DNA of 64,000 nt from Sulfurospirillum multivorans DSM 12446 (GTDB lineage Bacteria; Campylobacterota; Campylobacteria; Campylobacterales; Sulfurospirillaceae), in assembly GCF_000568815.1 (NCBI RefSeq), contig NZ_CP007201.1, forward strand, positions 1,240,001 to 1,304,000, given 5' to 3'. Made by a program: the position numbers and the translations under genes. Within the stretch, counting starts at the first letter, position 1; each line of letters starts with the position of its first letter. Below the pieces are notes generated by a model. It saw nothing but the letters and a program-made list of their open reading frames with translations. It had not been told where the DNA came from and made no database searches. Of the stretch, positions 1-64,000 are shown piece by piece.

Positions 1-66
1 AACTGCTGAAATCAGGCAAAGCCCAGCTATCAAAACAATCTTAGTTTGAATCGACTTAAATATCAT
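1..66 (-). CDS. N-terminus of membrane protein, chemoreceptor-like (partial)
   Basis: Only the first 22 codons are inside the window; the gene runs off the left edge. The peptide begins MIFKSIQTKIVLIAG and continues into a hydrophobic stretch. This is the usual start of methyl-accepting chemotaxis proteins and other sensor proteins: a short basic segment followed directly by the first transmembrane helix. The ATG is at 66-64, with an AAGGGG ribosome-binding site nine bases upstream. The family is inferred from the N-terminus alone, so any single-helix-anchored sensor remains possible. Confidence 0.45.
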   Translation of the reverse strand, partial: MIFKSIQTKIVLIAGLCLISAV

Positions 67-238
67 CGTATGCCCCTTTTTATTATTATTTGTATATAAA
101 AATATACAATTAATTATTTAAACTATCTTAGATGAAAATTGATTCAAAGTCAATTTGCCATATAGATATTGTGCTTTTTATTGAATTTTTTTTCAAAAGA
201 GTGCTCCTACGAAACACACTATGCAAAGAGAAAAAGGT

Positions 239-283
239 GACAGGCTACTTTAATGGATAACTCTTTTACATGTAAAGAAAAGA
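239..283 (+). repeat. Partial copy of the REP-like element found at 7717
   Basis: GACAGGCTACTTTA (239-252) and TCTTTTACATGTAAAGAAAAG-like sequence (263-283) match the left arm and the loop of the hairpin element at 7717-7783. The right arm, GTAGCCTGTCCC, is missing here. The spacing between the two shared blocks is 8 bp shorter than in the other copy. It lies just downstream of torA. Confidence 0.5.
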
Positions 284-285
284 AG

Positions 286-312
286 CGCTCTCTTTGAAAG
301 ACAAAGAGAGCG
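286..312 (-). terminator. Rho-independent terminator of the torA operon
   Basis: An 11-bp perfect stem (CGCTCTCTTTG / CAAAGAGAGCG) with a 5-base loop lies 8 bp past the torA stop. On the minus strand it is followed by the pyrimidine-rich run CTTCTTTTCTTT. Confidence 0.75.
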
Positions 313-319
313 AGGAGGC

Positions 320-2863
320 TTAGGCTCCTTTAGGAGCGGAGAATGCAGTCAGAGGAAGTGTTTTCCCCGTGTATTTTTCGATATTGACCAATGCGGTATG
401 CGAAATATTTCCATTTGCCAGTTTGGACGTTGGAATATCAATCGTTAAAAGATTTGGACTGCCGTTTTTGCAGATGCTTCCTACCGCACCTGGTTTTTCA
501 GGATCGTACCATACACCTTCATAAATACAAATGACGCCTTCGATCACATCGTCTGTTACGACAGCACCTGTTAAAATTTCGCCTCTTGCATTGAAAACAC
601 GCACCGTATCACCGTTTTTGATCTGTTTTTTAGCCGCATCTTTGGGGTTGATATAAATCGGCTCATGATTGGCAACCGCATACGTGTCACGCAAACGTGT
701 TTGATTTTGCTGTGAATGCAGACGATCGTATGGATGCGGGCTTAACATATGAAATTCTGCTGGTTTTTGTTTCATTCCCAGCCATTCAATCGGCTCAAAC
801 CAACTTGGATACGCCCTACAATCGTCATAGTTCATTTTCGCGATCGTATCAGAGTAAATTTCAATCAAGCCTGATGGTGTACCAAGTGGTTGCAAGATCG
901 GATCGTCCCTAAAATCTTTAAACTTCACGAAGCTTTCGTTTTCCATGCTACTGTTAAAAACAACGGGCTTATTTTCGCTCCAAAATCCTTTAAATGGTTT
1001 CATATCCGTCACAAGCTGTGGCGTTTTTAAGATCGTGTTGTAAGCGACGTTATAATACTCTTCGATCCAATCCATCTCTTTTTTGCCATTTTCGGTGTAA
1101 GCATTAAAAAGCTCTTTACCCGCATATGCCAAACATAAATCGCTGAAAATTTGATAGTCATCTTTGGCTTCAAATTGTTTTTCAACTAACTGTTTCATCG
1201 GTGAGATACCGTGTTTAGAGTAATCGCCGATCATCGCAATATCGTTTCTCTCATATTGGGAAGTTGCAGGGAAAACAATATCTGCCATTTTTGCGCTTGG
1301 TGTCCAGTAAATCGAATTCATAACGATCGTACGAGGTTTTTTCCACGCTTTGACAAGCTCATTGGTATTTTGATGGTGTGAAAAAGGATTGCCTCCGACC
1401 CAATAGATAAAGTCGATGTCGGGATAGGTAATCATCTTTCCGTTATGGTGTATCGTTTTTCCCGGATGTAACAATGCATCAGCAATTCTAGCAACAGGAA
1501 ACGATGAGGCAGAAACTTTTAGTTTCCAACTCTCCCCTGTACTAGCTGCGTCGTTTCCGCTACTTTTCGTGCCGATAAATTTACCGTTTTCGTCAAAATA
1601 ACCTAAACTTGCCGCATTGATACCGCCGATCGTTGCACCTTTGCGTGTCGGTACACCTGCTCCGCTGTAGTGATGTCCTAGTGAAAAACCACCGCCTTGA
1701 AGTCCGATTTGACCAAGCATTGATGCTAAGGTGACAAGCATCCAGTGCGGTTGTTCTCCGTGGTGTGCGCGTTGTATACCCCAACCGCTCATTATAAACG
1801 TTCGGTTGTCAAAAAAGAGTTCTGCTAATTCTTGAATCGTTTTTTCATCGATGCGGCAGATGCTGCTCGCCCATGCCGTCGTTTTGTCGATGCCATCGGT
1901 TTTTCCTAATAGATATGCGCTAAAGCGATCAAATCCGACCGTGTAGGTTTCGAGGAACTCTTTGTCATATTTCCTTTTTTTGTACAGGTAGTTTGCCATA
2001 CCGAGCATCATCGCTACATCGGTATTGGGAAGCGGTGAAATCCATCTGGCTTTATCAAAATAATGAATGGTCTCTGAACGTCTTGGATCGATAATAATCA
2101 GTTTTTTACCACTAGCTTTAAGTTTTTCCAGATATGCAAATGCTTGCGCGTCGTCAACTTGCCATGAAATTTTTAACGTGCTGATGGGATTTGCTCCCCA
2201 AAGAACAACGACGTTGGAGTGCTCTAAGATCACAGGCCAGCTAGTTTGTTGCTCATAGACACCGATACTACCGATAACATGAGGCATAATAATTTGACTA
2301 GCCCCCGTGGAGTAGTCCCCTAAACTGCCCGTAAAGCCACCGCTTAAGTTCATAAAGCGATGCAGTAATATTCTAGAGTTGTGAACGTTCCCGACACTTT
2401 TCCAGCCGTAACTTCCCGCAAAAACGCTTGCAGGACCTTTTTGGGTACGTGTTTTTTTGAGTTCGCGTGCAACGAGTTTGATAGCATCTTCATAACTGAC
2501 GCGTACAAATTCTTCGCTACCTCTAAGGGCTGGTTTTGGATCGTCTGGGTTCTCAAGGTAACTTTTACGCACCATCGGATATTTGATGCGAGATTTATAG
2601 ATCATATCGGCGGTGTTACCTTGCAGAGAGTTGGGGATTTTACTTGTGTTAAAAAATGGTTTGGAATCAATGACCTTTCCGTCTTTTAACGTTACTTTTA
2701 AAACACCCCAGTGTGTTCCTGTAATAACTTCGCCATTTTTGAGCACATCACTAGGTTCTTTCGCAAAAAGCGAATACGTACCCGACAACTGCGAAAAAAC
2801 AGGAACGGACGCTAATGTGGCACCGATTTTTAAAAATCCTCTTCGATTGATTGTTTCTTGCAT
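320..2863 (-). CDS. torA: Periplasmic TMAO/DMSO-type molybdopterin reductase
   Basis: This is a terminal reductase for N- or S-oxides in the bis-MGD molybdoenzyme family, acting in the periplasm. The 847-residue protein starts with a twin-arginine signal (NRRGFLKIG, residues 6-14). It lacks the N-terminal Cys cluster motif of nitrate and formate enzymes, as expected for the TorA/BisC/DorA class. The motif DYSTGASQIIMP at 183-194 carries the serine that ligates molybdenum in this class. The MGD-binding C-terminal domain is complete. The start follows a GAGGAGAACATT ribosome-binding site. It is downstream of a monohaem cytochrome c gene, an arrangement like Campylobacter jejuni Cj0264c/Cj0265c. 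The exact substrate cannot be read from the sequence. Confidence 0.85.
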   Translation of the reverse strand: MQETINRRGFLKIGATLASVPVFSQLSGTYSLFAKEPSDVLKNGEVITGTHWGVLKVTLKDGKVIDSKPFFNTSKIPNSLQGNTADMIYKSRIKYPMVRKSYLENPDDPKPALRGSEEFVRVSYEDAIKLVARELKKTRTQKGPASVFAGSYGWKSVGNVHNSRILLHRFMNLSGGFTGSLGDYSTGASQIIMPHVIGSIGVYEQQTSWPVILEHSNVVVLWGANPISTLKISWQVDDAQAFAYLEKLKASGKKLIIIDPRRSETIHYFDKARWISPLPNTDVAMMLGMANYLYKKRKYDKEFLETYTVGFDRFSAYLLGKTDGIDKTTAWASSICRIDEKTIQELAELFFDNRTFIMSGWGIQRAHHGEQPHWMLVTLASMLGQIGLQGGGFSLGHHYSGAGVPTRKGATIGGINAASLGYFDENGKFIGTKSSGNDAASTGESWKLKVSASSFPVARIADALLHPGKTIHHNGKMITYPDIDFIYWVGGNPFSHHQNTNELVKAWKKPRTIVMNSIYWTPSAKMADIVFPATSQYERNDIAMIGDYSKHGISPMKQLVEKQFEAKDDYQIFSDLCLAYAGKELFNAYTENGKKEMDWIEEYYNVAYNTILKTPQLVTDMKPFKGFWSENKPVVFNSSMENESFVKFKDFRDDPILQPLGTPSGLIEIYSDTIAKMNYDDCRAYPSWFEPIEWLGMKQKPAEFHMLSPHPYDRLHSQQNQTRLRDTYAVANHEPIYINPKDAAKKQIKNGDTVRVFNARGEILTGAVVTDDVIEGVICIYEGVWYDPEKPGAVGSICKNGSPNLLTIDIPTSKLANGNISHTALVNIEKYTGKTLPLTAFSAPKGA

Positions 2864-2875
2864 AATGTTCTCCTC

Positions 2876-3442
2876 TTACTTTTTCATATCGCTGGCATTT
2901 TTTTGCAAATACTGAGTCACTAACCACACATCATCTTTCTGAATCGGCGTTCGATCTAGCATCGAGCGAAACGTTGATGGCCACTGATTGGCAGTAAAGT
3001 GATCGACGGCATTAAGCGTATGGCACATGGAGCAATTGTCCGAATAGAGTTTAGAGGCTCTCTCCATCATCGGCTCGACACTCTTTTCATAATCACCTTG
3101 TGTCGTATACGCTTCCGTGGTAACGATATTCCATTGATCTTTACTTTCCACAATTTTCGTTACAGGTATGATGTTTTTGGCAAAAGCTAAAGAGAAAATA
3201 CGTGCTTTATCCGTAAAATAAATCACGTTGGGCGTGTTTTTATTTTGATAACCTGTGATCTTAAATTTGATTCTATCGCCCTCTTGCGAAAGAATTTCGA
3301 TTGCATTGGTTGGTAGGAGTTTTCCCACGACTTTTCCAGATATTGCATCTAAATAGACGGGCTTTTCTTTAACGGAATAAACGACTTCGTTTGCAAAAAG
3401 CGCGCATGATGTTAAGACAATGCCCGTGACTTGTTTCCACAT
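2876..3442 (-). CDS. Periplasmic monohaem cytochrome c, electron donor to TorA
   Basis: The 188-residue protein has a signal peptide (about 1-17), a beta-rich middle and a C-terminal cytochrome c domain. The single haem motif CSMCH is at 137-141, and Met161 is a candidate axial ligand. It is the first gene of the torA operon, 12 bp upstream of torA, and probably passes electrons from the quinol pool or another cytochrome to the reductase. The organisation matches the Cj0265c/Cj0264c pair of Campylobacter rather than the pentahaem TorC of E. coli. The start follows an ACGGAGGTATTTT ribosome-binding site. Confidence 0.8.
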   Translation of the reverse strand: MWKQVTGIVLTSCALFANEVVYSVKEKPVYLDAISGKVVGKLLPTNAIEILSQEGDRIKFKITGYQNKNTPNVIYFTDKARIFSLAFAKNIIPVTKIVESKDQWNIVTTEAYTTQGDYEKSVEPMMERASKLYSDNCSMCHTLNAVDHFTANQWPSTFRSMLDRTPIQKDDVWLVTQYLQKNASDMKK

Positions 3443-3485
3443 AAAATACCTCCGTAATGGCTGAAATGTTTTAAAACTAAAGAAG

Positions 3486-3540
3486 AGTATAAAGGATTAA
3501 AAAGTAGATTTAATGGAAAAAAAATGGCGAAAAAATGGCG
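3486..3540 (-). promoter_or_regulatory. Promoter and tandem operator upstream of the cytochrome c-torA operon
   Basis: Three ATGG cores recur with an exact 11-bp period (513-516, 524-527 and 535-538, all +3000). They form the repeat AAAAATGGCGA, which is CGCCATTTTT in the direction of transcription. A possible -10 element TATACT sits at 3491-3486. Tandem direct repeats with 10-11 bp spacing are typical targets of OmpR/PhoB-type response regulators. A near-identical double repeat lies 81 bp upstream of the regulator gene at 7515; here the middle core is 82 bp upstream of the cytochrome start. Confidence 0.55.
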
Positions 3541-3541
3541 T

Positions 3542-5206
3542 TTAAAGCGGTAAATGCAGTTTAATGGAAAAAAGTGCTCCTTTATCGGTATTTTCAACGT
3601 TAACATAGCCTTGCATGTTGTTTTCGATAATTGCTTTGGTCATATAAAGTCCAATTCCTGTGCCTTGTTTGGCGTGCTTGGTCGTAAAATAAGGCTCAAA
3701 AATACGCTCAATATTTTCAGGTGCGATACCACCGCCATTATCTTCGATGCGGATAATCGTAAACTGCTTTCCTGTTTTGATATTGATGCGAATGGAGGGT
3801 TCTAAAACACGTCGCTCAATCAAGACGTCTTTTGCATTGGATAATATATTTAAAACGGCATGGGCAAATTCGTTGGGATAACCTATAATAAGGCTGTCTT
3901 TGGCGGCATAATCGTAGGCAAGCGTGATATTATGGTATTTGAGTGAAGCATTGATGATGGATATGGCGTTATTGCATGCTTCCATGACACTGAAACTTTC
4001 TTTGTTTTTAGAGGGTTGAAAGAAGTTTTGAAAGTCATAAATCGTATTAGACATGTGTTCGGTTACATCGCAGCAAGTATGGATGAATTTAAAGAGATCT
4101 TCTTGGCTTAACGTATCGTAACGCGCGATGGCCTCGACTTCCATCAAAATGGCGTTAATTTCACTAATAGGTTGGCGCCACTGATGGGCAATATTGCCAA
4201 GCATGTTTCCCATAGCGGCAAGTTTAGATTGTTGGACTAAAAGTTTTTCTTGATCGCTTCTTTGCTTGATCTCCTCTTGTATTTTTTGTTCTAAACTGTC
4301 AATCATTTCATTCATCACGTCTTTAAGGGCGTTGAGTTCGTGATAGTTTGAACTTAAACTTAAGCGTTGACCGAATTTCCCCTCTTTGAGATGGCTAACA
4401 GTTTGTGTCGCTTCTTGAATTAATAATCGGTCTTGGTTGAGCGTTTCTTGTACGCCTGCGACATGTTGGTTGATCGTTTTTGCCATCTTCCCAAGTTCAT
4501 CGTTATGATCAAGTTTAATAAAAACCTGTTCGTCCGTTTTTGCTGGATTTTTTAAATAGGTAAAAAACTGTTGCAATCCGTGTTGAACTTTTTCGATCGA
4601 CTCAACGATTTGTTTTACGATAACCGAGTCGAATAAAAAGCTAATAACGGCAATTAAAAAGAACCCAGCAATCAAGTAATAATGGCTTTGAATCACATTT
4701 TTTTCGGCATACGTGAAAGTTGATTGAGAGTCTTCCAAACGTTCTTCCTGCAATTCTTTAAGAGAATCAATCAGAGTATAAAAAGCGTCTCTTTCTTCTG
4801 AAACAGCATTCATAAACGAGCCTTCGTCGAAACTTTGCAGTGCATAGGATCGCGTTGTAAGCAAAAGTTCTTTATAACGCTTCCATTGTTCTGCTATTGG
4901 TTCAGGTGCCTGCTCAATCATTGTTTCTAGTTTGCCCAAAATGGGCATAAGTTTTTGATCTGCGCGTTTTTTATAATCATCGTTAGGCGACATTACCAGT
5001 GTAAGCATCGTTTCGCGCAATATAAAAAGCGGTTCGATGTAGTTGCTTTGCAGGTTTTGCACTTTTTTGAAATCGGTAAAGACATGATGAAGGTTCGCAA
5101 AGCCTCGCTGATTAATATTCATCGAAAGAAGTGCTAGCGATAAAAGCGACACAAATGCGATAATGCCCAAAATGAGAAATTTGGTGCGGATGCTGAGGTT
5201 ATTCAT
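3542..5206 (-). CDS. Membrane sensor histidine kinase (TorS-like role)
   Basis: This 554-residue kinase has a transmembrane helix at about 9-28, a helical periplasmic region at 30-173, and a second helix at about 176-193. A HAMP-like linker follows, then a long coiled coil. The phosphoacceptor box NIAHQWRQP has His341, and a HATPase domain with DNGGGI and GTGIGLYM follows. It is the last gene of the regulator / binding protein / kinase operon and overlaps the binding-protein gene by 8 bp. By position it most likely detects a torA substrate together with the binding protein and phosphorylates the regulator at 6841; this is inference. Confidence 0.8.
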   Translation of the reverse strand: MNNLSIRTKFLILGIIAFVSLLSLALLSMNINQRGFANLHHVFTDFKKVQNLQSNYIEPLFILRETMLTLVMSPNDDYKKRADQKLMPILGKLETMIEQAPEPIAEQWKRYKELLLTTRSYALQSFDEGSFMNAVSEERDAFYTLIDSLKELQEERLEDSQSTFTYAEKNVIQSHYYLIAGFFLIAVISFLFDSVIVKQIVESIEKVQHGLQQFFTYLKNPAKTDEQVFIKLDHNDELGKMAKTINQHVAGVQETLNQDRLLIQEATQTVSHLKEGKFGQRLSLSSNYHELNALKDVMNEMIDSLEQKIQEEIKQRSDQEKLLVQQSKLAAMGNMLGNIAHQWRQPISEINAILMEVEAIARYDTLSQEDLFKFIHTCCDVTEHMSNTIYDFQNFFQPSKNKESFSVMEACNNAISIINASLKYHNITLAYDYAAKDSLIIGYPNEFAHAVLNILSNAKDVLIERRVLEPSIRINIKTGKQFTIIRIEDNGGGIAPENIERIFEPYFTTKHAKQGTGIGLYMTKAIIENNMQGYVNVENTDKGALFSIKLHLPL

Positions 5207-6839
5207 CGGGTAAGACCTTTGTCGGTAAACGGTAACGTAAACGCTCTTGAGGTAGAGGTGACGAGCGAATCGACCAATGATAGGGTGTGAGTTTGGCTTC
5301 CCATAGACGCATAATCGCTACGCTTGAAGGGGTAAAATCGACTTCTTTATTGATGCCGATGACCATATTGGGAGAAGGAATGCTTAACATGTAAGCTTTT
5401 TCATACACATGTTTCAAAATAGTATCCATCAAGGGTAAAAAACGAGAATCGCTATTTTCGAGCGTAAAAAGTGTTTTCATGTAAGTATCAAGTGTGTCGT
5501 CTTTGTCGATGGCGCACCATTGGTTGGGCGTATAAAGGGTAAAGAGACTCGACCAAGGATGCCCGTACCAATCTTCGTTCCCCCATAATAACAAGTCCCA
5601 ATCGTACCGATGTTCTCGATTGGTTAAGAGTTGTTTGAAAACGTATTTTTCATCGCTCGTAATATCGTAGCTCAAAGTGACGCCGAAACGTTTAAGTTGG
5701 TATTCGATCCCTTTACAGATCGAGACAAAACGGTCTTGTGTGACGACTTTGAGATGAACGCCGTTTAAAATGCGTGCGATCTCCTCGTCGCTCATTCGCG
5801 CGGGCGGATGTTGGATATACGCTTGCGAAAGGGCTTTGGTGGCGTGCATATTGGCCGAGATCGGAAAAGGGGAGAGAACGCCTTCGCCTTTGTACGCAAA
5901 CTTAACGAGGTTTTCTTGGTTCAAAGCTTCGTTAAGCGCTTGGCGTATACGAAGATCGTGCAAAGGCGTTTGGGGGTTCATCAGATTCATATGAAAACTC
6001 AGCGTCGTCGTCGAAGGAAGTGTGTAAAGTTTTGCGTATTTGGAATTGACGATCTCGGTTTTTTTATTCAGCGGGATAAAGGCAATGTCGATTTGACCTT
6101 CCTTATTGCTCAGTGCGTCGATCACGCGATCGATGGGCATACGCGTGTGAATCGTTAAGGTTTGGATATAGGGTTGCGATTTTTCGAAATAGTAAGGATT
6201 GGCTTTTAAAACAACCGTATCGCTTTGGGCTAACCCCGTTGCATACCCTTGCGTTAAGATATACGGTCCCGCACCGAAAGGCCCTACAAGGGCGGTATTT
6301 TCGGCTGTGATGCTTTTTGACCATTGATGGTGTCGGTAATACTCTTTGGTGTAAAAATTGATGCGCGCGAGATCGTGAAAAAGCATACCGTAGGGTGCAT
6401 TCAGATGGATGCGAATACGGTACTCATCTAGTTTTTCGACGGATTTGAGTTTGCGGTGAATGTCGGTGTAGGTAAAAGCACCTTGCAGGAAATGGTTAAA
6501 ATTTTCAACGACGGCATCGGCATTTAAGGGCGTACCGTCTTGAAACTTCACGTCGTTTCGTAGCCAAAAATCATAGGTAAGTTCATCTCGTTTTTCATGT
6601 TTATAGGCAATAAAATACTCCCAACCACGCTTGGAATCATCCAGTCTAACCAGCGTTCCGTTGATTAAACGCATAATATACGCATAAGGTAAAGAAGGAA
6701 TATAGACATGCAAATGTGAATTTGGATCGCGATACGTAAGGCTCATCTTTGCCGCATCGTCTGTTTCGTATGGTTCGGCGGTGTACATGTAAGAAGGTAT
6801 CAGTCCTAAAGCAAAGCACAAAAGGCTTTTGACGAACAT
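5199..6839 (-). CDS. Periplasmic solute-binding protein, family 5 (signal-sensing)
   Basis: The protein of about 546 residues belongs to the family 5 (oligopeptide/nickel-type) extracellular solute-binding proteins. Recognisable blocks include DFWLRNDVKFQDGTPLNADAV and the later LRIRQALNEALN. No ABC permease or ATPase gene is nearby; the gene is wedged between a response regulator and a histidine kinase. It therefore probably works as the periplasmic sensing partner of the kinase, as TorT does for TorS, although TorT belongs to a different binding-protein family. I chose ATG 6839 because the signal peptide MFVKSLLCFALGLIP starts there. It lies one base after the regulator's stop codon, which suggests translational coupling. 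Confidence 0.75.
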   Translation of the reverse strand: MFVKSLLCFALGLIPSYMYTAEPYETDDAAKMSLTYRDPNSHLHVYIPSLPYAYIMRLINGTLVRLDDSKRGWEYFIAYKHEKRDELTYDFWLRNDVKFQDGTPLNADAVVENFNHFLQGAFTYTDIHRKLKSVEKLDEYRIRIHLNAPYGMLFHDLARINFYTKEYYRHHQWSKSITAENTALVGPFGAGPYILTQGYATGLAQSDTVVLKANPYYFEKSQPYIQTLTIHTRMPIDRVIDALSNKEGQIDIAFIPLNKKTEIVNSKYAKLYTLPSTTTLSFHMNLMNPQTPLHDLRIRQALNEALNQENLVKFAYKGEGVLSPFPISANMHATKALSQAYIQHPPARMSDEEIARILNGVHLKVVTQDRFVSICKGIEYQLKRFGVTLSYDITSDEKYVFKQLLTNREHRYDWDLLLWGNEDWYGHPWSSLFTLYTPNQWCAIDKDDTLDTYMKTLFTLENSDSRFLPLMDTILKHVYEKAYMLSIPSPNMVIGINKEVDFTPSSVAIMRLWEAKLTPYHWSIRSSPLPQERLRYRLPTKVLPDE

Positions 6840-6840
6840 G

Positions 6841-7515
6841 CTATTCAAGCTTGTATCCAATCCCCGAGAGATTGGCAATAATGTCTTTGGGGGGCTTGTT
6901 TCGCAGGTTTCTTACAATCGAACGAATTGCATCGTCGGTCATAACCGCATTGCCCCAAACGTAGCTTTGAAATTCTTCATAGGTCACAATACGGTGTTTA
7001 TTGTGAAATAAAAGTTCCAAAAATGAAATCTCTTTTTTGGTGAGTGTAATACTTCGTGATTGATACGTCAAAATTTTCTGATTCCAATCGTAGTAATACC
7101 CTTGAGGTAAATCGTGGCAAGCGCTACATTTGTCTAATTTCGCACAACATTCTTGTAAAATCGCTAGCATCTTTTCAAAGCGTATTGGTTTAATAACGTA
7201 ATGTTCGATGTGCATATTAATCAATGGTAGTAGATACTCTTGGCTCGTATATGCCGTTAAAACAACAATGCAAGAGTCAATCTCTTTTTTGCGAATCGTC
7301 GTAATTAACTCCACACCGTTCATGATTGGCATTTCAAGATCGGTCATAATAATATCGGGAGAAAACGTTTTGAGTATTTCTAATGCCTCTTGTCCATTAG
7401 AGGCTTCTTTGATCTCATGGACAATATAGCCTAGAGCGTTGACGATATGCCTGCGTATGTTCTCTTCATCTTCAACAAATAGAATATTTAAATGTCTCAG
7501 CGGATTTTGTGTCAT
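6841..7515 (-). CDS. OmpR-family response regulator (TorR-like role)
   Basis: The 224-residue protein has a receiver domain at about 8-125 with phosphoacceptor Asp59 (MTDLEMP) and the acidic pair VEDEE at 14-18. A C-terminal winged helix spans about 150-224 and ends GIGYKLE. It is the first gene of the operon with the family 5 binding protein and the kinase. A -10-like TATAAT lies at 7546-7541. The tandem ATGG repeat upstream of both its own gene and the cytochrome/torA operon is its likely binding site. Confidence 0.85.
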   Translation of the reverse strand: MTQNPLRHLNILFVEDEENIRRHIVNALGYIVHEIKEASNGQEALEILKTFSPDIIMTDLEMPIMNGVELITTIRKKEIDSCIVVLTAYTSQEYLLPLINMHIEHYVIKPIRFEKMLAILQECCAKLDKCSACHDLPQGYYYDWNQKILTYQSRSITLTKKEISFLELLFHNKHRIVTYEEFQSYVWGNAVMTDDAIRSIVRNLRNKPPKDIIANLSGIGYKLE

Positions 7516-7590
7516 TAAAAACCTTTATTCTAAGAATGAGATTATATACCATTCAACATATAAGTGTTCTAGCGTTTCCAATATGACAAA

Positions 7591-7611
7591 AAAAAATGGC
7601 GAAAAAATGGC
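7591..7611 (-). promoter_or_regulatory. Tandem operator upstream of the response-regulator operon
   Basis: ATGG cores at 7596-7599 and 7607-7610 (period 11) sit in an A-rich context that shares a 22-bp identical segment with the operator at 3519-3540. The distance to the gene start (81 bp) is almost the same as at the cytochrome/torA promoter. Autoregulation by the gene product at 6841-7515 is the simplest reading. Confidence 0.5.
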
Positions 7612-7716
7612 AAAAGCGAATAAAACAGGGTTAAGAGCGGTGTAAGGACGCTTTGGTAACGCAAAAGTCAAAGAGGAAAAATCTTTGAATGATTTCTCGT
7701 TGTATTATGGATAATA

Positions 7717-7783
7717 GGGACAGGCTACTTTATTGAAATTAAGCAATAAATCTTTTACATGTAAAGAAAAGTAGCCTGTCCCC
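7717..7783. repeat. REP-like hairpin element with GGGACAGGCTAC ends
   Basis: The arms GGGACAGGCTACTTT (7717-7731) and AAAGTAGCCTGTCCC (7768-7782) form a 15-bp perfect inverted repeat around a 36-base loop. The loop contains TTTACATGTAAA. Ends of this kind are typical of REP palindromes mobilised by REP-associated (IS200-like, Y1) transposases; no such transposase is in the window. A partial copy lies at 239-283. Confidence 0.6.
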
Positions 7784-7872
7784 ATTAACTTCTAAAGTTA
7801 TAGATTTAGTAAGAAACAGACTGTTTCATACTATAATGTTCATTTTAAGATCATCCTATCTTCGGAGAAAAT

Positions 7873-8280
7873 ATGAAGAATTCAATTGTCCGTCTTAATC
7901 CATCGACATTACCGAATGCTGGCGAAATGGGATACTCTCAAATATCAATAGTTGAGCCAGGGCGTATGGCTTATATATCTGGTCAAGTTGCGTGGCGGCC
8001 AGATGGTCAGGCTGTACCTAAAGGGTTAGCAGAACAAATGAGTATTGTCTCGCTCAACGCGAAGGCTGCATTAGATGCTGTTGGCGCTACGCCGCATGAT
8101 GTTGTGATTGCACGTATTTATGTGGTCAACCTTACGCCCGAACGATTGGAAGAACTCATGCCATCGTTTCTAGCAACTTTTGAAGGGGCTCAACCTTGTG
8201 TTACTGGAGTTGGTGTCGCGACGCTGGCAGCGCCAGACCTTCAAGTTGAAATGGAGCTAGTTGTCAGGCTACCTAATTAA
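7873..8280 (+). CDS. RidA/YjgF family enamine/imine deaminase
   Basis: RidA-family proteins hydrolyse reactive 2-aminoacrylate-type enamines and imines in the cytoplasm. The 135-residue protein shows the family pattern: YISGQVAWRPDG near 35-46, repeated LNAKAALDAVGA, and VVIARIYVVNLTPE. The length matches the usual 125-135. The family's arginine before the C-terminal Cys/Glu region is not clearly placed, so it may be a RidA paralogue rather than the housekeeping enzyme. Start ATG 7873 follows GGAGAAAAT. It is monocistronic. Confidence 0.8.
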   Translation: MKNSIVRLNPSTLPNAGEMGYSQISIVEPGRMAYISGQVAWRPDGQAVPKGLAEQMSIVSLNAKAALDAVGATPHDVVIARIYVVNLTPERLEELMPSFLATFEGAQPCVTGVGVATLAAPDLQVEMELVVRLPN

Positions 8281-8436
8281 CTATTGGATTCTGGTCTTGA
8301 ATTTTAGATGTCGGGGCTAAACTTTCAACTTTTTGCCAATTTATGAGACTAAAGGTCTTGAGAATAAAGACGAAAATGGGGCTTATCCTCTTTTCTCTCT
8401 TTAGTCTTAATGATTTTATTGAAGTAAAAAAAGAAG

Positions 8437-8913
8437 CTACTTAAAATTCAATAGGTAGACTAGCCTCTCTCCTCTATCTGTAAAAATAGTTGTTTCGTAT
8501 TTGAGCCCAAGTTTTTCTATACATTTTATAGATGCGAAGTTTTCAGGATAAACTGTTGCAATAGCTCTGTTTTTGAAGAAAGAATTTTTGATTGATTCTA
8601 TTTGGGCTTTACCAATTTCACTTGCATATCCTAGTCCCCAAAATTTTTTTGCTAAGATAAAACCGAATTCATAGTCATCTTCTTGCAAATAAGAACAAGG
8701 CAGAACACCTGCTAAACCTATTATTTCTTTTGTAGTATTGTTTTCTAAAACTTTTAAGCCTATCTGCTTTACATACTCATATATGTTTTGCTCTGAAATA
8801 GTATCTTTCCCAAAAGTATATTTGATAACATCTTTATCACTAAAAATCAGTTCATATAAGGTTTTGCTATCTTCTTGGTTTAATGCTCTTAGTCTTAATC
8901 TTTCCGTTCTCAT
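8437..8913 (-). CDS. GNAT-family N-acetyltransferase
   Basis: The protein of about 158 residues opens with MRTERLRLRALNQEDSKTLYEL, typical of RimJ/RimL-type GNAT enzymes that acetylate protein N-termini or small amines. The acetyl-CoA region reads FGFILAKKFWGLGYASEIGKA, and the C-terminal segment has the usual NFASIKCIEKLGLKYE. ATG 8913 is preferred because the conserved N-terminus begins there and AAAGAAG lies upstream; an upstream TTG (8940) has no ribosome-binding site. AT-rich relative to ridA. Substrate unknown. Confidence 0.75.
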   Translation of the reverse strand: MRTERLRLRALNQEDSKTLYELIFSDKDVIKYTFGKDTISEQNIYEYVKQIGLKVLENNTTKEIIGLAGVLPCSYLQEDDYEFGFILAKKFWGLGYASEIGKAQIESIKNSFFKNRAIATVYPENFASIKCIEKLGLKYETTIFTDRGERLVYLLNFK

Positions 8914-8961
8914 GTAGCTTCTTTGTATATTTTTTAACAAGGTATTTTATAAAAAAATATC

Positions 8962-9426
8962 TTAACCTCTGAGCATAACCCCTAAGAAGATGGCGATAAC
9001 TCCCAAGACAATATTGATAGGCAGTAAAATTGTAGGGAGCAGTCGCATTTTTGCTTTGGCTCCTGCCAAATCACCACGGTTAAAAAGTGTTTGTGCTTTG
9101 GAGCGTTGGATGTACATATACATATAATTAAGACTCATAATAGTCCAAATTGCCTCTTTAAGATGAATAAATCCACCTGCATAGCCAGCTCCTTTAATGA
9201 TAATAAGCGCGCAGATGAGGCTGAGTGCAATAAAAGGCATCACAAGATTGAACAATCTTCCGACGATGTGCAAGTTAGTTCCAAGCCTTATGTTGGGTTC
9301 CTCAATCGTTTGAATCACGGGATGTACGGCAAATTTAATCGCAATCATACCGCCGACCCACACAACCGCCGAAAGAATGTGTAAAAAGATAATGATCGTT
9401 TTATAGTTTTCAAACCAAGTTTGCAT
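8962..9426 (-). CDS. Small four-helix membrane protein, CopD-like
   Basis: The 154-residue inner-membrane protein has four predicted transmembrane helices. The first contains FLHILSAVVWVGGM, a His-x-Trp pattern typical of CopD-like and related haem- or copper-linked membrane proteins. Later segments are LVMPFIALSLICALIIIK and LPTILLPINIVLGVIAIFLG. Function is not established. It starts at an ATG after AGGAGAGCGT and is divergent from nifH, with only 177 bp between them, but nothing ties it to nitrogen fixation. Confidence 0.55.
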   Translation of the reverse strand: MQTWFENYKTIIIFLHILSAVVWVGGMIAIKFAVHPVIQTIEEPNIRLGTNLHIVGRLFNLVMPFIALSLICALIIIKGAGYAGGFIHLKEAIWTIMSLNYMYMYIQRSKAQTLFNRGDLAGAKAKMRLLPTILLPINIVLGVIAIFLGVMLRG

Positions 9427-9501
9427 ACGCTCTCCTTTTCATATTATAGCAATGGATTATACCCTCCTACCCACCTTTGAATATTGATACTTTACATGTA
9501 G

Positions 9502-10515
<1,014 letters not shown>

Positions 10516-10540
10516 TTAAAATAGAAATAAGGAGCACACC

Positions 10541-10900
10541 ATGTTTATTTGCGGATACCACTTCCCAGCATCTTTGGGAAATAAAATTAGTCATGAGCAA
10601 GTCGTAGAGAGAATCACAGCAGAAGTTGGCGATCTTTCAGATGTCAGTTACGCAGTCCTTACCAGTGAAAACCGTGATGGTATCAAACAAGAAGACCTAA
10701 GAGTTGAAAAGGGAACATTTCTTTTCACAGCATTGGCTGATTACTATAAAAAATCAGACATTGAAGGTGAATACAAAATGATTTTTTATACCAACAAGTA
10801 CCAAATGAGTGAAGTTTCAAAAGCAGTCGATGGTGGTAAAACAGCAGACGTTTGTAAAAAACTTGACGATATGCTTCTCTACAGGGTCAAAGTCGCGTAA
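10541..10900 (+). CDS. Unrecognised 119-residue protein between nifH and nifD
   Basis: I do not recognise this family. It begins MFICGYHFPASLGNKISHEQ and contains a segment EGEYKMIFYTNKYQMSEVSKAV, with mixed alpha/beta character, no signal peptide and no metal-binding Cys pattern. It is not a NifI/PII protein: the PII T-loop and the usual N-terminus are missing. It also does not resemble the delta subunits VnfG/AnfG, and NifD and NifK here are of the Mo type. Its position inside the nifHDK operon, with its own good ribosome-binding site (AAGGAGCACACC), implies a role in nitrogenase regulation, assembly or protection; this is inference from context. Confidence 0.75.
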   Translation: MFICGYHFPASLGNKISHEQVVERITAEVGDLSDVSYAVLTSENRDGIKQEDLRVEKGTFLFTALADYYKKSDIEGEYKMIFYTNKYQMSEVSKAVDGGKTADVCKKLDDMLLYRVKVA

Positions 10901-10930
10901 GCGTACTTTTTAAATAGAAAGGAAAATAGC

Positions 10931-12385
10931 ATGACAACAGAAACATTGCTAAGCCAACAAGAAGCCGCAATTGCGGAAGTGCTTGCTGCTTACCCTGAAA
11001 AGGCGAAAAAAAGTAGAGAAAAACATCTTGGTGTTGATATGCCAGAGGGTGTTAAAGGTGCTTGTGATTCAACCAAGAGTAACAAACAAACCGTTCCAGG
11101 TGTTATGAGTCAACGTGGTTGTGCTTATGCTGGAAGTAAAGGTGTTGTTTGGGGTCCAGTGAAAGATATGATTCATATCTCTCATGGACCGGTTGGTTGT
11201 GGTCAATATAGCCGCGCAGGTAGAAGAAACTATTACATCGGAACAACAGGTGTTGATACCTATGTAACGATGAACTTCACAACCGACTATAATGAAAAAG
11301 ACATTGTCTTCGGTGGCGATAAAAAGCTTAAAGCTGCTCTTGCAGAGATTGATGCGCTTTTCCCACTGAATAATGGTATTTCTATTCAAAGTGAATGCCC
11401 CATCGGTTTGATTGGGGATGATATTCAAGCAGTAGCCAAAGGTTATAAAAAAGAGTCTGGCAAGCCTACGGTTGCGGTTTCATGTGAAGGCTTCCGTGGT
11501 GTTTCACAAAGTTTGGGTCACCATATTGCGAACGATATGATTCGTGACGAGGTTCTTCCAGATAACTCTTATAAAAAAGATTTTGTATCAACTCCTTATG
11601 ATGTCGCAATCATCGGCGATTATAACATCGGTGGAGATGCTTGGAGTTCAAGAATTTTATTGGAAGAGATGGGTCTTCGTGTTATTGCTCAATGGAGTGG
11701 TGATGCAACCTATAAAGAGTTAACGATCGCTCCAAAAGCGAAAATTAACCTTCTTCACTGCTACCGAAGTATGAACTACGTTGTTCGTCATATGGAGCAA
11801 GAATTTGGTGTGCCTTGGATGGAGTATAACTTCTTTGGTCCAAGTAAAACAACAGAGAGTTTACGCAAAATTGCAGCGTTCTTTGATGAGACAATTCAAG
11901 CTAAAACTGAAGCGGTTATCGCTAAATATACTGAGATGACTGATAAAGTCATTGCAAAGTATCGCCCTAAATTAGAAGGCAAAACCGTCATGTTGTATGT
12001 CGGTGGATTACGTCCTCGCCACGTTATCGGTGCTTACGAAGATTTGGGAATGAAAATTATCGGTACAGGTTATGAGTTCGGACATGGTGATGACTATAAA
12101 CGTACCAAAGATGAGCTTAGTGGTTCAACCTTGATCTATGACGATACAAACGAGTACGAATTAGAGCAATTTGTCAAAAGACTTAAACCTGATCTTGTAG
12201 CCAGCGGTGTAAAAGAGAAGTACGTTTTCCAAAAAATGGGTTTACCATTTAGACAAATGCACTCTTGGGATTATAGTGGTCCGTATCATGGATACGATGC
12301 CTTTGCAATTTTTGCAAAAGACATGGATTTGGCGTTGAACTCCCCAGTATGGGCTCACACCAAAGCACCATGGGAATCTAACTAA
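10931..12385 (+). CDS. nifD: Nitrogenase molybdenum-iron protein alpha chain NifD
   Basis: The 484-residue alpha subunit of the MoFe protein. P-cluster cysteines are Cys64 ([11 protein letters not shown]), Cys90 ([10 protein letters not shown]) and Cys156 ([11 protein letters not shown]). The FeMo-cofactor ligands are in [11 protein letters not shown] (Cys) and [14 protein letters not shown] (His). The block [15 protein letters not shown] and the trailing [15 protein letters not shown] are the standard molybdenum-type sequence, not VnfD/AnfD. A ribosome-binding site GAAAGGAAAATAGC precedes the ATG. Confidence 0.96.
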
Positions 12386-12395
12386 GGAGAGCACA

Positions 12396-13949
12396 ATGCA
12401 AGACGTAGAAAACATAGTAAATGGGCAGAAGCTCTTTTTAAAACCAGAGTATCAAGATGTTTTTAAAAATAAAAAGCAATTTGAAAGCAGTGCGGGTTCA
12501 ACTAACCCTGAAAAAGTAATCGAAGTTGCTAAGTGGACAACGACATGGGAATACCGTGAGAAAAACTTAGCACGTGAGCACATCACGATTAACCCAGCCA
12601 AAGCATGTCAACCTTTGGGCGCTGTTATGGCTGCCCTTGGGTTTGAAAACACCATGCCGTATGTTCATGGAAGTCACGGTTGTGTGGCTTACTTTAGAAG
12701 CTACTTTACACGTCACTTTAAAGAGCCAACACCATGTGTTTCAGACTCTATGAGTGAAAGTGCAGCGGTTTTCGGTGGTTTGGCAAATATGAAAGAGGGT
12801 TTACGTAACTGTAAAGCACTTTACAAACCAGATATGATCGCCGTTTCTACCACATGTATGGCAGAAGTTATCGGTGATGACTTGAACGCATTTGTTATCG
12901 GTGCTCGCAAAGATGCTGAGGGTGAACTTGATGGTACACCAATCCCAGCGGCACACACACCATCCTTTGTTGGTAGCCACATCACCGGTTATGATAATAT
13001 GATGAACGCGATTCTTCAAGAGCTTAACATGGTTGAAGAGGGCGTTGAAGTTGAAAAAGATAATGAGCGTATCAACATCATCCCTGGTTTTGAGTCATAC
13101 CTTGGAAGTTTGAAAGAAGTGAAAAAAATCGCTTCTATGTTCAGCGACAAGATCGTAATGATCGGTGATCATGAAGATCAGTGGAACACACCAGCGGGCG
13201 AGTACAAACTCTTTTCTGGCGGTACACCTTTAGCCGTTGCAAAAACAGCAAGAGGCGCAGGTACGACGATCTCTCTTCAAAAGTACTCTACACAGGCTAC
13301 TGCGAAGATGATCAAAGGTGATTGGAAACAAAACTACGTTACATGTAATCCAATTGGCTTAGGTGGCACGGATGAGTTTGTTATGAAACTAAGCGAGCTT
13401 ACAGGCAAGCCTGTTCCTTCTGAGCTTACAAAACTTCGCGGTCAACTGGTCGATGCGATGCAAGACAGCTATCCGTATATGCACGGTAAAAAATTCGCCA
13501 TCTGGGGAGATCCTGACTTCTTGTTAGGTGTTGTCTCTTTCTTGGTTGAAATGGGAGCGATTCCTGTACACGTTCTTTGCCACAATGCCCCACGTAAAAA
13601 CTGGGAAAAAGAGATGCAAGCGATTCTTGATAAATGCACATTCAAAGAAGAGTGTCACATCTGGGGTGGTAAAGATCTATGGCATTTAAGAAGCCTTCTC
13701 TTTACAGAGCCAGTAGATTTCATGATCGGTAACGTTTATGGAAAAGAGCTTTACAGAGATACAAAAATTCCTTTGATAAGAATTGGTTTCCCAATTTTTG
13801 ATAGACACCACTTACATAGATATTCTATCAGTGGCTACGAAGGTGCGCTCAACCTTTTAACGTGGATCACCAACTCCGTCCTAGACGCGTTGGATGAAGA
13901 GACAAAAGAGATTGCAAAAACAGATTATTTCTTCGACTGCGTTAGATAG
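12396..13949 (+). CDS. nifK: Nitrogenase molybdenum-iron protein beta chain NifK
   Basis: The 517-residue beta subunit. P-cluster cysteines are Cys71 (PAKACQPLGAV), Cys96 (HGSHGCVAYFR) and Cys154 (STTCMAEVIGDD). The C-terminus IAKTDYFFDCVR is typical. It begins 10 bp after nifD with AAGGAGAGCACA as ribosome-binding site, so the two subunits are probably made in equal amount. A terminator follows at 13963. nifE, nifN and nifB are not in this window, so cofactor assembly genes must lie elsewhere. A TTACATGTAA site lies in the coding sequence at 13339. Confidence 0.96.
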   Translation: MQDVENIVNGQKLFLKPEYQDVFKNKKQFESSAGSTNPEKVIEVAKWTTTWEYREKNLAREHITINPAKACQPLGAVMAALGFENTMPYVHGSHGCVAYFRSYFTRHFKEPTPCVSDSMSESAAVFGGLANMKEGLRNCKALYKPDMIAVSTTCMAEVIGDDLNAFVIGARKDAEGELDGTPIPAAHTPSFVGSHITGYDNMMNAILQELNMVEEGVEVEKDNERINIIPGFESYLGSLKEVKKIASMFSDKIVMIGDHEDQWNTPAGEYKLFSGGTPLAVAKTARGAGTTISLQKYSTQATAKMIKGDWKQNYVTCNPIGLGGTDEFVMKLSELTGKPVPSELTKLRGQLVDAMQDSYPYMHGKKFAIWGDPDFLLGVVSFLVEMGAIPVHVLCHNAPRKNWEKEMQAILDKCTFKEECHIWGGKDLWHLRSLLFTEPVDFMIGNVYGKELYRDTKIPLIRIGFPIFDRHHLHRYSISGYEGALNLLTWITNSVLDALDEETKEIAKTDYFFDCVR

Positions 13950-13962
13950 TTCCTATGAAGTT

Positions 13963-13989
13963 GAGGGCTTCGGCTCTCTTCTTTTTTTT
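13963..13989 (+). terminator. Terminator of the nifH operon
   Basis: Stem GAGGGC / GCTCTC with TTCG tetraloop, followed by eight T residues. It overlaps the stop codon of the convergent gene. Confidence 0.8.
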
Positions 13990-14356
13990 ATTTTCCACCT
14001 TTACCTCCACCACCTTTTCCATTGCCACTACTGCCTCCTTTGCCCTTTCCTGTGCCAGTAGAACTGGTTGCATTGGAGTTTCTGCCTGTGAGTGCGTTGA
14101 TCTGTTGTGTTTGCACATCTTCGCTTTTTTCAGCATTCAGATCAGACATCAATTGCTCTCGTTTGGCTTCATTTTCAATTCGTGCACGCTCTTTAATCGC
14201 TTGAATATAACGCTGACGGAACTGCCTAGGAGCTGAGATCATGTGTGTGGTGAGCTCTTCAATACTCTTACTCGTCTGTATCTCTTGTTCCACATCCTTT
14301 TCATCAAAAGCATAAAGGTGAACCATGAGCAAAATGGCAAGTGTTGCGTATTTCAT
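13988..14356 (-). CDS. Secreted small protein with Gly/Lys-rich tail
   Basis: The 122-residue protein has a signal peptide (MKYATLAILLMVHLYA), a charged helical middle (about 17-88) and a tail built of G, K, S and N repeats (KGKGGSSGNGKGGGGKGGK). I do not recognise a named family. A similar layout, with a Gly-rich basic tail, occurs in the divergent gene at 16155, on the far side of the two-component system. It overlaps the kinase gene by 4 bp (ATGA), so it is the third gene of the regulator-kinase operon and a likely target or accessory of that system. Confidence 0.65.
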   Translation of the reverse strand: MKYATLAILLMVHLYAFDEKDVEQEIQTSKSIEELTTHMISAPRQFRQRYIQAIKERARIENEAKREQLMSDLNAEKSEDVQTQQINALTGRNSNATSSTGTGKGKGGSSGNGKGGGGKGGK

Positions 14357-15402
14357 GCTTTCTTCTCAGGTTCGAAAAGCAGGGCGATCGATGTGCCAGT
14401 CTCTGGATTACTTTCAAGTGTGATCTGAATGGCTAAACTGTCGCACAATGTTTTAACGATATTCAGTCCAAGCCCAAGCCCTTTTTCACTCTCTTTATAG
14501 TACCGCTCATAGACAAGCGTGCAGTTTTTGATGCCAATGCCTGTGTCGCTAATATTCACGCGATTGCCAACATTGCTCAGTGTGATGGAACCGTTTTTAC
14601 GGTTGTATTTACACGCGTTTGAGATGAGATTGTCAAAAATCCTTGCAATAGAATCGGGGTCGCTGTGGACGACGCACGGTTCTGTTTTAAAGATAAACGT
14701 CAGTTTTGGGTAGAGCTTCTGGTAGAGTTTTGCCCTTACATGTAAAAGTGTTTCAAGATCAACTTCGCTTTTTTTAGGGATAAATCCTTGGTGTAAACTT
14801 TCTAAATTGCGGTGCAGTGAAGCGATGGTTTTTGCGGCGAGTTCAATACGCTCTAACGCTTCAGAAGGTGCTGATTTGGCGATAGCTTTTGTATTAAGCA
14901 GTATGGACGTGACAGGCGTGTTAAGGTCGTGGATCATATCTTTTAAGAAACTTTCTAAAAGATAGAGGGCATGTTTGAGCGGATAGAGCGCGTAAAACGA
15001 GTACAAAAGTGAAAAGACAATGATGGCACACAAAAGAAGGCTTAAGATCACGAGTACTTTGTTAAAAAGCGCATGAAGCTGCGCCTCATAGTGTTGGCTT
15101 GGCATAATGACTTTAAACATGGAATTTTTTGCACTTGGAATGGTGAAATACCCACACATTCCGCGATCACATGGCTGTAAATTGAGCTCATCGACACTGC
15201 TATCGTAAGGAATGACATCCATATCAAAGGCATAGTTTTGAAAATCATAGGTAAAAGATCTCATTTCTGAGAAGATTTGCTCTTCCATGATATGCTTTTG
15301 TTCGTTGTAGTAAAAATAGGCAACCAGTGTGATTAGGAGCATCAGTGTGGCAAAGAAAATACCAAATGTCTTAAAAAAAGCCTCTTTCTCATATTTTTTC
15401 AA
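14353..15402 (-). CDS. Two-component sensor histidine kinase
   Basis: The 349-residue membrane kinase has helices at about 11-30 and 112-133 around a small periplasmic domain containing a Cys pair (QPCDRGMCGYF). The phosphoacceptor box MIHDLNTPVTSIL follows. Nucleotide-binding motifs are DNLISNACKYN, DTGIGI and LGLGLNIVKTL. It is co-transcribed with the regulator upstream (14-bp overlap). The ligand is unknown; the periplasmic Cys pair could sense redox or metal state. A TTACATGTAA site lies in the coding region at 14736, read as L-H-V-R. Confidence 0.8.
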   Translation of the reverse strand: MKKYEKEAFFKTFGIFFATLMLLITLVAYFYYNEQKHIMEEQIFSEMRSFTYDFQNYAFDMDVIPYDSSVDELNLQPCDRGMCGYFTIPSAKNSMFKVIMPSQHYEAQLHALFNKVLVILSLLLCAIIVFSLLYSFYALYPLKHALYLLESFLKDMIHDLNTPVTSILLNTKAIAKSAPSEALERIELAAKTIASLHRNLESLHQGFIPKKSEVDLETLLHVRAKLYQKLYPKLTFIFKTEPCVVHSDPDSIARIFDNLISNACKYNRKNGSITLSNVGNRVNISDTGIGIKNCTLVYERYYKESEKGLGLGLNIVKTLCDSLAIQITLESNPETGTSIALLFEPEKKA

Positions 15403-16024
15403 GACGGTATCCTATGCCTTTGACGTTGATGACTTGTAGCGAAAAACGCTGTTTGAGTTTGGTGATATGCACGCGCAGTGCAACATCGCTTGGTTTCTCC
15501 ATCACATTAAAAAAATGCTCTTTGAAGATGGTTTGACCCATGTTTCGCATCAGAAGATCAAAAATTTCTTTCTCCACAAAGCCAAGATCAACCTCTTTTT
15601 CCTTTTGAAAAATGCGTTTGTTTAAGAGATCGTAGGCAATGGAGCCGTACGCGAGAACGGGATTTTTTTTAAGTATATGCGCTTTAATGCGCACTAAAAG
15701 CTCGTCAAACTCAAAAGGTTTTTTGATGTAATCATCGCAAGCACTATCAAACGCTTTGGTAATCGTTTGAATGTCTTTATACGCACTGATAAAAAAAGCG
15801 GGCGTTGTATCGCCACTCTCGCGCAGGAGCTTGAGCAGATCAAGACCGTTTAGCAGTGGAACATTGATGTCGAAAAGATAGAGATCAAAACTATTTTCAT
15901 ACGAATAACTCAGTGCCTCTTCTCCATCATCGGCATGCACAACTTCAAACCCTTCACCCATCAGCAAGCCTTTGAGTGTTTCACTTAAGAGGTAGTCATC
16001 TTCAAGCAGTAAGATTTTTGACAT
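15389..16024 (-). CDS. OmpR-family response regulator
   Basis: The 211-residue regulator has a receiver domain with phosphoacceptor Asp in LYLFDINVPLLNGLD and a C-terminal winged helix ending VKGIGYRLEKI. ATG 16024 is chosen because it has AAGGAGCACTCC upstream and MSKILLLEDDYLL is the standard receiver start; the open frame extends further upstream without a ribosome-binding site. It is the first gene of the regulator-kinase-Gly-rich protein operon. Two 19-bp direct-repeat operators in the divergent intergenic region are its likely targets. Confidence 0.85.
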   Translation of the reverse strand: MSKILLLEDDYLLSETLKGLLMGEGFEVVHADDGEEALSYSYENSFDLYLFDINVPLLNGLDLLKLLRESGDTTPAFFISAYKDIQTITKAFDSACDDYIKKPFEFDELLVRIKAHILKKNPVLAYGSIAYDLLNKRIFQKEKEVDLGFVEKEIFDLLMRNMGQTIFKEHFFNVMEKPSDVALRVHITKLKQRFSLQVINVKGIGYRLEKI

Positions 16025-16057
16025 GGAGTGCTCCTTACTCAAAGAATAGCAAATATC

Positions 16058-16109
16058 TGTTAATGAAGTGTTAAAGTAAAAAAAATTTGTCCTTAATACT
16101 TCGCTAACA
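16058..16109. promoter_or_regulatory. Pair of inverted operator copies between divergent genes
   Basis: TGTTAATGAAGTGTTAAAG (16058-16076, plus strand) contains TGTTAA twice with an 11-bp period. On the minus strand, 16109-16091 reads TGTTAGCGAAGTATTAAGG, which matches at 15 of 19 positions. So one site faces each divergent gene. This is the layout expected for an OmpR-type regulator controlling its own operon and the gene at 16155. Confidence 0.5.
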
Positions 16110-16154
16110 CATTCACCGTATAGTTTCATTATCACTATCTACAAAGGAGCATAG

Positions 16155-16481
16155 ATGAAAAAGAGTCTTTTAGCATGGGTATTTTTAGGCGTTGTCTCTT
16201 TTGCAACGGACTATACCGCAATGAGCGCAACCGAACTCAGTGCCATGAGAGGAACCATTCCTGCCGAAGATAGAACGGCTTTTCAAGCGGCGATGCAGGA
16301 AAAAATGCAAACACTGAGTCAAGAAGAGCGTCAAGCGTTAACCCAAGCCCGTACGTCTAGCACAACAACAAGAAGCATGGGCGCAGGTTCGGGAAGTGGC
16401 AATGGTGCTGGAAACGGCAACGGCTCAGGAACGGGTGGCTCAGGTGGCAATGGTAAAGGCGGTGGACGAGGAGGGCGGTAA
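16155..16481 (+). CDS. Secreted DUF1104-like protein with Gly-rich tail
   Basis: The 108-residue protein has a signal peptide (MKKSLLAWVFLGVVSFA), a helical segment (TAMSATELSAMRGTIPAEDR, 20-40) resembling the DUF1104 domain of small secreted epsilonproteobacterial proteins, and a low-complexity tail of G, S, N and R. It is divergent from the two-component operon and shares the paired operators, so it is probably a regulon member. Function unknown; the helical part followed by a flexible basic tail would suit an envelope chaperone or a polyanion- or metal-binding role, but that is speculation. The ribosome-binding site is AAAGGAGCATAG. Confidence 0.65.
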   Translation: MKKSLLAWVFLGVVSFATDYTAMSATELSAMRGTIPAEDRTAFQAAMQEKMQTLSQEERQALTQARTSSTTTRSMGAGSGSGNGAGNGNGSGTGGSGGNGKGGGRGGR

Positions 16482-16495
16482 TCGCCTCATTTGTT

Positions 16496-16515
16496 AAGAG
16501 AGCTTGGGCTCTCTT
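16496..16515 (+). terminator. Terminator after the DUF1104-like gene
   Basis: Stem AAGAGAGC / GCTCTCTT with loop TTGG, followed by TGTTTTATTTT. Confidence 0.75.
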
Positions 16516-16629
16516 TGTTTTATTTTGATTCCTCTTTAATGTATCAATCCAACCCGCTCTGAAACCAAACTGTGCTAAGATAATCCTATACTTTGACCGT
16601 TTATATGTTAAAGAAAAGGAAAAATTTTT

Positions 16630-18195
16630 ATGGCAAACAATGATGAATTAAAACAGACCAATAAGCTCGTTCTTCGCAATTTAGAACTCAAAGATTATGA
16701 TCAAGTAAAAGAGATTATGGACAGAGTTTATCCCACGCTTGGGGGTTGGACGATGGAAGAGTTTAGTGCGCAACTTTCCACATTTGCAGAAGGGCAGATT
16801 TGCATCGAAGATGATGGTAAAGTGATCGCGGCGGCACAAAGTTTGATCGTGGATTATGACACGTTTGGTGATCGCCATACGTATAACCAAATCACGGGTA
16901 ATGGACTTATCTCAACGCACGATCCTAAAGGCAATACGCTGTACGGCTTGGATATTTTTGTCGATCCCGATTACCGTGGACTTAGACTTGGAAGACGGCT
17001 TTACGATGCGCGTAAAGAGCTCTGCTATCGCCTTAATCTCAAGCGCATCATCGCAGGCGGGCGCATTCCAGGGTATGCTGCACATGCCGATGAGATGACC
17101 CCTTCAAAATACATTGAACTCGTCAAAGATAAAGAGCTCAGCGATCACGTTTTGGGTTTTCAACTTGCCAATGACTTTCACGTTCGTCGTGTTTTAAAAG
17201 GCTATCTCAAAGGGGACGCGGCTTCGCGTGAGTATGCTACGCTTTTGGAGTGGAGTAACGTCGATTATGAAGAGCCCCACACCAATCCAACGGTCAACCG
17301 TGGCATCGTGCGCGTGGGCATTGTTCAGTGGCAGATGCGTAATGTTAAAAGTGTGGAAGAATTTTTAGACCAAGTCGAATTTTTCGTGGACGCGATGGCA
17401 GGCTATAATGCTGATTTTGTGCTGTTTCCTGAATTTTTCAACGCGCCACTGATGGCTTTGCGTTCGGATGAAAACCCTGAAACGGCGATTCGCACCGTTG
17501 CGGCACATACGGATACGTTGGTGGAAAAAATAGGGCAATTTGCCGTGCGTTACAACATCAACATCATCGCAGGCAGTATGCCCGAATACGATGGTAATAC
17601 GCTCTACAACGCCAGTTACTTGTGCCGACGTGATGGTACGAAAGATTCACAGAAAAAACTACACATCACACCCGATGAAGAGGCGTATTGGGGCATGCAC
17701 GGAGGCGATAAACTCTGTGTGTTTGAAACCGATGTGGGACGTGTGGGCATTTTGGTCTGTTACGATGTTGAGTACCCAGAACTTCCGCGCCTCTTAGCCG
17801 ATCAAGGCATCGATATTCTCTTTGTTCCATACTGGACAGACACGAAAAACAGTTACTTACGCGTGCGTCGTTGCGCGCAAGCCAGAGCGATTGAAAACGA
17901 GTGTTATGTGGCGATTTCTGGAAGCGTTGGAACCCTTCCAAAAGTTGAAAATATGGACATTCAGTACTCCCAATCGGCGGTCTTTAGCCCGTCCGATTTT
18001 GCGTTTCCACACGATGCGACGATTGCCGAAGCCACACCAAACACGGAGATGACGCTAGTCGCCGATCTTGATTTGAGTCTTTTAAAAGAGCTAAGAGAGC
18101 GAGGCAGTGTCCGCAATCTTCGTTCACGCCGTAATGATCTCTACAGTTTGAAATGGAAAGGCGATAAAGAAGATTTTGTTGTGGTTAAAGGCTAA
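16630..18195 (+). CDS. GNAT acetyltransferase-nitrilase fusion protein
   Basis: The 521-residue cytoplasmic protein has an N-terminal GNAT domain (about 10-205; acetyl-CoA region VDPDYRGLRLGRRLYDAR) fused to a carbon-nitrogen hydrolase domain (about 225-515). The nitrilase catalytic triad is visible: Glu in LFPEFFNAP, Lys in KKLHITPDE and Cys in ILVCYDVEYPE. This fused architecture is a recognised nitrilase-superfamily branch, thought to combine amide hydrolysis with acyl transfer; the substrate is not known. It is followed immediately by the RNase H gene, whose GTG touches this stop codon. Confidence 0.85.
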   Translation: MANNDELKQTNKLVLRNLELKDYDQVKEIMDRVYPTLGGWTMEEFSAQLSTFAEGQICIEDDGKVIAAAQSLIVDYDTFGDRHTYNQITGNGLISTHDPKGNTLYGLDIFVDPDYRGLRLGRRLYDARKELCYRLNLKRIIAGGRIPGYAAHADEMTPSKYIELVKDKELSDHVLGFQLANDFHVRRVLKGYLKGDAASREYATLLEWSNVDYEEPHTNPTVNRGIVRVGIVQWQMRNVKSVEEFLDQVEFFVDAMAGYNADFVLFPEFFNAPLMALRSDENPETAIRTVAAHTDTLVEKIGQFAVRYNINIIAGSMPEYDGNTLYNASYLCRRDGTKDSQKKLHITPDEEAYWGMHGGDKLCVFETDVGRVGILVCYDVEYPELPRLLADQGIDILFVPYWTDTKNSYLRVRRCAQARAIENECYVAISGSVGTLPKVENMDIQYSQSAVFSPSDFAFPHDATIAEATPNTEMTLVADLDLSLLKELRERGSVRNLRSRRNDLYSLKWKGDKEDFVVVKG

Positions 18196-18729
18196 GTGAT
18201 ACGACTTTTTTGCGACGGCAGTGTCAATGCTCACACCCACGTGGGCTTTGGCGCGTATGTTATGGTGCCCCAAAATGCTACGTTTGATTCTTTACATGTA
18301 AAGCTCAAAGCCTTTCATGATACCTCATCCACCAAGCTCGAATTGCAAACACTTTTATGGGCAGTGGAAGAGTGCAGAAGCCTTAGCGATGAGATTGTGA
18401 TTTATACCGATTCGCAAAATATCATCACCCTTCCAAGCCGAAAAGAGCGGTTTGAGCGCAGGGGTTACGCGACAAATCACAAGGAGATTCATGAGCACGC
18501 TGTGTTGTACCAAGCGTTTTATAGGGTGATGGAGGAAGTGAACTGTTCGTTGGTGAAGGTGAAAGGGCATAAACTTGAGTGCAATAAAGATGCGATGGAT
18601 CGCTATTTTACCTTGGTAGATCGTGCCTCGCGCGAAGCGCTTCGAAAAAGCGCTTCGCGCGAGGGTTTCCTACCAAGAAAACCCAAGATAAAGATGGCTT
18701 TTTTAAGCCTTACTTGGAAGCGTGCTTAG
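18196..18729 (+). CDS. RNase HI-like protein
   Basis: The 177-residue protein has a ribonuclease H fold: FCDGSVNAHTHVGFGAYV (first Asp), KLELQTLLWAVEE (Glu) and IYTDSQNII (second Asp), then VKGHKLECNKDAMDRYFTLVDRASREA (final acidic residue). It would cleave RNA in RNA-DNA hybrids or act on structured nucleic acid. It starts at GTG 18196, directly after the preceding stop codon and with AAAGG upstream. The C-terminal part is encoded by a long GC-rich palindrome (18612-18677), so the last 40 residues may be an insertion-derived tail rather than part of the fold. Confidence 0.75.
   Translation: MIRLFCDGSVNAHTHVGFGAYVMVPQNATFDSLHVKLKAFHDTSSTKLELQTLLWAVEECRSLSDEIVIYTDSQNIITLPSRKERFERRGYATNHKEIHEHAVLYQAFYRVMEEVNCSLVKVKGHKLECNKDAMDRYFTLVDRASREALRKSASREGFLPRKPKIKMAFLSLTWKRA
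18612..18677. repeat. Two-tier palindrome inside the RNase H gene
   Basis: A 17-bp perfect inverted repeat (18626-18642 with 18648-18664, starting CCTCGCGCGAAG) has a 5-base loop. It is nested in a second, 8-bp stem CTTGGTAG / CTACCAAG (18612-18619 with 18670-18677). It is much richer in G+C than its surroundings and lies entirely in coding sequence. Confidence 0.65.
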
Positions 18730-18736
18730 AGTTTTC

Positions 18737-18786
18737 GCCACTCGTTAATGAGAAAGTGGGGGAGCACTTTCTGACTAACGAGTGGC
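18737..18786. terminator. Bidirectional hairpin between convergent genes
   Basis: Outer stem GCCACTCGTTA / TAACGAGTGGC (11 bp) with an inner stem AGAAAGTG / CACTTTCT. It lies between the RNase H gene and the convergent coiled-coil gene. There is no clear T-run. Confidence 0.55.
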
Positions 18787-18791
18787 AAAGA

Positions 18792-19082
18792 TTATTTGCC
18801 GAAGTGTTTTGAAGCGTGGTGCAGGGTAGATTTGGTGGATTGCCAAATGGATTCAACCCCTTTTTTCATCTCTTCAAATTTTTCTTCGCTTGCGTCTACA
18901 AGTTCTGCAAGTTTGCTTTTACCCTCATCCATTTTTTCTTCGAGTTGTTTGATCTGTTTATGCATCTCTATTTGAGCATCCGCACTTGCACCGGAGGCTT
19001 CTGCTTTAAATTTATCAATTTGAGCTTTTGAGGCGTCAAATTCTGCTTGGATTTTTTGTTGATACAATTCTTTATCACTCAT
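18792..19082 (-). CDS. Coiled-coil stress protein, sll1863-like
   Basis: The 96-residue, highly charged, almost fully helical protein (MSDKELYQQKIQAEFDAS...) resembles the sll1863-type stress-response proteins. It has heptad-like spacing, no Cys and an amphipathic C-terminal helix (MKKGVESIWQSTK). A paralogue with the same start (M-x-DKELYQQK) and length is at 24703. It is clustered with a small membrane peptide and a BON-domain protein, which fits an osmotic or envelope-stress role. Biochemical function unknown. Confidence 0.65.
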   Translation of the reverse strand: MSDKELYQQKIQAEFDASKAQIDKFKAEASGASADAQIEMHKQIKQLEEKMDEGKSKLAELVDASEEKFEEMKKGVESIWQSTKSTLHHASKHFGK

Positions 19083-19103
19083 AATGGATCCTTTTATAAT
19101 AGT

Positions 19104-19253
19104 TTAGAGAACACGTCTTCCTTGAATAATTCGAACGAGCACTACGATCAGAGCAATGACCAAGAGAAGGTGTATAAACCCTCCCATGGTATAACTCGAA
19201 ACCAGACCGAGTGCCCACATGATAATCAGTAAAAGAGCAATAGTATAAAGCAT
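19104..19253 (-). CDS. Small membrane protein, lmo0937-like
   Basis: The 49-residue protein (MLYTIALLLIIMWALG...) has two hydrophobic helices separated by SSYTMGGF and ends in a basic patch (RIIQGRRVL). The pattern and length match the lmo0937/DUF5670 family of tiny stress-associated membrane proteins. The start has CAAGGAGACCCAC upstream. It sits between the coiled-coil and BON-domain genes on the same strand, probably in one operon. Confidence 0.7.
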   Translation of the reverse strand: MLYTIALLLIIMWALGLVSSYTMGGFIHLLLVIALIVVLVRIIQGRRVL

Positions 19254-19267
19254 GTGGGTCTCCTTGT

Positions 19268-20020
19268 TTAATTTTTCAATGATGCGTCAATACTCATGGT
19301 ATTGACAACACCGATAACACCGTCAACATCTTCGACAAGTTTGGTAACCAAGTCTACTTCAGCAGCATTTTGTGCTTTTCCACTTACCATGGCAACACCA
19401 TCTTTGGTGGTGACACTGGTACGGATCGCACTCGTTGAGCTATGAAGCAACAAGGTCATTTTGACTTGAGCTGTGATGGAAGCGTCATCCATTTTTTCAC
19501 CCATGGATTCAGGTTTTGCAAGTTTCATATTGTTTATGACACTTTTAACACCTTCCACTTCTTTGGCATATTGAGTTGTCAGTTCTTTTTTAGCAGAACT
19601 GCTAGCCTCACCTTTTAGGGTAACAACGCCATTTTTAACGGTAACTTCAGTTTTACTTGCACTGACATTGCTGTGAAACACAAGCGCTGTTTGTACTTTC
19701 ATTCTTATCCATGTATCTGAGTTTTCAGGAAGACGATCTTCTCGTATAACGATCTTATTGTCAACACTTTTAACACCAGTAATGGCTTCAGCAGTATTAC
19801 CTGCCATTGGTTTATGTGCGTCATCAAACACTTCGCCAGAGAGTGTAACCACACCCTCTTTTGAAGCAATTTTGATGTGCTCATCTTTTAAATAGGTCTT
19901 GTAAACAAAACTCTTTTTAAACGATGACTCAATTTGGTCATCCATATCAGATGCGTACGCTGAGATACTCATCGAAAGGATAACAGCAACAATCGCTGCT
20001 GCTATAAATGAGTATTTCAT
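19268..20020 (-). CDS. Periplasmic BON-domain protein (OsmY-like)
   Basis: After a signal peptide (MKYSFIAAAIVAVILSM... to about 24), the protein has three consecutive BON domains of about 65 residues. Each ends in a segment like VEGVKSVINNM or VDGVIGVVNTM. BON proteins bind phospholipid surfaces and protect the envelope during osmotic stress. I chose ATG 20020 because the signal peptide starts there, but it has no clear ribosome-binding site. A TTG at 20053 in the same frame overlaps the stop codon of a 22-codon open frame and could be the true, coupled start. Confidence 0.8.
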   Translation of the reverse strand: MKYSFIAAAIVAVILSMSISAYASDMDDQIESSFKKSFVYKTYLKDEHIKIASKEGVVTLSGEVFDDAHKPMAGNTAEAITGVKSVDNKIVIREDRLPENSDTWIRMKVQTALVFHSNVSASKTEVTVKNGVVTLKGEASSSAKKELTTQYAKEVEGVKSVINNMKLAKPESMGEKMDDASITAQVKMTLLLHSSTSAIRTSVTTKDGVAMVSGKAQNAAEVDLVTKLVEDVDGVIGVVNTMSIDASLKN

Positions 20021-20049
20021 TGTCGCTGGATGTTTATACACTGAGGGTC

Positions 20050-20118
20050 TCAATGTTTGATCTTTTCGTCTTTTTTAGGATCGGTATGAGTATTGGTTTT
20101 ATTTTTGTCGTTAAACAT
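20050..20118 (-). CDS. 22-residue charged peptide upstream of the BON gene (possible leader)
   Basis: MFNDKNKTNTHTDPKKDEKI plus two residues, then TGA. The ATG follows ATAAGGACTTATC, a better ribosome-binding site than the BON gene has. Its stop overlaps a TTG of the BON frame (TTGA). It may be a leader peptide coupled to BON translation or a small Lys/Asp-rich protein in its own right. Evidence is limited to the ribosome-binding site and the overlap. Confidence 0.35.
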   Translation of the reverse strand: MFNDKNKTNTHTDPKKDEKIKH

Positions 20119-20307
20119 GATAAGTCCTTATGTTTTGGTCGGTAGATATTGAAATACACACGTATTCAGTCGATAGTATGGGTATGTAAATATGAAGCTA
20201 TAAAAGTATTTTCATTGTTGAAAAAACTCTTGAACTCTTTCTTACATGTAAACATCTTACAAACCCTTGGTCACTTTTTGGTTATTTAAAGCAATAAGAT
20301 CAAACTC

Positions 20308-20335
20308 TTTACATGTAAAACGTTTTACATGTAAA
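20308..20335. repeat. TTACATGTAA palindrome family (representative double site)
   Basis: Two TTTACATGTAAA copies stand head to head here (20308-20319, 20324-20335). By eye the 10-bp core occurs 28 times in the window, starting at 266, 7755, 13339, 14736, 18292, 20242, 20309, 20325, 21661, 24657, 25298, 26346, 27799, 30158, 31131, 31159, 37769, 41208, 41505, 47606, 47684, 50676, 54888, 56218, 56550, 63204, 63217 and 63924. Single-mismatch copies start at 6783, 9492, 31980, 40656, 52903 and 58016. In coding DNA it mostly reads L-H-V-K/R or T-C-K. Confidence 0.85.
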
Positions 20336-20349
20336 AGAGTTTTGATGGT

Positions 20350-21273
20350 TTATTCTTGCAGTCTTCGTTTGATCTCTTCGAGGGTTTTTTGGTATTCCAC
20401 CGAAAAGACACCACCGATATCAACGGCTTCAAGCGCATACTGTTTTGCTTCACGCAATTTGTTTTCTCGCATAAGTGATTGCGCAAGGTTATTTAAGAGC
20501 ACAGGGTCATGAGGCTTTAGAGCAAGAGAGCGTTTGTACTCTGCCGTTGCATTGAGATAATCTTGCATGTCCATATACATATTGGCTAACATCACCGAGC
20601 CCAAAGAGGAACCAGGGTAGGTTGCCACGTAGTTAATGGCGGCAAGTTTGGCTTGCTCTTTGTAGCCAACATCGTACATATCGGTAATGGCACGTATCAT
20701 GGCTGGCTCATTGGAGGCAATAGGTAACAGTGGCGGTTTCAGTGCCACAATCGCCCAGCTTCCACCGCGTTGTGAGAACATTTCAAAGTCATCAAAACTC
20801 ATCCATGTTTGATCTCCCTTAGGTGCGGAGAGAAATACTTTTTTGTCTGCTTTATCAAAACCTGTGACCACCGCGTAGTGCCATGCAGGAAGCGGCGTAA
20901 GTCCAAGATTGAACAGAACCAGTATGGGTGTATTGTTAGAAACTTCACTTAAAACGGGTGCGAGCCCAGGATTGAGTGTATAAGGAATGAGTCCGTAGCG
21001 TCTAGCAGTCGCTTTCATCTCCATTTGTAAGGAGCCTAAAAGCTCTGGCGTAAAGGTCGTTCCGACAACATCGCCATAGACAAACTCAACATTTTGATGC
21101 GTTAGCAGGGTTGCTAAAGACGCAGGACCACAAAAGTAAGCCTCTTGCGGGTAGATGGTTAATGAAAGCTTTTTAGACTCGACAATCGATTTATCCGCAG
21201 ATAAATAGTCATAATTCTTAGAGACACACCCCGTAAAAAGCAAAAGGGTTGCGCAGAGAAGTAAGCGTTTCAT
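20350..21273 (-). CDS. C39-like peptidase lipoprotein with TPR repeats (PA2778-like)
   Basis: The 307-residue lipoprotein has a lipobox LLLFTGCVSK (Cys16). A papain-fold C39 domain follows, with QEAYFCGPASLATLL carrying the catalytic Cys and LTPLPAWHYAVVTGFD carrying the His. The C-terminus (about 195-305) has tetratricopeptide repeats, e.g. ATAEYKRSLALKPHDPVLLNNLAQSL. The combination matches the PA2778 family. The neighbouring gene encodes its PA2779-like partner, overlapping by 4 bp. Such pairs are envelope proteins of unknown substrate. Confidence 0.75.
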   Translation of the reverse strand: MKRLLLCATLLLFTGCVSKNYDYLSADKSIVESKKLSLTIYPQEAYFCGPASLATLLTHQNVEFVYGDVVGTTFTPELLGSLQMEMKATARRYGLIPYTLNPGLAPVLSEVSNNTPILVLFNLGLTPLPAWHYAVVTGFDKADKKVFLSAPKGDQTWMSFDDFEMFSQRGGSWAIVALKPPLLPIASNEPAMIRAITDMYDVGYKEQAKLAAINYVATYPGSSLGSVMLANMYMDMQDYLNATAEYKRSLALKPHDPVLLNNLAQSLMRENKLREAKQYALEAVDIGGVFSVEYQKTLEEIKRRLQE

Positions 21274-21650
21274 TGCACACTTTTCGTAAAGTTAAACACT
21301 TTGGTAAAGCCTAAAATATCGGTAATTAAAAGAACGATAAAGATGAAAACCAAAACACCCAAGATGGCTCCACCTGCACTACCACCCGCAGGCATTGATT
21401 CTATTTGTTCGTTGATTTGCGCGATTTCTTCATCGGTGAGTGTCGCGATTCTTGCTTGGACATTTTCAGCACTGACACCAAACTCTAAGAGTTTAGATTG
21501 TACCTCTTGTTTCGCAAGAAAATTATCGATGGTAACACTTGAATGAGACTCATGCAATACATCTTTTGTACTGATGACACCCGCGAACATCGTACTACTA
21601 AAAAGGCTCAGAGATACGATAAAGGCTATGACGAATTTTGCAATGTTCAT
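21270..21650 (-). CDS. PA2779-like membrane protein
   Basis: The 126-residue protein has a signal peptide (about 1-23), a helical middle containing VQARIATLTDEEIAQINEQI, a Gly/Ala turn (MPAGGSAGGA) and one C-terminal transmembrane helix (ILGVLVFIFIVLLITDILG). This is the PA2779 pattern, where the last helix anchors the protein next to its C39-like partner. It is first of the two-gene operon, with AAGGAGTTCATT as ribosome-binding site. A TTACATGTAA palindrome abuts that site (21661-21670). Confidence 0.75.
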   Translation of the reverse strand: MNIAKFVIAFIVSLSLFSSTMFAGVISTKDVLHESHSSVTIDNFLAKQEVQSKLLEFGVSAENVQARIATLTDEEIAQINEQIESMPAGGSAGGAILGVLVFIFIVLLITDILGFTKVFNFTKSVQ

Positions 21651-21897
21651 AATGAACTCCTTACATGTAAAGGGATCGATAAGCTTGTATTAAGCACAGA
21701 AGTTGGGGTTTAGGATTTAAGATTTGAGCCTTAAACCCTTTTCTTCACACACAAATCATTGTAATTCCTCTGGGTTATTTTTCAGTTATTTTTAGTTTGA
21801 GGTGTCTGCGTAGGGCTTGGGCGTACCCATGCGAGAAAAGAATCAATACTTTGCTATAGTAAAGTAAATCCAAATTCACCATTGTAAAGGATACACG

Positions 21898-22611
21898 ATG
21901 TTAGATCTAGGTGTCATGTCCTGCTGCAACCGATACACGGTTTTATGTGTCGATGATGAAGAAGAGTTTTTGGAGTATCTGACTTCCATTCTAAAACAAT
22001 ACTTTTTAAAGGTTTATTCCGTCGCTTCCGTGAAAGAAGCGTATGCCATCATTGAAGACAATCCCATTGATATTATTATCACCGATTTGTACATGCCAAA
22101 GACCAATGGCATTGAGTTTATTAAAAAAATTCGAAGTGAACGCTCTTCGATCTCGGCTATCTTCTTAACCGCGTGTTTTGAAAAAGATTTTTTACATGCG
22201 GCGGTTCCTTTGGGTTTGGATGCGTATCTCATCAAACCTGTCTCGTTGGAAGAGCTTTTTGAAACCTTGCAACGCACGGTTGAGCTTATCGAAAAGCGCT
22301 CAGTTAAAACCTATACGATCAAAGGCGGTACTTCGTTTGATCTGTGCGATGAGGTGCTGTATGAAACGGCGAGTCGCAAAATCATCAATGTGACCCAAAA
22401 AGAGCTTGCACTGCTCTGTTTGCTGATTAAAAACCAGCATACGATTTTAAGTAAAAGCGTCATTGAGAGCTATTTGTGGGAGTTTGAATCCATTGCAAAT
22501 AGCGCTGTTAAGACGTTGATCAACAGAGTCCGAAATAAAATTGGTAGTGATGCTATCGTCACACACAGCACGACGGGATATTCTATTGTGCTCGAGGAAT
22601 TAACTCCATGA
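21898..22611 (+). CDS. OmpR-family response regulator
   Basis: The 237-residue protein has a receiver domain (VLCVDDEEEF; phosphoacceptor Asp in IIITDLYMPKTNG) and a C-terminal winged helix (LINRVRNKIGSDAIVTHST). Its partner is the FIST-domain kinase encoded next, which overlaps by 4 bp (ATGA). The ribosome-binding site is AAAGGATACACG. A 247-bp upstream gap separates it from the PA2779-like gene. The regulated genes are unknown. Confidence 0.85.
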   Translation: MLDLGVMSCCNRYTVLCVDDEEEFLEYLTSILKQYFLKVYSVASVKEAYAIIEDNPIDIIITDLYMPKTNGIEFIKKIRSERSSISAIFLTACFEKDFLHAAVPLGLDAYLIKPVSLEELFETLQRTVELIEKRSVKTYTIKGGTSFDLCDEVLYETASRKIINVTQKELALLCLLIKNQHTILSKSVIESYLWEFESIANSAVKTLINRVRNKIGSDAIVTHSTTGYSIVLEELTP

Positions 22612-24641
22612 AAATATACACCTATCGTTTTATATCGCACGAAGATTTTGCCCTATTTATTGAACTCAAAGAGCTAAGTTCCGCTCCCAATATTTTTGTC
22701 ATGTGTTACTCAGGTATTGATGATCAAGCGATCAATAAAGAGATTCTTACCAGCATCAAAACGCTCCTGCCCCAAGCCTCCATTATGGGTTCTACCACCG
22801 ATGGAGAGATCTTTGAAACCGAGGTAATGATACACTCGTTTGTGCTCTCCCTTACAACGTTTGAGAGCACAAACTTGCACATCGAGCTTTTCCCGTGCGA
22901 CCAAGACTCCTTCAAATCAGGACAAATGATCGCGCATGAAGGGATAAAACTGGGTGCTAAAGTGGCGATTATCGTTGCGGATGGCATTGTCACCAATGGC
23001 GATCATTTGATGGATGGCGTGAACTCTATTGCACCCGATTTAGTTGTGGCAGGTGGACTTGCGGGAGATAATGGACGGTATGAAGAGAGTTTTGTCTTTT
23101 GTGACACAGAGGTTCATTCCCACTCCATCGTGGTGGGCTATCTCATCAGTGACACACTCGAAGTGTACCACACCAAAAGCTTTAACTGGGCGCCGATGGG
23201 CCCTAAGTTCACCGTTACCCGTGCCGATAAAAACTGCATCTACACGGTCGATAACATCTCTGTACTGGAACTTTACCGTAAGTATTTAGGTTCCGCCCTT
23301 GCCCAAAAACTTCCCCTTGGTGGCATCGAATTTCCTTTTGTGTATTACAAAGAGGGACATTTAATTGGTCGCGCACCGATTCGTCTCAATAGCGATGGCT
23401 CGGTGGTTTTCGCGGGCAATATTGCCGAGGGTGAGATCGTCCAGTTTGGATTTGGTGACATTGATGCCATTTTGGCGGATGCGAGGGAAATTATCTCTAA
23501 TTTAGCAGAGTTTGCTCCTGAAAAAGTGATGATTTTCTCCTGCATGACGCGCAAAAACTTCCTAGGTGAAGATGCCCGCAATGATTTTGAAGGGCTTGCT
23601 TCCATCGCACCTTCGACAGGATTTTTTACCTATGGCGAGTTTTTTCACGATTCAGATCATAAATGCAACTTTTTGCTCAACGAAACGATGACAATTTTTG
23701 GGCTCAAAGAAGGGAAGACAACCCCAAAAGAGAACATAAAACAGATTCAAATCATTCCATCCAAAGTGCCGCAACGGCATCATCGCTACTCGGAGACGTT
23801 TGATGCACTTTTACACATTGGCAAGCAAACCGCTTTGGAATTAGGCGCACTCAATTCAACGCTTAACACCAAAGTGGAAGAAGCGGTCAAGCGCTATCAA
23901 GCCTCAGAGGAGCTCATCATCATCCAAGCGCGTTCTGCCATCATCGGTGAGATGCTCAGCATGATAGCCCACCAATGGCGCCAACCGCTCTCGATCATCG
24001 GCATGGTTGTGAACAAAGTTCGCCTCTCAGCTCTCAATGCTGTCTCGAGGGATGAAGAGCTTTTAACCGACATCAGCGTTGTGGATCGCAATGTGAGTTA
24101 TCTCTCCAACACCATCGAAGATTTTAAGAATTTTTTCAAACCAGAGGTTAAAAAAGAGTGGCACACCGCTTCAACGATCTGTGAGCAATTGCGCTCTTTA
24201 GCCGATCCGATTTTAAAGATGTACAAAATTGAACTGGACATCATACTGGGTGATGAGAAGAAGTTTTTCATCTATGGAAGTGAGCTGGTTCAAGTGCTGC
24301 TCTCCATCGTTTCAAACTCGAAAGATGCGATTTTCGAGCAACAAAAAGAGGATGGAAAGATCACCATTTTGTGTGAATACAGACCGCTTAAATCCATCTA
24401 CCGTTTCACGGTTTCGGACAATGGCGGAAGCATCTCCGATGACATCATCAAAGTGATGTTTGAGCCTTACATCTCCAGCAAAGGCATCACTGGAACAGGG
24501 CTTGGACTTTATATGGCAAAGACGATTATTGAGAAGCATTTTAAAGGAACGATTTGCGGTAAAAATATCGAAGGTGGTGCTCGTATCACGATAGATTTTC
24601 CGATTGGCACCCAAGAGAGTATGGCTCTTACAACGCTTTAA
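22608..24641 (+). CDS. FIST-domain sensor histidine kinase, cytoplasmic
   Basis: The 677-residue protein lacks transmembrane helices. Residues about 20-210 form a FIST_N domain (MGSTTDGEIF; VVAGGLAGDNGRYEES) and 220-365 a FIST_C domain (VMIFSCMTRKNFLG). A coiled linker leads to the kinase core with MIAHQWRQPLSIIGMV (phosphoacceptor His) and the ATPase motifs SIVSNSKDAI, DNGGSI and GTGLGLYMAKTI. FIST domains are thought to bind small ligands such as amino acids. It is translationally coupled to its regulator. Confidence 0.85.
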   Translation: MKIYTYRFISHEDFALFIELKELSSAPNIFVMCYSGIDDQAINKEILTSIKTLLPQASIMGSTTDGEIFETEVMIHSFVLSLTTFESTNLHIELFPCDQDSFKSGQMIAHEGIKLGAKVAIIVADGIVTNGDHLMDGVNSIAPDLVVAGGLAGDNGRYEESFVFCDTEVHSHSIVVGYLISDTLEVYHTKSFNWAPMGPKFTVTRADKNCIYTVDNISVLELYRKYLGSALAQKLPLGGIEFPFVYYKEGHLIGRAPIRLNSDGSVVFAGNIAEGEIVQFGFGDIDAILADAREIISNLAEFAPEKVMIFSCMTRKNFLGEDARNDFEGLASIAPSTGFFTYGEFFHDSDHKCNFLLNETMTIFGLKEGKTTPKENIKQIQIIPSKVPQRHHRYSETFDALLHIGKQTALELGALNSTLNTKVEEAVKRYQASEELIIIQARSAIIGEMLSMIAHQWRQPLSIIGMVVNKVRLSALNAVSRDEELLTDISVVDRNVSYLSNTIEDFKNFFKPEVKKEWHTASTICEQLRSLADPILKMYKIELDIILGDEKKFFIYGSELVQVLLSIVSNSKDAIFEQQKEDGKITILCEYRPLKSIYRFTVSDNGGSISDDIIKVMFEPYISSKGITGTGLGLYMAKTIIEKHFKGTICGKNIEGGARITIDFPIGTQESMALTTL

Positions 24642-24672
24642 TCCATGCAAAAATTTTTACATGTAAAGCGTT

Positions 24673-24700
24673 AAGAAGAGAGCGTTACTCTCTTCTTTTT
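24673..24700. terminator. Bidirectional terminator between the FIST kinase and the coiled-coil gene
   Basis: Stem AAGAAGAGAG / CTCTCTTCTT with 5-base loop CGTTA, followed by TTT on the plus strand. It separates convergent genes. A TTTACATGTAAA site lies just before it. Confidence 0.8.
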
Positions 24701-24702
24701 GT

Positions 24703-24999
24703 TTAAGAAAGTGATTTAAATTTGGTCGCAGTGTCCGCAAACGCAATGATGATGCTATCCCACATAATTTCAAAATTTTTCTTGGCAGATTCAAAACTGC
24801 TGCCGGTCATTTTGACCAATTCCGCCAGTCTGATTTTTCCCTCTTCCAGTTTGCCTTCAAGTAATTTAACGTGTTTGTTTAATTCGAGTTGCAGATGCGT
24901 ACGTGCCGCAAACGCTTGGGTACGAAACTGAATCATCCCCGTTTTCCACTCATTGAGTTGGGTCTGTTTTTTTTGTTGATAAAGTTCTTTGTCGTTCAT
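24703..24999 (-). CDS. Coiled-coil stress protein, sll1863-like (paralogue)
   Basis: The 98-residue helical protein begins MNDKELYQQKKQTQLNEWKTG and is the paralogue of the gene at 18792. The first eight residues and the overall heptad layout match, and the middle motif KLEEGKIRLAELV corresponds to KMDEGKSKLAELV there. It is monocistronic with a GGAAAGCCC ribosome-binding site. Two divergent copies within 6 kb suggest different stress signals or partners. Confidence 0.65.
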   Translation of the reverse strand: MNDKELYQQKKQTQLNEWKTGMIQFRTQAFAARTHLQLELNKHVKLLEGKLEEGKIRLAELVKMTGSSFESAKKNFEIMWDSIIIAFADTATKFKSLS

Positions 25000-25310
25000 G
25001 GGCTTTCCTTTTGGGTCTATCGTTGGTTGAGTAGATACATGTGAAGTGACACGCAGAGATTAAAATGCACAAAATAAAAAATGCTACTTATCACGTTCAC
25101 TATACTCTTATTTGGACGATTGTGGTGTCTTTTGGAGGGCAAATGGGAAGATCGCTTCATTCGTTACGAAAGTACCCATATAAAAGATTTTACTGCCAAC
25201 ATGCGATCAATTTTTCGCCAAATTTCCTAAAATAAGGGTGCACGTCACACATGCAGTTCCTAGTACCTCTTTATGCAATATTTTGCATTAAATATCGTTA
25301 CATGTAACTG
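25000..25310. other. 311-bp region without a clear gene
   Basis: It contains a TTACATGTAA site (25298) and an ATGCAA-TATT-TTGCAT hairpin (25273-25288) past the end of the antiporter gene. A 56-codon open frame (25065-25235, plus strand) contains YHVHYTLIW, faintly like the N-terminus of IS200-type transposases. It has no ribosome-binding site and no other transposase motif, so I do not call it a gene. Confidence 0.4.
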
Positions 25311-26288
25311 TTAAAGAGCAATAGCGCCCATGGCTAAATAGATTGTGTAAGCACCATAACCTAAGAGTAAAATAGCGCCTTTTTCAATGCCAATTCTGTT
25401 ATTTTCACGTTTGCCACCGTATGCCATAAGAAAAAGTGCTAATGTCATGGCAAACATGACACTCCAATCTCGGTAAAAAATCTCAGGTTCAAGCGCACCA
25501 TTAGGAGCAATAACACTCGCAACTCCCATCACGGCTAAAATATTAAAAATATTGGAACCCACAACGTTTCCAATAGCAATATCAGATTCACCTTTTTTAA
25601 CGGCTGCAATGGATGTAGCAAGTTCTGGCAAGGAGGTGCCAAGCGCAACGATGGTGAGCCCAATAATCAAATCGCTCACACCCAGTATCGTGGCAATGCC
25701 TACTGCTCCCCACACAAGCAGTTGAGAACTTCCCACAAGGAGGAATAATCCAAGGACAAGCAAAAGAATACTCATCGTCAGGCTCATGGTTTTGTGACTT
25801 ATTTCATCTTCCATCTCATTGATTAGACTATCTTTGCGTGTTTTAAGCCCACCTCTAATGGTCCAGCCAATAAAACTAAATAAGGCAACTAAAAGCACTA
25901 CGCCTTCACTAAAGCTTAGGGATGCATTAAAAAGCATATAACCTGCAAGTAGGCTAATAAACAAAGAGAGTAAAATATTTTTTTTCATCACATTGGAATG
26001 TAAAGAAATAGGGGCAATCAACGCACTGATTCCTAAAATAAGACCAATATTCGCCGTATTGGAACCTAGGGCATTTCCCATAGCAAGGGCAGGTGTATCA
26101 TTCAGTGCGGCAATAGAAGAGACGGCAATTTCAGGAGCACTGGTTCCAAATCCAACAATTAAGATACCAATAAGTAAGGTTGGCATTCCAAGATGCATGG
26201 CAAGTGAGGTTGCACCATCGACAAATTTATCGGCACTCCATACCAGTAAAACAAGGCCTAAAATCAGGCCTAAGGAAAAAAGAAGCAT
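25311..26288 (-). CDS. Calcium/sodium antiporter (YrbG/CaCA family)
   Basis: The 325-residue inner-membrane protein has about ten helices in two homologous halves. Each half carries the alpha-repeat signature: GFGTSAPEIAVSS (about 46-58) and ALGTSLPELATSI (about 216-228), with the acidic residue that binds cations. Exchange of Ca2+ for Na+ or H+ is the family activity; K+ dependence cannot be judged here. It is monocistronic, starting at ATG 26288 with AGAGGATTGGTGG upstream. Confidence 0.85.
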   Translation of the reverse strand: MLLFSLGLILGLVLLVWSADKFVDGATSLAMHLGMPTLLIGILIVGFGTSAPEIAVSSIAALNDTPALAMGNALGSNTANIGLILGISALIAPISLHSNVMKKNILLSLFISLLAGYMLFNASLSFSEGVVLLVALFSFIGWTIRGGLKTRKDSLINEMEDEISHKTMSLTMSILLLVLGLFLLVGSSQLLVWGAVGIATILGVSDLIIGLTIVALGTSLPELATSIAAVKKGESDIAIGNVVGSNIFNILAVMGVASVIAPNGALEPEIFYRDWSVMFAMTLALFLMAYGGKRENNRIGIEKGAILLLGYGAYTIYLAMGAIAL

Positions 26289-26345
26289 CCACCAATCCTC
26301 TGAGCTAAAATGAGGAATATTGTACCTTTTTTTAGTAAATGTGCT

Positions 26346-27770
26346 TTACATGTAAAGCTTCTGATCCTCAACAACGCCCAATTTTCGAGCAATCGCCACA
26401 GCAGCCGTTCTGCCATCTAACGCGGCATTGACAACCAAGTTGGCACCTCTGACCACATCGCCACCTGCGAAGATGAAGGGATGGCTTGTCTCTTTATTTT
26501 CATCGACGATAAGCGTATTTGAGCGACCCACGGCGAGATTTAACTCATCGTAAAAGCTAAAATGTTTGGCTTCAAAACCAAGCGCTAGGATGATGCTATC
26601 GGCTGGCAGGGTTTGAACACTGTGTGGTTTGGTTTGCAGGCGCTTGTTCTCATCGGTATAGGTTTCCATGATCTCAAGCCCAATGACACGATGTTCATCG
26701 TCCACCAACGCTTTTTTGGGCAGGGCATTAAAGATAAACTGTACCCCTTCTTCTTTGGCATTAATGACCTCGCCGCGACTTCCAGGCATGCTCTCTTCGC
26801 CCCTGCGGTAGACACACGTCACACTTTTGGCTTTATGACGAATGGCGGTACGAAGTGCGTCCATCGCGGAGTCTCCACCGCCAATGACAACAACGTGTTT
26901 GTTGCGTAACACTGATTTTTGGAGTGCATGATCGAAAAGGTTTTTTTGTGTTTGAGTCAGCAGTGTCATGACTTGATGCACGCCGTTCGCATCTTCGTTT
27001 TCCATGTCGGCACTACGACCTTTGGGCACACCTAGACCTAAAAAGACAGCATCAAATTTCTCTTGAAGCTCGCTGAGGCTCACATCTTTTCCCACTTCAG
27101 TGCTCAGGTGCACTTTCATGCCCGCTTCTTTCATCCACTCAAAACGTCGTAAGATGACACTTTTGGGCAGTTTGAAGTTCGGAATGCCGTACATCAAAAG
27201 TCCGCCGACACGGTTTTCTCTCTCATACAGCTCGACTTCGATGTTGGAGCGAAGCAAAAATGTCGCACAGCTCAGACTCGCAGGGCCACTGCCCACAACG
27301 GCGACTTTGAACTTTCGACCTTCCGCTTGACCGTAATCGGGAATGGCGCCTTGTTCGTACGCTTTTTCATTTAAAAAGACTTCGACATTGCCGATGGAAA
27401 CGGCATGGTACTCTGTTTTCTCTAGCGTACACGAACTCTCGCAAAGCCCTTTTTTAGGGCAGACGCGACCCAGAATTTCAGGAAAAGGTGAGCGTGCATT
27501 GGAGAGTTCAAACGCGCTTAAATAGTCATGCTCATAGGTTTTTTTAAGCCACCTAGGAATGTTGTTATTGAGCGGACAGCCTGTGCGACAAAACGTAAAC
27601 TCACTCTCAAGTCCACGCAAAAGATCGATGGGGCATTGCAAACAACGACTCGCTTGCGCCTTGGCTTCGCTCTCTTCAAAGTTATGATAAATCGGGTAAT
27701 AATCCTCAACACGTTCCTCTGCAGGGCGTTTTTTCGGGTACGCTTTTTCGATCGTCTTGTAACTTCTCAT
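26346..27770 (-). CDS. GltD-like NAD(P)H oxidoreductase of the hydrogenase operon
   Basis: The 474-residue flavoprotein resembles the small subunit of glutamate synthase. The N-terminal Fe-S domain (about 30-130) has cysteines in CLQCPIDL, CRTGCPL, VCPKKGLCESSC. Next come an FAD site (VVGSGPASLSCATFLL), a nucleotide site (VVIGGGDSAMDALRTA) and the terminal FAGGDVVRGANLVVNAALDG. Such modules move electrons between NAD(P)H and an Fe-S partner. It overlaps hypA by 4 bp and is last in the hydrogenase operon, so it may link the hydrogenase to NAD(P)H. Its stop codon lies inside a TTTACATGTAAA site. Confidence 0.8.
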   Translation of the reverse strand: MRSYKTIEKAYPKKRPAEERVEDYYPIYHNFEESEAKAQASRCLQCPIDLLRGLESEFTFCRTGCPLNNNIPRWLKKTYEHDYLSAFELSNARSPFPEILGRVCPKKGLCESSCTLEKTEYHAVSIGNVEVFLNEKAYEQGAIPDYGQAEGRKFKVAVVGSGPASLSCATFLLRSNIEVELYERENRVGGLLMYGIPNFKLPKSVILRRFEWMKEAGMKVHLSTEVGKDVSLSELQEKFDAVFLGLGVPKGRSADMENEDANGVHQVMTLLTQTQKNLFDHALQKSVLRNKHVVVIGGGDSAMDALRTAIRHKAKSVTCVYRRGEESMPGSRGEVINAKEEGVQFIFNALPKKALVDDEHRVIGLEIMETYTDENKRLQTKPHSVQTLPADSIILALGFEAKHFSFYDELNLAVGRSNTLIVDENKETSHPFIFAGGDVVRGANLVVNAALDGRTAAVAIARKLGVVEDQKLYM

Positions 27771-28120
27771 CTTACATCCTCAATGATCTCTATACTTTTT
27801 ACATGTAACTCTTGCCCACCTATCATGGAGACGTCCTCGCTGTGACATTTGGGACAGATAAAATGGTTCTCACTCACGACACTTTGTTCATGACACGAGG
27901 TACACAACAGCACCACTTCGCACAGCTCAACAACGAGCGTTGCATCGTGACAAATGGTCTCTTCTTTAAAGGTATCAAAACACTGTTCCAAAAAATGAAT
28001 TTCAATGCCACTGAGTCTTCCCACACGAATTTCAAGGCGTTTAATCGCCTTGGCATCGTGTTTTTTCGCCTCTTTTTCACACAAATCAATGAGTGAAGCG
28101 ACGATGGAATACTCGTGCAT
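27767..28120 (-). CDS. hypA: Hydrogenase nickel-insertion protein HypA
   Basis: The 117-residue protein begins MHEYSIVASLIDLC; the MHE start supplies the Ni2+ ligands. A zinc site follows with two Cys pairs (CTSCHEQ and CPKCHSE). HypA delivers nickel to the large subunit of [NiFe]-hydrogenases. Being inside the hydrogenase operon, it probably serves this enzyme specifically, as the HypA of CO-dehydrogenase-linked Coo hydrogenase operons does. A TTACATGTAA site near the 3' end encodes L-H-V-K. Confidence 0.85.
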   Translation of the reverse strand: MHEYSIVASLIDLCEKEAKKHDAKAIKRLEIRVGRLSGIEIHFLEQCFDTFKEETICHDATLVVELCEVVLLCTSCHEQSVVSENHFICPKCHSEDVSMIGGQELHVKSIEIIEDVR

Positions 28121-28125
28121 AACCC

Positions 28126-28599
28126 TTAGCCTTTGGCTGCCATAAGCGTTTCAAACGTATCGTAATCGACCAGACGAATCGCATCGGTGGTGCAGACGCG
28201 CACGCACGAAGGCCCTTCGGGATGGCTAAAGCAGAGATTGCATTTCACCGCAACGCGTCGATCTTCTTTTTGAATCATGCTAATCGCGCCATAAGGACAG
28301 ACGAGTGAGCAGCATCCGCACCCGACACAGGCTTCTTCATGCAGTTTGATAAACCCATCCATCCGCTCAATGACGCCATGCGGACAAATAATCGCACACG
28401 GGGCATCTTCGCAGTGCATACACTGAAGTGGCGCCGTTTTGGTTTCCACTTTGACAACACGATTCCGTGAAATCAGCGGCACTTTGGTCGTATAGGCTTC
28501 CTCAAAGGCAATGCCTTGGTAACTAGCAGCACACGCCAACTCACAACTCAAACACCCCACACATTTGGTGCTATCGGCTAAAATAAATCGATGTCTCAT
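28126..28599 (-). CDS. Polyferredoxin (HycB/CooF-like) of the hydrogenase operon
   Basis: The protein of about 157 residues has four [4Fe-4S] motifs: CVGCLSCELAC, CMHCEDAPCAIICP, CVGCGCCSLVCP and CNLC...CVRVC. Proteins of this type carry electrons between an oxidoreductase (CO dehydrogenase, formate dehydrogenase or, here perhaps, the GltD-like protein) and the hydrogenase core. ATG 28599 is one base after the large-subunit stop and starts MRHRFILADSTKCVGC, the canonical beginning. The longer upstream frame overlaps the large-subunit gene and is unlikely. Confidence 0.85.
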   Translation of the reverse strand: MRHRFILADSTKCVGCLSCELACAASYQGIAFEEAYTTKVPLISRNRVVKVETKTAPLQCMHCEDAPCAIICPHGVIERMDGFIKLHEEACVGCGCCSLVCPYGAISMIQKEDRRVAVKCNLCFSHPEGPSCVRVCTTDAIRLVDYDTFETLMAAKG

Positions 28600-28600
28600 C

Positions 28601-29689
28601 TTAACGCTCGGTACAGGAGATACAAGGATCGATGCTGTTAAAAATGAGGGCAACATCGTCAATGCTATTGTTGGGCATCATCACTTTGAGCGCTTCCCAG
28701 TTCATATAGGTCGGCACGCGCCACTTCATCCGCTCAGGCTTTTGACTGCCATTGGTTTTGAGGTAATAGACAAGCTCACCACGCGGCGCTTCGGTGCGAG
28801 AGATGGCTTCGCCTTCTGGAATGAGCGTGCGTGTGGGAAGCACAATATCGCCTTTGGGCAGGGCATCCAGTGCTTGATGAAGCAGTTTCATGGACTCTAA
28901 AATTTCATACAGTCTTACTTTGGCGCGGGAGAGCACATCGCCATCTTTTTGAAGTACGACATCAAAAGAAAGTTTGTCATACGCAGCATACGGGGAGCGT
29001 TTTCGCACATCATTGTTCACACCACTTGCGCGTGCCACAGGGCCTACAACGCCCAGTCTCAGAGCATCTTCATAGCTCAAAACGCCCACACCAGAAAGTC
29101 TGGAAATAAGCGTGTTATCCGTTTCAAACAGAGCGATAAACGATTCGATCTTGCTTCTATTTTTATCCAGTGTCGTTTTGATGGAAGCGATCAGTTTAGC
29201 ATCCAGATCAAATTTTACGCCACCAATCGTGTTGGCGCTTAAGTCCATGCGATTGCCCCAAATCAGCTCTTTCAGGTCTTGAAAATCCTCACGTGTCTCT
29301 AAAAACTGGGTCATCAACGCTTTATTGTGAATGAGATGGCTGAGCATGCCAAGATTAAAAAGATGGCTTGCAATGCGCTTGATCTCATCAGCAACGACGC
29401 GAAGGTAAAGAGCGCGCTCAGGCAGGCTCAGTCCTGCGATTTTCTCCACTGCCATGCAGTAAGTAAACGGGTGGTTGTTGGAGCAGAGCGCACACACTTT
29501 TTCGGTGATGATAAGATTTTGCAAAAAATTTCGTTGAAGCACGATAGACTCGATGCCACGGTGAACAAATCCATTGATCATATCAACCGTTTTGATCGTT
29601 TTGCCATCACGATTGGGTTCGATTTTAAAATAGATGGGTTCTTCAAGTGCCACATCAAACGGTCCTAAAATGACTTTGGTGTTATCCAT
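28601..29689 (-). CDS. Group 4 [NiFe]-hydrogenase large subunit (CooH/HycE-like)
   Basis: The 362-residue catalytic subunit keeps both nickel-binding pairs: CALCSNNH near the N-terminus and DPCISCTER at the very end, with no cleavable extension after it. It belongs to the Ech/Coo/Hyc/Nuo-D family (for example NGFVHRGIE and EAPRGELVYYLKTNG). The start at 29689 has GAAGGAGTCCTTC in front; the longer frame from 29746 does not. It overlaps the NuoC-like gene by 8 bp. No membrane NuoL/NuoH-type subunit gene is in the operon. Confidence 0.85.
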   Translation of the reverse strand: MDNTKVILGPFDVALEEPIYFKIEPNRDGKTIKTVDMINGFVHRGIESIVLQRNFLQNLIITEKVCALCSNNHPFTYCMAVEKIAGLSLPERALYLRVVADEIKRIASHLFNLGMLSHLIHNKALMTQFLETREDFQDLKELIWGNRMDLSANTIGGVKFDLDAKLIASIKTTLDKNRSKIESFIALFETDNTLISRLSGVGVLSYEDALRLGVVGPVARASGVNNDVRKRSPYAAYDKLSFDVVLQKDGDVLSRAKVRLYEILESMKLLHQALDALPKGDIVLPTRTLIPEGEAISRTEAPRGELVYYLKTNGSQKPERMKWRVPTYMNWEALKVMMPNNSIDDVALIFNSIDPCISCTER

Positions 29690-30176
29690 GAAGGACTCCT
29701 TCTTCTGCTTTGACGCGGTTCCACAGTGCTTGGCTGACTTTGCCATTCATCGCTGAGGAGAGCGAATAATACTCTTTAAGAACATCCTCTTTAATCGCTT
29801 CATCAAGAAAAAGGCGTTTGGGATTGGGGTGATTGAGGATAGCAATACCGTAGATTTCAGAAAGTTCCCTCTCCGTCCAGTCCGCACTTTTAAACAGTGG
29901 CGTGATGGAGGGCACACTCTTGTCCGTGATGTGCAGTTTGACATTGATCATAATGCCATCAAGGTCGAAGTGATAGACCAGTTCATGTGCCTCAACTTTC
30001 TGGTACGCAGTGATCATACAGACCCGAGCATTCATGGTTTGAAGGATTTCTGCAAGGCTTAAAAGCAGGGCTTTATCGTCTATTTCGCACCAAAGGCTAT
30101 CACCCTGAGCGTCAAAATGGCACCCCAATTTTAAGGCACCAAGAACGTCATTGAGTTTTACATGTAAAGATTTCAT
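29682..30176 (-). CDS. NuoC/CooU-like 30-kDa subunit of the hydrogenase
   Basis: The 164-residue protein matches the 30-kDa subunit family: FKSADWTERELSEIYGIAILNHPNPKRLFLDE corresponds to the conserved WxERExxDxxGIxFxxHPxxRRL block. In group 4 enzymes it docks the large subunit onto the small-subunit/ferredoxin arm. In Coo-type enzymes (CooU) it is a separate polypeptide, as here, whereas in HycE it is fused. The first codons contain a TTTACATGTAAA site (MKSLHVK). Confidence 0.8.
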   Translation of the reverse strand: MKSLHVKLNDVLGALKLGCHFDAQGDSLWCEIDDKALLLSLAEILQTMNARVCMITAYQKVEAHELVYHFDLDGIMINVKLHITDKSVPSITPLFKSADWTERELSEIYGIAILNHPNPKRLFLDEAIKEDVLKEYYSLSSAMNGKVSQALWNRVKAEEGVLHG

Positions 30177-30602
30177 TTAGAGGACTCTTTGTTTGAAAGT
30201 ATGCTCACGCCTGCATTTTGGGCAGAGTTTAAACAGAGCGGTAATAGGTTGACTCACGTTTTTAAACCCACGTTTAAGCATCGTTAGAGGAACGTTTATC
30301 ATCGGTTCATGGCAGTGGGGGCACTGCGTATATTCGACCATATTGGCGGTGATGGAGGTGTATTTTTCACTTTGCGGTGTCGCTTCAGCCAGCGTGTTGC
30401 TGAGCGTGATCGCACCCGTTGGGCAGAAGTAGGTACAGTTACCACACACGGTACAGGTGTTATGCCAGATGATGAAGTCGTAGCTTTTGTGTGGCTCAAC
30501 ACACGAGATGTTGATCGCACCAGCTGGGCAGACAAACGCACAGGTTTGGCACAGAACGCATTGCTCTTTATCAAACGTGATTTTTCCTTTGTAGGCATTC
30601 AT
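30177..30602 (-). CDS. Two-cluster ferredoxin subunit (CooX/HycF-like)
   Basis: The protein of about 141 residues has two [4Fe-4S] motifs, CVLCQTCAFVCP and CTVCGNCTYFCP. A C-terminal zinc-ribbon-like pair follows (CPHCHEP and CPKCRREH), an extension not usual in the short CooX. It passes electrons to the small subunit. ATG 30602 overlaps the small-subunit stop (ATGA) and has GAAGGTGAGCGC upstream, so the two are translationally coupled. Confidence 0.8.
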   Translation of the reverse strand: MNAYKGKITFDKEQCVLCQTCAFVCPAGAINISCVEPHKSYDFIIWHNTCTVCGNCTYFCPTGAITLSNTLAEATPQSEKYTSITANMVEYTQCPHCHEPMINVPLTMLKRGFKNVSQPITALFKLCPKCRREHTFKQRVL

Positions 30603-31015
30603 GCGCTCACCTTCTCTTTCCAAAGCGCACAGGCTTTAATGAGTCCATCGACAATAGTTTGAGGCGAGGGTGGACATCCAGCAATGTTGACATCGACATT
30701 CACAAAGCGATCCAGTGGTCCCTCTATAGAGTAACTATCGCGAAATACGCCCCCCGTGATCGGGCATATTCCCATGGCTACGACCACTTTTTCATCGGGC
30801 AGCCGTTTGAGCGTGGCTTCTAAGAAAGGTTTGGATCGCGTGGTGATGGAACCCGTGACGATGACAATATTTGCCTCTTCAGGAGTGTTGGTGTAGGTGC
30901 AATGAAGCGTGTCAAAGCCAAATTTTGGAACAAGGATGCTCGCCAAAAGCTCGACATCACAGCCATTACAGGAACCTGCATTGATACGATAAACGTTAAT
31001 ATTATTATCTATCAT
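30599..31015 (-). CDS. Group 4 [NiFe]-hydrogenase small subunit (CooL/HycG-like)
   Basis: The 138-residue protein carries the proximal [4Fe-4S] ligands: SCNGCDVELLA (Cys pair), MGICPITGG and AGCPPSPQTIV. It lacks the medial and distal cluster domains of standard uptake hydrogenases, as group 4 small subunits do. It is the first gene of the seven-gene operon, read L-X-U-H-F-HypA-GltD in Coo notation. The upstream gap contains two TTACATGTAA sites and the divergent HD-domain gene. Confidence 0.85.
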   Translation of the reverse strand: MIDNNINVYRINAGSCNGCDVELLASILVPKFGFDTLHCTYTNTPEEANIVIVTGSITTRSKPFLEATLKRLPDEKVVVAMGICPITGGVFRDSYSIEGPLDRFVNVDVNIAGCPPSPQTIVDGLIKACALWKEKVSA

Positions 31016-31177
31016 AAAGAGTCTCTTTAGTTTATAGATTCTTATTAATATTAATTCAATCAGTAAAGATTGTTTTAAAGTTGGTATTGTAACACAATAT
31101 TCTCTGTATTACGGGCTTTATTTTGAATCTTTACATGTAAAACGGTAAAATGGTTTATTTACATGTAAAGGATAGAA

Positions 31178-31741
31178 ATGCCAACACGAGAAGAGGCGTT
31201 TGCCTTGTTGAAAGCCTATAATGGCGCGGCACTCACAACCCATGGATTAGCCGTTGAGGGAACGATGCGTTATTTTGCACGAAAAGCGGGCGAAGATGAG
31301 GAAAAATGGGGAATTGTCGGGCTTTTGCACGATCTGGACTATGAAAAATACCCTGAGCTTCACTGTACAAAAACCGCAGAAATTATGCGTGAAAAAGGCT
31401 ATAGCGAGGAGATTATACGCGCTATTGTCTCTCATGGGTGGGGTATCTGCTCGGATGTAGAGCCGCTCAGTGCGATGGAGAAAACCCTTTATGCTGTGGA
31501 TGAACTCACAGGGCTTATCACCGCGTGTGGGCTGGTTAGGCCAAGCAAATCGGTCATGGATTTGGAGCTCTCATCGGCGAAAAAGAAGTTTAAAGACAAA
31601 GCTTTTGCCGCAGGTGCAAGCAGAGAAGTCATTCAAAAAGGGGCGGATATGCTGGGCGTGAGTTTGGATGAGCTGATCACCGATGTGATTGCCGCAATGA
31701 GAGCGATTGCGCCCTCATTGGGACTGGAGAGCAAAAACTAG
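31178..31741 (+). CDS. HD-domain phosphohydrolase-like protein
   Basis: The 187-residue protein has the HD metal-binding signature: THGLAVEGTM (first His), LLHDLDYEKYPE (HD pair) and AIVSHGW, DELTG (later ligands). Related proteins hydrolyse nucleotides or other phosphate esters; the substrate is unknown. It is monocistronic, with a TTACATGTAA site immediately upstream that overlaps the AAAGGATAGAA ribosome-binding region. It ends 4 bp into the convergent NYN gene. Confidence 0.75.
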   Translation: MPTREEAFALLKAYNGAALTTHGLAVEGTMRYFARKAGEDEEKWGIVGLLHDLDYEKYPELHCTKTAEIMREKGYSEEIIRAIVSHGWGICSDVEPLSAMEKTLYAVDELTGLITACGLVRPSKSVMDLELSSAKKKFKDKAFAAGASREVIQKGADMLGVSLDELITDVIAAMRAIAPSLGLESKN

Positions 31742-32517
31742 CGACGTCTTTTAGTCGTTGTGGCAGCTTTTTTCGCAACAGGACGGTAATCGACAATGGT
31801 CGTGGTTCCTTTGCCTGGGTAGCGTTTCATCTCAAAGTGTTCGCCAAGCTTCGCAAGAAGTGAGGTGATCTTACTGGAGCCATATGTGCGTGGGTCAAAG
31901 TCAGGAGACTGACGTTTGATGTACGCACCTGCGGCTGAAACGCTCGCCCAACCTTCATCATCTTGGGTCTTTTCCCATCCTACATGTAAAATTTTTGCAA
32001 GCTCTTTTAGGAGGTCATCGTTGGAGACTTTGGAAGGTTTTTGCTCCGGTGTTCCTTCAAGTGTCTCGGTGTTGACGCTGAGGTTTTCGGTAAAAATAAA
32101 GTCATCGCAGGCATTACGAAATGAAATCGGCGTTTTATGCTCGCCAAATCCAAAGACGTAAATCTCCGACTCTTTCAGGCGCGAAGCCAGTTTGGTGAAG
32201 TCACTGTCACTTGAGACAAGTGCAAAGGCGTCGAATTTTTGCGTATAAAGTAGATCCATTGCATCGATAATCATCGAAGCATCGGTTGAATTTTTCCCTG
32301 TGGTGTAGGCAAACTGTTGGATAGGCTGAACCGCAAGCTCGTTGAGGCTCTCTTTCCAGTTTTTAAGGTAACTGCTCGACCAGTCACCGTAAGCGCGCTT
32401 AACAATGATATGTCCGTGTGTTGAGAGTTCGGCTAAAATAAGTTCAAGTTTGCTTTGTTGCGCATTGTCGGCATCTATTAAGACAACGATTCGTTTCTCT
32501 TCATCAATATTTTTCAT
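31738..32517 (-). CDS. NYN-domain ribonuclease with LOTUS/OST-HTH domain
   Basis: The protein of about 259 residues has an N-terminal NYN (PIN-like) nuclease domain: VVLIDADNAQQSKLE, STDASMIIDAMDLLY and FALVSSDSDFTKLASRL place the catalytic aspartates. A C-terminal OST-HTH/LOTUS RNA-binding domain covers about 170-250 (ASVSAAGAYIKRQSPDFDPRTYG). The family includes MARF1-like and LabA-like RNases that degrade or regulate RNA. ATG 32517 is chosen because the nuclease fold begins there after AAAGGCATAAGC. Confidence 0.8.
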   Translation of the reverse strand: MKNIDEEKRIVVLIDADNAQQSKLELILAELSTHGHIIVKRAYGDWSSSYLKNWKESLNELAVQPIQQFAYTTGKNSTDASMIIDAMDLLYTQKFDAFALVSSDSDFTKLASRLKESEIYVFGFGEHKTPISFRNACDDFIFTENLSVNTETLEGTPEQKPSKVSNDDLLKELAKILHVGWEKTQDDEGWASVSAAGAYIKRQSPDFDPRTYGSSKITSLLAKLGEHFEMKRYPGKGTTTIVDYRPVAKKAATTTKRRR

Positions 32518-32562
32518 GCTTATGCCTTTGTAAAGTGGTCTCATGAGAGCATTATAGCCTAG

Positions 32563-33786
32563 TTATGATGGCTTGACGCCTTGCGCTGTTTTCCATAAGT
32601 AGCGTGAAAAAAGTGCAATGATGAAAAGGGCAACACATCCCTCAAACAGCAGGGTCTCCGCCGCTCCAAAATAGTGCGAAATCGTACCAATTAAGAGCGC
32701 GCCAATGGGTTGCGTGCCAAAAAAAGCCATCGCAAAATAGCTGATGACACGTCCTCTCATTTCGCTTGAAGAGGTGGTTTGAAGAAGCGTATTGATGATA
32801 GTCGTTTGAAGCATCATCCCAAACCCTGCAACCGTGCAAAAGAAAAACGCAAACGCCAAAGTGTGTGAAAGGGCAAAACAGACCAGCCCAAGACCGAGAA
32901 GCAGGCTTGCAAGAATCAGTAATTTTCTAAGGTTACTACTGGTTTTGAGCGAAGCAAGCAAAAGCGCGCCACTGAGTGCGCCAATCCCCACAAAACTGTT
33001 CAAATACCCATAAATCGTCGCGTCCCCCGCCAATGTCTCTTTGGCGATGATTGGAAACAGCGTTGTGTAAGGAAGTACGAGCAAGCTCATCAAAGCGAGC
33101 AGTAAAACCAACACGCCAAGCGTCGGGGTGGATTTGAGGTAGTTCAGACCATCTTTGAGATCGCTCAAGACTTTTTGCGTGTGCGCTTGAGGGATATACG
33201 CGGGCAATTTTAACAGAAGCAACGAGGCAATAACAGCAACAAAACTGAACGCATTGATCATAAAACAGATGCCCGCGCCAAAACTTTCAAGGATAAGTCC
33301 CGCAACAGCAGGACCAATGAGGCGTGCGAGATTGACCATGGAAGAGTTCAGTGCAATCGCATTGCCCACATCCTCTTTTTGGCTCACCATCACGTGCATC
33401 AAAGACTGACGTGCAGGCACATCAAACGCGTTGATGATGCCTAGTATGACGCTTAGAACGATCAGCTCCACGACCGAATAATCGGTAAAAAAAACGATCA
33501 ATGTCATTACAACGGCTTGAATCATCGAAGCAATCTGCGTGAAAAGAAGCACCTTAAAACGATTGTACCGATCAGCGATAGCACCACCTAAAAGGGAGAA
33601 TAAAAAAGAGGGAAACTGGCTTGCAAACACACTGAGCCCCAAGATAAAAGCAGAGTTCGTCTGCACATAAATCACCCAATAAACAGCCGTTCGTTGCATC
33701 CATGTACCCATAAGCGAAACAGACTGCCCTGCAAAAAAGAGTCGATAATTTTGGCTTCGAAAAGCTCTGAAGGTGTTGATGTTCAT
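32563..33786 (-). CDS. MFS transporter (EntS-like exporter)
   Basis: The 407-residue membrane protein has about twelve helices and the pattern of the EntS/MFS_3 group: FRSQNYRLFFAGQSVSLMGTWMQ at the start, GGAIADRYNRFKVLL between helices 2 and 3, and FDVPARQSLMHVMV. Members export siderophores, drugs or metabolites. Its ATG overlaps the NACHT gene's TGA (ATGA), so the two reading frames are translationally coupled. Confidence 0.8.
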   Translation of the reverse strand: MNINTFRAFRSQNYRLFFAGQSVSLMGTWMQRTAVYWVIYVQTNSAFILGLSVFASQFPSFLFSLLGGAIADRYNRFKVLLFTQIASMIQAVVMTLIVFFTDYSVVELIVLSVILGIINAFDVPARQSLMHVMVSQKEDVGNAIALNSSMVNLARLIGPAVAGLILESFGAGICFMINAFSFVAVIASLLLLKLPAYIPQAHTQKVLSDLKDGLNYLKSTPTLGVLVLLLALMSLLVLPYTTLFPIIAKETLAGDATIYGYLNSFVGIGALSGALLLASLKTSSNLRKLLILASLLLGLGLVCFALSHTLAFAFFFCTVAGFGMMLQTTIINTLLQTTSSSEMRGRVISYFAMAFFGTQPIGALLIGTISHYFGAAETLLFEGCVALFIIALFSRYLWKTAQGVKPS

Positions 33787-36700
33787 TTATTTAATGTATC
33801 AATCAGCGCTTCAAATTTTTCTTTATCCTCTTTTTTTTCGTATTTAAACCAACTTTTAATTTCATCGATTGTAAAGTAATTTTTCTTAAGGCCAAATTCT
33901 AATAAACCGCTTAAGGTATTAAAAATTTCATTTATTATCTTAAAAGTACGAATTTTAGAATTTAAAAATATTGTTAAACTTCCACAATGAATATAAGAGG
34001 AATACCGCGTTGTATTTTCCTCATATCGACTCATATTTAGTAAGCAATTTGCTAAAGTATTAGGTATGAAAATACCATATCCAATTTGTGCAAAGCCAAT
34101 TTGAAATCGTTCACCAAGAATACTTATATTATCAAATTTTGCATTTATAAGGTTACTAGAAGTTAATGTGATATTTTCAAATTCACAATGATTAAATTTG
34201 ACATTTTCTACAAAAGCATTGGATATATCTAGCTTTTGTAAGTGGGAATGCGAAAAATTGATATTAGAAAAATTCAAAAATTGTAAATCAATTTGATTCG
34301 TATTTTTCATTTGCATACCATTAAAATATTCATGTGCCCAAAATGGAGCAGACCATTTTTTAGAATAGTTCCAATTTCTTATCATCTCAAAAAGATTTTC
34401 AGGGCTAGACAGCCTTGAATTAAAAAATTGCTTTTTGACTATATCTGTTTCTAAAATATTTCCAAGCACAAGGGAAAGCCATTTATCGATGTCTGTTGGT
34501 ATATCACTTAATGATTTATTGTGAAAAACGGTTAGTTCATTATTGAAAAGAGCATTTGCAGGTAAAGATTTAGCACTGAGAATCGTTGTTTTTGCATCAA
34601 GAATTTCTTTTGCTAAAACGATAATTTTTTCAAGTGCATCTTCATCGATAGCCCAGTTTTCAAGAATCTGTTTGGGGTAGATTCTTGAAGATTTTATGTC
34701 ATTGTTTGCAATGGGCTCAAACCATTTATAATAGAGTTTATCGCTAAACAAAACGTTATGTTTTTCATGTGCCAAAGATGCCATTAGCGGAAAAAGTAGT
34801 TTTCTTTTTTCAATAACCATCGGTGTGATTTCTGTTGAAACCGTCTCTTTAAGTAAGCGAATTAACTCTTTAAAAAAAGAAACAGTTTGATCCGTTGGCT
34901 CTCCGAGCATCAGTTTACTACGTGCTTCGTCAATATCGGGTGTTTTATCTAGCGCGTATTTGATAAAAACTTTGAGGTAGTATTCTGCTAAAAGGATTTC
35001 CGCGAAAGATTGATGTTGAAAGTGAAGGCAATCTTTTTGTTCACCAAAATAAGAGTGCGATAAAAATTGTATCTCCGTTACTCCTTCCTTTTTATAACGC
35101 TCAAGAATCTCTCTATCGGATTCGTTTGAAGTTTTTCCATCTAAAACCCTGCAAATATCGCTTTTTCTAAGGACACCTTGTTGGCTTTGCTCTTTTTGGT
35201 ACATCCATAGTGAAGCAATGGCATGCAGTATATTTCTATAGATGATTTCATCTTCTAAGTTAGTTTCATAATGCTTGTCATTGATATGTTTTGCTTCTTT
35301 CGTAAGTAGGTTTAAAAAAGAGAGATAGATACCAATTTTTCCGATATGAGAAAAATCAACATTGTTAATGATAAGCTGGAAAATCATATAGGAAAATATA
35401 GGTCTTTTCAACTCTTCTACAGATAGTGTTTTATCTTTAAATAGTTTTTGATGAATATCTATCGTATTTTTTTTCTGTTGAATACTTTTAATAAGTTCTT
35501 CTGCAAAACCTGTTGTTGTGAGTTCTTGAAATTTGGGATAATTTTTTAATGATGTTAGTAGCCAATGGTTAAATTGTTCTGCTTTGAATCCATAAATCGA
35601 GATATACTGTGGAATTTCAGTACCTTCTTTGTTCTTAATTTGGTATGGCTTATGTGCCCTGAGATGATACTCCAAACCATCAGAAAATGGACGTGATGTA
35701 ATAATAATACGATTATATCGACATTTTTCTTTGTCAAGATTTTGGATACATTTGATAGATTCAATTACTTTCTCAATAGCAGGTTTTGTTAACTCTCCAC
35801 TTTCATCTAATGAATCGATGAGAAAAATATATTTTTTATATTTGAAAGAGTCCTCTTCAATTTTAATGCCATAATCCGTTGCTAAATAATCAGCTATGAT
35901 ACCTAGCGTAGCACTACTCGAATAGCTGCCGTAATTTCTCAGATTAAAATAAATTGGGAAATATCCTTCTCCTGTTTCAACATACTGTTTTGCAAGTTTT
36001 GAAGCGTATTGCCTTAAAAATATTGTTTTACCTTTCCCAAAATCTGCAATGGCAAAAAGAATATTTAAAAGGGTATTGTCAGTAGTGATACTTTCAAAAT
36101 AAGAATCTACGAGGCTTTCTGCTAATGTAAGTGCTTTTTCTTTTTGTAAAAATTTTTCATACTCATTACTATATCTAAAGGAATCGTCACTGGCGTTTAC
36201 TTTTTCTATAGGCTTCCACTCTGCAAATGTCTCTTCATAGCTCAGTTGTTCATCGTCTTTGAAACCAATATGACACAGTTTGTATATATCACTAAGGAGT
36301 TTTGCTTCATTTTCATTCAATATATATTTTTGTGTGTCTTTTATATGTTTTGCGTAATCATCTTCTCCAAAGGACTCTTTGATAGTGCTTGCAATGTTTT
36401 CATTGTAGTGTCTTTGAAATGCCTTTATGACATTATCTTGAAAATTTAGCTCTTTTAATAATGAGATGAATTTTTCTTTAACAATTTGGATGATAGGGTG
36501 ATATTGTGGTGTAAAAATAGTTAAGATATGCTCTGTTGAAAAACTTTTTTTTGTTAATTTAAATGTATCGTCAAAGAGAGCAACAATGGACTTGGCATCT
36601 ATCATTTGTTGGGTGTTATCAGTTATGATTTCAAGTGATTTTTGAATCTGGCAAAAAGAGGCTTTAAGATACATATCTGAGCCATAATTGGCTAGTTTGT

Positions 36701-36893
36701 CTTTTGTCATGTTTTCAAAGTATTTATCGACGTAGCTTTGTGCAAAGAGTTTGATTAAAATGCCAATAGTACCTGTAGCATTATCAAGTGTATCTTGTCC
36801 AGATTTATCAAAGTTGTTTTTTAAATAACTGGCAATATTTTTGAGACTATCAGGCAAAACTTCGACTATTTTTTTAGCAACGTCTTTACGCAT
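33783..36893 (-). CDS. NACHT ATPase with pentapeptide-like C-terminus (probable defence protein)
   Basis: From ATG 36893 (AAGGACAACC upstream) the protein is 1036 residues. A helical N-terminal domain (1-260) precedes a STAND/NACHT ATPase: Walker A ADFGKGKTIFLRQ (about 284-296) and Walker B KYIFLIDSLDES (about 355-366), then RIIITSRPF (sensor 1). Helical winged and spacer segments follow. Near residues 890-950 there are pentapeptide-like repeats (LNFSNINFSHSHLQKLDIS). Bacterial NACHT proteins of this size are known anti-phage NLR-like sensors. Strong AT bias and no TTACATGTAA sites fit horizontal acquisition. The effector activity is not identifiable. Confidence 0.75.
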   Translation of the reverse strand: MRKDVAKKIVEVLPDSLKNIASYLKNNFDKSGQDTLDNATGTIGILIKLFAQSYVDKYFENMTKDKLANYGSDMYLKASFCQIQKSLEIITDNTQQMIDAKSIVALFDDTFKLTKKSFSTEHILTIFTPQYHPIIQIVKEKFISLLKELNFQDNVIKAFQRHYNENIASTIKESFGEDDYAKHIKDTQKYILNENEAKLLSDIYKLCHIGFKDDEQLSYEETFAEWKPIEKVNASDDSFRYSNEYEKFLQKEKALTLAESLVDSYFESITTDNTLLNILFAIADFGKGKTIFLRQYASKLAKQYVETGEGYFPIYFNLRNYGSYSSSATLGIIADYLATDYGIKIEEDSFKYKKYIFLIDSLDESGELTKPAIEKVIESIKCIQNLDKEKCRYNRIIITSRPFSDGLEYHLRAHKPYQIKNKEGTEIPQYISIYGFKAEQFNHWLLTSLKNYPKFQELTTTGFAEELIKSIQQKKNTIDIHQKLFKDKTLSVEELKRPIFSYMIFQLIINNVDFSHIGKIGIYLSFLNLLTKEAKHINDKHYETNLEDEIIYRNILHAIASLWMYQKEQSQQGVLRKSDICRVLDGKTSNESDREILERYKKEGVTEIQFLSHSYFGEQKDCLHFQHQSFAEILLAEYYLKVFIKYALDKTPDIDEARSKLMLGEPTDQTVSFFKELIRLLKETVSTEITPMVIEKRKLLFPLMASLAHEKHNVLFSDKLYYKWFEPIANNDIKSSRIYPKQILENWAIDEDALEKIIVLAKEILDAKTTILSAKSLPANALFNNELTVFHNKSLSDIPTDIDKWLSLVLGNILETDIVKKQFFNSRLSSPENLFEMIRNWNYSKKWSAPFWAHEYFNGMQMKNTNQIDLQFLNFSNINFSHSHLQKLDISNAFVENVKFNHCEFENITLTSSNLINAKFDNISILGERFQIGFAQIGYGIFIPNTLANCLLNMSRYEENTTRYSSYIHCGSLTIFLNSKIRTFKIINEIFNTLSGLLEFGLKKNYFTIDEIKSWFKYEKKEDKEKFEALIDTLNK

Positions 36894-37096
36894 GGTTGTC
36901 CTTAAAAAGAATATATGTAAAACTCTTTGATATTGTACTTCATTTCGATACGTATTAAAGTGTTGTAAACGCGTAAATATCTCATTCATTGTCTTTTCTG
37001 AATTTAAAAAATTATAACATACTTCTTGTATCAAAATGCCTTCATAGCGCACTGTGATTTGTGCTATAATTTTCTAATACGAATCAAAGGAGAGCT

Positions 37097-37372
37097 ATGA
37101 AATTTGAGTGGGACAATCAAAAAGCATTGTCAAACATCAAAAAACATGGAATTTCTTTTGAAGAGGCGAGTACGGCATTTGGGGATTTTTTATCTATTGT
37201 TATTGAAGACCCAATGCATTCAAAAAACGAGAATAGATTTATCTTAATAGGACGATCTATTGAAGCCAATACGTTAGTTGTTGTGCATATTGAAAAAAGC
37301 GATGTGATTCGTATTATTTCTGCACGAAAAGCAACTAAAAATGAGCAAAAAGCTTATGAGGAGCAAAAATGA
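37097..37372 (+). CDS. brnT: BrnT-family toxin
   Basis: The 91-residue protein has the BrnT RelE-fold pattern: MKFEWDNQKALSNIKKHGISF at the start, then AFGDFLSIVIEDP, NRFILIGRS and VIRIISARKATKNEQKAYEE. BrnT is a ribonuclease toxin that inhibits translation. The antitoxin gene follows with a 4-bp overlap (ATGA). In this family the toxin gene comes first, as here. It is divergent from the NACHT gene across a 200-bp gap. Confidence 0.85.
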   Translation: MKFEWDNQKALSNIKKHGISFEEASTAFGDFLSIVIEDPMHSKNENRFILIGRSIEANTLVVVHIEKSDVIRIISARKATKNEQKAYEEQK

Positions 37373-37578
37373 AATCAAAAACTGAGATGTTGCCTGAATA
37401 TGATTTTAGCAAGGGAGTACGTGGAAAATACGCAGAAGCGTATCATAAAAGTGTCAATGTCATTAAGCTTGATGATGATGTCTCTAGTGTATTTCCCGAT
37501 GCAAAAGCTGTAAATGAGGCATTGCGTACGATGATAAAGCTTGTTACTCAAAATAAACCAAACCTAGGAATGAATTAA
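37369..37578 (+). CDS. brnA: BrnA-family antitoxin
   Basis: The 69-residue protein starts MKSKTEMLPEYDFSKGVRGKYAEAY, the typical BrnA beginning that wraps the toxin. It ends in a short helical segment (DAKAVNEALRTMIKLV) corresponding to the ribbon-helix-helix DNA-binding part. It is expected to neutralise BrnT and repress the brnTA promoter. The terminator hairpin at 37561 overlaps the last codons. Confidence 0.8.
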   Translation: MKSKTEMLPEYDFSKGVRGKYAEAYHKSVNVIKLDDDVSSVFPDAKAVNEALRTMIKLVTQNKPNLGMN

Positions 37579-37606
37579 ATCGGTTTAATCGTTCCTAGGT
37601 TTTTTC
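37561..37606 (+). terminator. Terminator of brnTA
   Basis: AACCTAGGAA (37561-37570) pairs with TTCCTAGGTT (37592-37601), with an inner ATTAAA/TTTAAT stem, followed by a T-run. The 5' arm is within the brnA coding region. Confidence 0.75.
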
Positions 37607-37812
37607 CTCTATCTTATATGTTCTTCTTCTCCCATGTAACAGAAAGTAAACCCCTCATTCTCTCCTTCTCATAATCTTCTAAATCTCATACATTCGTCAT
37701 TCGTCCAAGCTAGAATAGTTCTATATTTGTATTAAGTATAATAATTTATACTTGATTAAGTTTTATCTTTACATGTAAAGAAAATTAGCTCATATAAAAA
37801 GGAGACGCACTT

Positions 37813-38376
37813 ATGTTTGAAAATTTTAAAGCGAGGGCTGAAACATCGGGCAATACCGAAGTGAAGCGTTTTGCGACCACAGCTTTGGCGCTTGGTTTTA
37901 TTGAAGAGTTCCTCGAAAAAGAAGAGGTTAAAGATGCGTCAGGCTCTTATGCTGTTTGGGCAAAAAGTCCCATCTTAGAGCAATTTGACAATGAAGCGAT
38001 GGCGCAGAAATTTCCAGGTCTTAGCTTTAATGTCACTCGTGAATTGGCAAAAGGTGCCAAAGTAGGAATTACTCAATTAAAATGGGGTTTGGCAGAGACG
38101 GGCAGTATGGCGCAAGATTCTACCGATGTGGAACAACGCCTTGCTTCAGCACTTGCGTGGATTCATGTGGCGATCCTTCCGACTAGTAAAATTATTGCGG
38201 ATATTCCTGCATTGATGACCAAAATGCACCCAAAAGATGACAAATACATCACGCTTATCACAGGGGCGAGTAAAACAGCAGATATTGAACGCGTGCTTGC
38301 CATTGGTGTGCATGGCCCTGAGCGCTTGGTGATTGTGTGTGTCGATGATTTAGAGTTAGAAGGAGTACAACAATGA
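37813..38376 (+). CDS. lutC: Lactate utilisation protein C (LUD domain)
   Basis: The 187-residue LUD-domain protein has AKVGITQLKWGLAETGSMAQDS and the later VHGPERLVIVCVDD, standard for LutC/LldG. With LutA and LutB it forms the iron-sulfur L-lactate dehydrogenase that feeds electrons to the quinone pool. It overlaps the next gene by 4 bp (ATGA). A TTTACATGTAAA site lies 35 bp upstream of the start, before AAAGGAGACGCAC. No lactate permease gene is adjacent. Confidence 0.85.
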   Translation: MFENFKARAETSGNTEVKRFATTALALGFIEEFLEKEEVKDASGSYAVWAKSPILEQFDNEAMAQKFPGLSFNVTRELAKGAKVGITQLKWGLAETGSMAQDSTDVEQRLASALAWIHVAILPTSKIIADIPALMTKMHPKDDKYITLITGASKTADIERVLAIGVHGPERLVIVCVDDLELEGVQQ

Positions 38377-40499
38377 AAGCAGATATGTCAGCATCCATCC
38401 ACAAAGCCCTTGAAAATCAAAATCTTGCAGGTATTTTAGATAGATGGAATTACCCCGCAACGAGAGCGAAAGCATTTGAAGGTGTCGATTTTGAAGCACT
38501 GCGTTCTAAAATCGCAGGCATTAAAGGTGACGCGGCAGGTCGTCTTGATGAACTTGCCAATACTTTTAAGAAAAATGCAGAAGCCAATGGCATTAAAGTG
38601 TTTCGTGCTAGCAGTGCTGAAGCAGCAAGGCAATACATTGCCAATCTGTGCAAAGAAAAAGGTGTCAAAAAAATCGTAAAATCAAAGTCTATGGCAACTG
38701 AAGAGATCCATCTTAACCATTTTCTTGATGAATTTGGTATTCAATCGGATGAAACTGATTTGGGTGAGTGGATCTGCCAACTCGCACACCAAACGCCTTC
38801 GCACATGGTTATGCCAGCACTTCACTTAACGAAAGAAGAGATTTCAGACCTTTTTGCTGAAGAGACCAAACAACCGCTTGATAATGACATCCAAAAACTG
38901 GTTAAAGTGGCAAGAGCGGCGATAAGAGAGAAATTTTTTGAAGCCGATATGGGCATTTCAGGTGCGAACATCGCCATCGCAGAGACTGGCTCCATCGTCA
39001 TCTGTACCAATGAAGGTAATGCCCGTTTGGTGACGACACTTCCAAAAGTACATGTTGCCTTAGTGGGTCTTGAAAAACTCGTTCCTAACTACACTGACGC
39101 GGCACCTATCTTAGCCGCCCTTCCTAGAAATGCAACCAGTCAACTTTTAACCAGTTATGTATCCTTTATCTCTGCACCTACTCAAAACGATGATGGCTCG
39201 ATGAAAGAGGTGCATATCGTTTTAATGGACAACAACCGTATAAAGATGGCAGAAGATCCAAAATTTAAAGAAGCGCTTCAGTGCATTCGCTGTGCCGCCT
39301 GTTTGAATGTGTGTCCTGTGTATCGTCTGGTAACGGGACATGTTTTTGGTGACATCTATACTGGTGGTATCGGTACGATTTTAACGGCATGGTTTAATGA
39401 ACTCAAATCCGCTGAAGACATTCAAGCCTTGTGCATCGGATGTGATAAATGTAAAGAGATATGCCCTGGTAAAATTGATATTCCAGGCCTCATCTTAGAG
39501 ATTCGTCGTCGTGCCGCTACAAAAGAGGGTTTGCCATTTATCTATAAAAGTGCGCTTCAAGTTATTAACAACCGCAAAGTTTTCCACACGATGCTTCGCA
39601 CGGCTTCTGTGTTGCAAAAGCCTTTCGTGAAAGAAGGATTTATCAGGCATTTACCTATGTTCCTCTCAGGTTTGTCTGAGTATCGAAGTTTACCTTCTGT
39701 GGCAGCTGTGCCATTTCGTGATATTTTTAAAACCATCAAGCAACCAAAATGTACTGAAAAGGCGGCATTTTATGCTGGCTGTGCGCTTGATTTTGTTTAC
39801 CCCGATGCAGGCGTGGCGATTGTTAAGATTTTAAACAAAGCGGGCATTGAAGTGCTTTTTCCTGAGGAGCAGTCATGTTGTGGTATTCCTCATTGGGGAA
39901 GTGGTTCGTTTGACATGGCAGCAGACGCCGCGGAACGCAATATCTTACCTCTTTTAGAGGGCAATCCTGAGTATGTTGTGGTCAGTTGTGCGAGTTGTAC
40001 GACCGCTTTGAAAAAAGAGTGGGCGAAGATACTCAAAGAACAAAATAGAGAAGCATTAATCCCTGCTGCGAATAAAGTCGCGGCTAAAACCTATATGTTC
40101 ACCGAGTTGGTCGATAAACTTATTAAAGAAAAACGTCTGACACCTAAAGAGGGCATAGAGCTTCATACTTTGACTTACCATGATTCGTGTCATGCTAAAC
40201 GCCATGTGGGCATTTCTAAAGAGCCAAGAGATGCGCTTAGTGCCGCTGGATATGAAATCAAAGAGATGAATGAGTGCGATACTTGTTGTGGCATGGGTGG
40301 TTCTTATACCATTAAACAACCTGAGATTTCGATGCAAATGCTTAAGCGAAAGCTTGAAAACATTGAAGCAACGGGTGCAGAATTTGTCTCCGCTGAGTGT
40401 CCAGGCTGTTTGATTCAATTACGAGGCGGTTTGGATAAGTCAGGCTCAAAAGTCAAGGCGATTCATCCTGCAGAATTGATGGTCGATAAGTTCAAATAA
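38373..40499 (+). CDS. LutB-LutA fusion, iron-sulfur lactate dehydrogenase subunit
   Basis: The 708-residue protein joins two normally separate subunits. Residues about 1-290 are the LutB LUD domain (DMGISGANIAIAETGSIVIC). Next come two [4Fe-4S] motifs (CIRCAACLNVCP, CIGCDKCKEICPG). The last part carries two LutA-type CCG domains with CCGIPHWGSG and CCGMGGSYT, which bind unusual iron-sulfur clusters. It probably oxidises lactate together with LutC and donates electrons to menaquinone. All Cys motifs look intact, so the fusion should be functional. Confidence 0.85.
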   Translation: MKADMSASIHKALENQNLAGILDRWNYPATRAKAFEGVDFEALRSKIAGIKGDAAGRLDELANTFKKNAEANGIKVFRASSAEAARQYIANLCKEKGVKKIVKSKSMATEEIHLNHFLDEFGIQSDETDLGEWICQLAHQTPSHMVMPALHLTKEEISDLFAEETKQPLDNDIQKLVKVARAAIREKFFEADMGISGANIAIAETGSIVICTNEGNARLVTTLPKVHVALVGLEKLVPNYTDAAPILAALPRNATSQLLTSYVSFISAPTQNDDGSMKEVHIVLMDNNRIKMAEDPKFKEALQCIRCAACLNVCPVYRLVTGHVFGDIYTGGIGTILTAWFNELKSAEDIQALCIGCDKCKEICPGKIDIPGLILEIRRRAATKEGLPFIYKSALQVINNRKVFHTMLRTASVLQKPFVKEGFIRHLPMFLSGLSEYRSLPSVAAVPFRDIFKTIKQPKCTEKAAFYAGCALDFVYPDAGVAIVKILNKAGIEVLFPEEQSCCGIPHWGSGSFDMAADAAERNILPLLEGNPEYVVVSCASCTTALKKEWAKILKEQNREALIPAANKVAAKTYMFTELVDKLIKEKRLTPKEGIELHTLTYHDSCHAKRHVGISKEPRDALSAAGYEIKEMNECDTCCGMGGSYTIKQPEISMQMLKRKLENIEATGAEFVSAECPGCLIQLRGGLDKSGSKVKAIHPAELMVDKFK

Positions 40500-40505
40500 A
40501 ATCTC

Positions 40506-40538
40506 ACACAAGGAAGAGCTAAAGGCTCTTCCTTGTGT
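40506..40538. terminator. Bidirectional terminator between lutBA fusion and aminotransferase
   Basis: A 14-bp perfect stem (ACACAAGGAAGAGC / GCTCTTCCTTGTGT) with loop TAAAG. The stop codon of the convergent aminotransferase gene lies inside it. Confidence 0.8.
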
Positions 40539-41643
40539 ATAAATAATTCCTAAGTCTCTCAACTCCCTCACGCATATGCTCTATACTCCTCGTATATGCA
40601 AATCTCAAATAGTGTTCTGTTCCATTGCTTCCAAAGTCAATGCCTGGAGTGGTGGCTACATGTAAAGTGTCTAAAAGCTCTTTGGCAAAGGCAAAACTGT
40701 CGTTGCTGTATTTTGAGATATTTGCCCAAAGGTAAAATGCGCCATCTGGTTTGGCATCTATGTCAAAAAGTGTGGAGAGTTCAGCATACAAAAAGTCTCG
40801 TCTGGCTTTGAACTCTTGTTTGATGGTGGCTAGATACGCATCATCAAAAGCTTCTAATGCGCCATATTGGCTGAGTGTCGGGGCAGAGATGAAGAGGTTT
40901 TGGGCGACGATTTCGGCGTGGCGGATTTGCTCCTTGGGAACGATGACCCAACCTAGTCGTTGACCTGGCATACAGTAGTATTTTGAAAAGCCATTGATGA
41001 CGAAGACATTTTTGCCATATTGTAAAGCGGTGTCGGCTTTGTCTTCGTAGGTGAGTCCGTGGTAGAGTTCATCAGAGATAAAAGCGATTTTTTCTTTTTC
41101 ACAATACTCGATTAAGGCTTTAAAATTCTCACTTTTATAGATATTGCCCGTGGGATTGGCAGGCGATGAAATCTGCAAAGCGTCTAGTTTATGAGGCTCC
41201 AAATGCTTTACATGTAACTCAAAATCATCCTCTTTTCCAATAGGCATAAACAAAGGCTCGATGTCCATAAGGTAAGCAAAGTTTTTATAACATGGATAGG
41301 AAGGGTCGCTTAGTCCCAAGGTTGAACCGTGTTTGAGTGTGAGAGCATAGGCTATCATAAATGCGCCACTGGTTCCAGGCGTGAGGAAAATCTGGTCGAT
41401 GTCTATAGATACGCCATAAGTCGTTTGATAATGCTGGGCGATTTTTTCTCGCAGTTCCACCAACCCATGACTTTGGGTGTAGGAAAATTTGTTGTTATCA
41501 ATGCTTACATGTAAGGCTTGTTTAACTTTAGGCGAGGGCGGAAGGTCAGGTTGACCTATCTCAAAATGGATACAATCTTCAAATTTCTCAGCCTCTTTTA
41601 CGATGTCCATGACGATAAAAGAGCTCATTTTTTCACAACGCAT
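40519..41643 (-). CDS. Class I/II aminotransferase (PLP-dependent)
   Basis: The 374-residue cytoplasmic enzyme is a fold-type I aminotransferase. SSPANPTGNIY holds the conserved Asn, FISDELYHGLTYE the Asp that contacts the PLP ring, and INGFSKYYCMPGQRLGW the PLP Lys. The substrate is probably an aspartate-, alanine- or aromatic-type amino acid; it cannot be fixed from sequence. The start MRCEKMSSFIVMDIV follows AGGACTTGA. Two TTACATGTAA sites (41208, 41505) fall in its coding sequence, both read as L-H-V. Confidence 0.8.
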   Translation of the reverse strand: MRCEKMSSFIVMDIVKEAEKFEDCIHFEIGQPDLPPSPKVKQALHVSIDNNKFSYTQSHGLVELREKIAQHYQTTYGVSIDIDQIFLTPGTSGAFMIAYALTLKHGSTLGLSDPSYPCYKNFAYLMDIEPLFMPIGKEDDFELHVKHLEPHKLDALQISSPANPTGNIYKSENFKALIEYCEKEKIAFISDELYHGLTYEDKADTALQYGKNVFVINGFSKYYCMPGQRLGWVIVPKEQIRHAEIVAQNLFISAPTLSQYGALEAFDDAYLATIKQEFKARRDFLYAELSTLFDIDAKPDGAFYLWANISKYSNDSFAFAKELLDTLHVATTPGIDFGSNGTEHYLRFAYTRSIEHMREGVERLRNYLYTRKSL

Positions 41644-41741
41644 TCAAGTCCTATTTTTTGGAAAAATTATATCGAAGTTATCTTAGAACTTTGGTTCAAA
41701 AAAGTGATACAATTTTAAAGAGACCTTTGAGAGGAAATCCG

Positions 41742-42695
41742 ATGAAATTCAAAACCTTTGTTGTTCTTATCGTGTTGGGGTTAGCCTTTTCTGGCTTTAC
41801 TTTTTTTGATAAACAAGAAAAACCTATATTTAGTGGGCAAATTGAGACAAAAGATAGTTATCTTGGCTCAAAAACTGGAGGAAGAGTAGAAAAGATTTTA
41901 AAACAAGAGGGTGATGTTGTAAAGCTTGGAGAAGAAATTATCGCTTTTGATAGCAAAGAGCAGCATTTAAAAGTTGAACTTTACAAGGCAAAATTAGAAC
42001 AAGCAAAAGTCAATGTTTTAAAGATGAAAACAGGCTATCAAAAAGAAGATATTGCCATAGCCAAAGCAGATGTCAATACCAAAAATGCTGCTTTGGAAAA
42101 TGCCCGCAAAAATTATGAAAGATATGAAAAACTCCTTAAAGACAAAGCCACTACGCCTCAAGAATATGAAGAGCGAAAAAATATTTTTCTACAAGCCAAA
42201 GCACAATTTGAAGCAAGTCAAAAGAAATTTGAGTTGTACACCAATGGTTATAGGGTGGAAGATATCAGTATGGCTAATGAAGTTTTGAATGAGGCGCAAG
42301 CCAATTATGCGTTGGCTCTTTTGGAATTGGATGAAGCAAAAATAGTGGCTACAAGTACGGGTAAAATTGAAAAAATTTCTGTACGGATGGGAGATTTGGT
42401 TTCCAAAAATCAACCCATTATCCAAGTGAGTGAAGAGAGTCAGAAATATGCAAAATTTTACATACCTGAAACTAAGTTGCACATGGTGTCGGTTGGGCAA
42501 AAGGTTGAGATAAAGATAGATGGGAGTGATAAAAAATATGGTGGAGAAGTCTATTTTATCGCCCAAAATGCTGAATTTACACCTAAAAATATCTCTACAA
42601 AAGATGAACGACAAAATTTACTTTTTGCGATTAAAGCAAAGGTCAATGATGAAGTTTTAAAAAGTGGTCTTTTTGTGGAAGTTACTCTGCCATGA
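41742..42695 (+). CDS. HlyD-family membrane fusion protein
   Basis: From ATG 41742 (GAGAGGAAATCCG upstream) the 317-residue protein has one N-terminal transmembrane helix. A lipoyl/barrel-sandwich domain (SKTGGRVEKILKQEGDVVKLGEEI) is split by a long coiled-coil hairpin (about 80-190), and a beta-barrel domain follows. It bridges the ABC exporter encoded next to the outer membrane, like YbhG of YbhGFSR. It is first of a three-gene operon with 4-bp overlaps. Confidence 0.8.
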   Translation: MKFKTFVVLIVLGLAFSGFTFFDKQEKPIFSGQIETKDSYLGSKTGGRVEKILKQEGDVVKLGEEIIAFDSKEQHLKVELYKAKLEQAKVNVLKMKTGYQKEDIAIAKADVNTKNAALENARKNYERYEKLLKDKATTPQEYEERKNIFLQAKAQFEASQKKFELYTNGYRVEDISMANEVLNEAQANYALALLELDEAKIVATSTGKIEKISVRMGDLVSKNQPIIQVSEESQKYAKFYIPETKLHMVSVGQKVEIKIDGSDKKYGGEVYFIAQNAEFTPKNISTKDERQNLLFAIKAKVNDEVLKSGLFVEVTLP

Positions 42696-43630
42696 GCGTT
42701 ATCGAAACCCACGATTTAACGAAAACTTTTGATACATTTAAGGCAGTTGATGGTCTAACGATTGAGGTTAAAGAAGGCGAGATTTATGGATTTTTAGGGC
42801 CTAATGGCTCAGGTAAAACAACGGTTATCAAGATGTTATGTGGGCTATTGATTCCAAGCGGAGGCAAGGCTAGCGTTTTGGGGTTTGATACGGTCAAAGA
42901 TGGTGAAGCGATACGGCAAAATGTGGGTTATATGTCGCAAAAATTTAGCCTTTATGAAGATTTGACGGTTTTTGAAAATATGCATTTTTATGGCTCTATT
43001 TATGGGTTAATTCCAGATGTTTTGGAAAAAAGAATAGATTTTTTACTCGAAAAATTAAACCTTGTTTTGTATAAAGAGCGCTTAGCTGGCAATTTAAGTG
43101 GTGGGTGGAAACAGAGATTAGCATTTGCGTGCGCCATTATCCATGAGCCAAAAGTACTTTTTTTGGATGAACCAACAGCAGGCATTGACCCTGTGGCAAG
43201 GCGAGAGTTATGGGATATATTTTTTGAATATGCCGCAAATGGCATTACTTTTTTTGTGACGACGCATTACATGGATGAAGCAGAGCGATGTGGGAGTTTG
43301 GGGTATATTTACCGAGGAAAACTTATCGCCAATGGAACGCTTTTAGAACTAAGAAACCATCCGAGTGTTAAGGTTGATGGCTATATCCGAATGGAGATTA
43401 ATGCCACTCCCATTGCCAAAGCACTTGAGATATTGAAAAAATGTGACTTTATGCAAGAGGCGACCATTTTTGGGCGAGGGGTACATGTTTTGTGTCAACG
43501 CGAAGTCAAAAAAGAGCAGATTGTTGCACTCCTTGAGAAAAGTGGTGTCGTTTGTGAAGAGATAAGAGAGATAGAGTCCTCCCTTGAAGATGTTTTTGTG
43601 GCTTTGACCAAAAAGGAAAATGAACAATGA
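42692..43630 (+). CDS. ABC exporter ATP-binding protein
   Basis: The 312-residue ATPase has Walker A (GPNGSGKTT), Q-loop region (VGYMSQKFSLYED), signature LSGGWKQRLAFA (Trp where Gln is usual), Walker B (VLFLDEPTAGIDP) and the H-loop (VTTHYMDEAERC). It is of the multidrug ABC-2 (CcmA/YbhF-like) type. With the HlyD protein and one permease it would form a tripartite drug or metabolite exporter. Substrate unknown. Confidence 0.85.
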   Translation: MSVIETHDLTKTFDTFKAVDGLTIEVKEGEIYGFLGPNGSGKTTVIKMLCGLLIPSGGKASVLGFDTVKDGEAIRQNVGYMSQKFSLYEDLTVFENMHFYGSIYGLIPDVLEKRIDFLLEKLNLVLYKERLAGNLSGGWKQRLAFACAIIHEPKVLFLDEPTAGIDPVARRELWDIFFEYAANGITFFVTTHYMDEAERCGSLGYIYRGKLIANGTLLELRNHPSVKVDGYIRMEINATPIAKALEILKKCDFMQEATIFGRGVHVLCQREVKKEQIVALLEKSGVVCEEIREIESSLEDVFVALTKKENEQ

Positions 43631-44730
43631 TACGAGGTTTTAAAGCCATTTTTTATAAAGAGAGTAAGCAGATAAGCCGTGATAGAGGAACGCTTATCTT
43701 TATTTTTTTGATTCCTATTATGCAACTTTTGATTTTTGGTTATGCGATTAACACCACTGTCAGTGACATCAAAACAGCAACACTCAATCTGGATAGAAGT
43801 CAAAAAAGTAGTGAACTTTTATGGGCTTTTGATAACAGTGGTTATTTTAAAGTTGTCAAAGAGGTGAGTAGCAAAGAAGAGTTGGTTCGTGACATCGTTA
43901 AGGGTGACATCAAAGTGGGGATTGTTATTCCTGAGAATTATTCGAGAGAAATTTTTGCAGGAAGAAGCGGAAGTTTACTCGTCATGATAGATGGAAGTGA
44001 TTCTAGTGTCGCTTCACAAGCACAACAAGCGGCTTCTTTGATAGGATTCAATCTCAATCTTAACATGCAAAATATAGAAGTGCCACCAAAAAGCATTGAT
44101 GTGCGAACACAAATGCTTTTTAATCCAGACTCTAAAACGGCTAATTTTATGGTTCCAGGACTCATCGCAGTTATCCTCAATATTACCACCGTTATTTTAA
44201 CTTCACTTTCCATCGTCAAAGAAAAAGAGAGAGGCACACTTGAGCAGATATTTGTGACTCCCGTTGAGCCATTAGGGTTGATACTGGGAAAAATTGCTCC
44301 TTTTAATATCATCGCTTTTGTTCAAGTCATCGTCGTACTTTTACTCATGCGATTTTTATTTGGAGTGCCAATATCTGGGAGCATTATTTTACTTTTGGCG
44401 ATGAGCTTAGTGTATATCTTTTGTATGTTAGGTCTTGGCATGTTGATTTCTACGAAAGCAGAAAATCAGATGCAAGCGATTCAATACGCTTTTTTAACGA
44501 TGCTTCCTGCTATTTTACTTTCTGGTTTTATGTTTCCACGAGAAGGTATGCCCTTTATTATTTATCTGGTGAGTTACATTGTTCCTGCAACCTATTTTAT
44601 CGACATCATGCGCGGCATTGTTTTGCGAGGGGCTGATTTTTTTGATGTTATTGAGAATTTTCTAGCCCTTTTGGGGCTAGGTATCCTTTTTATAACGATT
44701 GCCGTCAAACGGTTTAAAAAGAGCCTTTAA
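43627..44730 (+). CDS. ABC-2 type exporter permease
   Basis: The 367-residue permease has one N-terminal helix (IFIFLIPIMQLLIFGYAI), a large periplasmic domain (about 45-165) and five C-terminal helices. The ABC-2 signature block MVPGLIAVILNITTVILTSLSIVKEKERGTLEQ is split here only by description; it spans about residues 177-210. One permease only is encoded, so it probably homodimerises. The gene ends 64 bp before vapB. Confidence 0.8.
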   Translation: MIRGFKAIFYKESKQISRDRGTLIFIFLIPIMQLLIFGYAINTTVSDIKTATLNLDRSQKSSELLWAFDNSGYFKVVKEVSSKEELVRDIVKGDIKVGIVIPENYSREIFAGRSGSLLVMIDGSDSSVASQAQQAASLIGFNLNLNMQNIEVPPKSIDVRTQMLFNPDSKTANFMVPGLIAVILNITTVILTSLSIVKEKERGTLEQIFVTPVEPLGLILGKIAPFNIIAFVQVIVVLLLMRFLFGVPISGSIILLLAMSLVYIFCMLGLGMLISTKAENQMQAIQYAFLTMLPAILLSGFMFPREGMPFIIYLVSYIVPATYFIDIMRGIVLRGADFFDVIENFLALLGLGILFITIAVKRFKKSL

Positions 44731-44760
44731 AACGAATAATTTGACTTTCCGAGAGTTTAA

Positions 44761-44782
44761 GTATATACTTTTAAATATATAC
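44761..44782 (+). promoter_or_regulatory. Palindromic operator/promoter of vapBC
   Basis: GTATATA-N8-TATATAC (44761-44767 with 44776-44782) is a perfect inverted repeat just upstream of the AAGGAG ribosome-binding site of vapB. Antitoxins with a SpoVT/AbrB fold usually bind such repeats over their own promoter. Confidence 0.55.
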
Positions 44783-44794
44783 TAAGGAGCTACA

Positions 44795-45034
44795 ATGACT
44801 TCTACAGCAAAACTATTTCAAAATGGTCAAAGTCAAGCTATACGCCTTCCCAAGGAGTATCGGTTTGAACATCAACAAGAGGTTATCATCAAAAAAATAG
44901 ATGGTGCCATTTTGATATTCCCTAAAAACGATAAAAGTGTTTGGGAAAAAATGTTCGATACTCTGGGTAACTTTTCAGATGACTTTCTAGCGCAAAGAAG
45001 ACAACCAACACAAGAGCGAGAGGAGCTGTTTTGA
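44795..45034 (+). CDS. vapB: VapB-type antitoxin (AbrB/SpoVT fold)
   Basis: The 79-residue protein begins MTSTAKLFQNGQSQAIRLPKEYRF, the classic VapB swapped-hairpin DNA-binding domain. Its C-terminal half (FDTLGNFSDDFLAQRRQPTQ) is the toxin-binding part. It overlaps vapC by 4 bp (ATGA region). Confidence 0.85.
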   Translation: MTSTAKLFQNGQSQAIRLPKEYRFEHQQEVIIKKIDGAILIFPKNDKSVWEKMFDTLGNFSDDFLAQRRQPTQEREELF

Positions 45035-45432
45035 AAAAAATGCTCGATACCAACATCTGTATCTATATCATTAAAAACAAACCTCAAAGTGTCTTAGACG
45101 AGCTCAAAAAATGCAATGTAGGCGACATCATCCTCTCTTCTATCACGGTTTCTGAGTTGATTTATGGAGCGCATAAAAGTCAATTTGTCGAAAAAAACCT
45201 CAAAGCCATTGAACATTTCCTCATCCCTTTTGATGTCGCTGAGTATGATTATAAAGCAGCTTTGGAGTATGGAAAACTAAGGGCAAGTTTAGAAAAAAAA
45301 GGACAACCCATCGGTTCTTTAGATATGCTCATCGCCGCCCATGCAAAATCACTTGATATGGTGCTCGTGACCAATAATATGAAAGAGTTTGAGAGGGTTG
45401 AGGGGTTGAATGTTGAGAATTGGGTGCGTTGA
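45031..45432 (+). CDS. vapC: VapC-type PIN-domain toxin
   Basis: The 133-residue PIN ribonuclease has acidic residues in MLDTNICIYIIKNKP, SSITVSELIYG and GSLDMLIAAHAKSLDMVLVTNN. VapC toxins usually cleave initiator tRNA or 23S rRNA. The start is coupled to vapB. Confidence 0.85.
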   Translation: MKKMLDTNICIYIIKNKPQSVLDELKKCNVGDIILSSITVSELIYGAHKSQFVEKNLKAIEHFLIPFDVAEYDYKAALEYGKLRASLEKKGQPIGSLDMLIAAHAKSLDMVLVTNNMKEFERVEGLNVENWVR

Positions 45433-45534
45433 AAGAAGTAAGATAAAAGGCATTTGTTCATTTTTAAAGTTTTATAGATAAAATAAACTATAAATGAGAT
45501 TAATAAATCCTAAAATCAAAAGCTAGGAGTGAAC

Positions 45535-46566
45535 TTGAGCCACTTATTTTTAATTAGCCCTGAGATTTTAATGCAATTGGTTGGCATTAGAGATAACGCA
45601 AAATTTATTTATGAACTTGTAGAAAATCAAACTGAATTTAACAAGGAAATATCTTTAAGAACATTTAAAAACTTCATGAAAGGGAAGGGAAATCCTTCTC
45701 AAAAAACTATTGATGTATTGCAAAAAGATTTTAAAATAGATTTTGAGAGTGATATTTTTAAAGGTCTTTATAATTCACAGTGGCATGAAATACTACAAAA
45801 AATACAAACTACCTTTTCTAAGGATTTTTTCCCTTATGCTATGTTGGTTTTGCAAGAAATAGCTAAGCAAGAAGATGAGTTGATTCAAAGAATAAAAGAA
45901 TGTGACACAGAATTGGAGAGAATTCAAGCACTTGCTTTTCATCCTTTCGTCTTAAAAATTTTAAATGAACAAGAAAATTTGGTGCTACAAAATGCAAAAA
46001 GTCACAAAGAAATCAAAATGATTGTTGCATTATTGGTAACAAAAATCTTATTCTATATTGTAGCTGCTTTTGATGTTGAGTATGGCTTGTATCATCAAAA
46101 AATACACAAAGAAGAGCAGTACTCATTTATTAAAAAAATACTTCCAGTATATAATGACAAAAAAGAATTTTTACATCCTATTGGTAGGTTTTTCATGAAT
46201 ATTAAAGTAAAAAATAAAAAAACATTTAAACAAATGGCAGAATGTATAAATGTTGAAGGTTATGAGGGTATTAAGTCTGAATCCCAAATAAGAAAATTTA
46301 AATATTGGAGAAAAGGAACAAAAATCCCACATGTGGATGAAGTCATTAATATGATTAAAGCATTGTTTCCTCAAATTAGTACAGATGAATTGGAACATGG
46401 TAAAGTTATGTTTTATTGTGTTGTTGGTGTTTTAACACTTTTCAAAGAGCTTTTAAGTGCAATTTTTAAAAATGAGTCCGAACTTATTGGTTGGCTGCAT
46501 AAGCATTACAATCAATATCATCAAGCACACTATAGTGCTTGTTTGACAAAGCATCAAACAAGCTGA
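45535..46566 (+). CDS. Unrecognised 344-residue cytoplasmic protein
   Basis: I recognise no family. The protein is largely helical, without signal peptide, strong membrane helix or Cys clusters. Two segments look like small DNA-binding or adaptor helices: ISLRTFKNFMKGKGNPSQKT (about 39-58) and TFKQMAECINVEGYEG (about 228-243). TTG 45535 is preferred because AGGAG lies 5 bases upstream; an in-frame GTG at 45529 overlaps that site. It is AT-rich and lies between vapBC and the convergent Thg1-like gene, in a block without TTACATGTAA sites. Confidence 0.6.
   Translation: MSHLFLISPEILMQLVGIRDNAKFIYELVENQTEFNKEISLRTFKNFMKGKGNPSQKTIDVLQKDFKIDFESDIFKGLYNSQWHEILQKIQTTFSKDFFPYAMLVLQEIAKQEDELIQRIKECDTELERIQALAFHPFVLKILNEQENLVLQNAKSHKEIKMIVALLVTKILFYIVAAFDVEYGLYHQKIHKEEQYSFIKKILPVYNDKKEFLHPIGRFFMNIKVKNKKTFKQMAECINVEGYEGIKSESQIRKFKYWRKGTKIPHVDEVINMIKALFPQISTDELEHGKVMFYCVVGVLTLFKELLSAIFKNESELIGWLHKHYNQYHQAHYSACLTKHQTS
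46537..46563. terminator. Hairpin at the end of the unknown gene
   Basis: A 10-bp perfect stem (GCTTGTTTGA / TCAAACAAGC) with loop CAAAGCA, inside the last codons of the unknown gene and facing the convergent Thg1-like gene. Confidence 0.6.
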
Positions 46567-46574
46567 GATTCTGT

Positions 46575-47303
46575 TTAAAGTAGCTTTTTATAGGTGTTAA
46601 TATTAAAAACACTTGTGTGAATTTTTCTTTTATCGTCTATGTATTTTGGATAATGAAAAATTAAATTTTGCTCAAAGATATTGAAATCACTTTTTAACTT
46701 CTTTTGAATGACAAGGTTTTTGGCATTGTCGAGATTACATTTTATGTCATCATGATTTACATCAATATCTGGAAAAGAATTGTTTTTTAATCTAAGTACT
46801 TTCCAATAGCCATATCGAATGTTTAGTAAGTAGCGATATTTTAAATAAGTATGTACTTCATCAATATTTTCTAATAAAAGTGGTCTAGCATCAAAAAAAA
46901 CCTTTTCTTTTTTTACACCAATAGGCTTAAAATTTATGGACAATACAGAACTTAAAAGAGTACAAATTTTAAATAATCTTCTTTCCGCTTTTTCTTCAAG
47001 TGATGCGTTTATAATAATGCTAACTTCATCATTAGCAGAAAATGCACAGATAAAATTTTTAGGTAGCCTTGATTCTAGAAAAGTGTTCAATCCTCCTGTT
47101 GTAAAATTAATCGCATTAGAAAAATTACCTCTAAATTCTTTATTTTCAAGTGAATCTTTAATATACTTTTTTGTGGCATGAAAACCATCGAGTCTGACCA
47201 CTAAAAAGTAATTTTCAGGAATTGATAGCATTGTTTGTGACTTTTCTTCGATAGCTTTAAATTTTTTATCTAACGAAGTGAGTATATCATTCTCCAAGTA
47301 CAT
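46575..47303 (-). CDS. Thg1-like nucleotidyltransferase
   Basis: The 242-residue protein matches the tRNA-His guanylyltransferase family, which adds nucleotides in the 3'-to-5' direction. Motifs are FLVVRLDGFHATKKY (first metal-binding Asp), CAFSANDEVSIII (the SDE-type motif as NDE, with Asp and Glu kept) and VFFDARPLLLENIDEVHTYLKYR (the FDAR block). The HINNLYN-like region of eukaryotic Thg1 is not obvious, so it is better called a Thg1-like protein, a group known for 5'-end tRNA or RNA repair. Its start is two bases after the stop of a 48-codon acidic gene. Confidence 0.7.
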   Translation of the reverse strand: MYLENDILTSLDKKFKAIEEKSQTMLSIPENYFLVVRLDGFHATKKYIKDSLENKEFRGNFSNAINFTTGGLNTFLESRLPKNFICAFSANDEVSIIINASLEEKAERRLFKICTLLSSVLSINFKPIGVKKEKVFFDARPLLLENIDEVHTYLKYRYLLNIRYGYWKVLRLKNNSFPDIDVNHDDIKCNLDNAKNLVIQKKLKSDFNIFEQNLIFHYPKYIDDKRKIHTSVFNINTYKKLL

Positions 47304-47305
47304 GC

Positions 47306-47452
47306 TTAATTTTCATCATCGTAATAGTCATCGTCTTCATAATCAGGTTTATCTTCACCTCTCGAATTCCAATACTCATCATTATTTGGATTTAATTGGT
47401 TAGCATGATTGTCTAAATCTTCTTGTTTTGAGCAACTGTAAGTTTCTATCAT
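47306..47452 (-). CDS. 48-residue acidic protein coupled to the Thg1-like gene
   Basis: The protein starts MIETYSCSKQEDLDNHANQL, continues NPNNDEYWNSRG and ends in an acidic tail rich in Asp, Glu and Tyr (about half the last 16 residues are acidic). The ATG follows AAAAAAGGAGTTCACA, a strong ribosome-binding site. Its TAA is two bases before the Thg1-like ATG, whose own ribosome-binding region lies inside this gene, so translation is coupled. I do not know a named family; the N-Q-L-N-P-N-N-x-x-Y-W-x-S-R-G core looks like a conserved motif. A cofactor, inhibitor or nucleic-acid mimic are possibilities. Confidence 0.6.
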   Translation of the reverse strand: MIETYSCSKQEDLDNHANQLNPNNDEYWNSRGEDKPDYEDDDYYDDEN

Positions 47453-47616
47453 TGTGAACTCCTTTTTTAATTGAAGTTATTTTAATGAAATATCGGAGTA
47501 AATAAAAGAGGAACTTTTTTGGAAAACATTCAAAAATAGGGAGCATTAAACTTTTAATTTTCAAATTTATTTCAAAAATTTCCACCAAACTACTCAAAAA
47601 AATCTTTACATGTAAG

Positions 47617-47877
47617 TTATTTTTGTAGCTCACGCGCTCTTTCCTCTTTTAACTCCTCAAAAGTAGGGAAGGGCGATTTTTCTTTACATGTAAGCTCATA
47701 CCCCAAGTAGTCAAGGATGTTGAGTACGGTTTTTATGCCGATATTAGAGTTAATTCCATTTTCAAGAGAGCTGATGGTAGCGCGTGAGATATTAAGGTCG
47801 TGAGCAAGTTGAGCCTGCGATATTTTTTTCTCTTTACGAAGTTGTGCTATGTGAGTGCCAAATTCTTTTAAGTCCAT
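47617..47877 (-). CDS. XRE-family transcriptional regulator
   Basis: The 86-residue protein has an N-terminal Cro/CI-type helix-turn-helix (KKISQAQLAHDLNISRATISSLENG, given here as about residues 19-43) and a short C-terminal tail resembling HipB-like antitoxins (LDYLGYELTCKEKS). It carries a TTACATGTAA site in the coding sequence. No toxin gene is adjacent on the same strand; the next genes downstream are the acidic/Thg1-like pair, 164 bp away, which it could control. Confidence 0.7.
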   Translation of the reverse strand: MDLKEFGTHIAQLRKEKKISQAQLAHDLNISRATISSLENGINSNIGIKTVLNILDYLGYELTCKEKSPFPTFEELKEERARELQK

Positions 47878-47981
47878 AACAATTCCTTGACTAATATTTT
47901 AGACATTTTATAACTTTAGTATACAAATGTAAAATATATTGTTCAAAATATGAAAAAATAACTTTTAGCGCATAAATCCAT

Positions 47982-47998
47982 TGGAATACTTCTTGCAA
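47982..47998 (+). promoter_or_regulatory. Sigma-54 promoter of the aldo/keto reductase-flavoprotein-nifT operon
   Basis: TTGGAATACTTCTTGCAA has GG at 47983-47984 and GC at 47995-47996, separated by 10 bases, with TTGCA in the -12 box. It lies 28 bp upstream of the first gene's ATG. It is the best sigma-54 match I found in the window. Confidence 0.7.
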
Positions 47999-48023
47999 TG
48001 TCTCTTCTAAAAAAGGAGAGCAC

Positions 48024-49157
48024 ATGCACCATTCTTATGCCACTCCTGAGGCTACTTACCGTTTTGCGAAGCAATTTTCACATTATAAAGATTTTTATGC
48101 AAGGCATGATGGGTTGATATTTTCCAAGTTGGGTTTTGGAACTTTTAAGAAAGAGCCTTATAAAGAAGAAAATTATATTTTTGATTATAAAGATGCGTTA
48201 CGAACTGCTATCAAAAGTGGTATCAACCTCATCGATACAGCCATCAACTATCGCTACCAAGAGAGTGAAAAAGAGATAGGCGAAGTCTTAGCGGAGTTGA
48301 TAGAAAAAGATGAAGTGAAACGCGAAGAGCTGATAGTGTGTTCCAAGGGCGGATTTATCCCTTTGTGTTTTCCTTTTCCTCCCAATCCTTACCTATGGAT
48401 AGATGAGCATATCGTTCAAAAAGGGTTGGCGACTTTGGAAGACATTGAGCTTGACCAACACTGTATGACAACCGATTTTTTAAGGTATTCGCTTCAACAA
48501 TCTTTGAAAAATTTACAACTTGAATGTTTAGATATATACTTTTTGCACAATCCCGAAACGCAACTGACCAAGATAGGGAAAAGTGCATTTTTTGAAAAAC
48601 TTGAAGCGGTTTTTACGCTTTTTGAAACATTGGTGAGCGAAAATAAAATCAAGTCTTATGGTGTAGCGGTTTGGAACGCATTGACTTACGAAGAAGACAA
48701 TGCTGAGCATATCAACCTTGAAGCTCTTTTTGATGTGGCGCGAAAAGTGGGTGGGCAAAATCACCACTTTAAGTACATCCAACTCCCTTTTAATATCGCT
48801 AAAACCAATGCGTACAGCGTGGCTAATCAAAAAATGTCTGATGGAAATTACTACACCCCACTGCAAGTAGCCCATAAATTAGGGCTTGGTGTCATTGGAA
48901 GTTCTTCATTATTGCAAATGCACCTTTTCCAAAAACCTTTTAAGCCTGAAGTGGGGTATCTTTTGGATAGCAAGATGGAGCTTCAAAGCGATGTTCAACT
49001 TGCCCTTCAGTTTGTGCGCTCATCTAGGGGATTTATTAGCTCTTTATTTAGTTCAACCAAGAGTGAACATGTGATAGAAAATGGTAAAATTGCGTCCATA
49101 AATGCGGTCAGTAGTGCAAAATACAATCTTCTTTTTAAGGTGGAAAAATCAACATGA
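48024..49157 (+). CDS. Aldo/keto reductase (nif-linked)
   Basis: The 377-residue enzyme has the aldo/keto reductase tetrad: Asp and Tyr in LIDTAINYRYQESE, Lys in LIVCSKGGF and His in IYFLHNPETQ. The protein is longer than usual (about 320) because of an N-terminal extension and an insert near 115-135. It overlaps the flavoprotein gene by 4 bp (ATGA) and nifT follows, all behind a sigma-54 promoter, so it is likely made under nitrogen-fixing conditions. The substrate is unknown. Confidence 0.75.
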   Translation: MHHSYATPEATYRFAKQFSHYKDFYARHDGLIFSKLGFGTFKKEPYKEENYIFDYKDALRTAIKSGINLIDTAINYRYQESEKEIGEVLAELIEKDEVKREELIVCSKGGFIPLCFPFPPNPYLWIDEHIVQKGLATLEDIELDQHCMTTDFLRYSLQQSLKNLQLECLDIYFLHNPETQLTKIGKSAFFEKLEAVFTLFETLVSENKIKSYGVAVWNALTYEEDNAEHINLEALFDVARKVGGQNHHFKYIQLPFNIAKTNAYSVANQKMSDGNYYTPLQVAHKLGLGVIGSSSLLQMHLFQKPFKPEVGYLLDSKMELQSDVQLALQFVRSSRGFISSLFSSTKSEHVIENGKIASINAVSSAKYNLLFKVEKST

Positions 49158-50791
49158 CTTATGACATCATCATCATTGGTTCAGGCATCGCAGGATTGAT
49201 GGCTGCCATTGAAGCCAAAAATGAAACCAACAGCGTTGCGATTATTACCAAAAGCAATATCTTTAAATCCAATAGTTCGGTTGCGAGTGGTGGTATCAAT
49301 GCTGTTTTAGATGAAAAAGATGAGGTCGAGATTCAAAAACACATTGATGATACGATGAAAAGCTCCAAAGATTTAGGCGATAAAAAAGCGATCAGCTATC
49401 TGTGCCATCAAGCGCCTTTGATTATGAAAAAATTGGTCGAATACGGTGTCGCATTTGATCGCGATGAAAATGGGAAGATATTGCAACGCAGTTTTGGGGG
49501 CGGAAGCTCCAAGCGCACCTGTTTTGTGGGCGATAGCACGGGCTCTGCGATCACACAAGCGCTGATTAAAAAAGCAAAACTGATGGGAGTAGATTTTTTA
49601 GTCAACCACTTTGTGATGGACATTACTAAGATAGAAGAGTACATCAGTGGCGTGGTTACCCTTAAAAAACTGGACTCTACGGTCGTTGTTTATCCCACTA
49701 AAGCGGTTGTCTTTGCAGGAGGTGGGTATGCGGGCATTTACAGAGGTTTTAGTACCAATGCCCAAGACTGTACGGGGGATCTTTTAAGTGTTGCCCTTCG
49801 TGCTGGCATGAGCCTTCAAGATATGGAGTTTGTGCAGTTTCACCCCACGGGATTTGCTAAGACCAGTTATTTGGTCTCAGAAGCGGCACGAGGTGAGGGT
49901 GGGTACCTTGTCAACGCGGATGGAGAGCGTTTTGTCAACGAGCTTGGCACGCGCGATGTCTTAGCCCGCGCCATTTTTGAACAGATGCGATCCGGTAAAA
50001 AAGTCTACCTTGATATGCGTCATATCTCCAAAGAGATTTTAGAAACACGCGTTCCTTCTTTGTATAAAAATGCGTACAATCAAGTCGGTATTGACCTCTC
50101 CACTGAGCTTTTAGAGATCAAACCTGTTGCACACTACAGCATGGGAGGTATCGCTTCTTTGATGGCTTCAAGTGAAGTCAAAGGTCTGTTTGTGTGTGGC
50201 GAAAGTGCCGCTCTTGGGGTGCATGGAGCAAACCGATTGGGTGGAAATTCACTCTTAGAAGGGGCTGTTTTTGGTGAACTTGCGGGTAAAAAAGCCAAAG
50301 AGTATGCGTTCAATAAAGAGTTTTTACCAATTGATTACAATGTGGTCATTAAAAATATGGATTTGGTGCAACGCATTTTTGATGGAGATTGCTCCAAAAA
50401 CTTCAACGCGATGCGTATTTCCGTGGGGAAAATCATGTTTGATAAAGCAGGAATTTTTCGCAATGAAAGCTCCCTCCAAGAAGCGTTTGACTATATGAAA
50501 TACCTCCGCTTGGAGTCCAATACACTTCACTGCATTGATAAAAGTAAGCACAATAACGTTGAGCTGATTTCGATTTTAGAACTGCGCAATGCGTTGGAAT
50601 TGAGTGAAGCGATTATCCTCTCTGCGATGCAACGCTCAGAGAGTAGGGGGGCGCATTTTAGGGAGGATTTTGCCTTTACATGTAAAGAGGGAAATCGCCA
50701 TGTTCTCATTAAAGAGCTCCAAAAAGGGTTCTTTAAAGTGCACTACGAAGAGGGTGGATTGACCAAATGGCTCAAAAAAATTTTAACATAA
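49154..50791 (+). CDS. FAD-dependent fumarate reductase/aspartate oxidase-type flavoprotein
   Basis: The 545-residue protein belongs to the SdhA/FrdA/NadB superfamily. It has an FAD site (IIGSGIAGLMAAIEA), NSSVASGGINAVLD where SdhA has the covalent-FAD His (absent here), FVQFHPTGF, EAARGEGGYLVN with catalytic residues, HYSMGGI and GANRLGGNSLLEGAVFG. The non-covalent FAD resembles NadB, while HYSMGG is closer to FrdA. It is in the nifT operon behind a sigma-54 promoter. I infer a redox role in nitrogen-fixing cells but cannot name the substrate. A TTTACATGTAAA site lies near the 3' end. Confidence 0.75.
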   Translation: MTYDIIIIGSGIAGLMAAIEAKNETNSVAIITKSNIFKSNSSVASGGINAVLDEKDEVEIQKHIDDTMKSSKDLGDKKAISYLCHQAPLIMKKLVEYGVAFDRDENGKILQRSFGGGSSKRTCFVGDSTGSAITQALIKKAKLMGVDFLVNHFVMDITKIEEYISGVVTLKKLDSTVVVYPTKAVVFAGGGYAGIYRGFSTNAQDCTGDLLSVALRAGMSLQDMEFVQFHPTGFAKTSYLVSEAARGEGGYLVNADGERFVNELGTRDVLARAIFEQMRSGKKVYLDMRHISKEILETRVPSLYKNAYNQVGIDLSTELLEIKPVAHYSMGGIASLMASSEVKGLFVCGESAALGVHGANRLGGNSLLEGAVFGELAGKKAKEYAFNKEFLPIDYNVVIKNMDLVQRIFDGDCSKNFNAMRISVGKIMFDKAGIFRNESSLQEAFDYMKYLRLESNTLHCIDKSKHNNVELISILELRNALELSEAIILSAMQRSESRGAHFREDFAFTCKEGNRHVLIKELQKGFFKVHYEEGGLTKWLKKILT

Positions 50792-50801
50792 GGAATGTGT
50801 A

Positions 50802-51011
50802 ATGGCTAAAGTAATGCTCAGAGAAGAAAATAACGAGATCTGCTTTTATATCGCGAAAAAAGATATGGAAGAGACGATCACCAAAATAGAATTTGAAACC
50901 GAAGAGATGTGGGGTGGTGAAGTTACGCTTAGTAACGGTGAAACATGGTGGATACAACCAGGTCCCAAGAAGCTTCCAAAAGAGGAAGTCTGTAAGAAAT
51001 TGTCAGACTGA
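50802..51011 (+). CDS. nifT: NifT/FixU protein
   Basis: The 69-residue protein matches NifT: MAKVMLREENNEICFYIAKKD, then EEMWGGEVTLSNGETWWI (the WGG-x-V-x-L-x-N-G core). NifT is usually encoded after nifK and is dispensable in the species tested; its function is not settled. Here it is 37 kb from nifK, third in a sigma-54-driven operon and followed by a hairpin and nifA. Confidence 0.85.
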   Translation: MAKVMLREENNEICFYIAKKDMEETITKIEFETEEMWGGEVTLSNGETWWIQPGPKKLPKEEVCKKLSD

Positions 51012-51036
51012 TTTGGTTAAAATATAAACATAAAAT

Positions 51037-51055
51037 ATGAGCATTAACTGCTCAT
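51037..51055 (+). terminator. Hairpin between nifT and nifA
   Basis: A 7-bp stem ATGAGCA / TGCTCAT with loop TTAAC, followed by TTTTCAACT. It is weak but correctly placed. Confidence 0.5.
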
Positions 51056-51062
51056 TTTCAAC

Positions 51063-51068
51063 TATAAT
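51063..51068 (+). promoter_or_regulatory. Possible -10 element of nifA
   Basis: TATAAT lies 26 bp upstream of the nifA start and follows the nifT hairpin. nifA may therefore have its own sigma-70 promoter. Confidence 0.4.
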
Positions 51069-51093
51069 ATTTTAAACAGATAAAGGAGTGCAA

Positions 51094-52491
51094 ATGGTTG
51101 CATTTGATGCTAAGTGTGGGGATTGCCTCACCACCAGAGAACTAATGACACTCTATGAGACAGCAATGGTTGTCTCTAACTCACTTGATTTAGTTGCCTC
51201 GCTTGAAAAAGCGTTAATGATTTTAAAAAATAGATTGCATCTTGAAAAATGCGTCATTCATACGCTGGGTGAAGAAAATATTTTAACAATTTACGCCTGT
51301 ATCGATTTTAGTAAGCACCAAAAAGAGCTTGCCACGTATAAATTGGGTGAGGGCGCGACAGGTTTTGCTGCTGAGAGTAAAGAGCCTGTTGTGATTGAAA
51401 ATTTACACAACGATATGCTCTTTCTCAATAAATCAGGCAATCGTGACCAAAATGCGATCTCGTATATCGCCGTTCCGATGCTCGTTGATCAAGAAGTGAT
51501 CGGTGTTTTAGGGGCGAATATTACCAAAACAACGGCGATTGACTTTGAAAGTACGATTCGTGTTTTGACCATTTTAAGCTCTATATTTGCACAGTCCATC
51601 CGCTCACACGACATCAATCTCAAAGAAAAAGAGCGTTTAAAAGAGCTTAAACTCTACTACAAAATGGAGTGGGACTCCAAGGTGCACAATTTTGGAGACA
51701 TCATTGGTGAGAGTCCAAAGATGAAGATGGTCTACAACGTCGTGGAGCGCATTGCGGAGAGCAATGTCACCGTTTTGGTACGAGGTGAGACGGGGACGGG
51801 AAAAGAGCTCGTCGCTGCTGCGATTCACAAACGCTCCAAACGTCGTGAAGAACCTTTTGTGAAGCTCAACTGCGCCGCCATCACCGATACGCTCATTGAG
51901 AGTGAACTCTTTGGGCATGAAAAAGGGGCGTTTACCGATGCGAAAGAGGCACGCAAAGGTCGTTTTGAACTGGCTGATGGTGGAACACTCTTTTTGGATG
52001 AAATCGGCGATATTTCAGCCTCCGCACAAGTCAAGTTACTGCGTGTGTTGCAAGAGCGCGAGTTTGAACGCGTTGGTGGCTCTAAAACCGTTAAAGTCAA
52101 TGTTCGCCTCGTTGCGGCAACGAACCGAAACCTTGAAGAGATGGTCAAAAATGGTACCTTTAGGGAAGATCTTTACTATCGTTTGAATGTCATACCCATT
52201 GATCTGCCGCCGCTTCGTGAGAGAGGGGATGATATTGCGCTTTTGGTCAATTTCTTTTTGCAAAAATCGATGAGCAACCATAAAAAACGTATTGTCATTA
52301 CCGATGAAGCGATGGAGATACTCTGCCAATACACCTGGCCTGGAAATGTGAGAGAGCTTGAAAATACGGTTGAACGTATTGTGTTAATGGGCAGTGAAGA
52401 CGGCATTAGTGCCGATGAAATGCTGCTTATGCTTCCCGCTTTTAATCAAAAATTGATGTGCCAGAGAAGGATCATGAGTGAAGAAGAGTGA
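51094..52491 (+). CDS. nifA: Sigma-54 activator NifA, lacking a DNA-binding domain
   Basis: The 465-residue protein has an N-terminal GAF domain (about 25-170) and an AAA+ domain (about 200-430) with Walker A GETGTGKE (231-238), Walker B TLFLDEIGD and WPGNVRELENTVERI. The sigma-54 contact loop reads GAFTDA (278-283) rather than GAFTGA. The protein stops about 35 residues after the AAA+ domain with QRRIMSEEE, so the usual C-terminal Fis-type helix-turn-helix is absent. The ATG at 51094 follows AAAGGAG. Gene context (nifT, nif-linked operon) supports NifA; FlgR of Helicobacter is a precedent for loss of the DNA-binding domain. Confidence 0.85.
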   Translation: MVAFDAKCGDCLTTRELMTLYETAMVVSNSLDLVASLEKALMILKNRLHLEKCVIHTLGEENILTIYACIDFSKHQKELATYKLGEGATGFAAESKEPVVIENLHNDMLFLNKSGNRDQNAISYIAVPMLVDQEVIGVLGANITKTTAIDFESTIRVLTILSSIFAQSIRSHDINLKEKERLKELKLYYKMEWDSKVHNFGDIIGESPKMKMVYNVVERIAESNVTVLVRGETGTGKELVAAAIHKRSKRREEPFVKLNCAAITDTLIESELFGHEKGAFTDAKEARKGRFELADGGTLFLDEIGDISASAQVKLLRVLQEREFERVGGSKTVKVNVRLVAATNRNLEEMVKNGTFREDLYYRLNVIPIDLPPLRERGDDIALLVNFFLQKSMSNHKKRIVITDEAMEILCQYTWPGNVRELENTVERIVLMGSEDGISADEMLLMLPAFNQKLMCQRRIMSEEE

Positions 52492-53308
52492 TTTTGAAAA
52501 AGAGATTAAAGAGGGTCGTTTAGTTCCATTCCTCGGAATGGGTGTTTTTAAAGAGACGAAAACTGAAGAGGGTGGACAGATCCCCTATGATAGTGACTCT
52601 ATGATCTTAGCACTCAACGGTGGGCGCGCTATGTCGCCTCGTTTGATGTATGAGTATTCCAGAGCTGCCATGAGTTTGGAACAGCGCAAAGGGCGACCCT
52701 TTATTGAGCAGATGACGAACCATATTTTTACGGCAAAGCCTTACCCATTGCCAGCAGTCTATACATGGCTTAAAACGTTAATGCCTCGTTATGTGGTCGA
52801 TCTCAATTTGGATGATTCGTTGTTGAAACTTTACGCGGATCAGGATCATTTTCTCATCACGGGCGTGAGCCGTATTATGGCGGGATATGATCGTTTTTTG
52901 GTTTACATGTACACCGTTTCGACGGGTGAATATCAGCGTGTGGAAAAAGAGATCTTAAGCCCGATGCTACCTATTCTCTTCAAGCCTCTAGGATGCACGG
53001 TGCCTGAAAAAAGCTTTATTATCAGCGATGCCGATTTTGTCGATTGGCTGACCGAAGCGATGGGTGGGTATGCACTTCCTCCGTTTTTGAAAACCTTTAA
53101 AAATGACAAAAGTTATCTCTTCTTAGGGATTGATTTTGATCGCGATACCTACCGAATGGTGGCAAATGAAGTGACCTTAGGATTAAAAGATGGCTACTTG
53201 GTCAACGATAAAGAGAAGATCAGCAAAAAAGAGGAGAAGTTTTTGAGTGGTCATAAGATCGAAAAACTTGAAATGTCACTTGCAGATTTTTTAAAGGCTA
53301 CGGAATAG
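52478..53308 (+). CDS. SIR2-like protein downstream of nifA
   Basis: The 276-residue protein starts at GTG 52478 and overlaps nifA by 14 bp, with GAAGGATCATGA upstream. The N-terminus EGRLVPFLGMGVFKE has the G-x-G nucleotide-binding turn of SIR2-like proteins. A later VDLNLDDSLLKLYA and FLGIDFDRDTYRMVA fit the Rossmann-like core. SIR2-like genes next to nif regulators exist in other diazotrophs, but the function is not established. It lacks the zinc-binding cysteines of classical sirtuin deacetylases. Confidence 0.65.
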   Translation: MKKSDFEKEIKEGRLVPFLGMGVFKETKTEEGGQIPYDSDSMILALNGGRAMSPRLMYEYSRAAMSLEQRKGRPFIEQMTNHIFTAKPYPLPAVYTWLKTLMPRYVVDLNLDDSLLKLYADQDHFLITGVSRIMAGYDRFLVYMYTVSTGEYQRVEKEILSPMLPILFKPLGCTVPEKSFIISDADFVDWLTEAMGGYALPPFLKTFKNDKSYLFLGIDFDRDTYRMVANEVTLGLKDGYLVNDKEKISKKEEKFLSGHKIEKLEMSLADFLKATE

Positions 53309-53325
53309 ATTTACCAAAAATAGAT

Positions 53326-53356
53326 GAAGCTTTCCAATCAAATATTGGAAAGCTTC
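53326..53356. terminator. Bidirectional terminator after the SIR2-like gene
   Basis: A 13-bp perfect stem (GAAGCTTTCCAAT / ATTGGAAAGCTTC) with loop CAAAT, between convergent genes. Confidence 0.75.
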
Positions 53357-53365
53357 GCTAAAAAC

Positions 53366-53758
53366 CTACTCTTCAACACTCACTTCAACAGGATCACTTT
53401 CCCAAACACCGTGTTTTGTACAGTAACTTTGCGCCACAAGGCTCAGTTTTTTACCCGTTGGGACGATGGTAAAGGTAACTTCTGCTTGTCCTTTTTTGTC
53501 TTGTCCACCAAGGGTTCCAGAGACAAAATCAGCACGTGCTAACAGTGCATCACCCGTATAAAGCTGGATATTAGCGATATAGTGGTCGAAATCATCAGGA
53601 TGTGTATACGCATTACCCACTTTTACAGTGACTTTAAACGGCGCATTTTGTTTTGCCGTAGCAGCACAGGTAATAAACGGAGAGTGCCTATCGATATAAT
53701 CTTTCTTAGCTTCTCTCTCAACGGTGTCAATATCAACATAACGATTGATTTTTGGCAT
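53366..53758 (-). CDS. Superoxide reductase-like protein (neelaredoxin type)
   Basis: The 130-residue protein keeps the iron ligands of the superoxide reductase centre: His25 (DRHSPFI), His53 and His59 (THPDDFDHYI), Cys113 and His116 (SYCTKHGVWES). The N-terminal rubredoxin-like centre of desulfoferrodoxin is absent. In characterised enzymes the first His is preceded by Glu-Lys, both needed for catalysis; here they are Asp23-Arg24. It may reduce superoxide with altered kinetics or do something else. It is convergent with the nifA-SIR2 operon; the ribosome-binding site is AAGGAGTTCTAAA. Confidence 0.75.
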   Translation of the reverse strand: MPKINRYVDIDTVEREAKKDYIDRHSPFITCAATAKQNAPFKVTVKVGNAYTHPDDFDHYIANIQLYTGDALLARADFVSGTLGGQDKKGQAEVTFTIVPTGKKLSLVAQSYCTKHGVWESDPVEVSVEE

Positions 53759-53895
53759 TTTAGAACTCCTTTTTCATATTTTGTGGTGAAATGATATTAA
53801 ATTTCCACGCAAATATCTCTTAAGAAAGGGATAAAATAAGTCTGATTTAGATTGATTTAAGGAGCAAGCAGTGTTGCTCCTTCATTATGAGGTCG

Positions 53896-54741
53896 TTAGA
53901 TAAGTGTAATAGCGACTTTGTGTTGGTCAAGCCCCATGCTTTTTTTATTCGTCTCACCAAAAGCTAAGAGAAGCAGTTCTGCAAGGCTTAAGACACTTAG
54001 CCCAATGTCGCGACCTGCGGTTTTCTCCAGCTCTTTTTGGTAAAAATCAAACAGGATAAAACTTCGTGCATCACTGATAAGTACAAAATCAGCGGCATTA
54101 TCGAACATATCAAGCATCGCTTTGGAGGCGAGTTTTTTGGCAAGAAGGGGTGAGGCGCTGTAGACTTCAAAACCATCGCTCTCATAGGTACTTTCGTGTT
54201 TGACCCTTTTAAGTTTGATGAGATCCAGCAGTTGTAACAGTAGCGCTTCTTTGCGGTATTTTTTAGCGCGACATGCGTTTGAGCCTAGGAAGAGGGCTGT
54301 TTGGAAGTTTGTAAAGGGATTTTTCACCAAAGTTGCTAGTTTTTCCACGCCGACTTCTTCAAGCAGCAGTTGTTCTAAAGAGAGAACATTCACTTCTAAA
54401 TTGAGTGATACATTGTGTTTTTCCAAACGCTGTGCAATCTCAAATTTCAGATTAGCATCGTTTAAAAGTAGCTCTTTGGTGTGCGCATGACAAATAAAAG
54501 AGCTCTGCTCAATGCAGACAATATCGCGTTTTTCCGTAGCGGCAAGGGTAAGATTGTACGCATAATGCTCTAAAAATTTAAGACGATCCAGTCCCATAAA
54601 TTCGCTTCCAAGATCATTTTTTGCCCCTTTGAATGAGGGTGCATCGATGCCTAAGAGTTCGATCAGTTTTCGAGCAGCCGTGATCATTGGGGCTGTTTTT
54701 TCACGCTCGATGAGGGATTCAAAAAGAAAATAGTTTTTCAT
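53896..54741 (-). CDS. HdrB/MfrE-like protein without CCG cysteines
   Basis: The 281-residue soluble protein follows the layout of the CCG-domain subunits HdrB, SdhE and MfrE: FLFESLIEREKTAPMITAARKLIELLGI at the start, LEHYAYNLTLAATEKRDIVCIEQSSF, and FTNFQTALFLGSNACRA. Where those proteins have CCG motifs, only scattered Cys remain (IVCIEQSSFICHA; NACRA). It cannot bind the usual clusters. It is paired with the FrdB-like gene just upstream. I infer descent from a methylmenaquinol:fumarate reductase-type module; present role unknown. Confidence 0.55.
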   Translation of the reverse strand: MKNYFLFESLIEREKTAPMITAARKLIELLGIDAPSFKGAKNDLGSEFMGLDRLKFLEHYAYNLTLAATEKRDIVCIEQSSFICHAHTKELLLNDANLKFEIAQRLEKHNVSLNLEVNVLSLEQLLLEEVGVEKLATLVKNPFTNFQTALFLGSNACRAKKYRKEALLLQLLDLIKLKRVKHESTYESDGFEVYSASPLLAKKLASKAMLDMFDNAADFVLISDARSFILFDFYQKELEKTAGRDIGLSVLSLAELLLLAFGETNKKSMGLDQHKVAITLI

Positions 54742-54750
54742 GGTTTCTCC

Positions 54751-55428
54751 TTACAAAAGATCGAGGTGGTGTGAAAATTTTTCCACAAGAGGGTTCAAAA
54801 AGGGTCGGTGTTTCATCACGTCATTTTTAAGCTCCGTGATCTTCTTCTCGACATCCGCGCCACAAGGGTAAATTTTCGTGCACAATCTTACATGTAAAAA
54901 GATTCCCGTTTGATCGTTTGCAATCACTTCTAAAATCTCTTTTTTGCGCTCTGGGTGTTTTTGGATCATATCGTACGCAAAGGCAAAAAGGGCATCGCCT
55001 TGGTAATTTTCAAGTAAATCCAGCACGCTTGAAGCGTAGTGGTAGATAATGTAATGCTCGTAAAGGGGTCTGTCTTTTCCATCGACAAACGCATCTAAAA
55101 GATCAAAACGTTGGTAAAAATCGTCCGTATTAATAATCATATCTTTGATGACACGCTTGGTTGAAAGAGGCTCTAGGGTGAGTGATTTTCCAAAGGAGTT
55201 GATGAGTCCATCCAAAGAGACGTTACTAAAAAGTGCTTTTCCGTTAATTTTTAAAGCAGCTAAGTCACCTTTTGGGTAGTCAAAACTGACATCTTCGGCT
55301 TTGATCTGTGCTAGAAGATCATTAAGCGTTAGACTTCGATCGATGGTTATAAAATGTTTTTTATAATAAGGCAAAAAATCCGTTTTAGCGTCAAATCGAA
55401 AGACGCTCAACTCAAGCTTACACTCCAT
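54751..55428 (-). CDS. FrdB/MfrB-like protein without Fe-S cysteines (DUF5644-like)
   Basis: The 225-residue protein aligns by eye with the iron-sulfur subunit of fumarate reductase. LSVFRFDAKTDFLPYYKKHF and TLNDLLAQIKAEDVSFDYP correspond to the N-terminal ferredoxin fold, ALKINGKALFSN replaces the CG-x-CA-x-xINGxP block, and LTLEPLSTKRVIKDMIIN matches the following linker. The [2Fe-2S] cysteines are gone, and only LCTKIYPCGADV is left near the C-terminus. It is first of a two-gene operon with the HdrB-like gene; a TTACATGTAA site encodes L-H-V-R. Confidence 0.6.
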   Translation of the reverse strand: MECKLELSVFRFDAKTDFLPYYKKHFITIDRSLTLNDLLAQIKAEDVSFDYPKGDLAALKINGKALFSNVSLDGLINSFGKSLTLEPLSTKRVIKDMIINTDDFYQRFDLLDAFVDGKDRPLYEHYIIYHYASSVLDLLENYQGDALFAFAYDMIQKHPERKKEILEVIANDQTGIFLHVRLCTKIYPCGADVEKKITELKNDVMKHRPFLNPLVEKFSHHLDLL

Positions 55429-55584
55429 AATTGAGGACTCCTTTTTAGGTATGAGAATCTATTTTAGCGCATCTTTACTTAAGCGTAACTCTCAATTATA
55501 AAGTGATTTAGCCCGCATTTAGCGCCCTAATGGCTTCTTAATGGACAACATCTTACAATAGGAGAGTTTAATAAAAGAGGCATC

Positions 55585-56409
55585 ATGTCAAAAGAGGCAT
55601 TTTTTATCTCAGAATTTTCCAGTAAACATATTGGCGATGACGGTGCGGTGATGGGGGATTTTGTCTATTCAAAAGATCTGTTTTGCGAAGATATTCACTT
55701 TAAGCGTTCGTGGATGAGTTTAACGCAGATCGCGCAAAAAAGCATGCTGGTCAACATCTCCGATGCGATTGCGATGAATGCCAAGCCCACGTTAGCCCTG
55801 ATTGGGGTTGTGATACCCAAATCGTTTTCGTACGAGCAACTACGTGAATTGGGTGCGGGGTTTCAAAAAGTAGCACAAAGCTACGGTGTCGAGGTCATCG
55901 GTGGAGACACCACTGCGGGCGAAAAGTTGATGATCTCCATCACCATCATCGCCAAACGCCCTTCTAAAGTGCTCTACCGAAGTGGCGCAAAGTTAGGCGA
56001 TTTTGTAGCGTATACAGGAACACTTGGAAAGTCGCATAAAGAGCTGACACGGCTGATGCGTGGTGGAACTGTCGGTCACAATGCACGCTTTATGAAGCCA
56101 GCATTAAAAGCGGCGTTTGTCTCTAAATCAGCCAAACATTTACATGCGGGTATGGACATCTCAGACGGGCTTTCCAAAGACCTTTCAAGATTGCTTAAAG
56201 CCAGTGGCAATTTGGGTTTACATGTAAAGCGTAAAATGCCCAAGAAAACGCTCTGCAGTGGCGAAGAGTACGAGATGCTATTCACCTTTGATTCCCGTAA
56301 AAAAAAGGCGATAGAGCGCATTGCTAAGCAGACACGCACGAAAATGACTATTATTGGCAAAGTAGCGCGTAAACGTTATGTTTGTCGTTGTAAAGAACAC
56401 CATTTTTAA
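55585..56409 (+). CDS. thiL: Thiamine-monophosphate kinase ThiL
   Basis: The 274-residue kinase converts thiamine phosphate to thiamine diphosphate. Motifs are HIGDDGAVM (Mg-binding Asp pair), VNISDAIAMNAKPTLALIG, EVIGGDTTAGEKLMISIT and MDISDGLSKDLSRLL. It is somewhat shorter than the usual 320-330 residues because of a compact C-terminus, common in Campylobacterota. It is followed by truD at 17 bp. A TTTACATGTAAA site lies in the gene. Confidence 0.85.
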   Translation: MSKEAFFISEFSSKHIGDDGAVMGDFVYSKDLFCEDIHFKRSWMSLTQIAQKSMLVNISDAIAMNAKPTLALIGVVIPKSFSYEQLRELGAGFQKVAQSYGVEVIGGDTTAGEKLMISITIIAKRPSKVLYRSGAKLGDFVAYTGTLGKSHKELTRLMRGGTVGHNARFMKPALKAAFVSKSAKHLHAGMDISDGLSKDLSRLLKASGNLGLHVKRKMPKKTLCSGEEYEMLFTFDSRKKKAIERIAKQTRTKMTIIGKVARKRYVCRCKEHHF

Positions 56410-56426
56410 CCATTTTAAGGATAGAT

Positions 56427-57512
56427 ATGATTCGACAATTTTTTCTCACCCATTCGCCCATTAATGCGATGTTTACCAAAAATAGCAGTGACTTTGTGGT
56501 CAGTGAAATACCTCTGTATCCTTTCAGTGGTGAGGGCGAGCATCTCGTTTTACATGTAAGAAAAAAAGACATGACAACATGGGATATGTTGCAATACTTA
56601 AGCGAAGTCACAGGCTGCAAAGTACGTGATTTTGGGTATGCAGGCCTTAAAGACAAAGATGGCATGACGACACAGTACATTTCACTGCATAAAAATTTCG
56701 AGCCAAAACTTGCCAATTTTACGCACGATAAGATCAAAATACTCGATACGACCTACCATAACAACAAAATCCGCACAGGGCATCTTAAGGGCAATCGCTT
56801 TTTTGTCCGTCTTAAAAAAGTAAACCCAATTGATGCACGAAAACTTCAAGACGGGCTGAAAAAGATCAGCAAAGAGGGTTTCCCCAACTTCTTTGGGTAC
56901 CAACGTTTTGGCATCGATGGCGATAACTATGTTAAAGGTAAGGCAATTTTAGAGGGGAAGCGCAAAGAGCACAATCATAAAATGAAAGAGTTTTTCATCA
57001 ATGCCTACCAAAGTTATCTTTTTAACAACTGGCTCTCCAAGCGCATCGAAATCAGCCGTTTGATAGAAGAGTTTAACTTAGCGGATGCAACACGTGCAAC
57101 GAATTTACCTAAAGAGATGGTCGATAGCCTTAAAAAACAGCCACAATTCTTCAAACTCCTTCACGGAGATGTTTTACATCATTACCCTGCGGGAAAAGCA
57201 TTTGTGTGCGAAAATGTGGAAGAAGAGTTACCGCGCTTTTTAGAGCATGGCATTACCATTGCGGGCTGGTTGCTGGGTGGTAAAAACATTCGAGCGGAGT
57301 ACGAAGCAGGTGTGATTGAACAACAGATTTTTGAAGAGTGCGAACCTTTTTTAGACAAACTCAATGGAAGTAGACGTTTTGCGTGGAGCTTTGCTGAAGA
57401 GGTTGAGGGTGTGTATAAAGAGGAAGAAGCATGGTTTGAAATGCACTTTTCATTGCCTAAAGGCTCGTATGCGACGGTTATTATAGAAGAGCTAATAAAA
57501 GTTTCGCTATAA
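56427..57512 (+). CDS. truD: tRNA pseudouridine(13) synthase TruD
   Basis: The 361-residue enzyme makes pseudouridine at position 13 of tRNA-Glu. The catalytic motif FGYAGLKDKDGMTTQ contains the Asp nucleophile. FPNFFGYQRFG and the C-terminal RRFAWSFAEEVEGVY are also characteristic. ATG 56427 follows AAGGATAGAT. The stop codon overlaps the -10 region of the RNase P RNA gene. Confidence 0.9.
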   Translation: MIRQFFLTHSPINAMFTKNSSDFVVSEIPLYPFSGEGEHLVLHVRKKDMTTWDMLQYLSEVTGCKVRDFGYAGLKDKDGMTTQYISLHKNFEPKLANFTHDKIKILDTTYHNNKIRTGHLKGNRFFVRLKKVNPIDARKLQDGLKKISKEGFPNFFGYQRFGIDGDNYVKGKAILEGKRKEHNHKMKEFFINAYQSYLFNNWLSKRIEISRLIEEFNLADATRATNLPKEMVDSLKKQPQFFKLLHGDVLHHYPAGKAFVCENVEEELPRFLEHGITIAGWLLGGKNIRAEYEAGVIEQQIFEECEPFLDKLNGSRRFAWSFAEEVEGVYKEEEAWFEMHFSLPKGSYATVIIEELIKVSL

Positions 57513-57859
57513 TCGATCCTTCAAAAGGTACAGTAGGTGATTGCTTGAGAGTTTCTCTTAAGAGGAAAGTCCGGGCTGCATGTGAGACATGGTTCCGTCT
57601 AACGGACGGCTAGGGTAACCTAAGGGATTAGTGCAACAGAGAGTAAACTACCTAGAATTTTTCTAGGAAAAGGTGAAACGGTGGGGTAAGAGCCCACCAG
57701 TGCTTTAAGTAATTAAGGCAGCTAGGTAAACCCAACCTGCAGCAAGAAGGGATGGTTTTGGTCTCACACACGATAAACCCTTCGCTAGAGGTCTATCGTA
57801 AGATAGATCGTAGATAAATAATCACCCACGACAGAACCCGGCTTATCGCTGTACCTTTT
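57508..57859 (+). ncRNA. rnpB: RNase P RNA, bacterial type A
   Basis: Universal segments are present: GAGGAAAGTCCGGGC near the 5' end and ACAGAACCCGGCTTA near the 3' end. The P1 helix forms between AAAAGGTACAG (57523-57533) and CTGTACCTTTT (57849-57859), so the RNA is about 337 nt from 57523. A TATAAT at 57508-57513, included in the interval, is the likely -10 and overlaps the truD stop codon. It is the catalytic RNA for 5' maturation of tRNAs. Confidence 0.93.
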
Positions 57860-57883
57860 GTCAACAAAGCCTAAAGGATCTTT

Positions 57884-59062
57884 TTGGAAAATCTTATCTT
57901 TTTAGCGCATGTTGTGCTTTTGATGGTACTTTCTCCCATTCTTTCACGTCTTTTTCGTATTCCCACTCCCGTTGTTGAGATTTTATTAGGCTCGCTTGCG
58001 GTTTGGCTTGGCTTTTTACATGTAGACAATGACGTCTTTCGAAATCTCGCAAAAATTGGCTTTTTCTACCTCATGTTTTTAGCAGGAATGGAGATTGATA
58101 TACCGCGATTTTTACACTATAAAGAGCGTTATTTAAAAAAAACCCTTTTATATTTTTTCTGTTTGTATAGTCTTTCCCTCATCATTTTTTTAGTGTTTAA
58201 TCTCTCGTATGTTTATATTGTTGCGATTCCGATCATCTCCTTGGGCATGGTGATGGCATTGATCAACCAATATGGCAAAGAGGTGCAATGGCTGGAGTTT
58301 TCTCTCCTCATTGGCGTGGTTGGCGAGCTTTTAAGTATTGGCGCACTGGTCGTTTTTGATGGCGCTATGACCCATGGTTTGGGCTGGGATTTTGCAAAAA
58401 GTATTCTCATCTTGATCAGCGTTTTTTTCTCATCGTATATCTTGTTTCGCTTGCTAAAAATTATTTTTTGGTGGTATCCTGGGCTTAAATCTTTGATTAT
58501 GCCTCATGATGATACAATGCAACAAAGTATGCGAGTGAGTATAGGGCTCTTTTTTGTATTGATTGCCACGATGCAATGGCTTGATATTGATATGGTTTTG
58601 GGCGCATTTATAGCAGGCATCTTTATTTCGAACTTTTTTGCCCATAAAACAGAGCTTCCGCATCAACTCTCCACATTTGGATTTGGCTTTTTAGTACCGC
58701 TCTTTTTCATCTTTGTTGGAACGACTCTCAATTTAGAGACGGTTTTTACAAAAACAATTTTTACCCATGCATTATGGATTGTATTGGCAATGGTGGGTAT
58801 CCGTATGATTAGCTCATTTGTTGCTTACTACAGCTCGTTAAAATTTTGGGATACGGTCTTTTTTAGCCTAAGTACTTCCATGCCACTGACTTTTTTGGTT
58901 GCCATTGCAACGATTGCCATGAAAAATGGTGCGATTGGAGAAGAAGAGTATGCTTCGTTTATTGTGGCTTCTTTGATAGAAGGCATTGTTATTATGATTT
59001 TGATTCAGTTTTTGATGTTTCTGTTTCAACGTGCCGACCGGAAGAGTGAAGAAAAAATATAA
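57884..59062 (+). CDS. Cation/proton antiporter, CPA2 family
   Basis: The 392-residue membrane protein has about twelve helices. Recognisable blocks are FRIPTPVVEILLGSLAVWLG, FYLMFLAGMEIDIPRF (the LxGLExD-type loop) and VLGAFIAGIFISNFFAH, then FGFGFLVPLFFIFVGTTLN. It would exchange Na+ or K+ for H+. The start is TTG 57884, preceded by AAAGGATCTTT. No KTN nucleotide-binding domain is attached. It is followed by the broken Cache/GGDEF/EAL gene after 13 bp. Confidence 0.8.
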   Translation: MENLIFLAHVVLLMVLSPILSRLFRIPTPVVEILLGSLAVWLGFLHVDNDVFRNLAKIGFFYLMFLAGMEIDIPRFLHYKERYLKKTLLYFFCLYSLSLIIFLVFNLSYVYIVAIPIISLGMVMALINQYGKEVQWLEFSLLIGVVGELLSIGALVVFDGAMTHGLGWDFAKSILILISVFFSSYILFRLLKIIFWWYPGLKSLIMPHDDTMQQSMRVSIGLFFVLIATMQWLDIDMVLGAFIAGIFISNFFAHKTELPHQLSTFGFGFLVPLFFIFVGTTLNLETVFTKTIFTHALWIVLAMVGIRMISSFVAYYSSLKFWDTVFFSLSTSMPLTFLVAIATIAMKNGAIGEEEYASFIVASLIEGIVIMILIQFLMFLFQRADRKSEEKI

Positions 59063-59075
59063 TTAAGGAGCAACG

Positions 59076-62030
59076 ATGGACTTACATAAAAAGTTAAGCC
59101 TTTTCCATTATTTTCACATCATAGCCTTAATTCTTTTCTTAACCTTTGCAAGTATTTTCTTTGCATTAAACTTCTACAACGCCAAAATAAAATTTGAAAC
59201 AGAGTCACATCGACTTCAAAAAGAGTATAGCGACGCCAAAAAAAAGATGCTGATCATGGAAGTGGATCGGTTTGTTGCACATATCGAAGAAAAGCGCCAA
59301 GAAGCCTATGCGCAGGCACAAGAGTTGGTGAAAGCACGCGTTTACGAAGCCTATGAAATCGCCACTAAAATCTACCAAGCCTACCATAAAACACACAGTG
59401 ATGCTCAAATTGCGGCGATGATCGTTGATACATTGAGACTATTACGCTATGAAAACAATTAAGGTTACTACTTTATCACGCACCTTGATGGCACCGAGAT
59501 TCTTTTTGCAGATCGCCCTGAACTGGAAGGGCAAAATATGCTTAAAATGGCGAACAGTGAAGGACAGTATGTTGTTAAGGGAATGCTTGATGTGATCCAA
59601 TCGATCAAAGAGGGATTCTATGATTACACATGGAGCAAACCACTTGAAAGCAAAGATACCTTTAAAAAAGTCGCGTATGTTAAACGCTTTGAACCTTTGG
59701 ACTGGATGATTGGTACGGGATTTTACCTTGATGATATGGAAAGCAAAGTTCAAGAGAAGATTTTAAACGCTGAGAAGCATCTTTTGGCTGAGAAGCAGAG
59801 TGGTAATTATCTTTTCATTGGAACGTGGGATGGCATTTCACTCACCTATCCTGCTAAAAATAAAAACATGTACGCTTTGCAAGATAGCAATGGTAAATTT
59901 ATTGTTCAAGAGTTGATTGAGAAGGCAAAAAAGGGTGGCGGTTTTGTGGAGTATATGATGCCTCCATTTAAGGGGCAGAAATCACTTTCAAAGATGAGCT
60001 ATGTGGAATCGATTGATGATTGGAAATGGTATGTGGGTGCGGGAATTTACGTTGATGATCTCAACCATGAGCTCTACGAATTAAAAATGACCATTGACGA
60101 AGAGTTAAAGCGAACGCTCTATTCGATTCTTTTTTGGATGCTTATTTTTAGCGTTATTGTGGGCGGGTTTTATCTTATTATTAGCCGTAAGATTCGGAAA
60201 GATTTTGATCTTTTTATCACTTTTTTTGACTCCTTGGTCAATAAAGACCAACTCATCGACACGTCAAAAGTCAAATTTAAAGAGTTTGAAGAGCTTGCCA
60301 ACCATGCCAATATCATGCTGAAAGCCAAAATTTTTAGCAACAAACATTTAGAGCAGTATAAAAAAATCGTCTCAAGTTCGGATGATTTTTTAGCCTTGAT
60401 CGACCGCAACTACACCTATTTGGCGATCAGTGAAGCGTATCAAAAGTTTTTCAATAAACGTAAAGAGGAGATTCTTGGGCACAGTATGCCTGAGCTTTAT
60501 GGGGCGCAGTATTTTGTTGAAAATTTAAAACATCTCAGCGATCGTGTGCTCTCAGGTGAGACGTTTGAGCATGAATTTTGGGCACTTGCTTCCTTTGGTA
60601 AGCGCTTTTTACATACCAAATACTTTCCGTATTATGAAAACGAAGATGACGCGCTCCCGATGGCGTATGTGGTGTCAGCACGCGACAATACCGAGAAGAA
60701 GGCGAATGAAGAGCGTTTGCTGGCATCCGAAAAAGAGCTGGAATTTTTAGCCCACAATGATGCTCTCACAGGACTTCCCAATCGTTTGCTTTTAACGGAT
60801 CGTATCGCGCATGCGATTGAGAACAGTAAGCGTCAAGGAGGAATGATCGCTGTCTGTTTCCTTGATCTGGATAATTTTAAAAAAATTAATGACAGCTACG
60901 GTCACTCCTATGGCGATGAGATTCTCAAACAGCTCGCTCTGAGACTCCAAGGAAGAATTCGCCATTGTGACACACTCTCTCGCATTGGCGGCGATGAGTT
61001 CATTTTACTGGTGGAAAACATCAAAGAGAAACATGAGATTGAAATTATCATTTCGAAAATCCAAGCCATTTTTGAAGAGCCGTTTATCAATAAAGCGCAA
61101 AAATTCTTTCTCTCTGCCAGCATTGGAGTGAGTGTCTATCCCGATCACGGTACCGATGGAGAACTGCTGATTAAAAATGCAGATACGGCGATGTATAAGG
61201 CCAAAGAGGCAGGTAAAAACACCTATACATTTTACACACTCGATATGACAATAGCCTCGTATGAGCGCATCGGTATGGAAAATGCCCTCAGAGAGGCGAT
61301 TAAAGAGAAGCAATTTGTGGTCTATTATCAGCCTCAAGTCGATCTTAAAACAGGAAAACTCATAGGTCTTGAGGCCCTTTTGAGATGGAACCATCCTCTT
61401 GAGGGCATCTTGCCTCCTGGCAGGTTTATCGCATTTTCAGAAGAGACGCATTTGATCGTTGAAATCGGCGCATGGATACTCAAACAGACCTGCATTGATC
61501 TGGTTTCATTGCATCATGAAGGACTCTTTAGTGGTACGATTTCGGTCAACATCTCAGGTGTTCAGATCGAATTTAGTGACTTTCTAACCACCCTCAAAGA
61601 GACGATTGCGGAGACCAAAGTAGATCCTTCGATGCTGGAGATTGAAGTGACTGAATCGTTCATCATGCACGATCCTGAGCGCTGGATTGTCCTTTTAAAA
61701 GAGATGCAACATTTAGGCATGAGCATTGCCATCGATGATTTTGGTACCGGTTACTCCTCGCTCAGTTATTTGCGCAAACTGCCGATTAACAAACTGAAAA
61801 TCGATATGTCCTTTGTCAAAGACATCCCCAAACTTGAAGACGCATGTGCCATTGTCAATTCCATTATTAACTTAGCTCAAAATATGAAAATCACCACGTT
61901 GGCAGAAGGAATTGAGCACAAAGACCAAGAAGAGTACCTTGCAGAACACGGATGTGAACAAGGTCAGGGGTATTTATACGCAAAGCCGATGAGTCTAAAA
62001 AACCTTAAAACATGGATGCAAAAAAATTAA
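59076..62030 (+). pseudogene. Cache-PAS-GGDEF-EAL signalling protein interrupted by TAA
   Basis: One frame of 985 codons is broken by a single TAA at 59460-59462. Before it: a transmembrane helix (about 11-32) and the first part of a Cache domain, ending TLRLLRYENN. Directly after it, in the same frame, the Cache domain continues (GYYFITHLDGTEILFAD), followed by a second Cache, a transmembrane helix, PAS, GGDEF (RIGGDEFILLV) and EAL (GLEALLRWNHP). The change looks like a Glu or Lys codon turned to stop. The 59538 ATG with GGAAGGG upstream could restart translation of a truncated protein. Sequencing error or readthrough are alternatives. Confidence 0.8.
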
Positions 62031-62305
62031 TGCTGATCGTTATTCTGTGGGCTACAGGGCTTAAAAAACTCACAAATATCTACTTCTAAAACCGTTGCAA
62101 TTTTATAAAGATGCTCAATGTTGTAATGCTTTCTTTCCAATCCTGCTTCAATTTTTGCAATGGTACTTACCGATTTGTGTCCAATTGTGAGCGCTAAATC
62201 CAGTTGTGTGATTTTTTTTAGCTTTCGTATACGCTGGACATTGTATGCTATACGTCGGTAAAAAGCTTCAATTTCTGATTTAGAAAACTCTTTGTACAGT
62301 AACAT
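62027..62305 (-). CDS. XRE-family transcriptional regulator
   Basis: The 92-residue protein has an N-terminal helix-turn-helix of Cro/CI type (ITQLDLALTIGHKSVSTIAKIE, cited as about residues 36-57) and a short tail (LEVDICEFFKPC). Two identical palindromes lie between it and the divergent diguanylate cyclase gene and are its likely operators. It converges with and overlaps the end of the broken GGDEF-EAL gene by 4 bp. Confidence 0.8.
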   Translation of the reverse strand: MLLYKEFSKSEIEAFYRRIAYNVQRIRKLKKITQLDLALTIGHKSVSTIAKIEAGLERKHYNIEHLYKIATVLEVDICEFFKPCSPQNNDQH

Positions 62306-62309
62306 ATAT

Positions 62310-62376
62310 TTCCCTATAGTGAAGTATGGTTTAAGTTTATACTGGTTAGAATCATTTTAAAATTCCCTATAGTGAA
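62310..62376. promoter_or_regulatory. Two identical palindromic operators, XRE/diguanylate cyclase intergenic region
   Basis: TTCCCTATAGTGAA occurs at 62310-62323 and again, identical, at 62363-62376, 53 bp apart (about five helical turns). Each is a near-perfect palindrome (TTC-x-CTATAG-x-GAA). The first is 5 bp from the XRE start, the second 33 bp from the cyclase start. Confidence 0.65.
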
Positions 62377-62408
62377 CATTCTAAAAATAAAACTCCTGGC
62401 AAAATGTA

Positions 62409-63014
62409 ATGATGGATCAAGAGACACTTTATAAGCTTGTTATTGTAGTATTGATTATTGGCATACTTCTATTACTTTATTACTATCAAAAACGTTTATG
62501 TGAATTAAAGTTACATAACGGTCAGCTAGAGTTGCTAAGTCAGTATGATGATTTGACGCAAATCTATAACAGACGTTATTTCCTCGAAATAGTGCAGTAT
62601 CATTTTACAAAAATGTATCATCAAAAACCTTCTGCCATTATGATGATTGATATTGACCATTTTAAACAGATTAATGATACACATGGTCATATTTTAGGCG
62701 ATGATGTTTTGCAATACGTTGTTAAATTAATCAGTGAACACTTGCGTGAAAGCGATATTTTTGCACGTTATGGTGGCGACGAGTTTATCGTATTTTTTCC
62801 TGCTATTTCACAAAAAGATATTTACAATATTGCACTCAGAATTCAATCAAAACTTTTTGAAGATTCCTCGTATGCATCTCCAGTAACGCTAAGCATAGGA
62901 ATATGCCTTTTTAGCACCTCTTTAGCACTTCAAAATGTTATTGAATATGCGGATAATGCTCTTTATTCAGCCAAGAGTAAAGGACGCAACCGAATCGAAT
63001 TTTATCCATCTTGA
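62409..63014 (+). CDS. Membrane-anchored diguanylate cyclase
   Basis: The 201-residue protein has one N-terminal helix (LYKLVIVVLIIGILLLLYY) and a GGDEF domain with IDIDHFKQINDTHGH and the active site RYGGDEFIVFF. It makes cyclic di-GMP. No sensory domain is present, so control is probably transcriptional through the divergent XRE gene. A two-codon ATGATG start is present and the ribosome-binding site is weak, so the exact first codon is uncertain. Confidence 0.85.
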   Translation: MMDQETLYKLVIVVLIIGILLLLYYYQKRLCELKLHNGQLELLSQYDDLTQIYNRRYFLEIVQYHFTKMYHQKPSAIMMIDIDHFKQINDTHGHILGDDVLQYVVKLISEHLRESDIFARYGGDEFIVFFPAISQKDIYNIALRIQSKLFEDSSYASPVTLSIGICLFSTSLALQNVIEYADNALYSAKSKGRNRIEFYPS

Positions 63015-63052
63015 AAAAACCTGTAAATCAGAGTACAATTGTCCTTAATAGT

Positions 63053-63150
63053 TCGTGCTAGGAGGGCTGGTAAACCAGCTGAGATAAAGAATGGTGATTC
63101 TTTGATCCTTGTGACCTGATCTGGGTAATGCCAGCGTAGGAAAGCTCAAT
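63053..63150 (+). promoter_or_regulatory. TPP riboswitch (THI element)
   Basis: Conserved elements are CTGAGA (63079-63084), a P3-type stem AAAGAAT-GGTG-ATTCTTT, ACCTGATCTGG and GGGTAATGCCAGCGTAGGAA, in the usual order. Downstream AGCCCTCC (about 63177-63184) can pair with GGAGGGCT at 63061-63068, a possible alternative fold linking TPP binding to thiD expression. Thiamine diphosphate should lower expression. Confidence 0.92.
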
Positions 63151-63257
63151 CAAACCAACACACATCCTCCTTTTTAAGCCCTCCCACGACCTTCATTATC
63201 TTTACATGTAAAGCTTACATGTAAACGCAATTCAACTCAATTTTACGAGGAAAACGT

Positions 63258-64000
63258 ATGAAACATTGTTTAACCATAGCAGGATCTGATAGCTGTGGCG
63301 GAGCGGGCATCCAAGCTGATCTAAAAGCCTTTAGTGCTAATGGAACCTATGGCATGAGCGTTATTACCGCGATTACAGCGCAAAATACCCAAGGCGTTTT
63401 TGACGTACAAGACATTAATCCTTCCGTGATACAACATCAAATCGAAGCGATTTTTGATGACATTCGCGTGGACGCTATTAAAATCGGTATGGTTTCGCGT
63501 CCTGAGACGATTGAAATCATCGCTGCAACGCTTAAAAAATACCCTTTACCACCTCTTGTCATCGACCCTGTGATGATCTCCAAAAGTGGGTATGACCTGT
63601 TGCAACCCGAAGCCAAAAAGGCACTCATCGAAATGCTTTTACCGATGGCAACGCTCATTACGCCCAATCTTCCGGAAGCTGAAGTGATCGTAGGCTATAA
63701 AATTGATACGATTGAATTGATGCAAAAAGCAGCGCTTGATCTGCATAAACTGGGGTGCAAATACGTACTGGTTAAAGGCGGGCATCTGGAAAATGATGCG
63801 ACCGATGTGCTGTACGATGGCGCACAGTTTCACCTTTTGCACTCCAAACGACTAGAGACGATAAACACGCATGGAACGGGCTGTACGCTCTCTTCCGCCA
63901 TTGCTGCCAACCTTGCTAAAGGGTTACATGTAAAGGCGGCAGTTGAGGAAGCCAAAGCGTATATCACCGAAGCGATTACACATGGATTTAAATTGGGGCA
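63258..64000 (+). CDS. thiD: Hydroxymethylpyrimidine/phosphomethylpyrimidine kinase ThiD (partial)
   Basis: The start of ThiD: MKHCLTIAGSDSCGGAGIQA, then VIDPVMISKSGYDLL, ITPNLPEAEVI and HGTGCTLSSAIAANLAKG (anion hole and catalytic Cys). It phosphorylates HMP in thiamine synthesis. The reading frame is open for about 247 codons and runs off the right edge, close to full length (about 265). It lies behind a TPP riboswitch and two TTACATGTAA sites; a third is in the gene. ATG follows CGAGGAAAACGT. Confidence 0.92.
   Translation, partial: MKHCLTIAGSDSCGGAGIQADLKAFSANGTYGMSVITAITAQNTQGVFDVQDINPSVIQHQIEAIFDDIRVDAIKIGMVSRPETIEIIAATLKKYPLPPLVIDPVMISKSGYDLLQPEAKKALIEMLLPMATLITPNLPEAEVIVGYKIDTIELMQKAALDLHKLGCKYVLVKGGHLENDATDVLYDGAQFHLLHSKRLETINTHGTGCTLSSAIAANLAKGLHVKAAVEEAKAYITEAITHGFKLG

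Follow-up and report, generated by a model that had tools for sequence, protein, structure and literature searches.

The window, a stretch of 64,000 nucleotides of Sulfurospirillum multivorans DSM 12446 (bases 1,240,001-1,304,000 of the single 3.18-Mb contig), carries on the minus strand a gene for a predicted Thg1-like 3'-5' nucleotidyltransferase of 242 aa (46575..47303) and directly upstream a gene for an acidic micropeptide of 48 aa (47306..47452). Both open reading frames and the 2 bp between them (47304-47305) had been described in a first-pass annotation and were recovered, as was the strong ribosome-binding site of the small gene: its ATG follows AAAAAAGGAG-TTCACA, a strong Shine-Dalgarno sequence with AAGGAG (47459..47464, minus strand) 6 nt before the start codon. 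The thg1-like frame has no Shine-Dalgarno sequence of its own, thus translational coupling to the peptide gene is plausible. A gene for a protein of 343-345 aa (45535..46566, plus strand; start TTG at 45535 or GTG at 45529) converges on this operon, the stops of the two facing genes being 8 bp apart. Upstream of the peptide lies the gene for an 86-aa regulator of the XRE family (47617..47877, minus strand; HTH_3, E=1e-13), possibly the regulator of the peptide-thg1 operon. A VapB/VapC pair (44795..45432, plus strand) occupies the same variable site. The GC content was 27.8 % for thg1-peptide, 28.6 % for the 345-aa gene, 38.4 % for vapBC and 40.5 % for the window. VapBC had been noted beside the Thg1-like gene; as its GC content (38 %) exceeds that of thg1-peptide and of the 345-aa gene (28 %), it is probably separate from the module. 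In the closest relative (genome G023, flanks 96 % identical), the junction is conserved, but the entire block between an ABC operon and an aldo/keto reductase is absent and its place is filled by one unrelated 264-aa gene (L129 5557-6351), which suggests that this chromosomal site is a hot spot for accessory genes.

The assignment of the 242-aa protein to Thg1 is right, but distant. Its score for PF04446 was 29.2 bits, exactly equal to the curated cut-off, and the window copy escaped a whole-genome search with PF04446. Solved Thg1 proteins (PDB) were matched at E=2e-4 from the single sequence, and 5xox at E=1e-7 with a profile of four sequences. The three metal-binding carboxylates, D39 of the RxDG motif and D92 and E93 of the DE motif, are invariant in four relatives and three other Thg1-like proteins (TLPs). 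On strand 4 the DxR signature, for which a role as a second site of adenylation has been proposed (PMC2904730), is kept, with D138 and R140 invariant in the alignments. Catalytic competence of the predicted enzyme is probable. The Asn-containing segment after the palm (INNLYN in Thg1, N..IN.H.Y in TLPs) is deleted; the alignments have a five-residue gap and no Asn at this position, a trait of the subfamily. With the motifs kept and this segment lost, we call the enzyme a divergent branch of the Thg1 superfamily. It resembles Thg1 and TLPs (PF04446; 5xox, 3wbz, 5axk) in the palm-domain motifs RxDG, DE and FDxR and in length, but differs, besides the missing segment, in an identity of only ~20 % to TLPs and in a diverged C-terminal half. 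An AF2 model from the single sequence reached a pLDDT of 32.6 and was unusable for the fold. The minimal CRISPR polymerase of Panoptes (mCpol) belongs to the same palm superfamily and to a small mobile defence-type unit (PMC2904730, PMC12657218); the window enzyme, however, matches Thg1 and not CRISPR polymerases or PADLOC models, and an effector of the mCpol kind is absent near the locus.

Enzymes of the Thg1 kind are the only ones known to run nucleic acid polymerisation backwards; the mobile, divergent branch described here was found in three lineages only: the S. multivorans genome, plasmids of Arcobacter and a gammaproteobacterial integron cassette. Within the genus, 1 of 24 genomes had the Thg1-like gene, and within the class 2 of 397, leaving out one peptidase-like false match. 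Three Arcobacter/Aliarcobacter plasmids carry a relative at 41 % identity. Among Gammaproteobacteria, 1 of 274 genomes was positive (L117); the class to which the Winogradskyella genome G409 belongs had the gene in none of 247 genomes. The L117 copy sits between attC-like sites (GCATAAC...GTTATGC) with a 67-bp repeat, 91 % identical, at 942-1008 and 2607-2673, and is thus part of an integron cassette array. Thg1-like loci are therefore rare and mobile. Phages, viral contigs and genome contigs held no relative detectable by protein or pattern, a weak negative as one set of automatic patterns was poor; the absence from phage and viral collections says nothing on the role. A weak match in Campylobacterota (G190, L006) was rejected as Thg1, being a peptidase-like protein. 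The integron array of L117 also contains sRNA-Xcc1 (RF02221) at 1297-1385.

The upstream peptide (MIETYSCSKQEDLDNHANQLNPNNDEYWNSRGEDKPDYEDDDYYDDEN; pI 4.05, net charge -13) has the family motif DNHANQLNPNNDxYWxSRGxDERPDDWE. In a scan of 85,000 prokaryote genomes, 240 acidic-class relatives were confirmed; the 80 best loci come from Campylobacteraceae, Treponema, Bacteroidota, Chloroflexota, Proteobacteria, Latescibacteria and methanogenic archaea. By tblastn, two related peptide classes, acidic and basic, were located on plasmids that belong to many phyla and lack Thg1; in Campylobacteria the acidic class was present in 4 and the basic class in 7 of 200 genomes. Among the 72 different DNA sequences that encode the core, diversity at codon positions 1, 2 and 3 was 0.11, 0.08 and 0.51. 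Synonymous variation dominates, hence the small frame is selected as a protein. Inside the motif used for scanning, amino-acid conservation partly follows from the scan itself; this does not apply to the third-position freedom or to the conserved ERPDDWE tail, which lies outside that motif. That the small gene is real, as had been assumed, is borne out by this constraint together with the 240 relatives, and on sequence criteria the 48-aa protein is a member of a widespread micropeptide family. No model of Pfam, NCBIfam, PADLOC or PHROGs matched the peptide, and the core motif NQLNPNN was not found in any paper by a literature search. The analysis thus exposes a highly conserved micropeptide family that extends from Campylobacterota to methanogens and is unmatched in the model libraries searched. 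The motif is also found repeated or in fusion with larger proteins (L020, L104, L110, L074, L075), and Vibrio plasmid proteins of ~240 aa (L013, L014) contain it internally. On the Treponema saccharophilum plasmid pTS2 (L007 5750-6096), basic- and acidic-class peptides stand in tandem upstream of an adenylyltransferase/PEP-binding/cysteine desulfurase/viperin operon. In Winogradskyella (L062 5087-6440), an acidic peptide is followed by a protein of 263 aa and then by a peptide like those of the basic class, and downstream proteins related to those of L062 are encoded at L080, L096 and L108.

That the convergent 345-aa gene encodes the conserved partner of the peptide had been overlooked. By hhalign, the homology of its product to convergent peptide partners in Shewanella, Vibrio and Marinomonas (four gammaproteobacteria) spans about 300 positions, with a score of 55 versus a best of 20 in 100 shuffles and 21 in 31 other window proteins. 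The partners have the landmarks FYL..A..DV, LKxWRxGxxxP and a C-terminal Y..HY in common; the window protein has an XRE-like element, FKYWRKGTKIP. The AF2 model is all-helical (mean pLDDT 67), and Foldseek against solved structures gave no match below E=0.2. Of 74 peptide loci, 15 had a convergent gene for 330-480 aa within 200 bp of the peptide; for the other genes there the figure was 20 of 606 (odds ratio 7.4, p=5e-7), although at least one of the 15 cases (L070) looks like an unrelated enzyme. Recognisable partners of the 345-aa kind are missing from most peptide loci outside Gammaproteobacteria; partner-like genes stand upstream of the peptide in Campylobacteraceae (L034, L036, L037), their homology to the window gene being not significant. 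Compared with the Thg1-like enzyme, the 345-aa protein is the better-supported candidate partner of the peptide. Since it is homologous to the gammaproteobacterial partners, the locus reads as a putative unit of peptide and partner into which a thg1-like gene was inserted, behind the peptide gene. Of greater interest than the pair of peptide and Thg1-like enzyme is the micropeptide family together with its partner; the window locus is one variant of this arrangement. On three plasmids, a conserved uncharacterised 530-aa gene (L002-L004 4197-5789) is divergent from the Arcobacter peptide-thg1 operon; its product was not placed in the partner family, as no relation to the 345-aa protein was detectable.

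How closely the peptide and the enzyme belong together depends on their co-occurrence elsewhere. On the Arcobacter/Aliarcobacter plasmids a 42-aa NQ...QLNPN peptide frame lies 1 bp upstream of the Thg1-like gene. The integron cassette copy has no peptide alongside, and in the fetched flanks of the best 80 of the 240 peptide loci a Thg1-like frame was found in none (best E 0.47, all filters off). The expected recurrence was thus seen on the plasmids, but neither in the cassette nor at these 80 loci. Judged from these arrangements, the pair recurs beyond chance without being obligate; the combination is real and unusual, yet the two genes do not form a fixed system. Type II toxin-antitoxin pairs share with the locus the small frame directly upstream of a larger one and the mobile nature, and the gene order, small size and coupling would fit a Thg1-like toxin that modifies tRNA 5' ends with the small upstream protein as antitoxin. 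Cognate partners are expected of such pairs, but neither window gene is restricted to the other: the peptide lacks Thg1 at all 80 inspected loci and the cassette enzyme lacks the peptide. Such independent occurrence of the two genes speaks against a toxin-antitoxin pair. The peptides beside two homologous enzymes are in addition opposite in charge, the Arcobacter peptide being basic (pI 10.8, net +8), which makes a cognate inhibitor hardly likely; altogether we regard this explanation as improbable. The same observations bear on the earlier proposal that the acidic peptide serves the Thg1-like enzyme specifically, as its inhibitor or by mimicking RNA. The net charge of -13 and the direct coupling agree with it, but the basic Arcobacter counterpart, the peptide-less integron copy and the 80 loci devoid of Thg1 render it unlikely, and with the acidic peptide so widespread without Thg1 we consider it very improbable.

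The enzyme may alternatively act alone in RNA repair, mending tRNAs or other RNAs that are damaged at the 5' end, with the peptide and the 345-aa gene as unrelated neighbours in a mobile site. Known Thg1-like proteins do so in vitro, the characterised TLPs favouring 5'-truncated tRNAs (PMC6471195), the catalytic residues are conserved and the integron copy stands alone. Such independence accords poorly with a peptide 1-2 bp upstream in two of three lineages, and the Asn-rich segment present after the palm of other Thg1/TLPs is deleted. The reported bacterial Thg1 partners, polynucleotide kinase, RNA ligase and MACRO (PMC2904730), were not found among the adjacent genes tested at the window locus. 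We rate stand-alone repair as unlikely. The peptide, in turn, may be a general-purpose disordered tag or regulator, e.g., in protein turnover or assembly, employed by many operons, repeats and fusions and with no special link to defence. The existence of motif repeats and fusions and the many neighbours that are not defence genes speak for this, the recurrent association with the convergent partner and with restriction genes against it, and we think it unlikely. Type I-like restriction genes (HsdM-like and HsdR-like clusters, identified by Pfam tallies and PADLOC REase_I) adjoin the peptide in 10 of 80 loci (L038, L039, L041, L059, L060, L080, L090, L095, L097, L101), a raw count without matched control. 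Other neighbours are McrBC, GmrSD, YhcG and DpdF-type proteins. PADLOC 2023 gave no match for the Thg1-like enzyme, the peptide or the 345-aa protein, and a literature search on Thg1 with antiphage, toxin-antitoxin or defence islands yielded nothing relevant.

Our preferred reading, which we hold tentatively and at somewhat less than even chances, is a horizontally acquired low-GC accessory module with a peptide/helical-protein core, an optional Thg1-like enzyme and a role in stress or defence. One operon would encode the NQLNPNN micropeptide and the divergent Thg1-like nucleotidyltransferase, probably translationally coupled, and would converge on the gene for the all-helical protein with the XRE-like element. 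At the level of sequence, recurrence elsewhere shows the peptide and the helical protein as the conserved core of the predicted unit and the Thg1-like enzyme as an optional, mobile add-on. The unit may serve the response to stress or the defence against phages. The helical protein, for which no fold match backs a role, may sense or regulate, with the peptide as its partner or ligand, and once the unit is active the Thg1-like enzyme might repair or extend RNA 5' ends, probably of tRNA. From the RNA-repair or defence unit put forward in the first-pass annotation, the defence link is reasonable, as the peptide family is often found among restriction genes, and the module is probably linked to defence; the peptide as dedicated inhibitor or mimic of Thg1 did not hold. 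A broader idea sees the NQLNPNN micropeptides as bait, trigger or antitoxin, a pan-prokaryotic and exchangeable core around which many modular immune units with varied partners would be built, the divergent Thg1-like reverse polymerase being one recruited effector; we regard this as unlikely. The locus offers a compact three-gene unit for probing the biological role of bacterial Thg1-like proteins. On a Vibrio cortegadensis plasmid (L008 4968-5613), the gene of an acidic-class peptide converges on that of a TIR protein of the ThsB type (Pfam E=4e-18). Related genes at peptide loci of Methanolobus, an archaeon (L065 5310-6098), and Vibrio (L103 4169-4900) look like NYN-domain nucleases, an assignment drawn from Pfam tallies.
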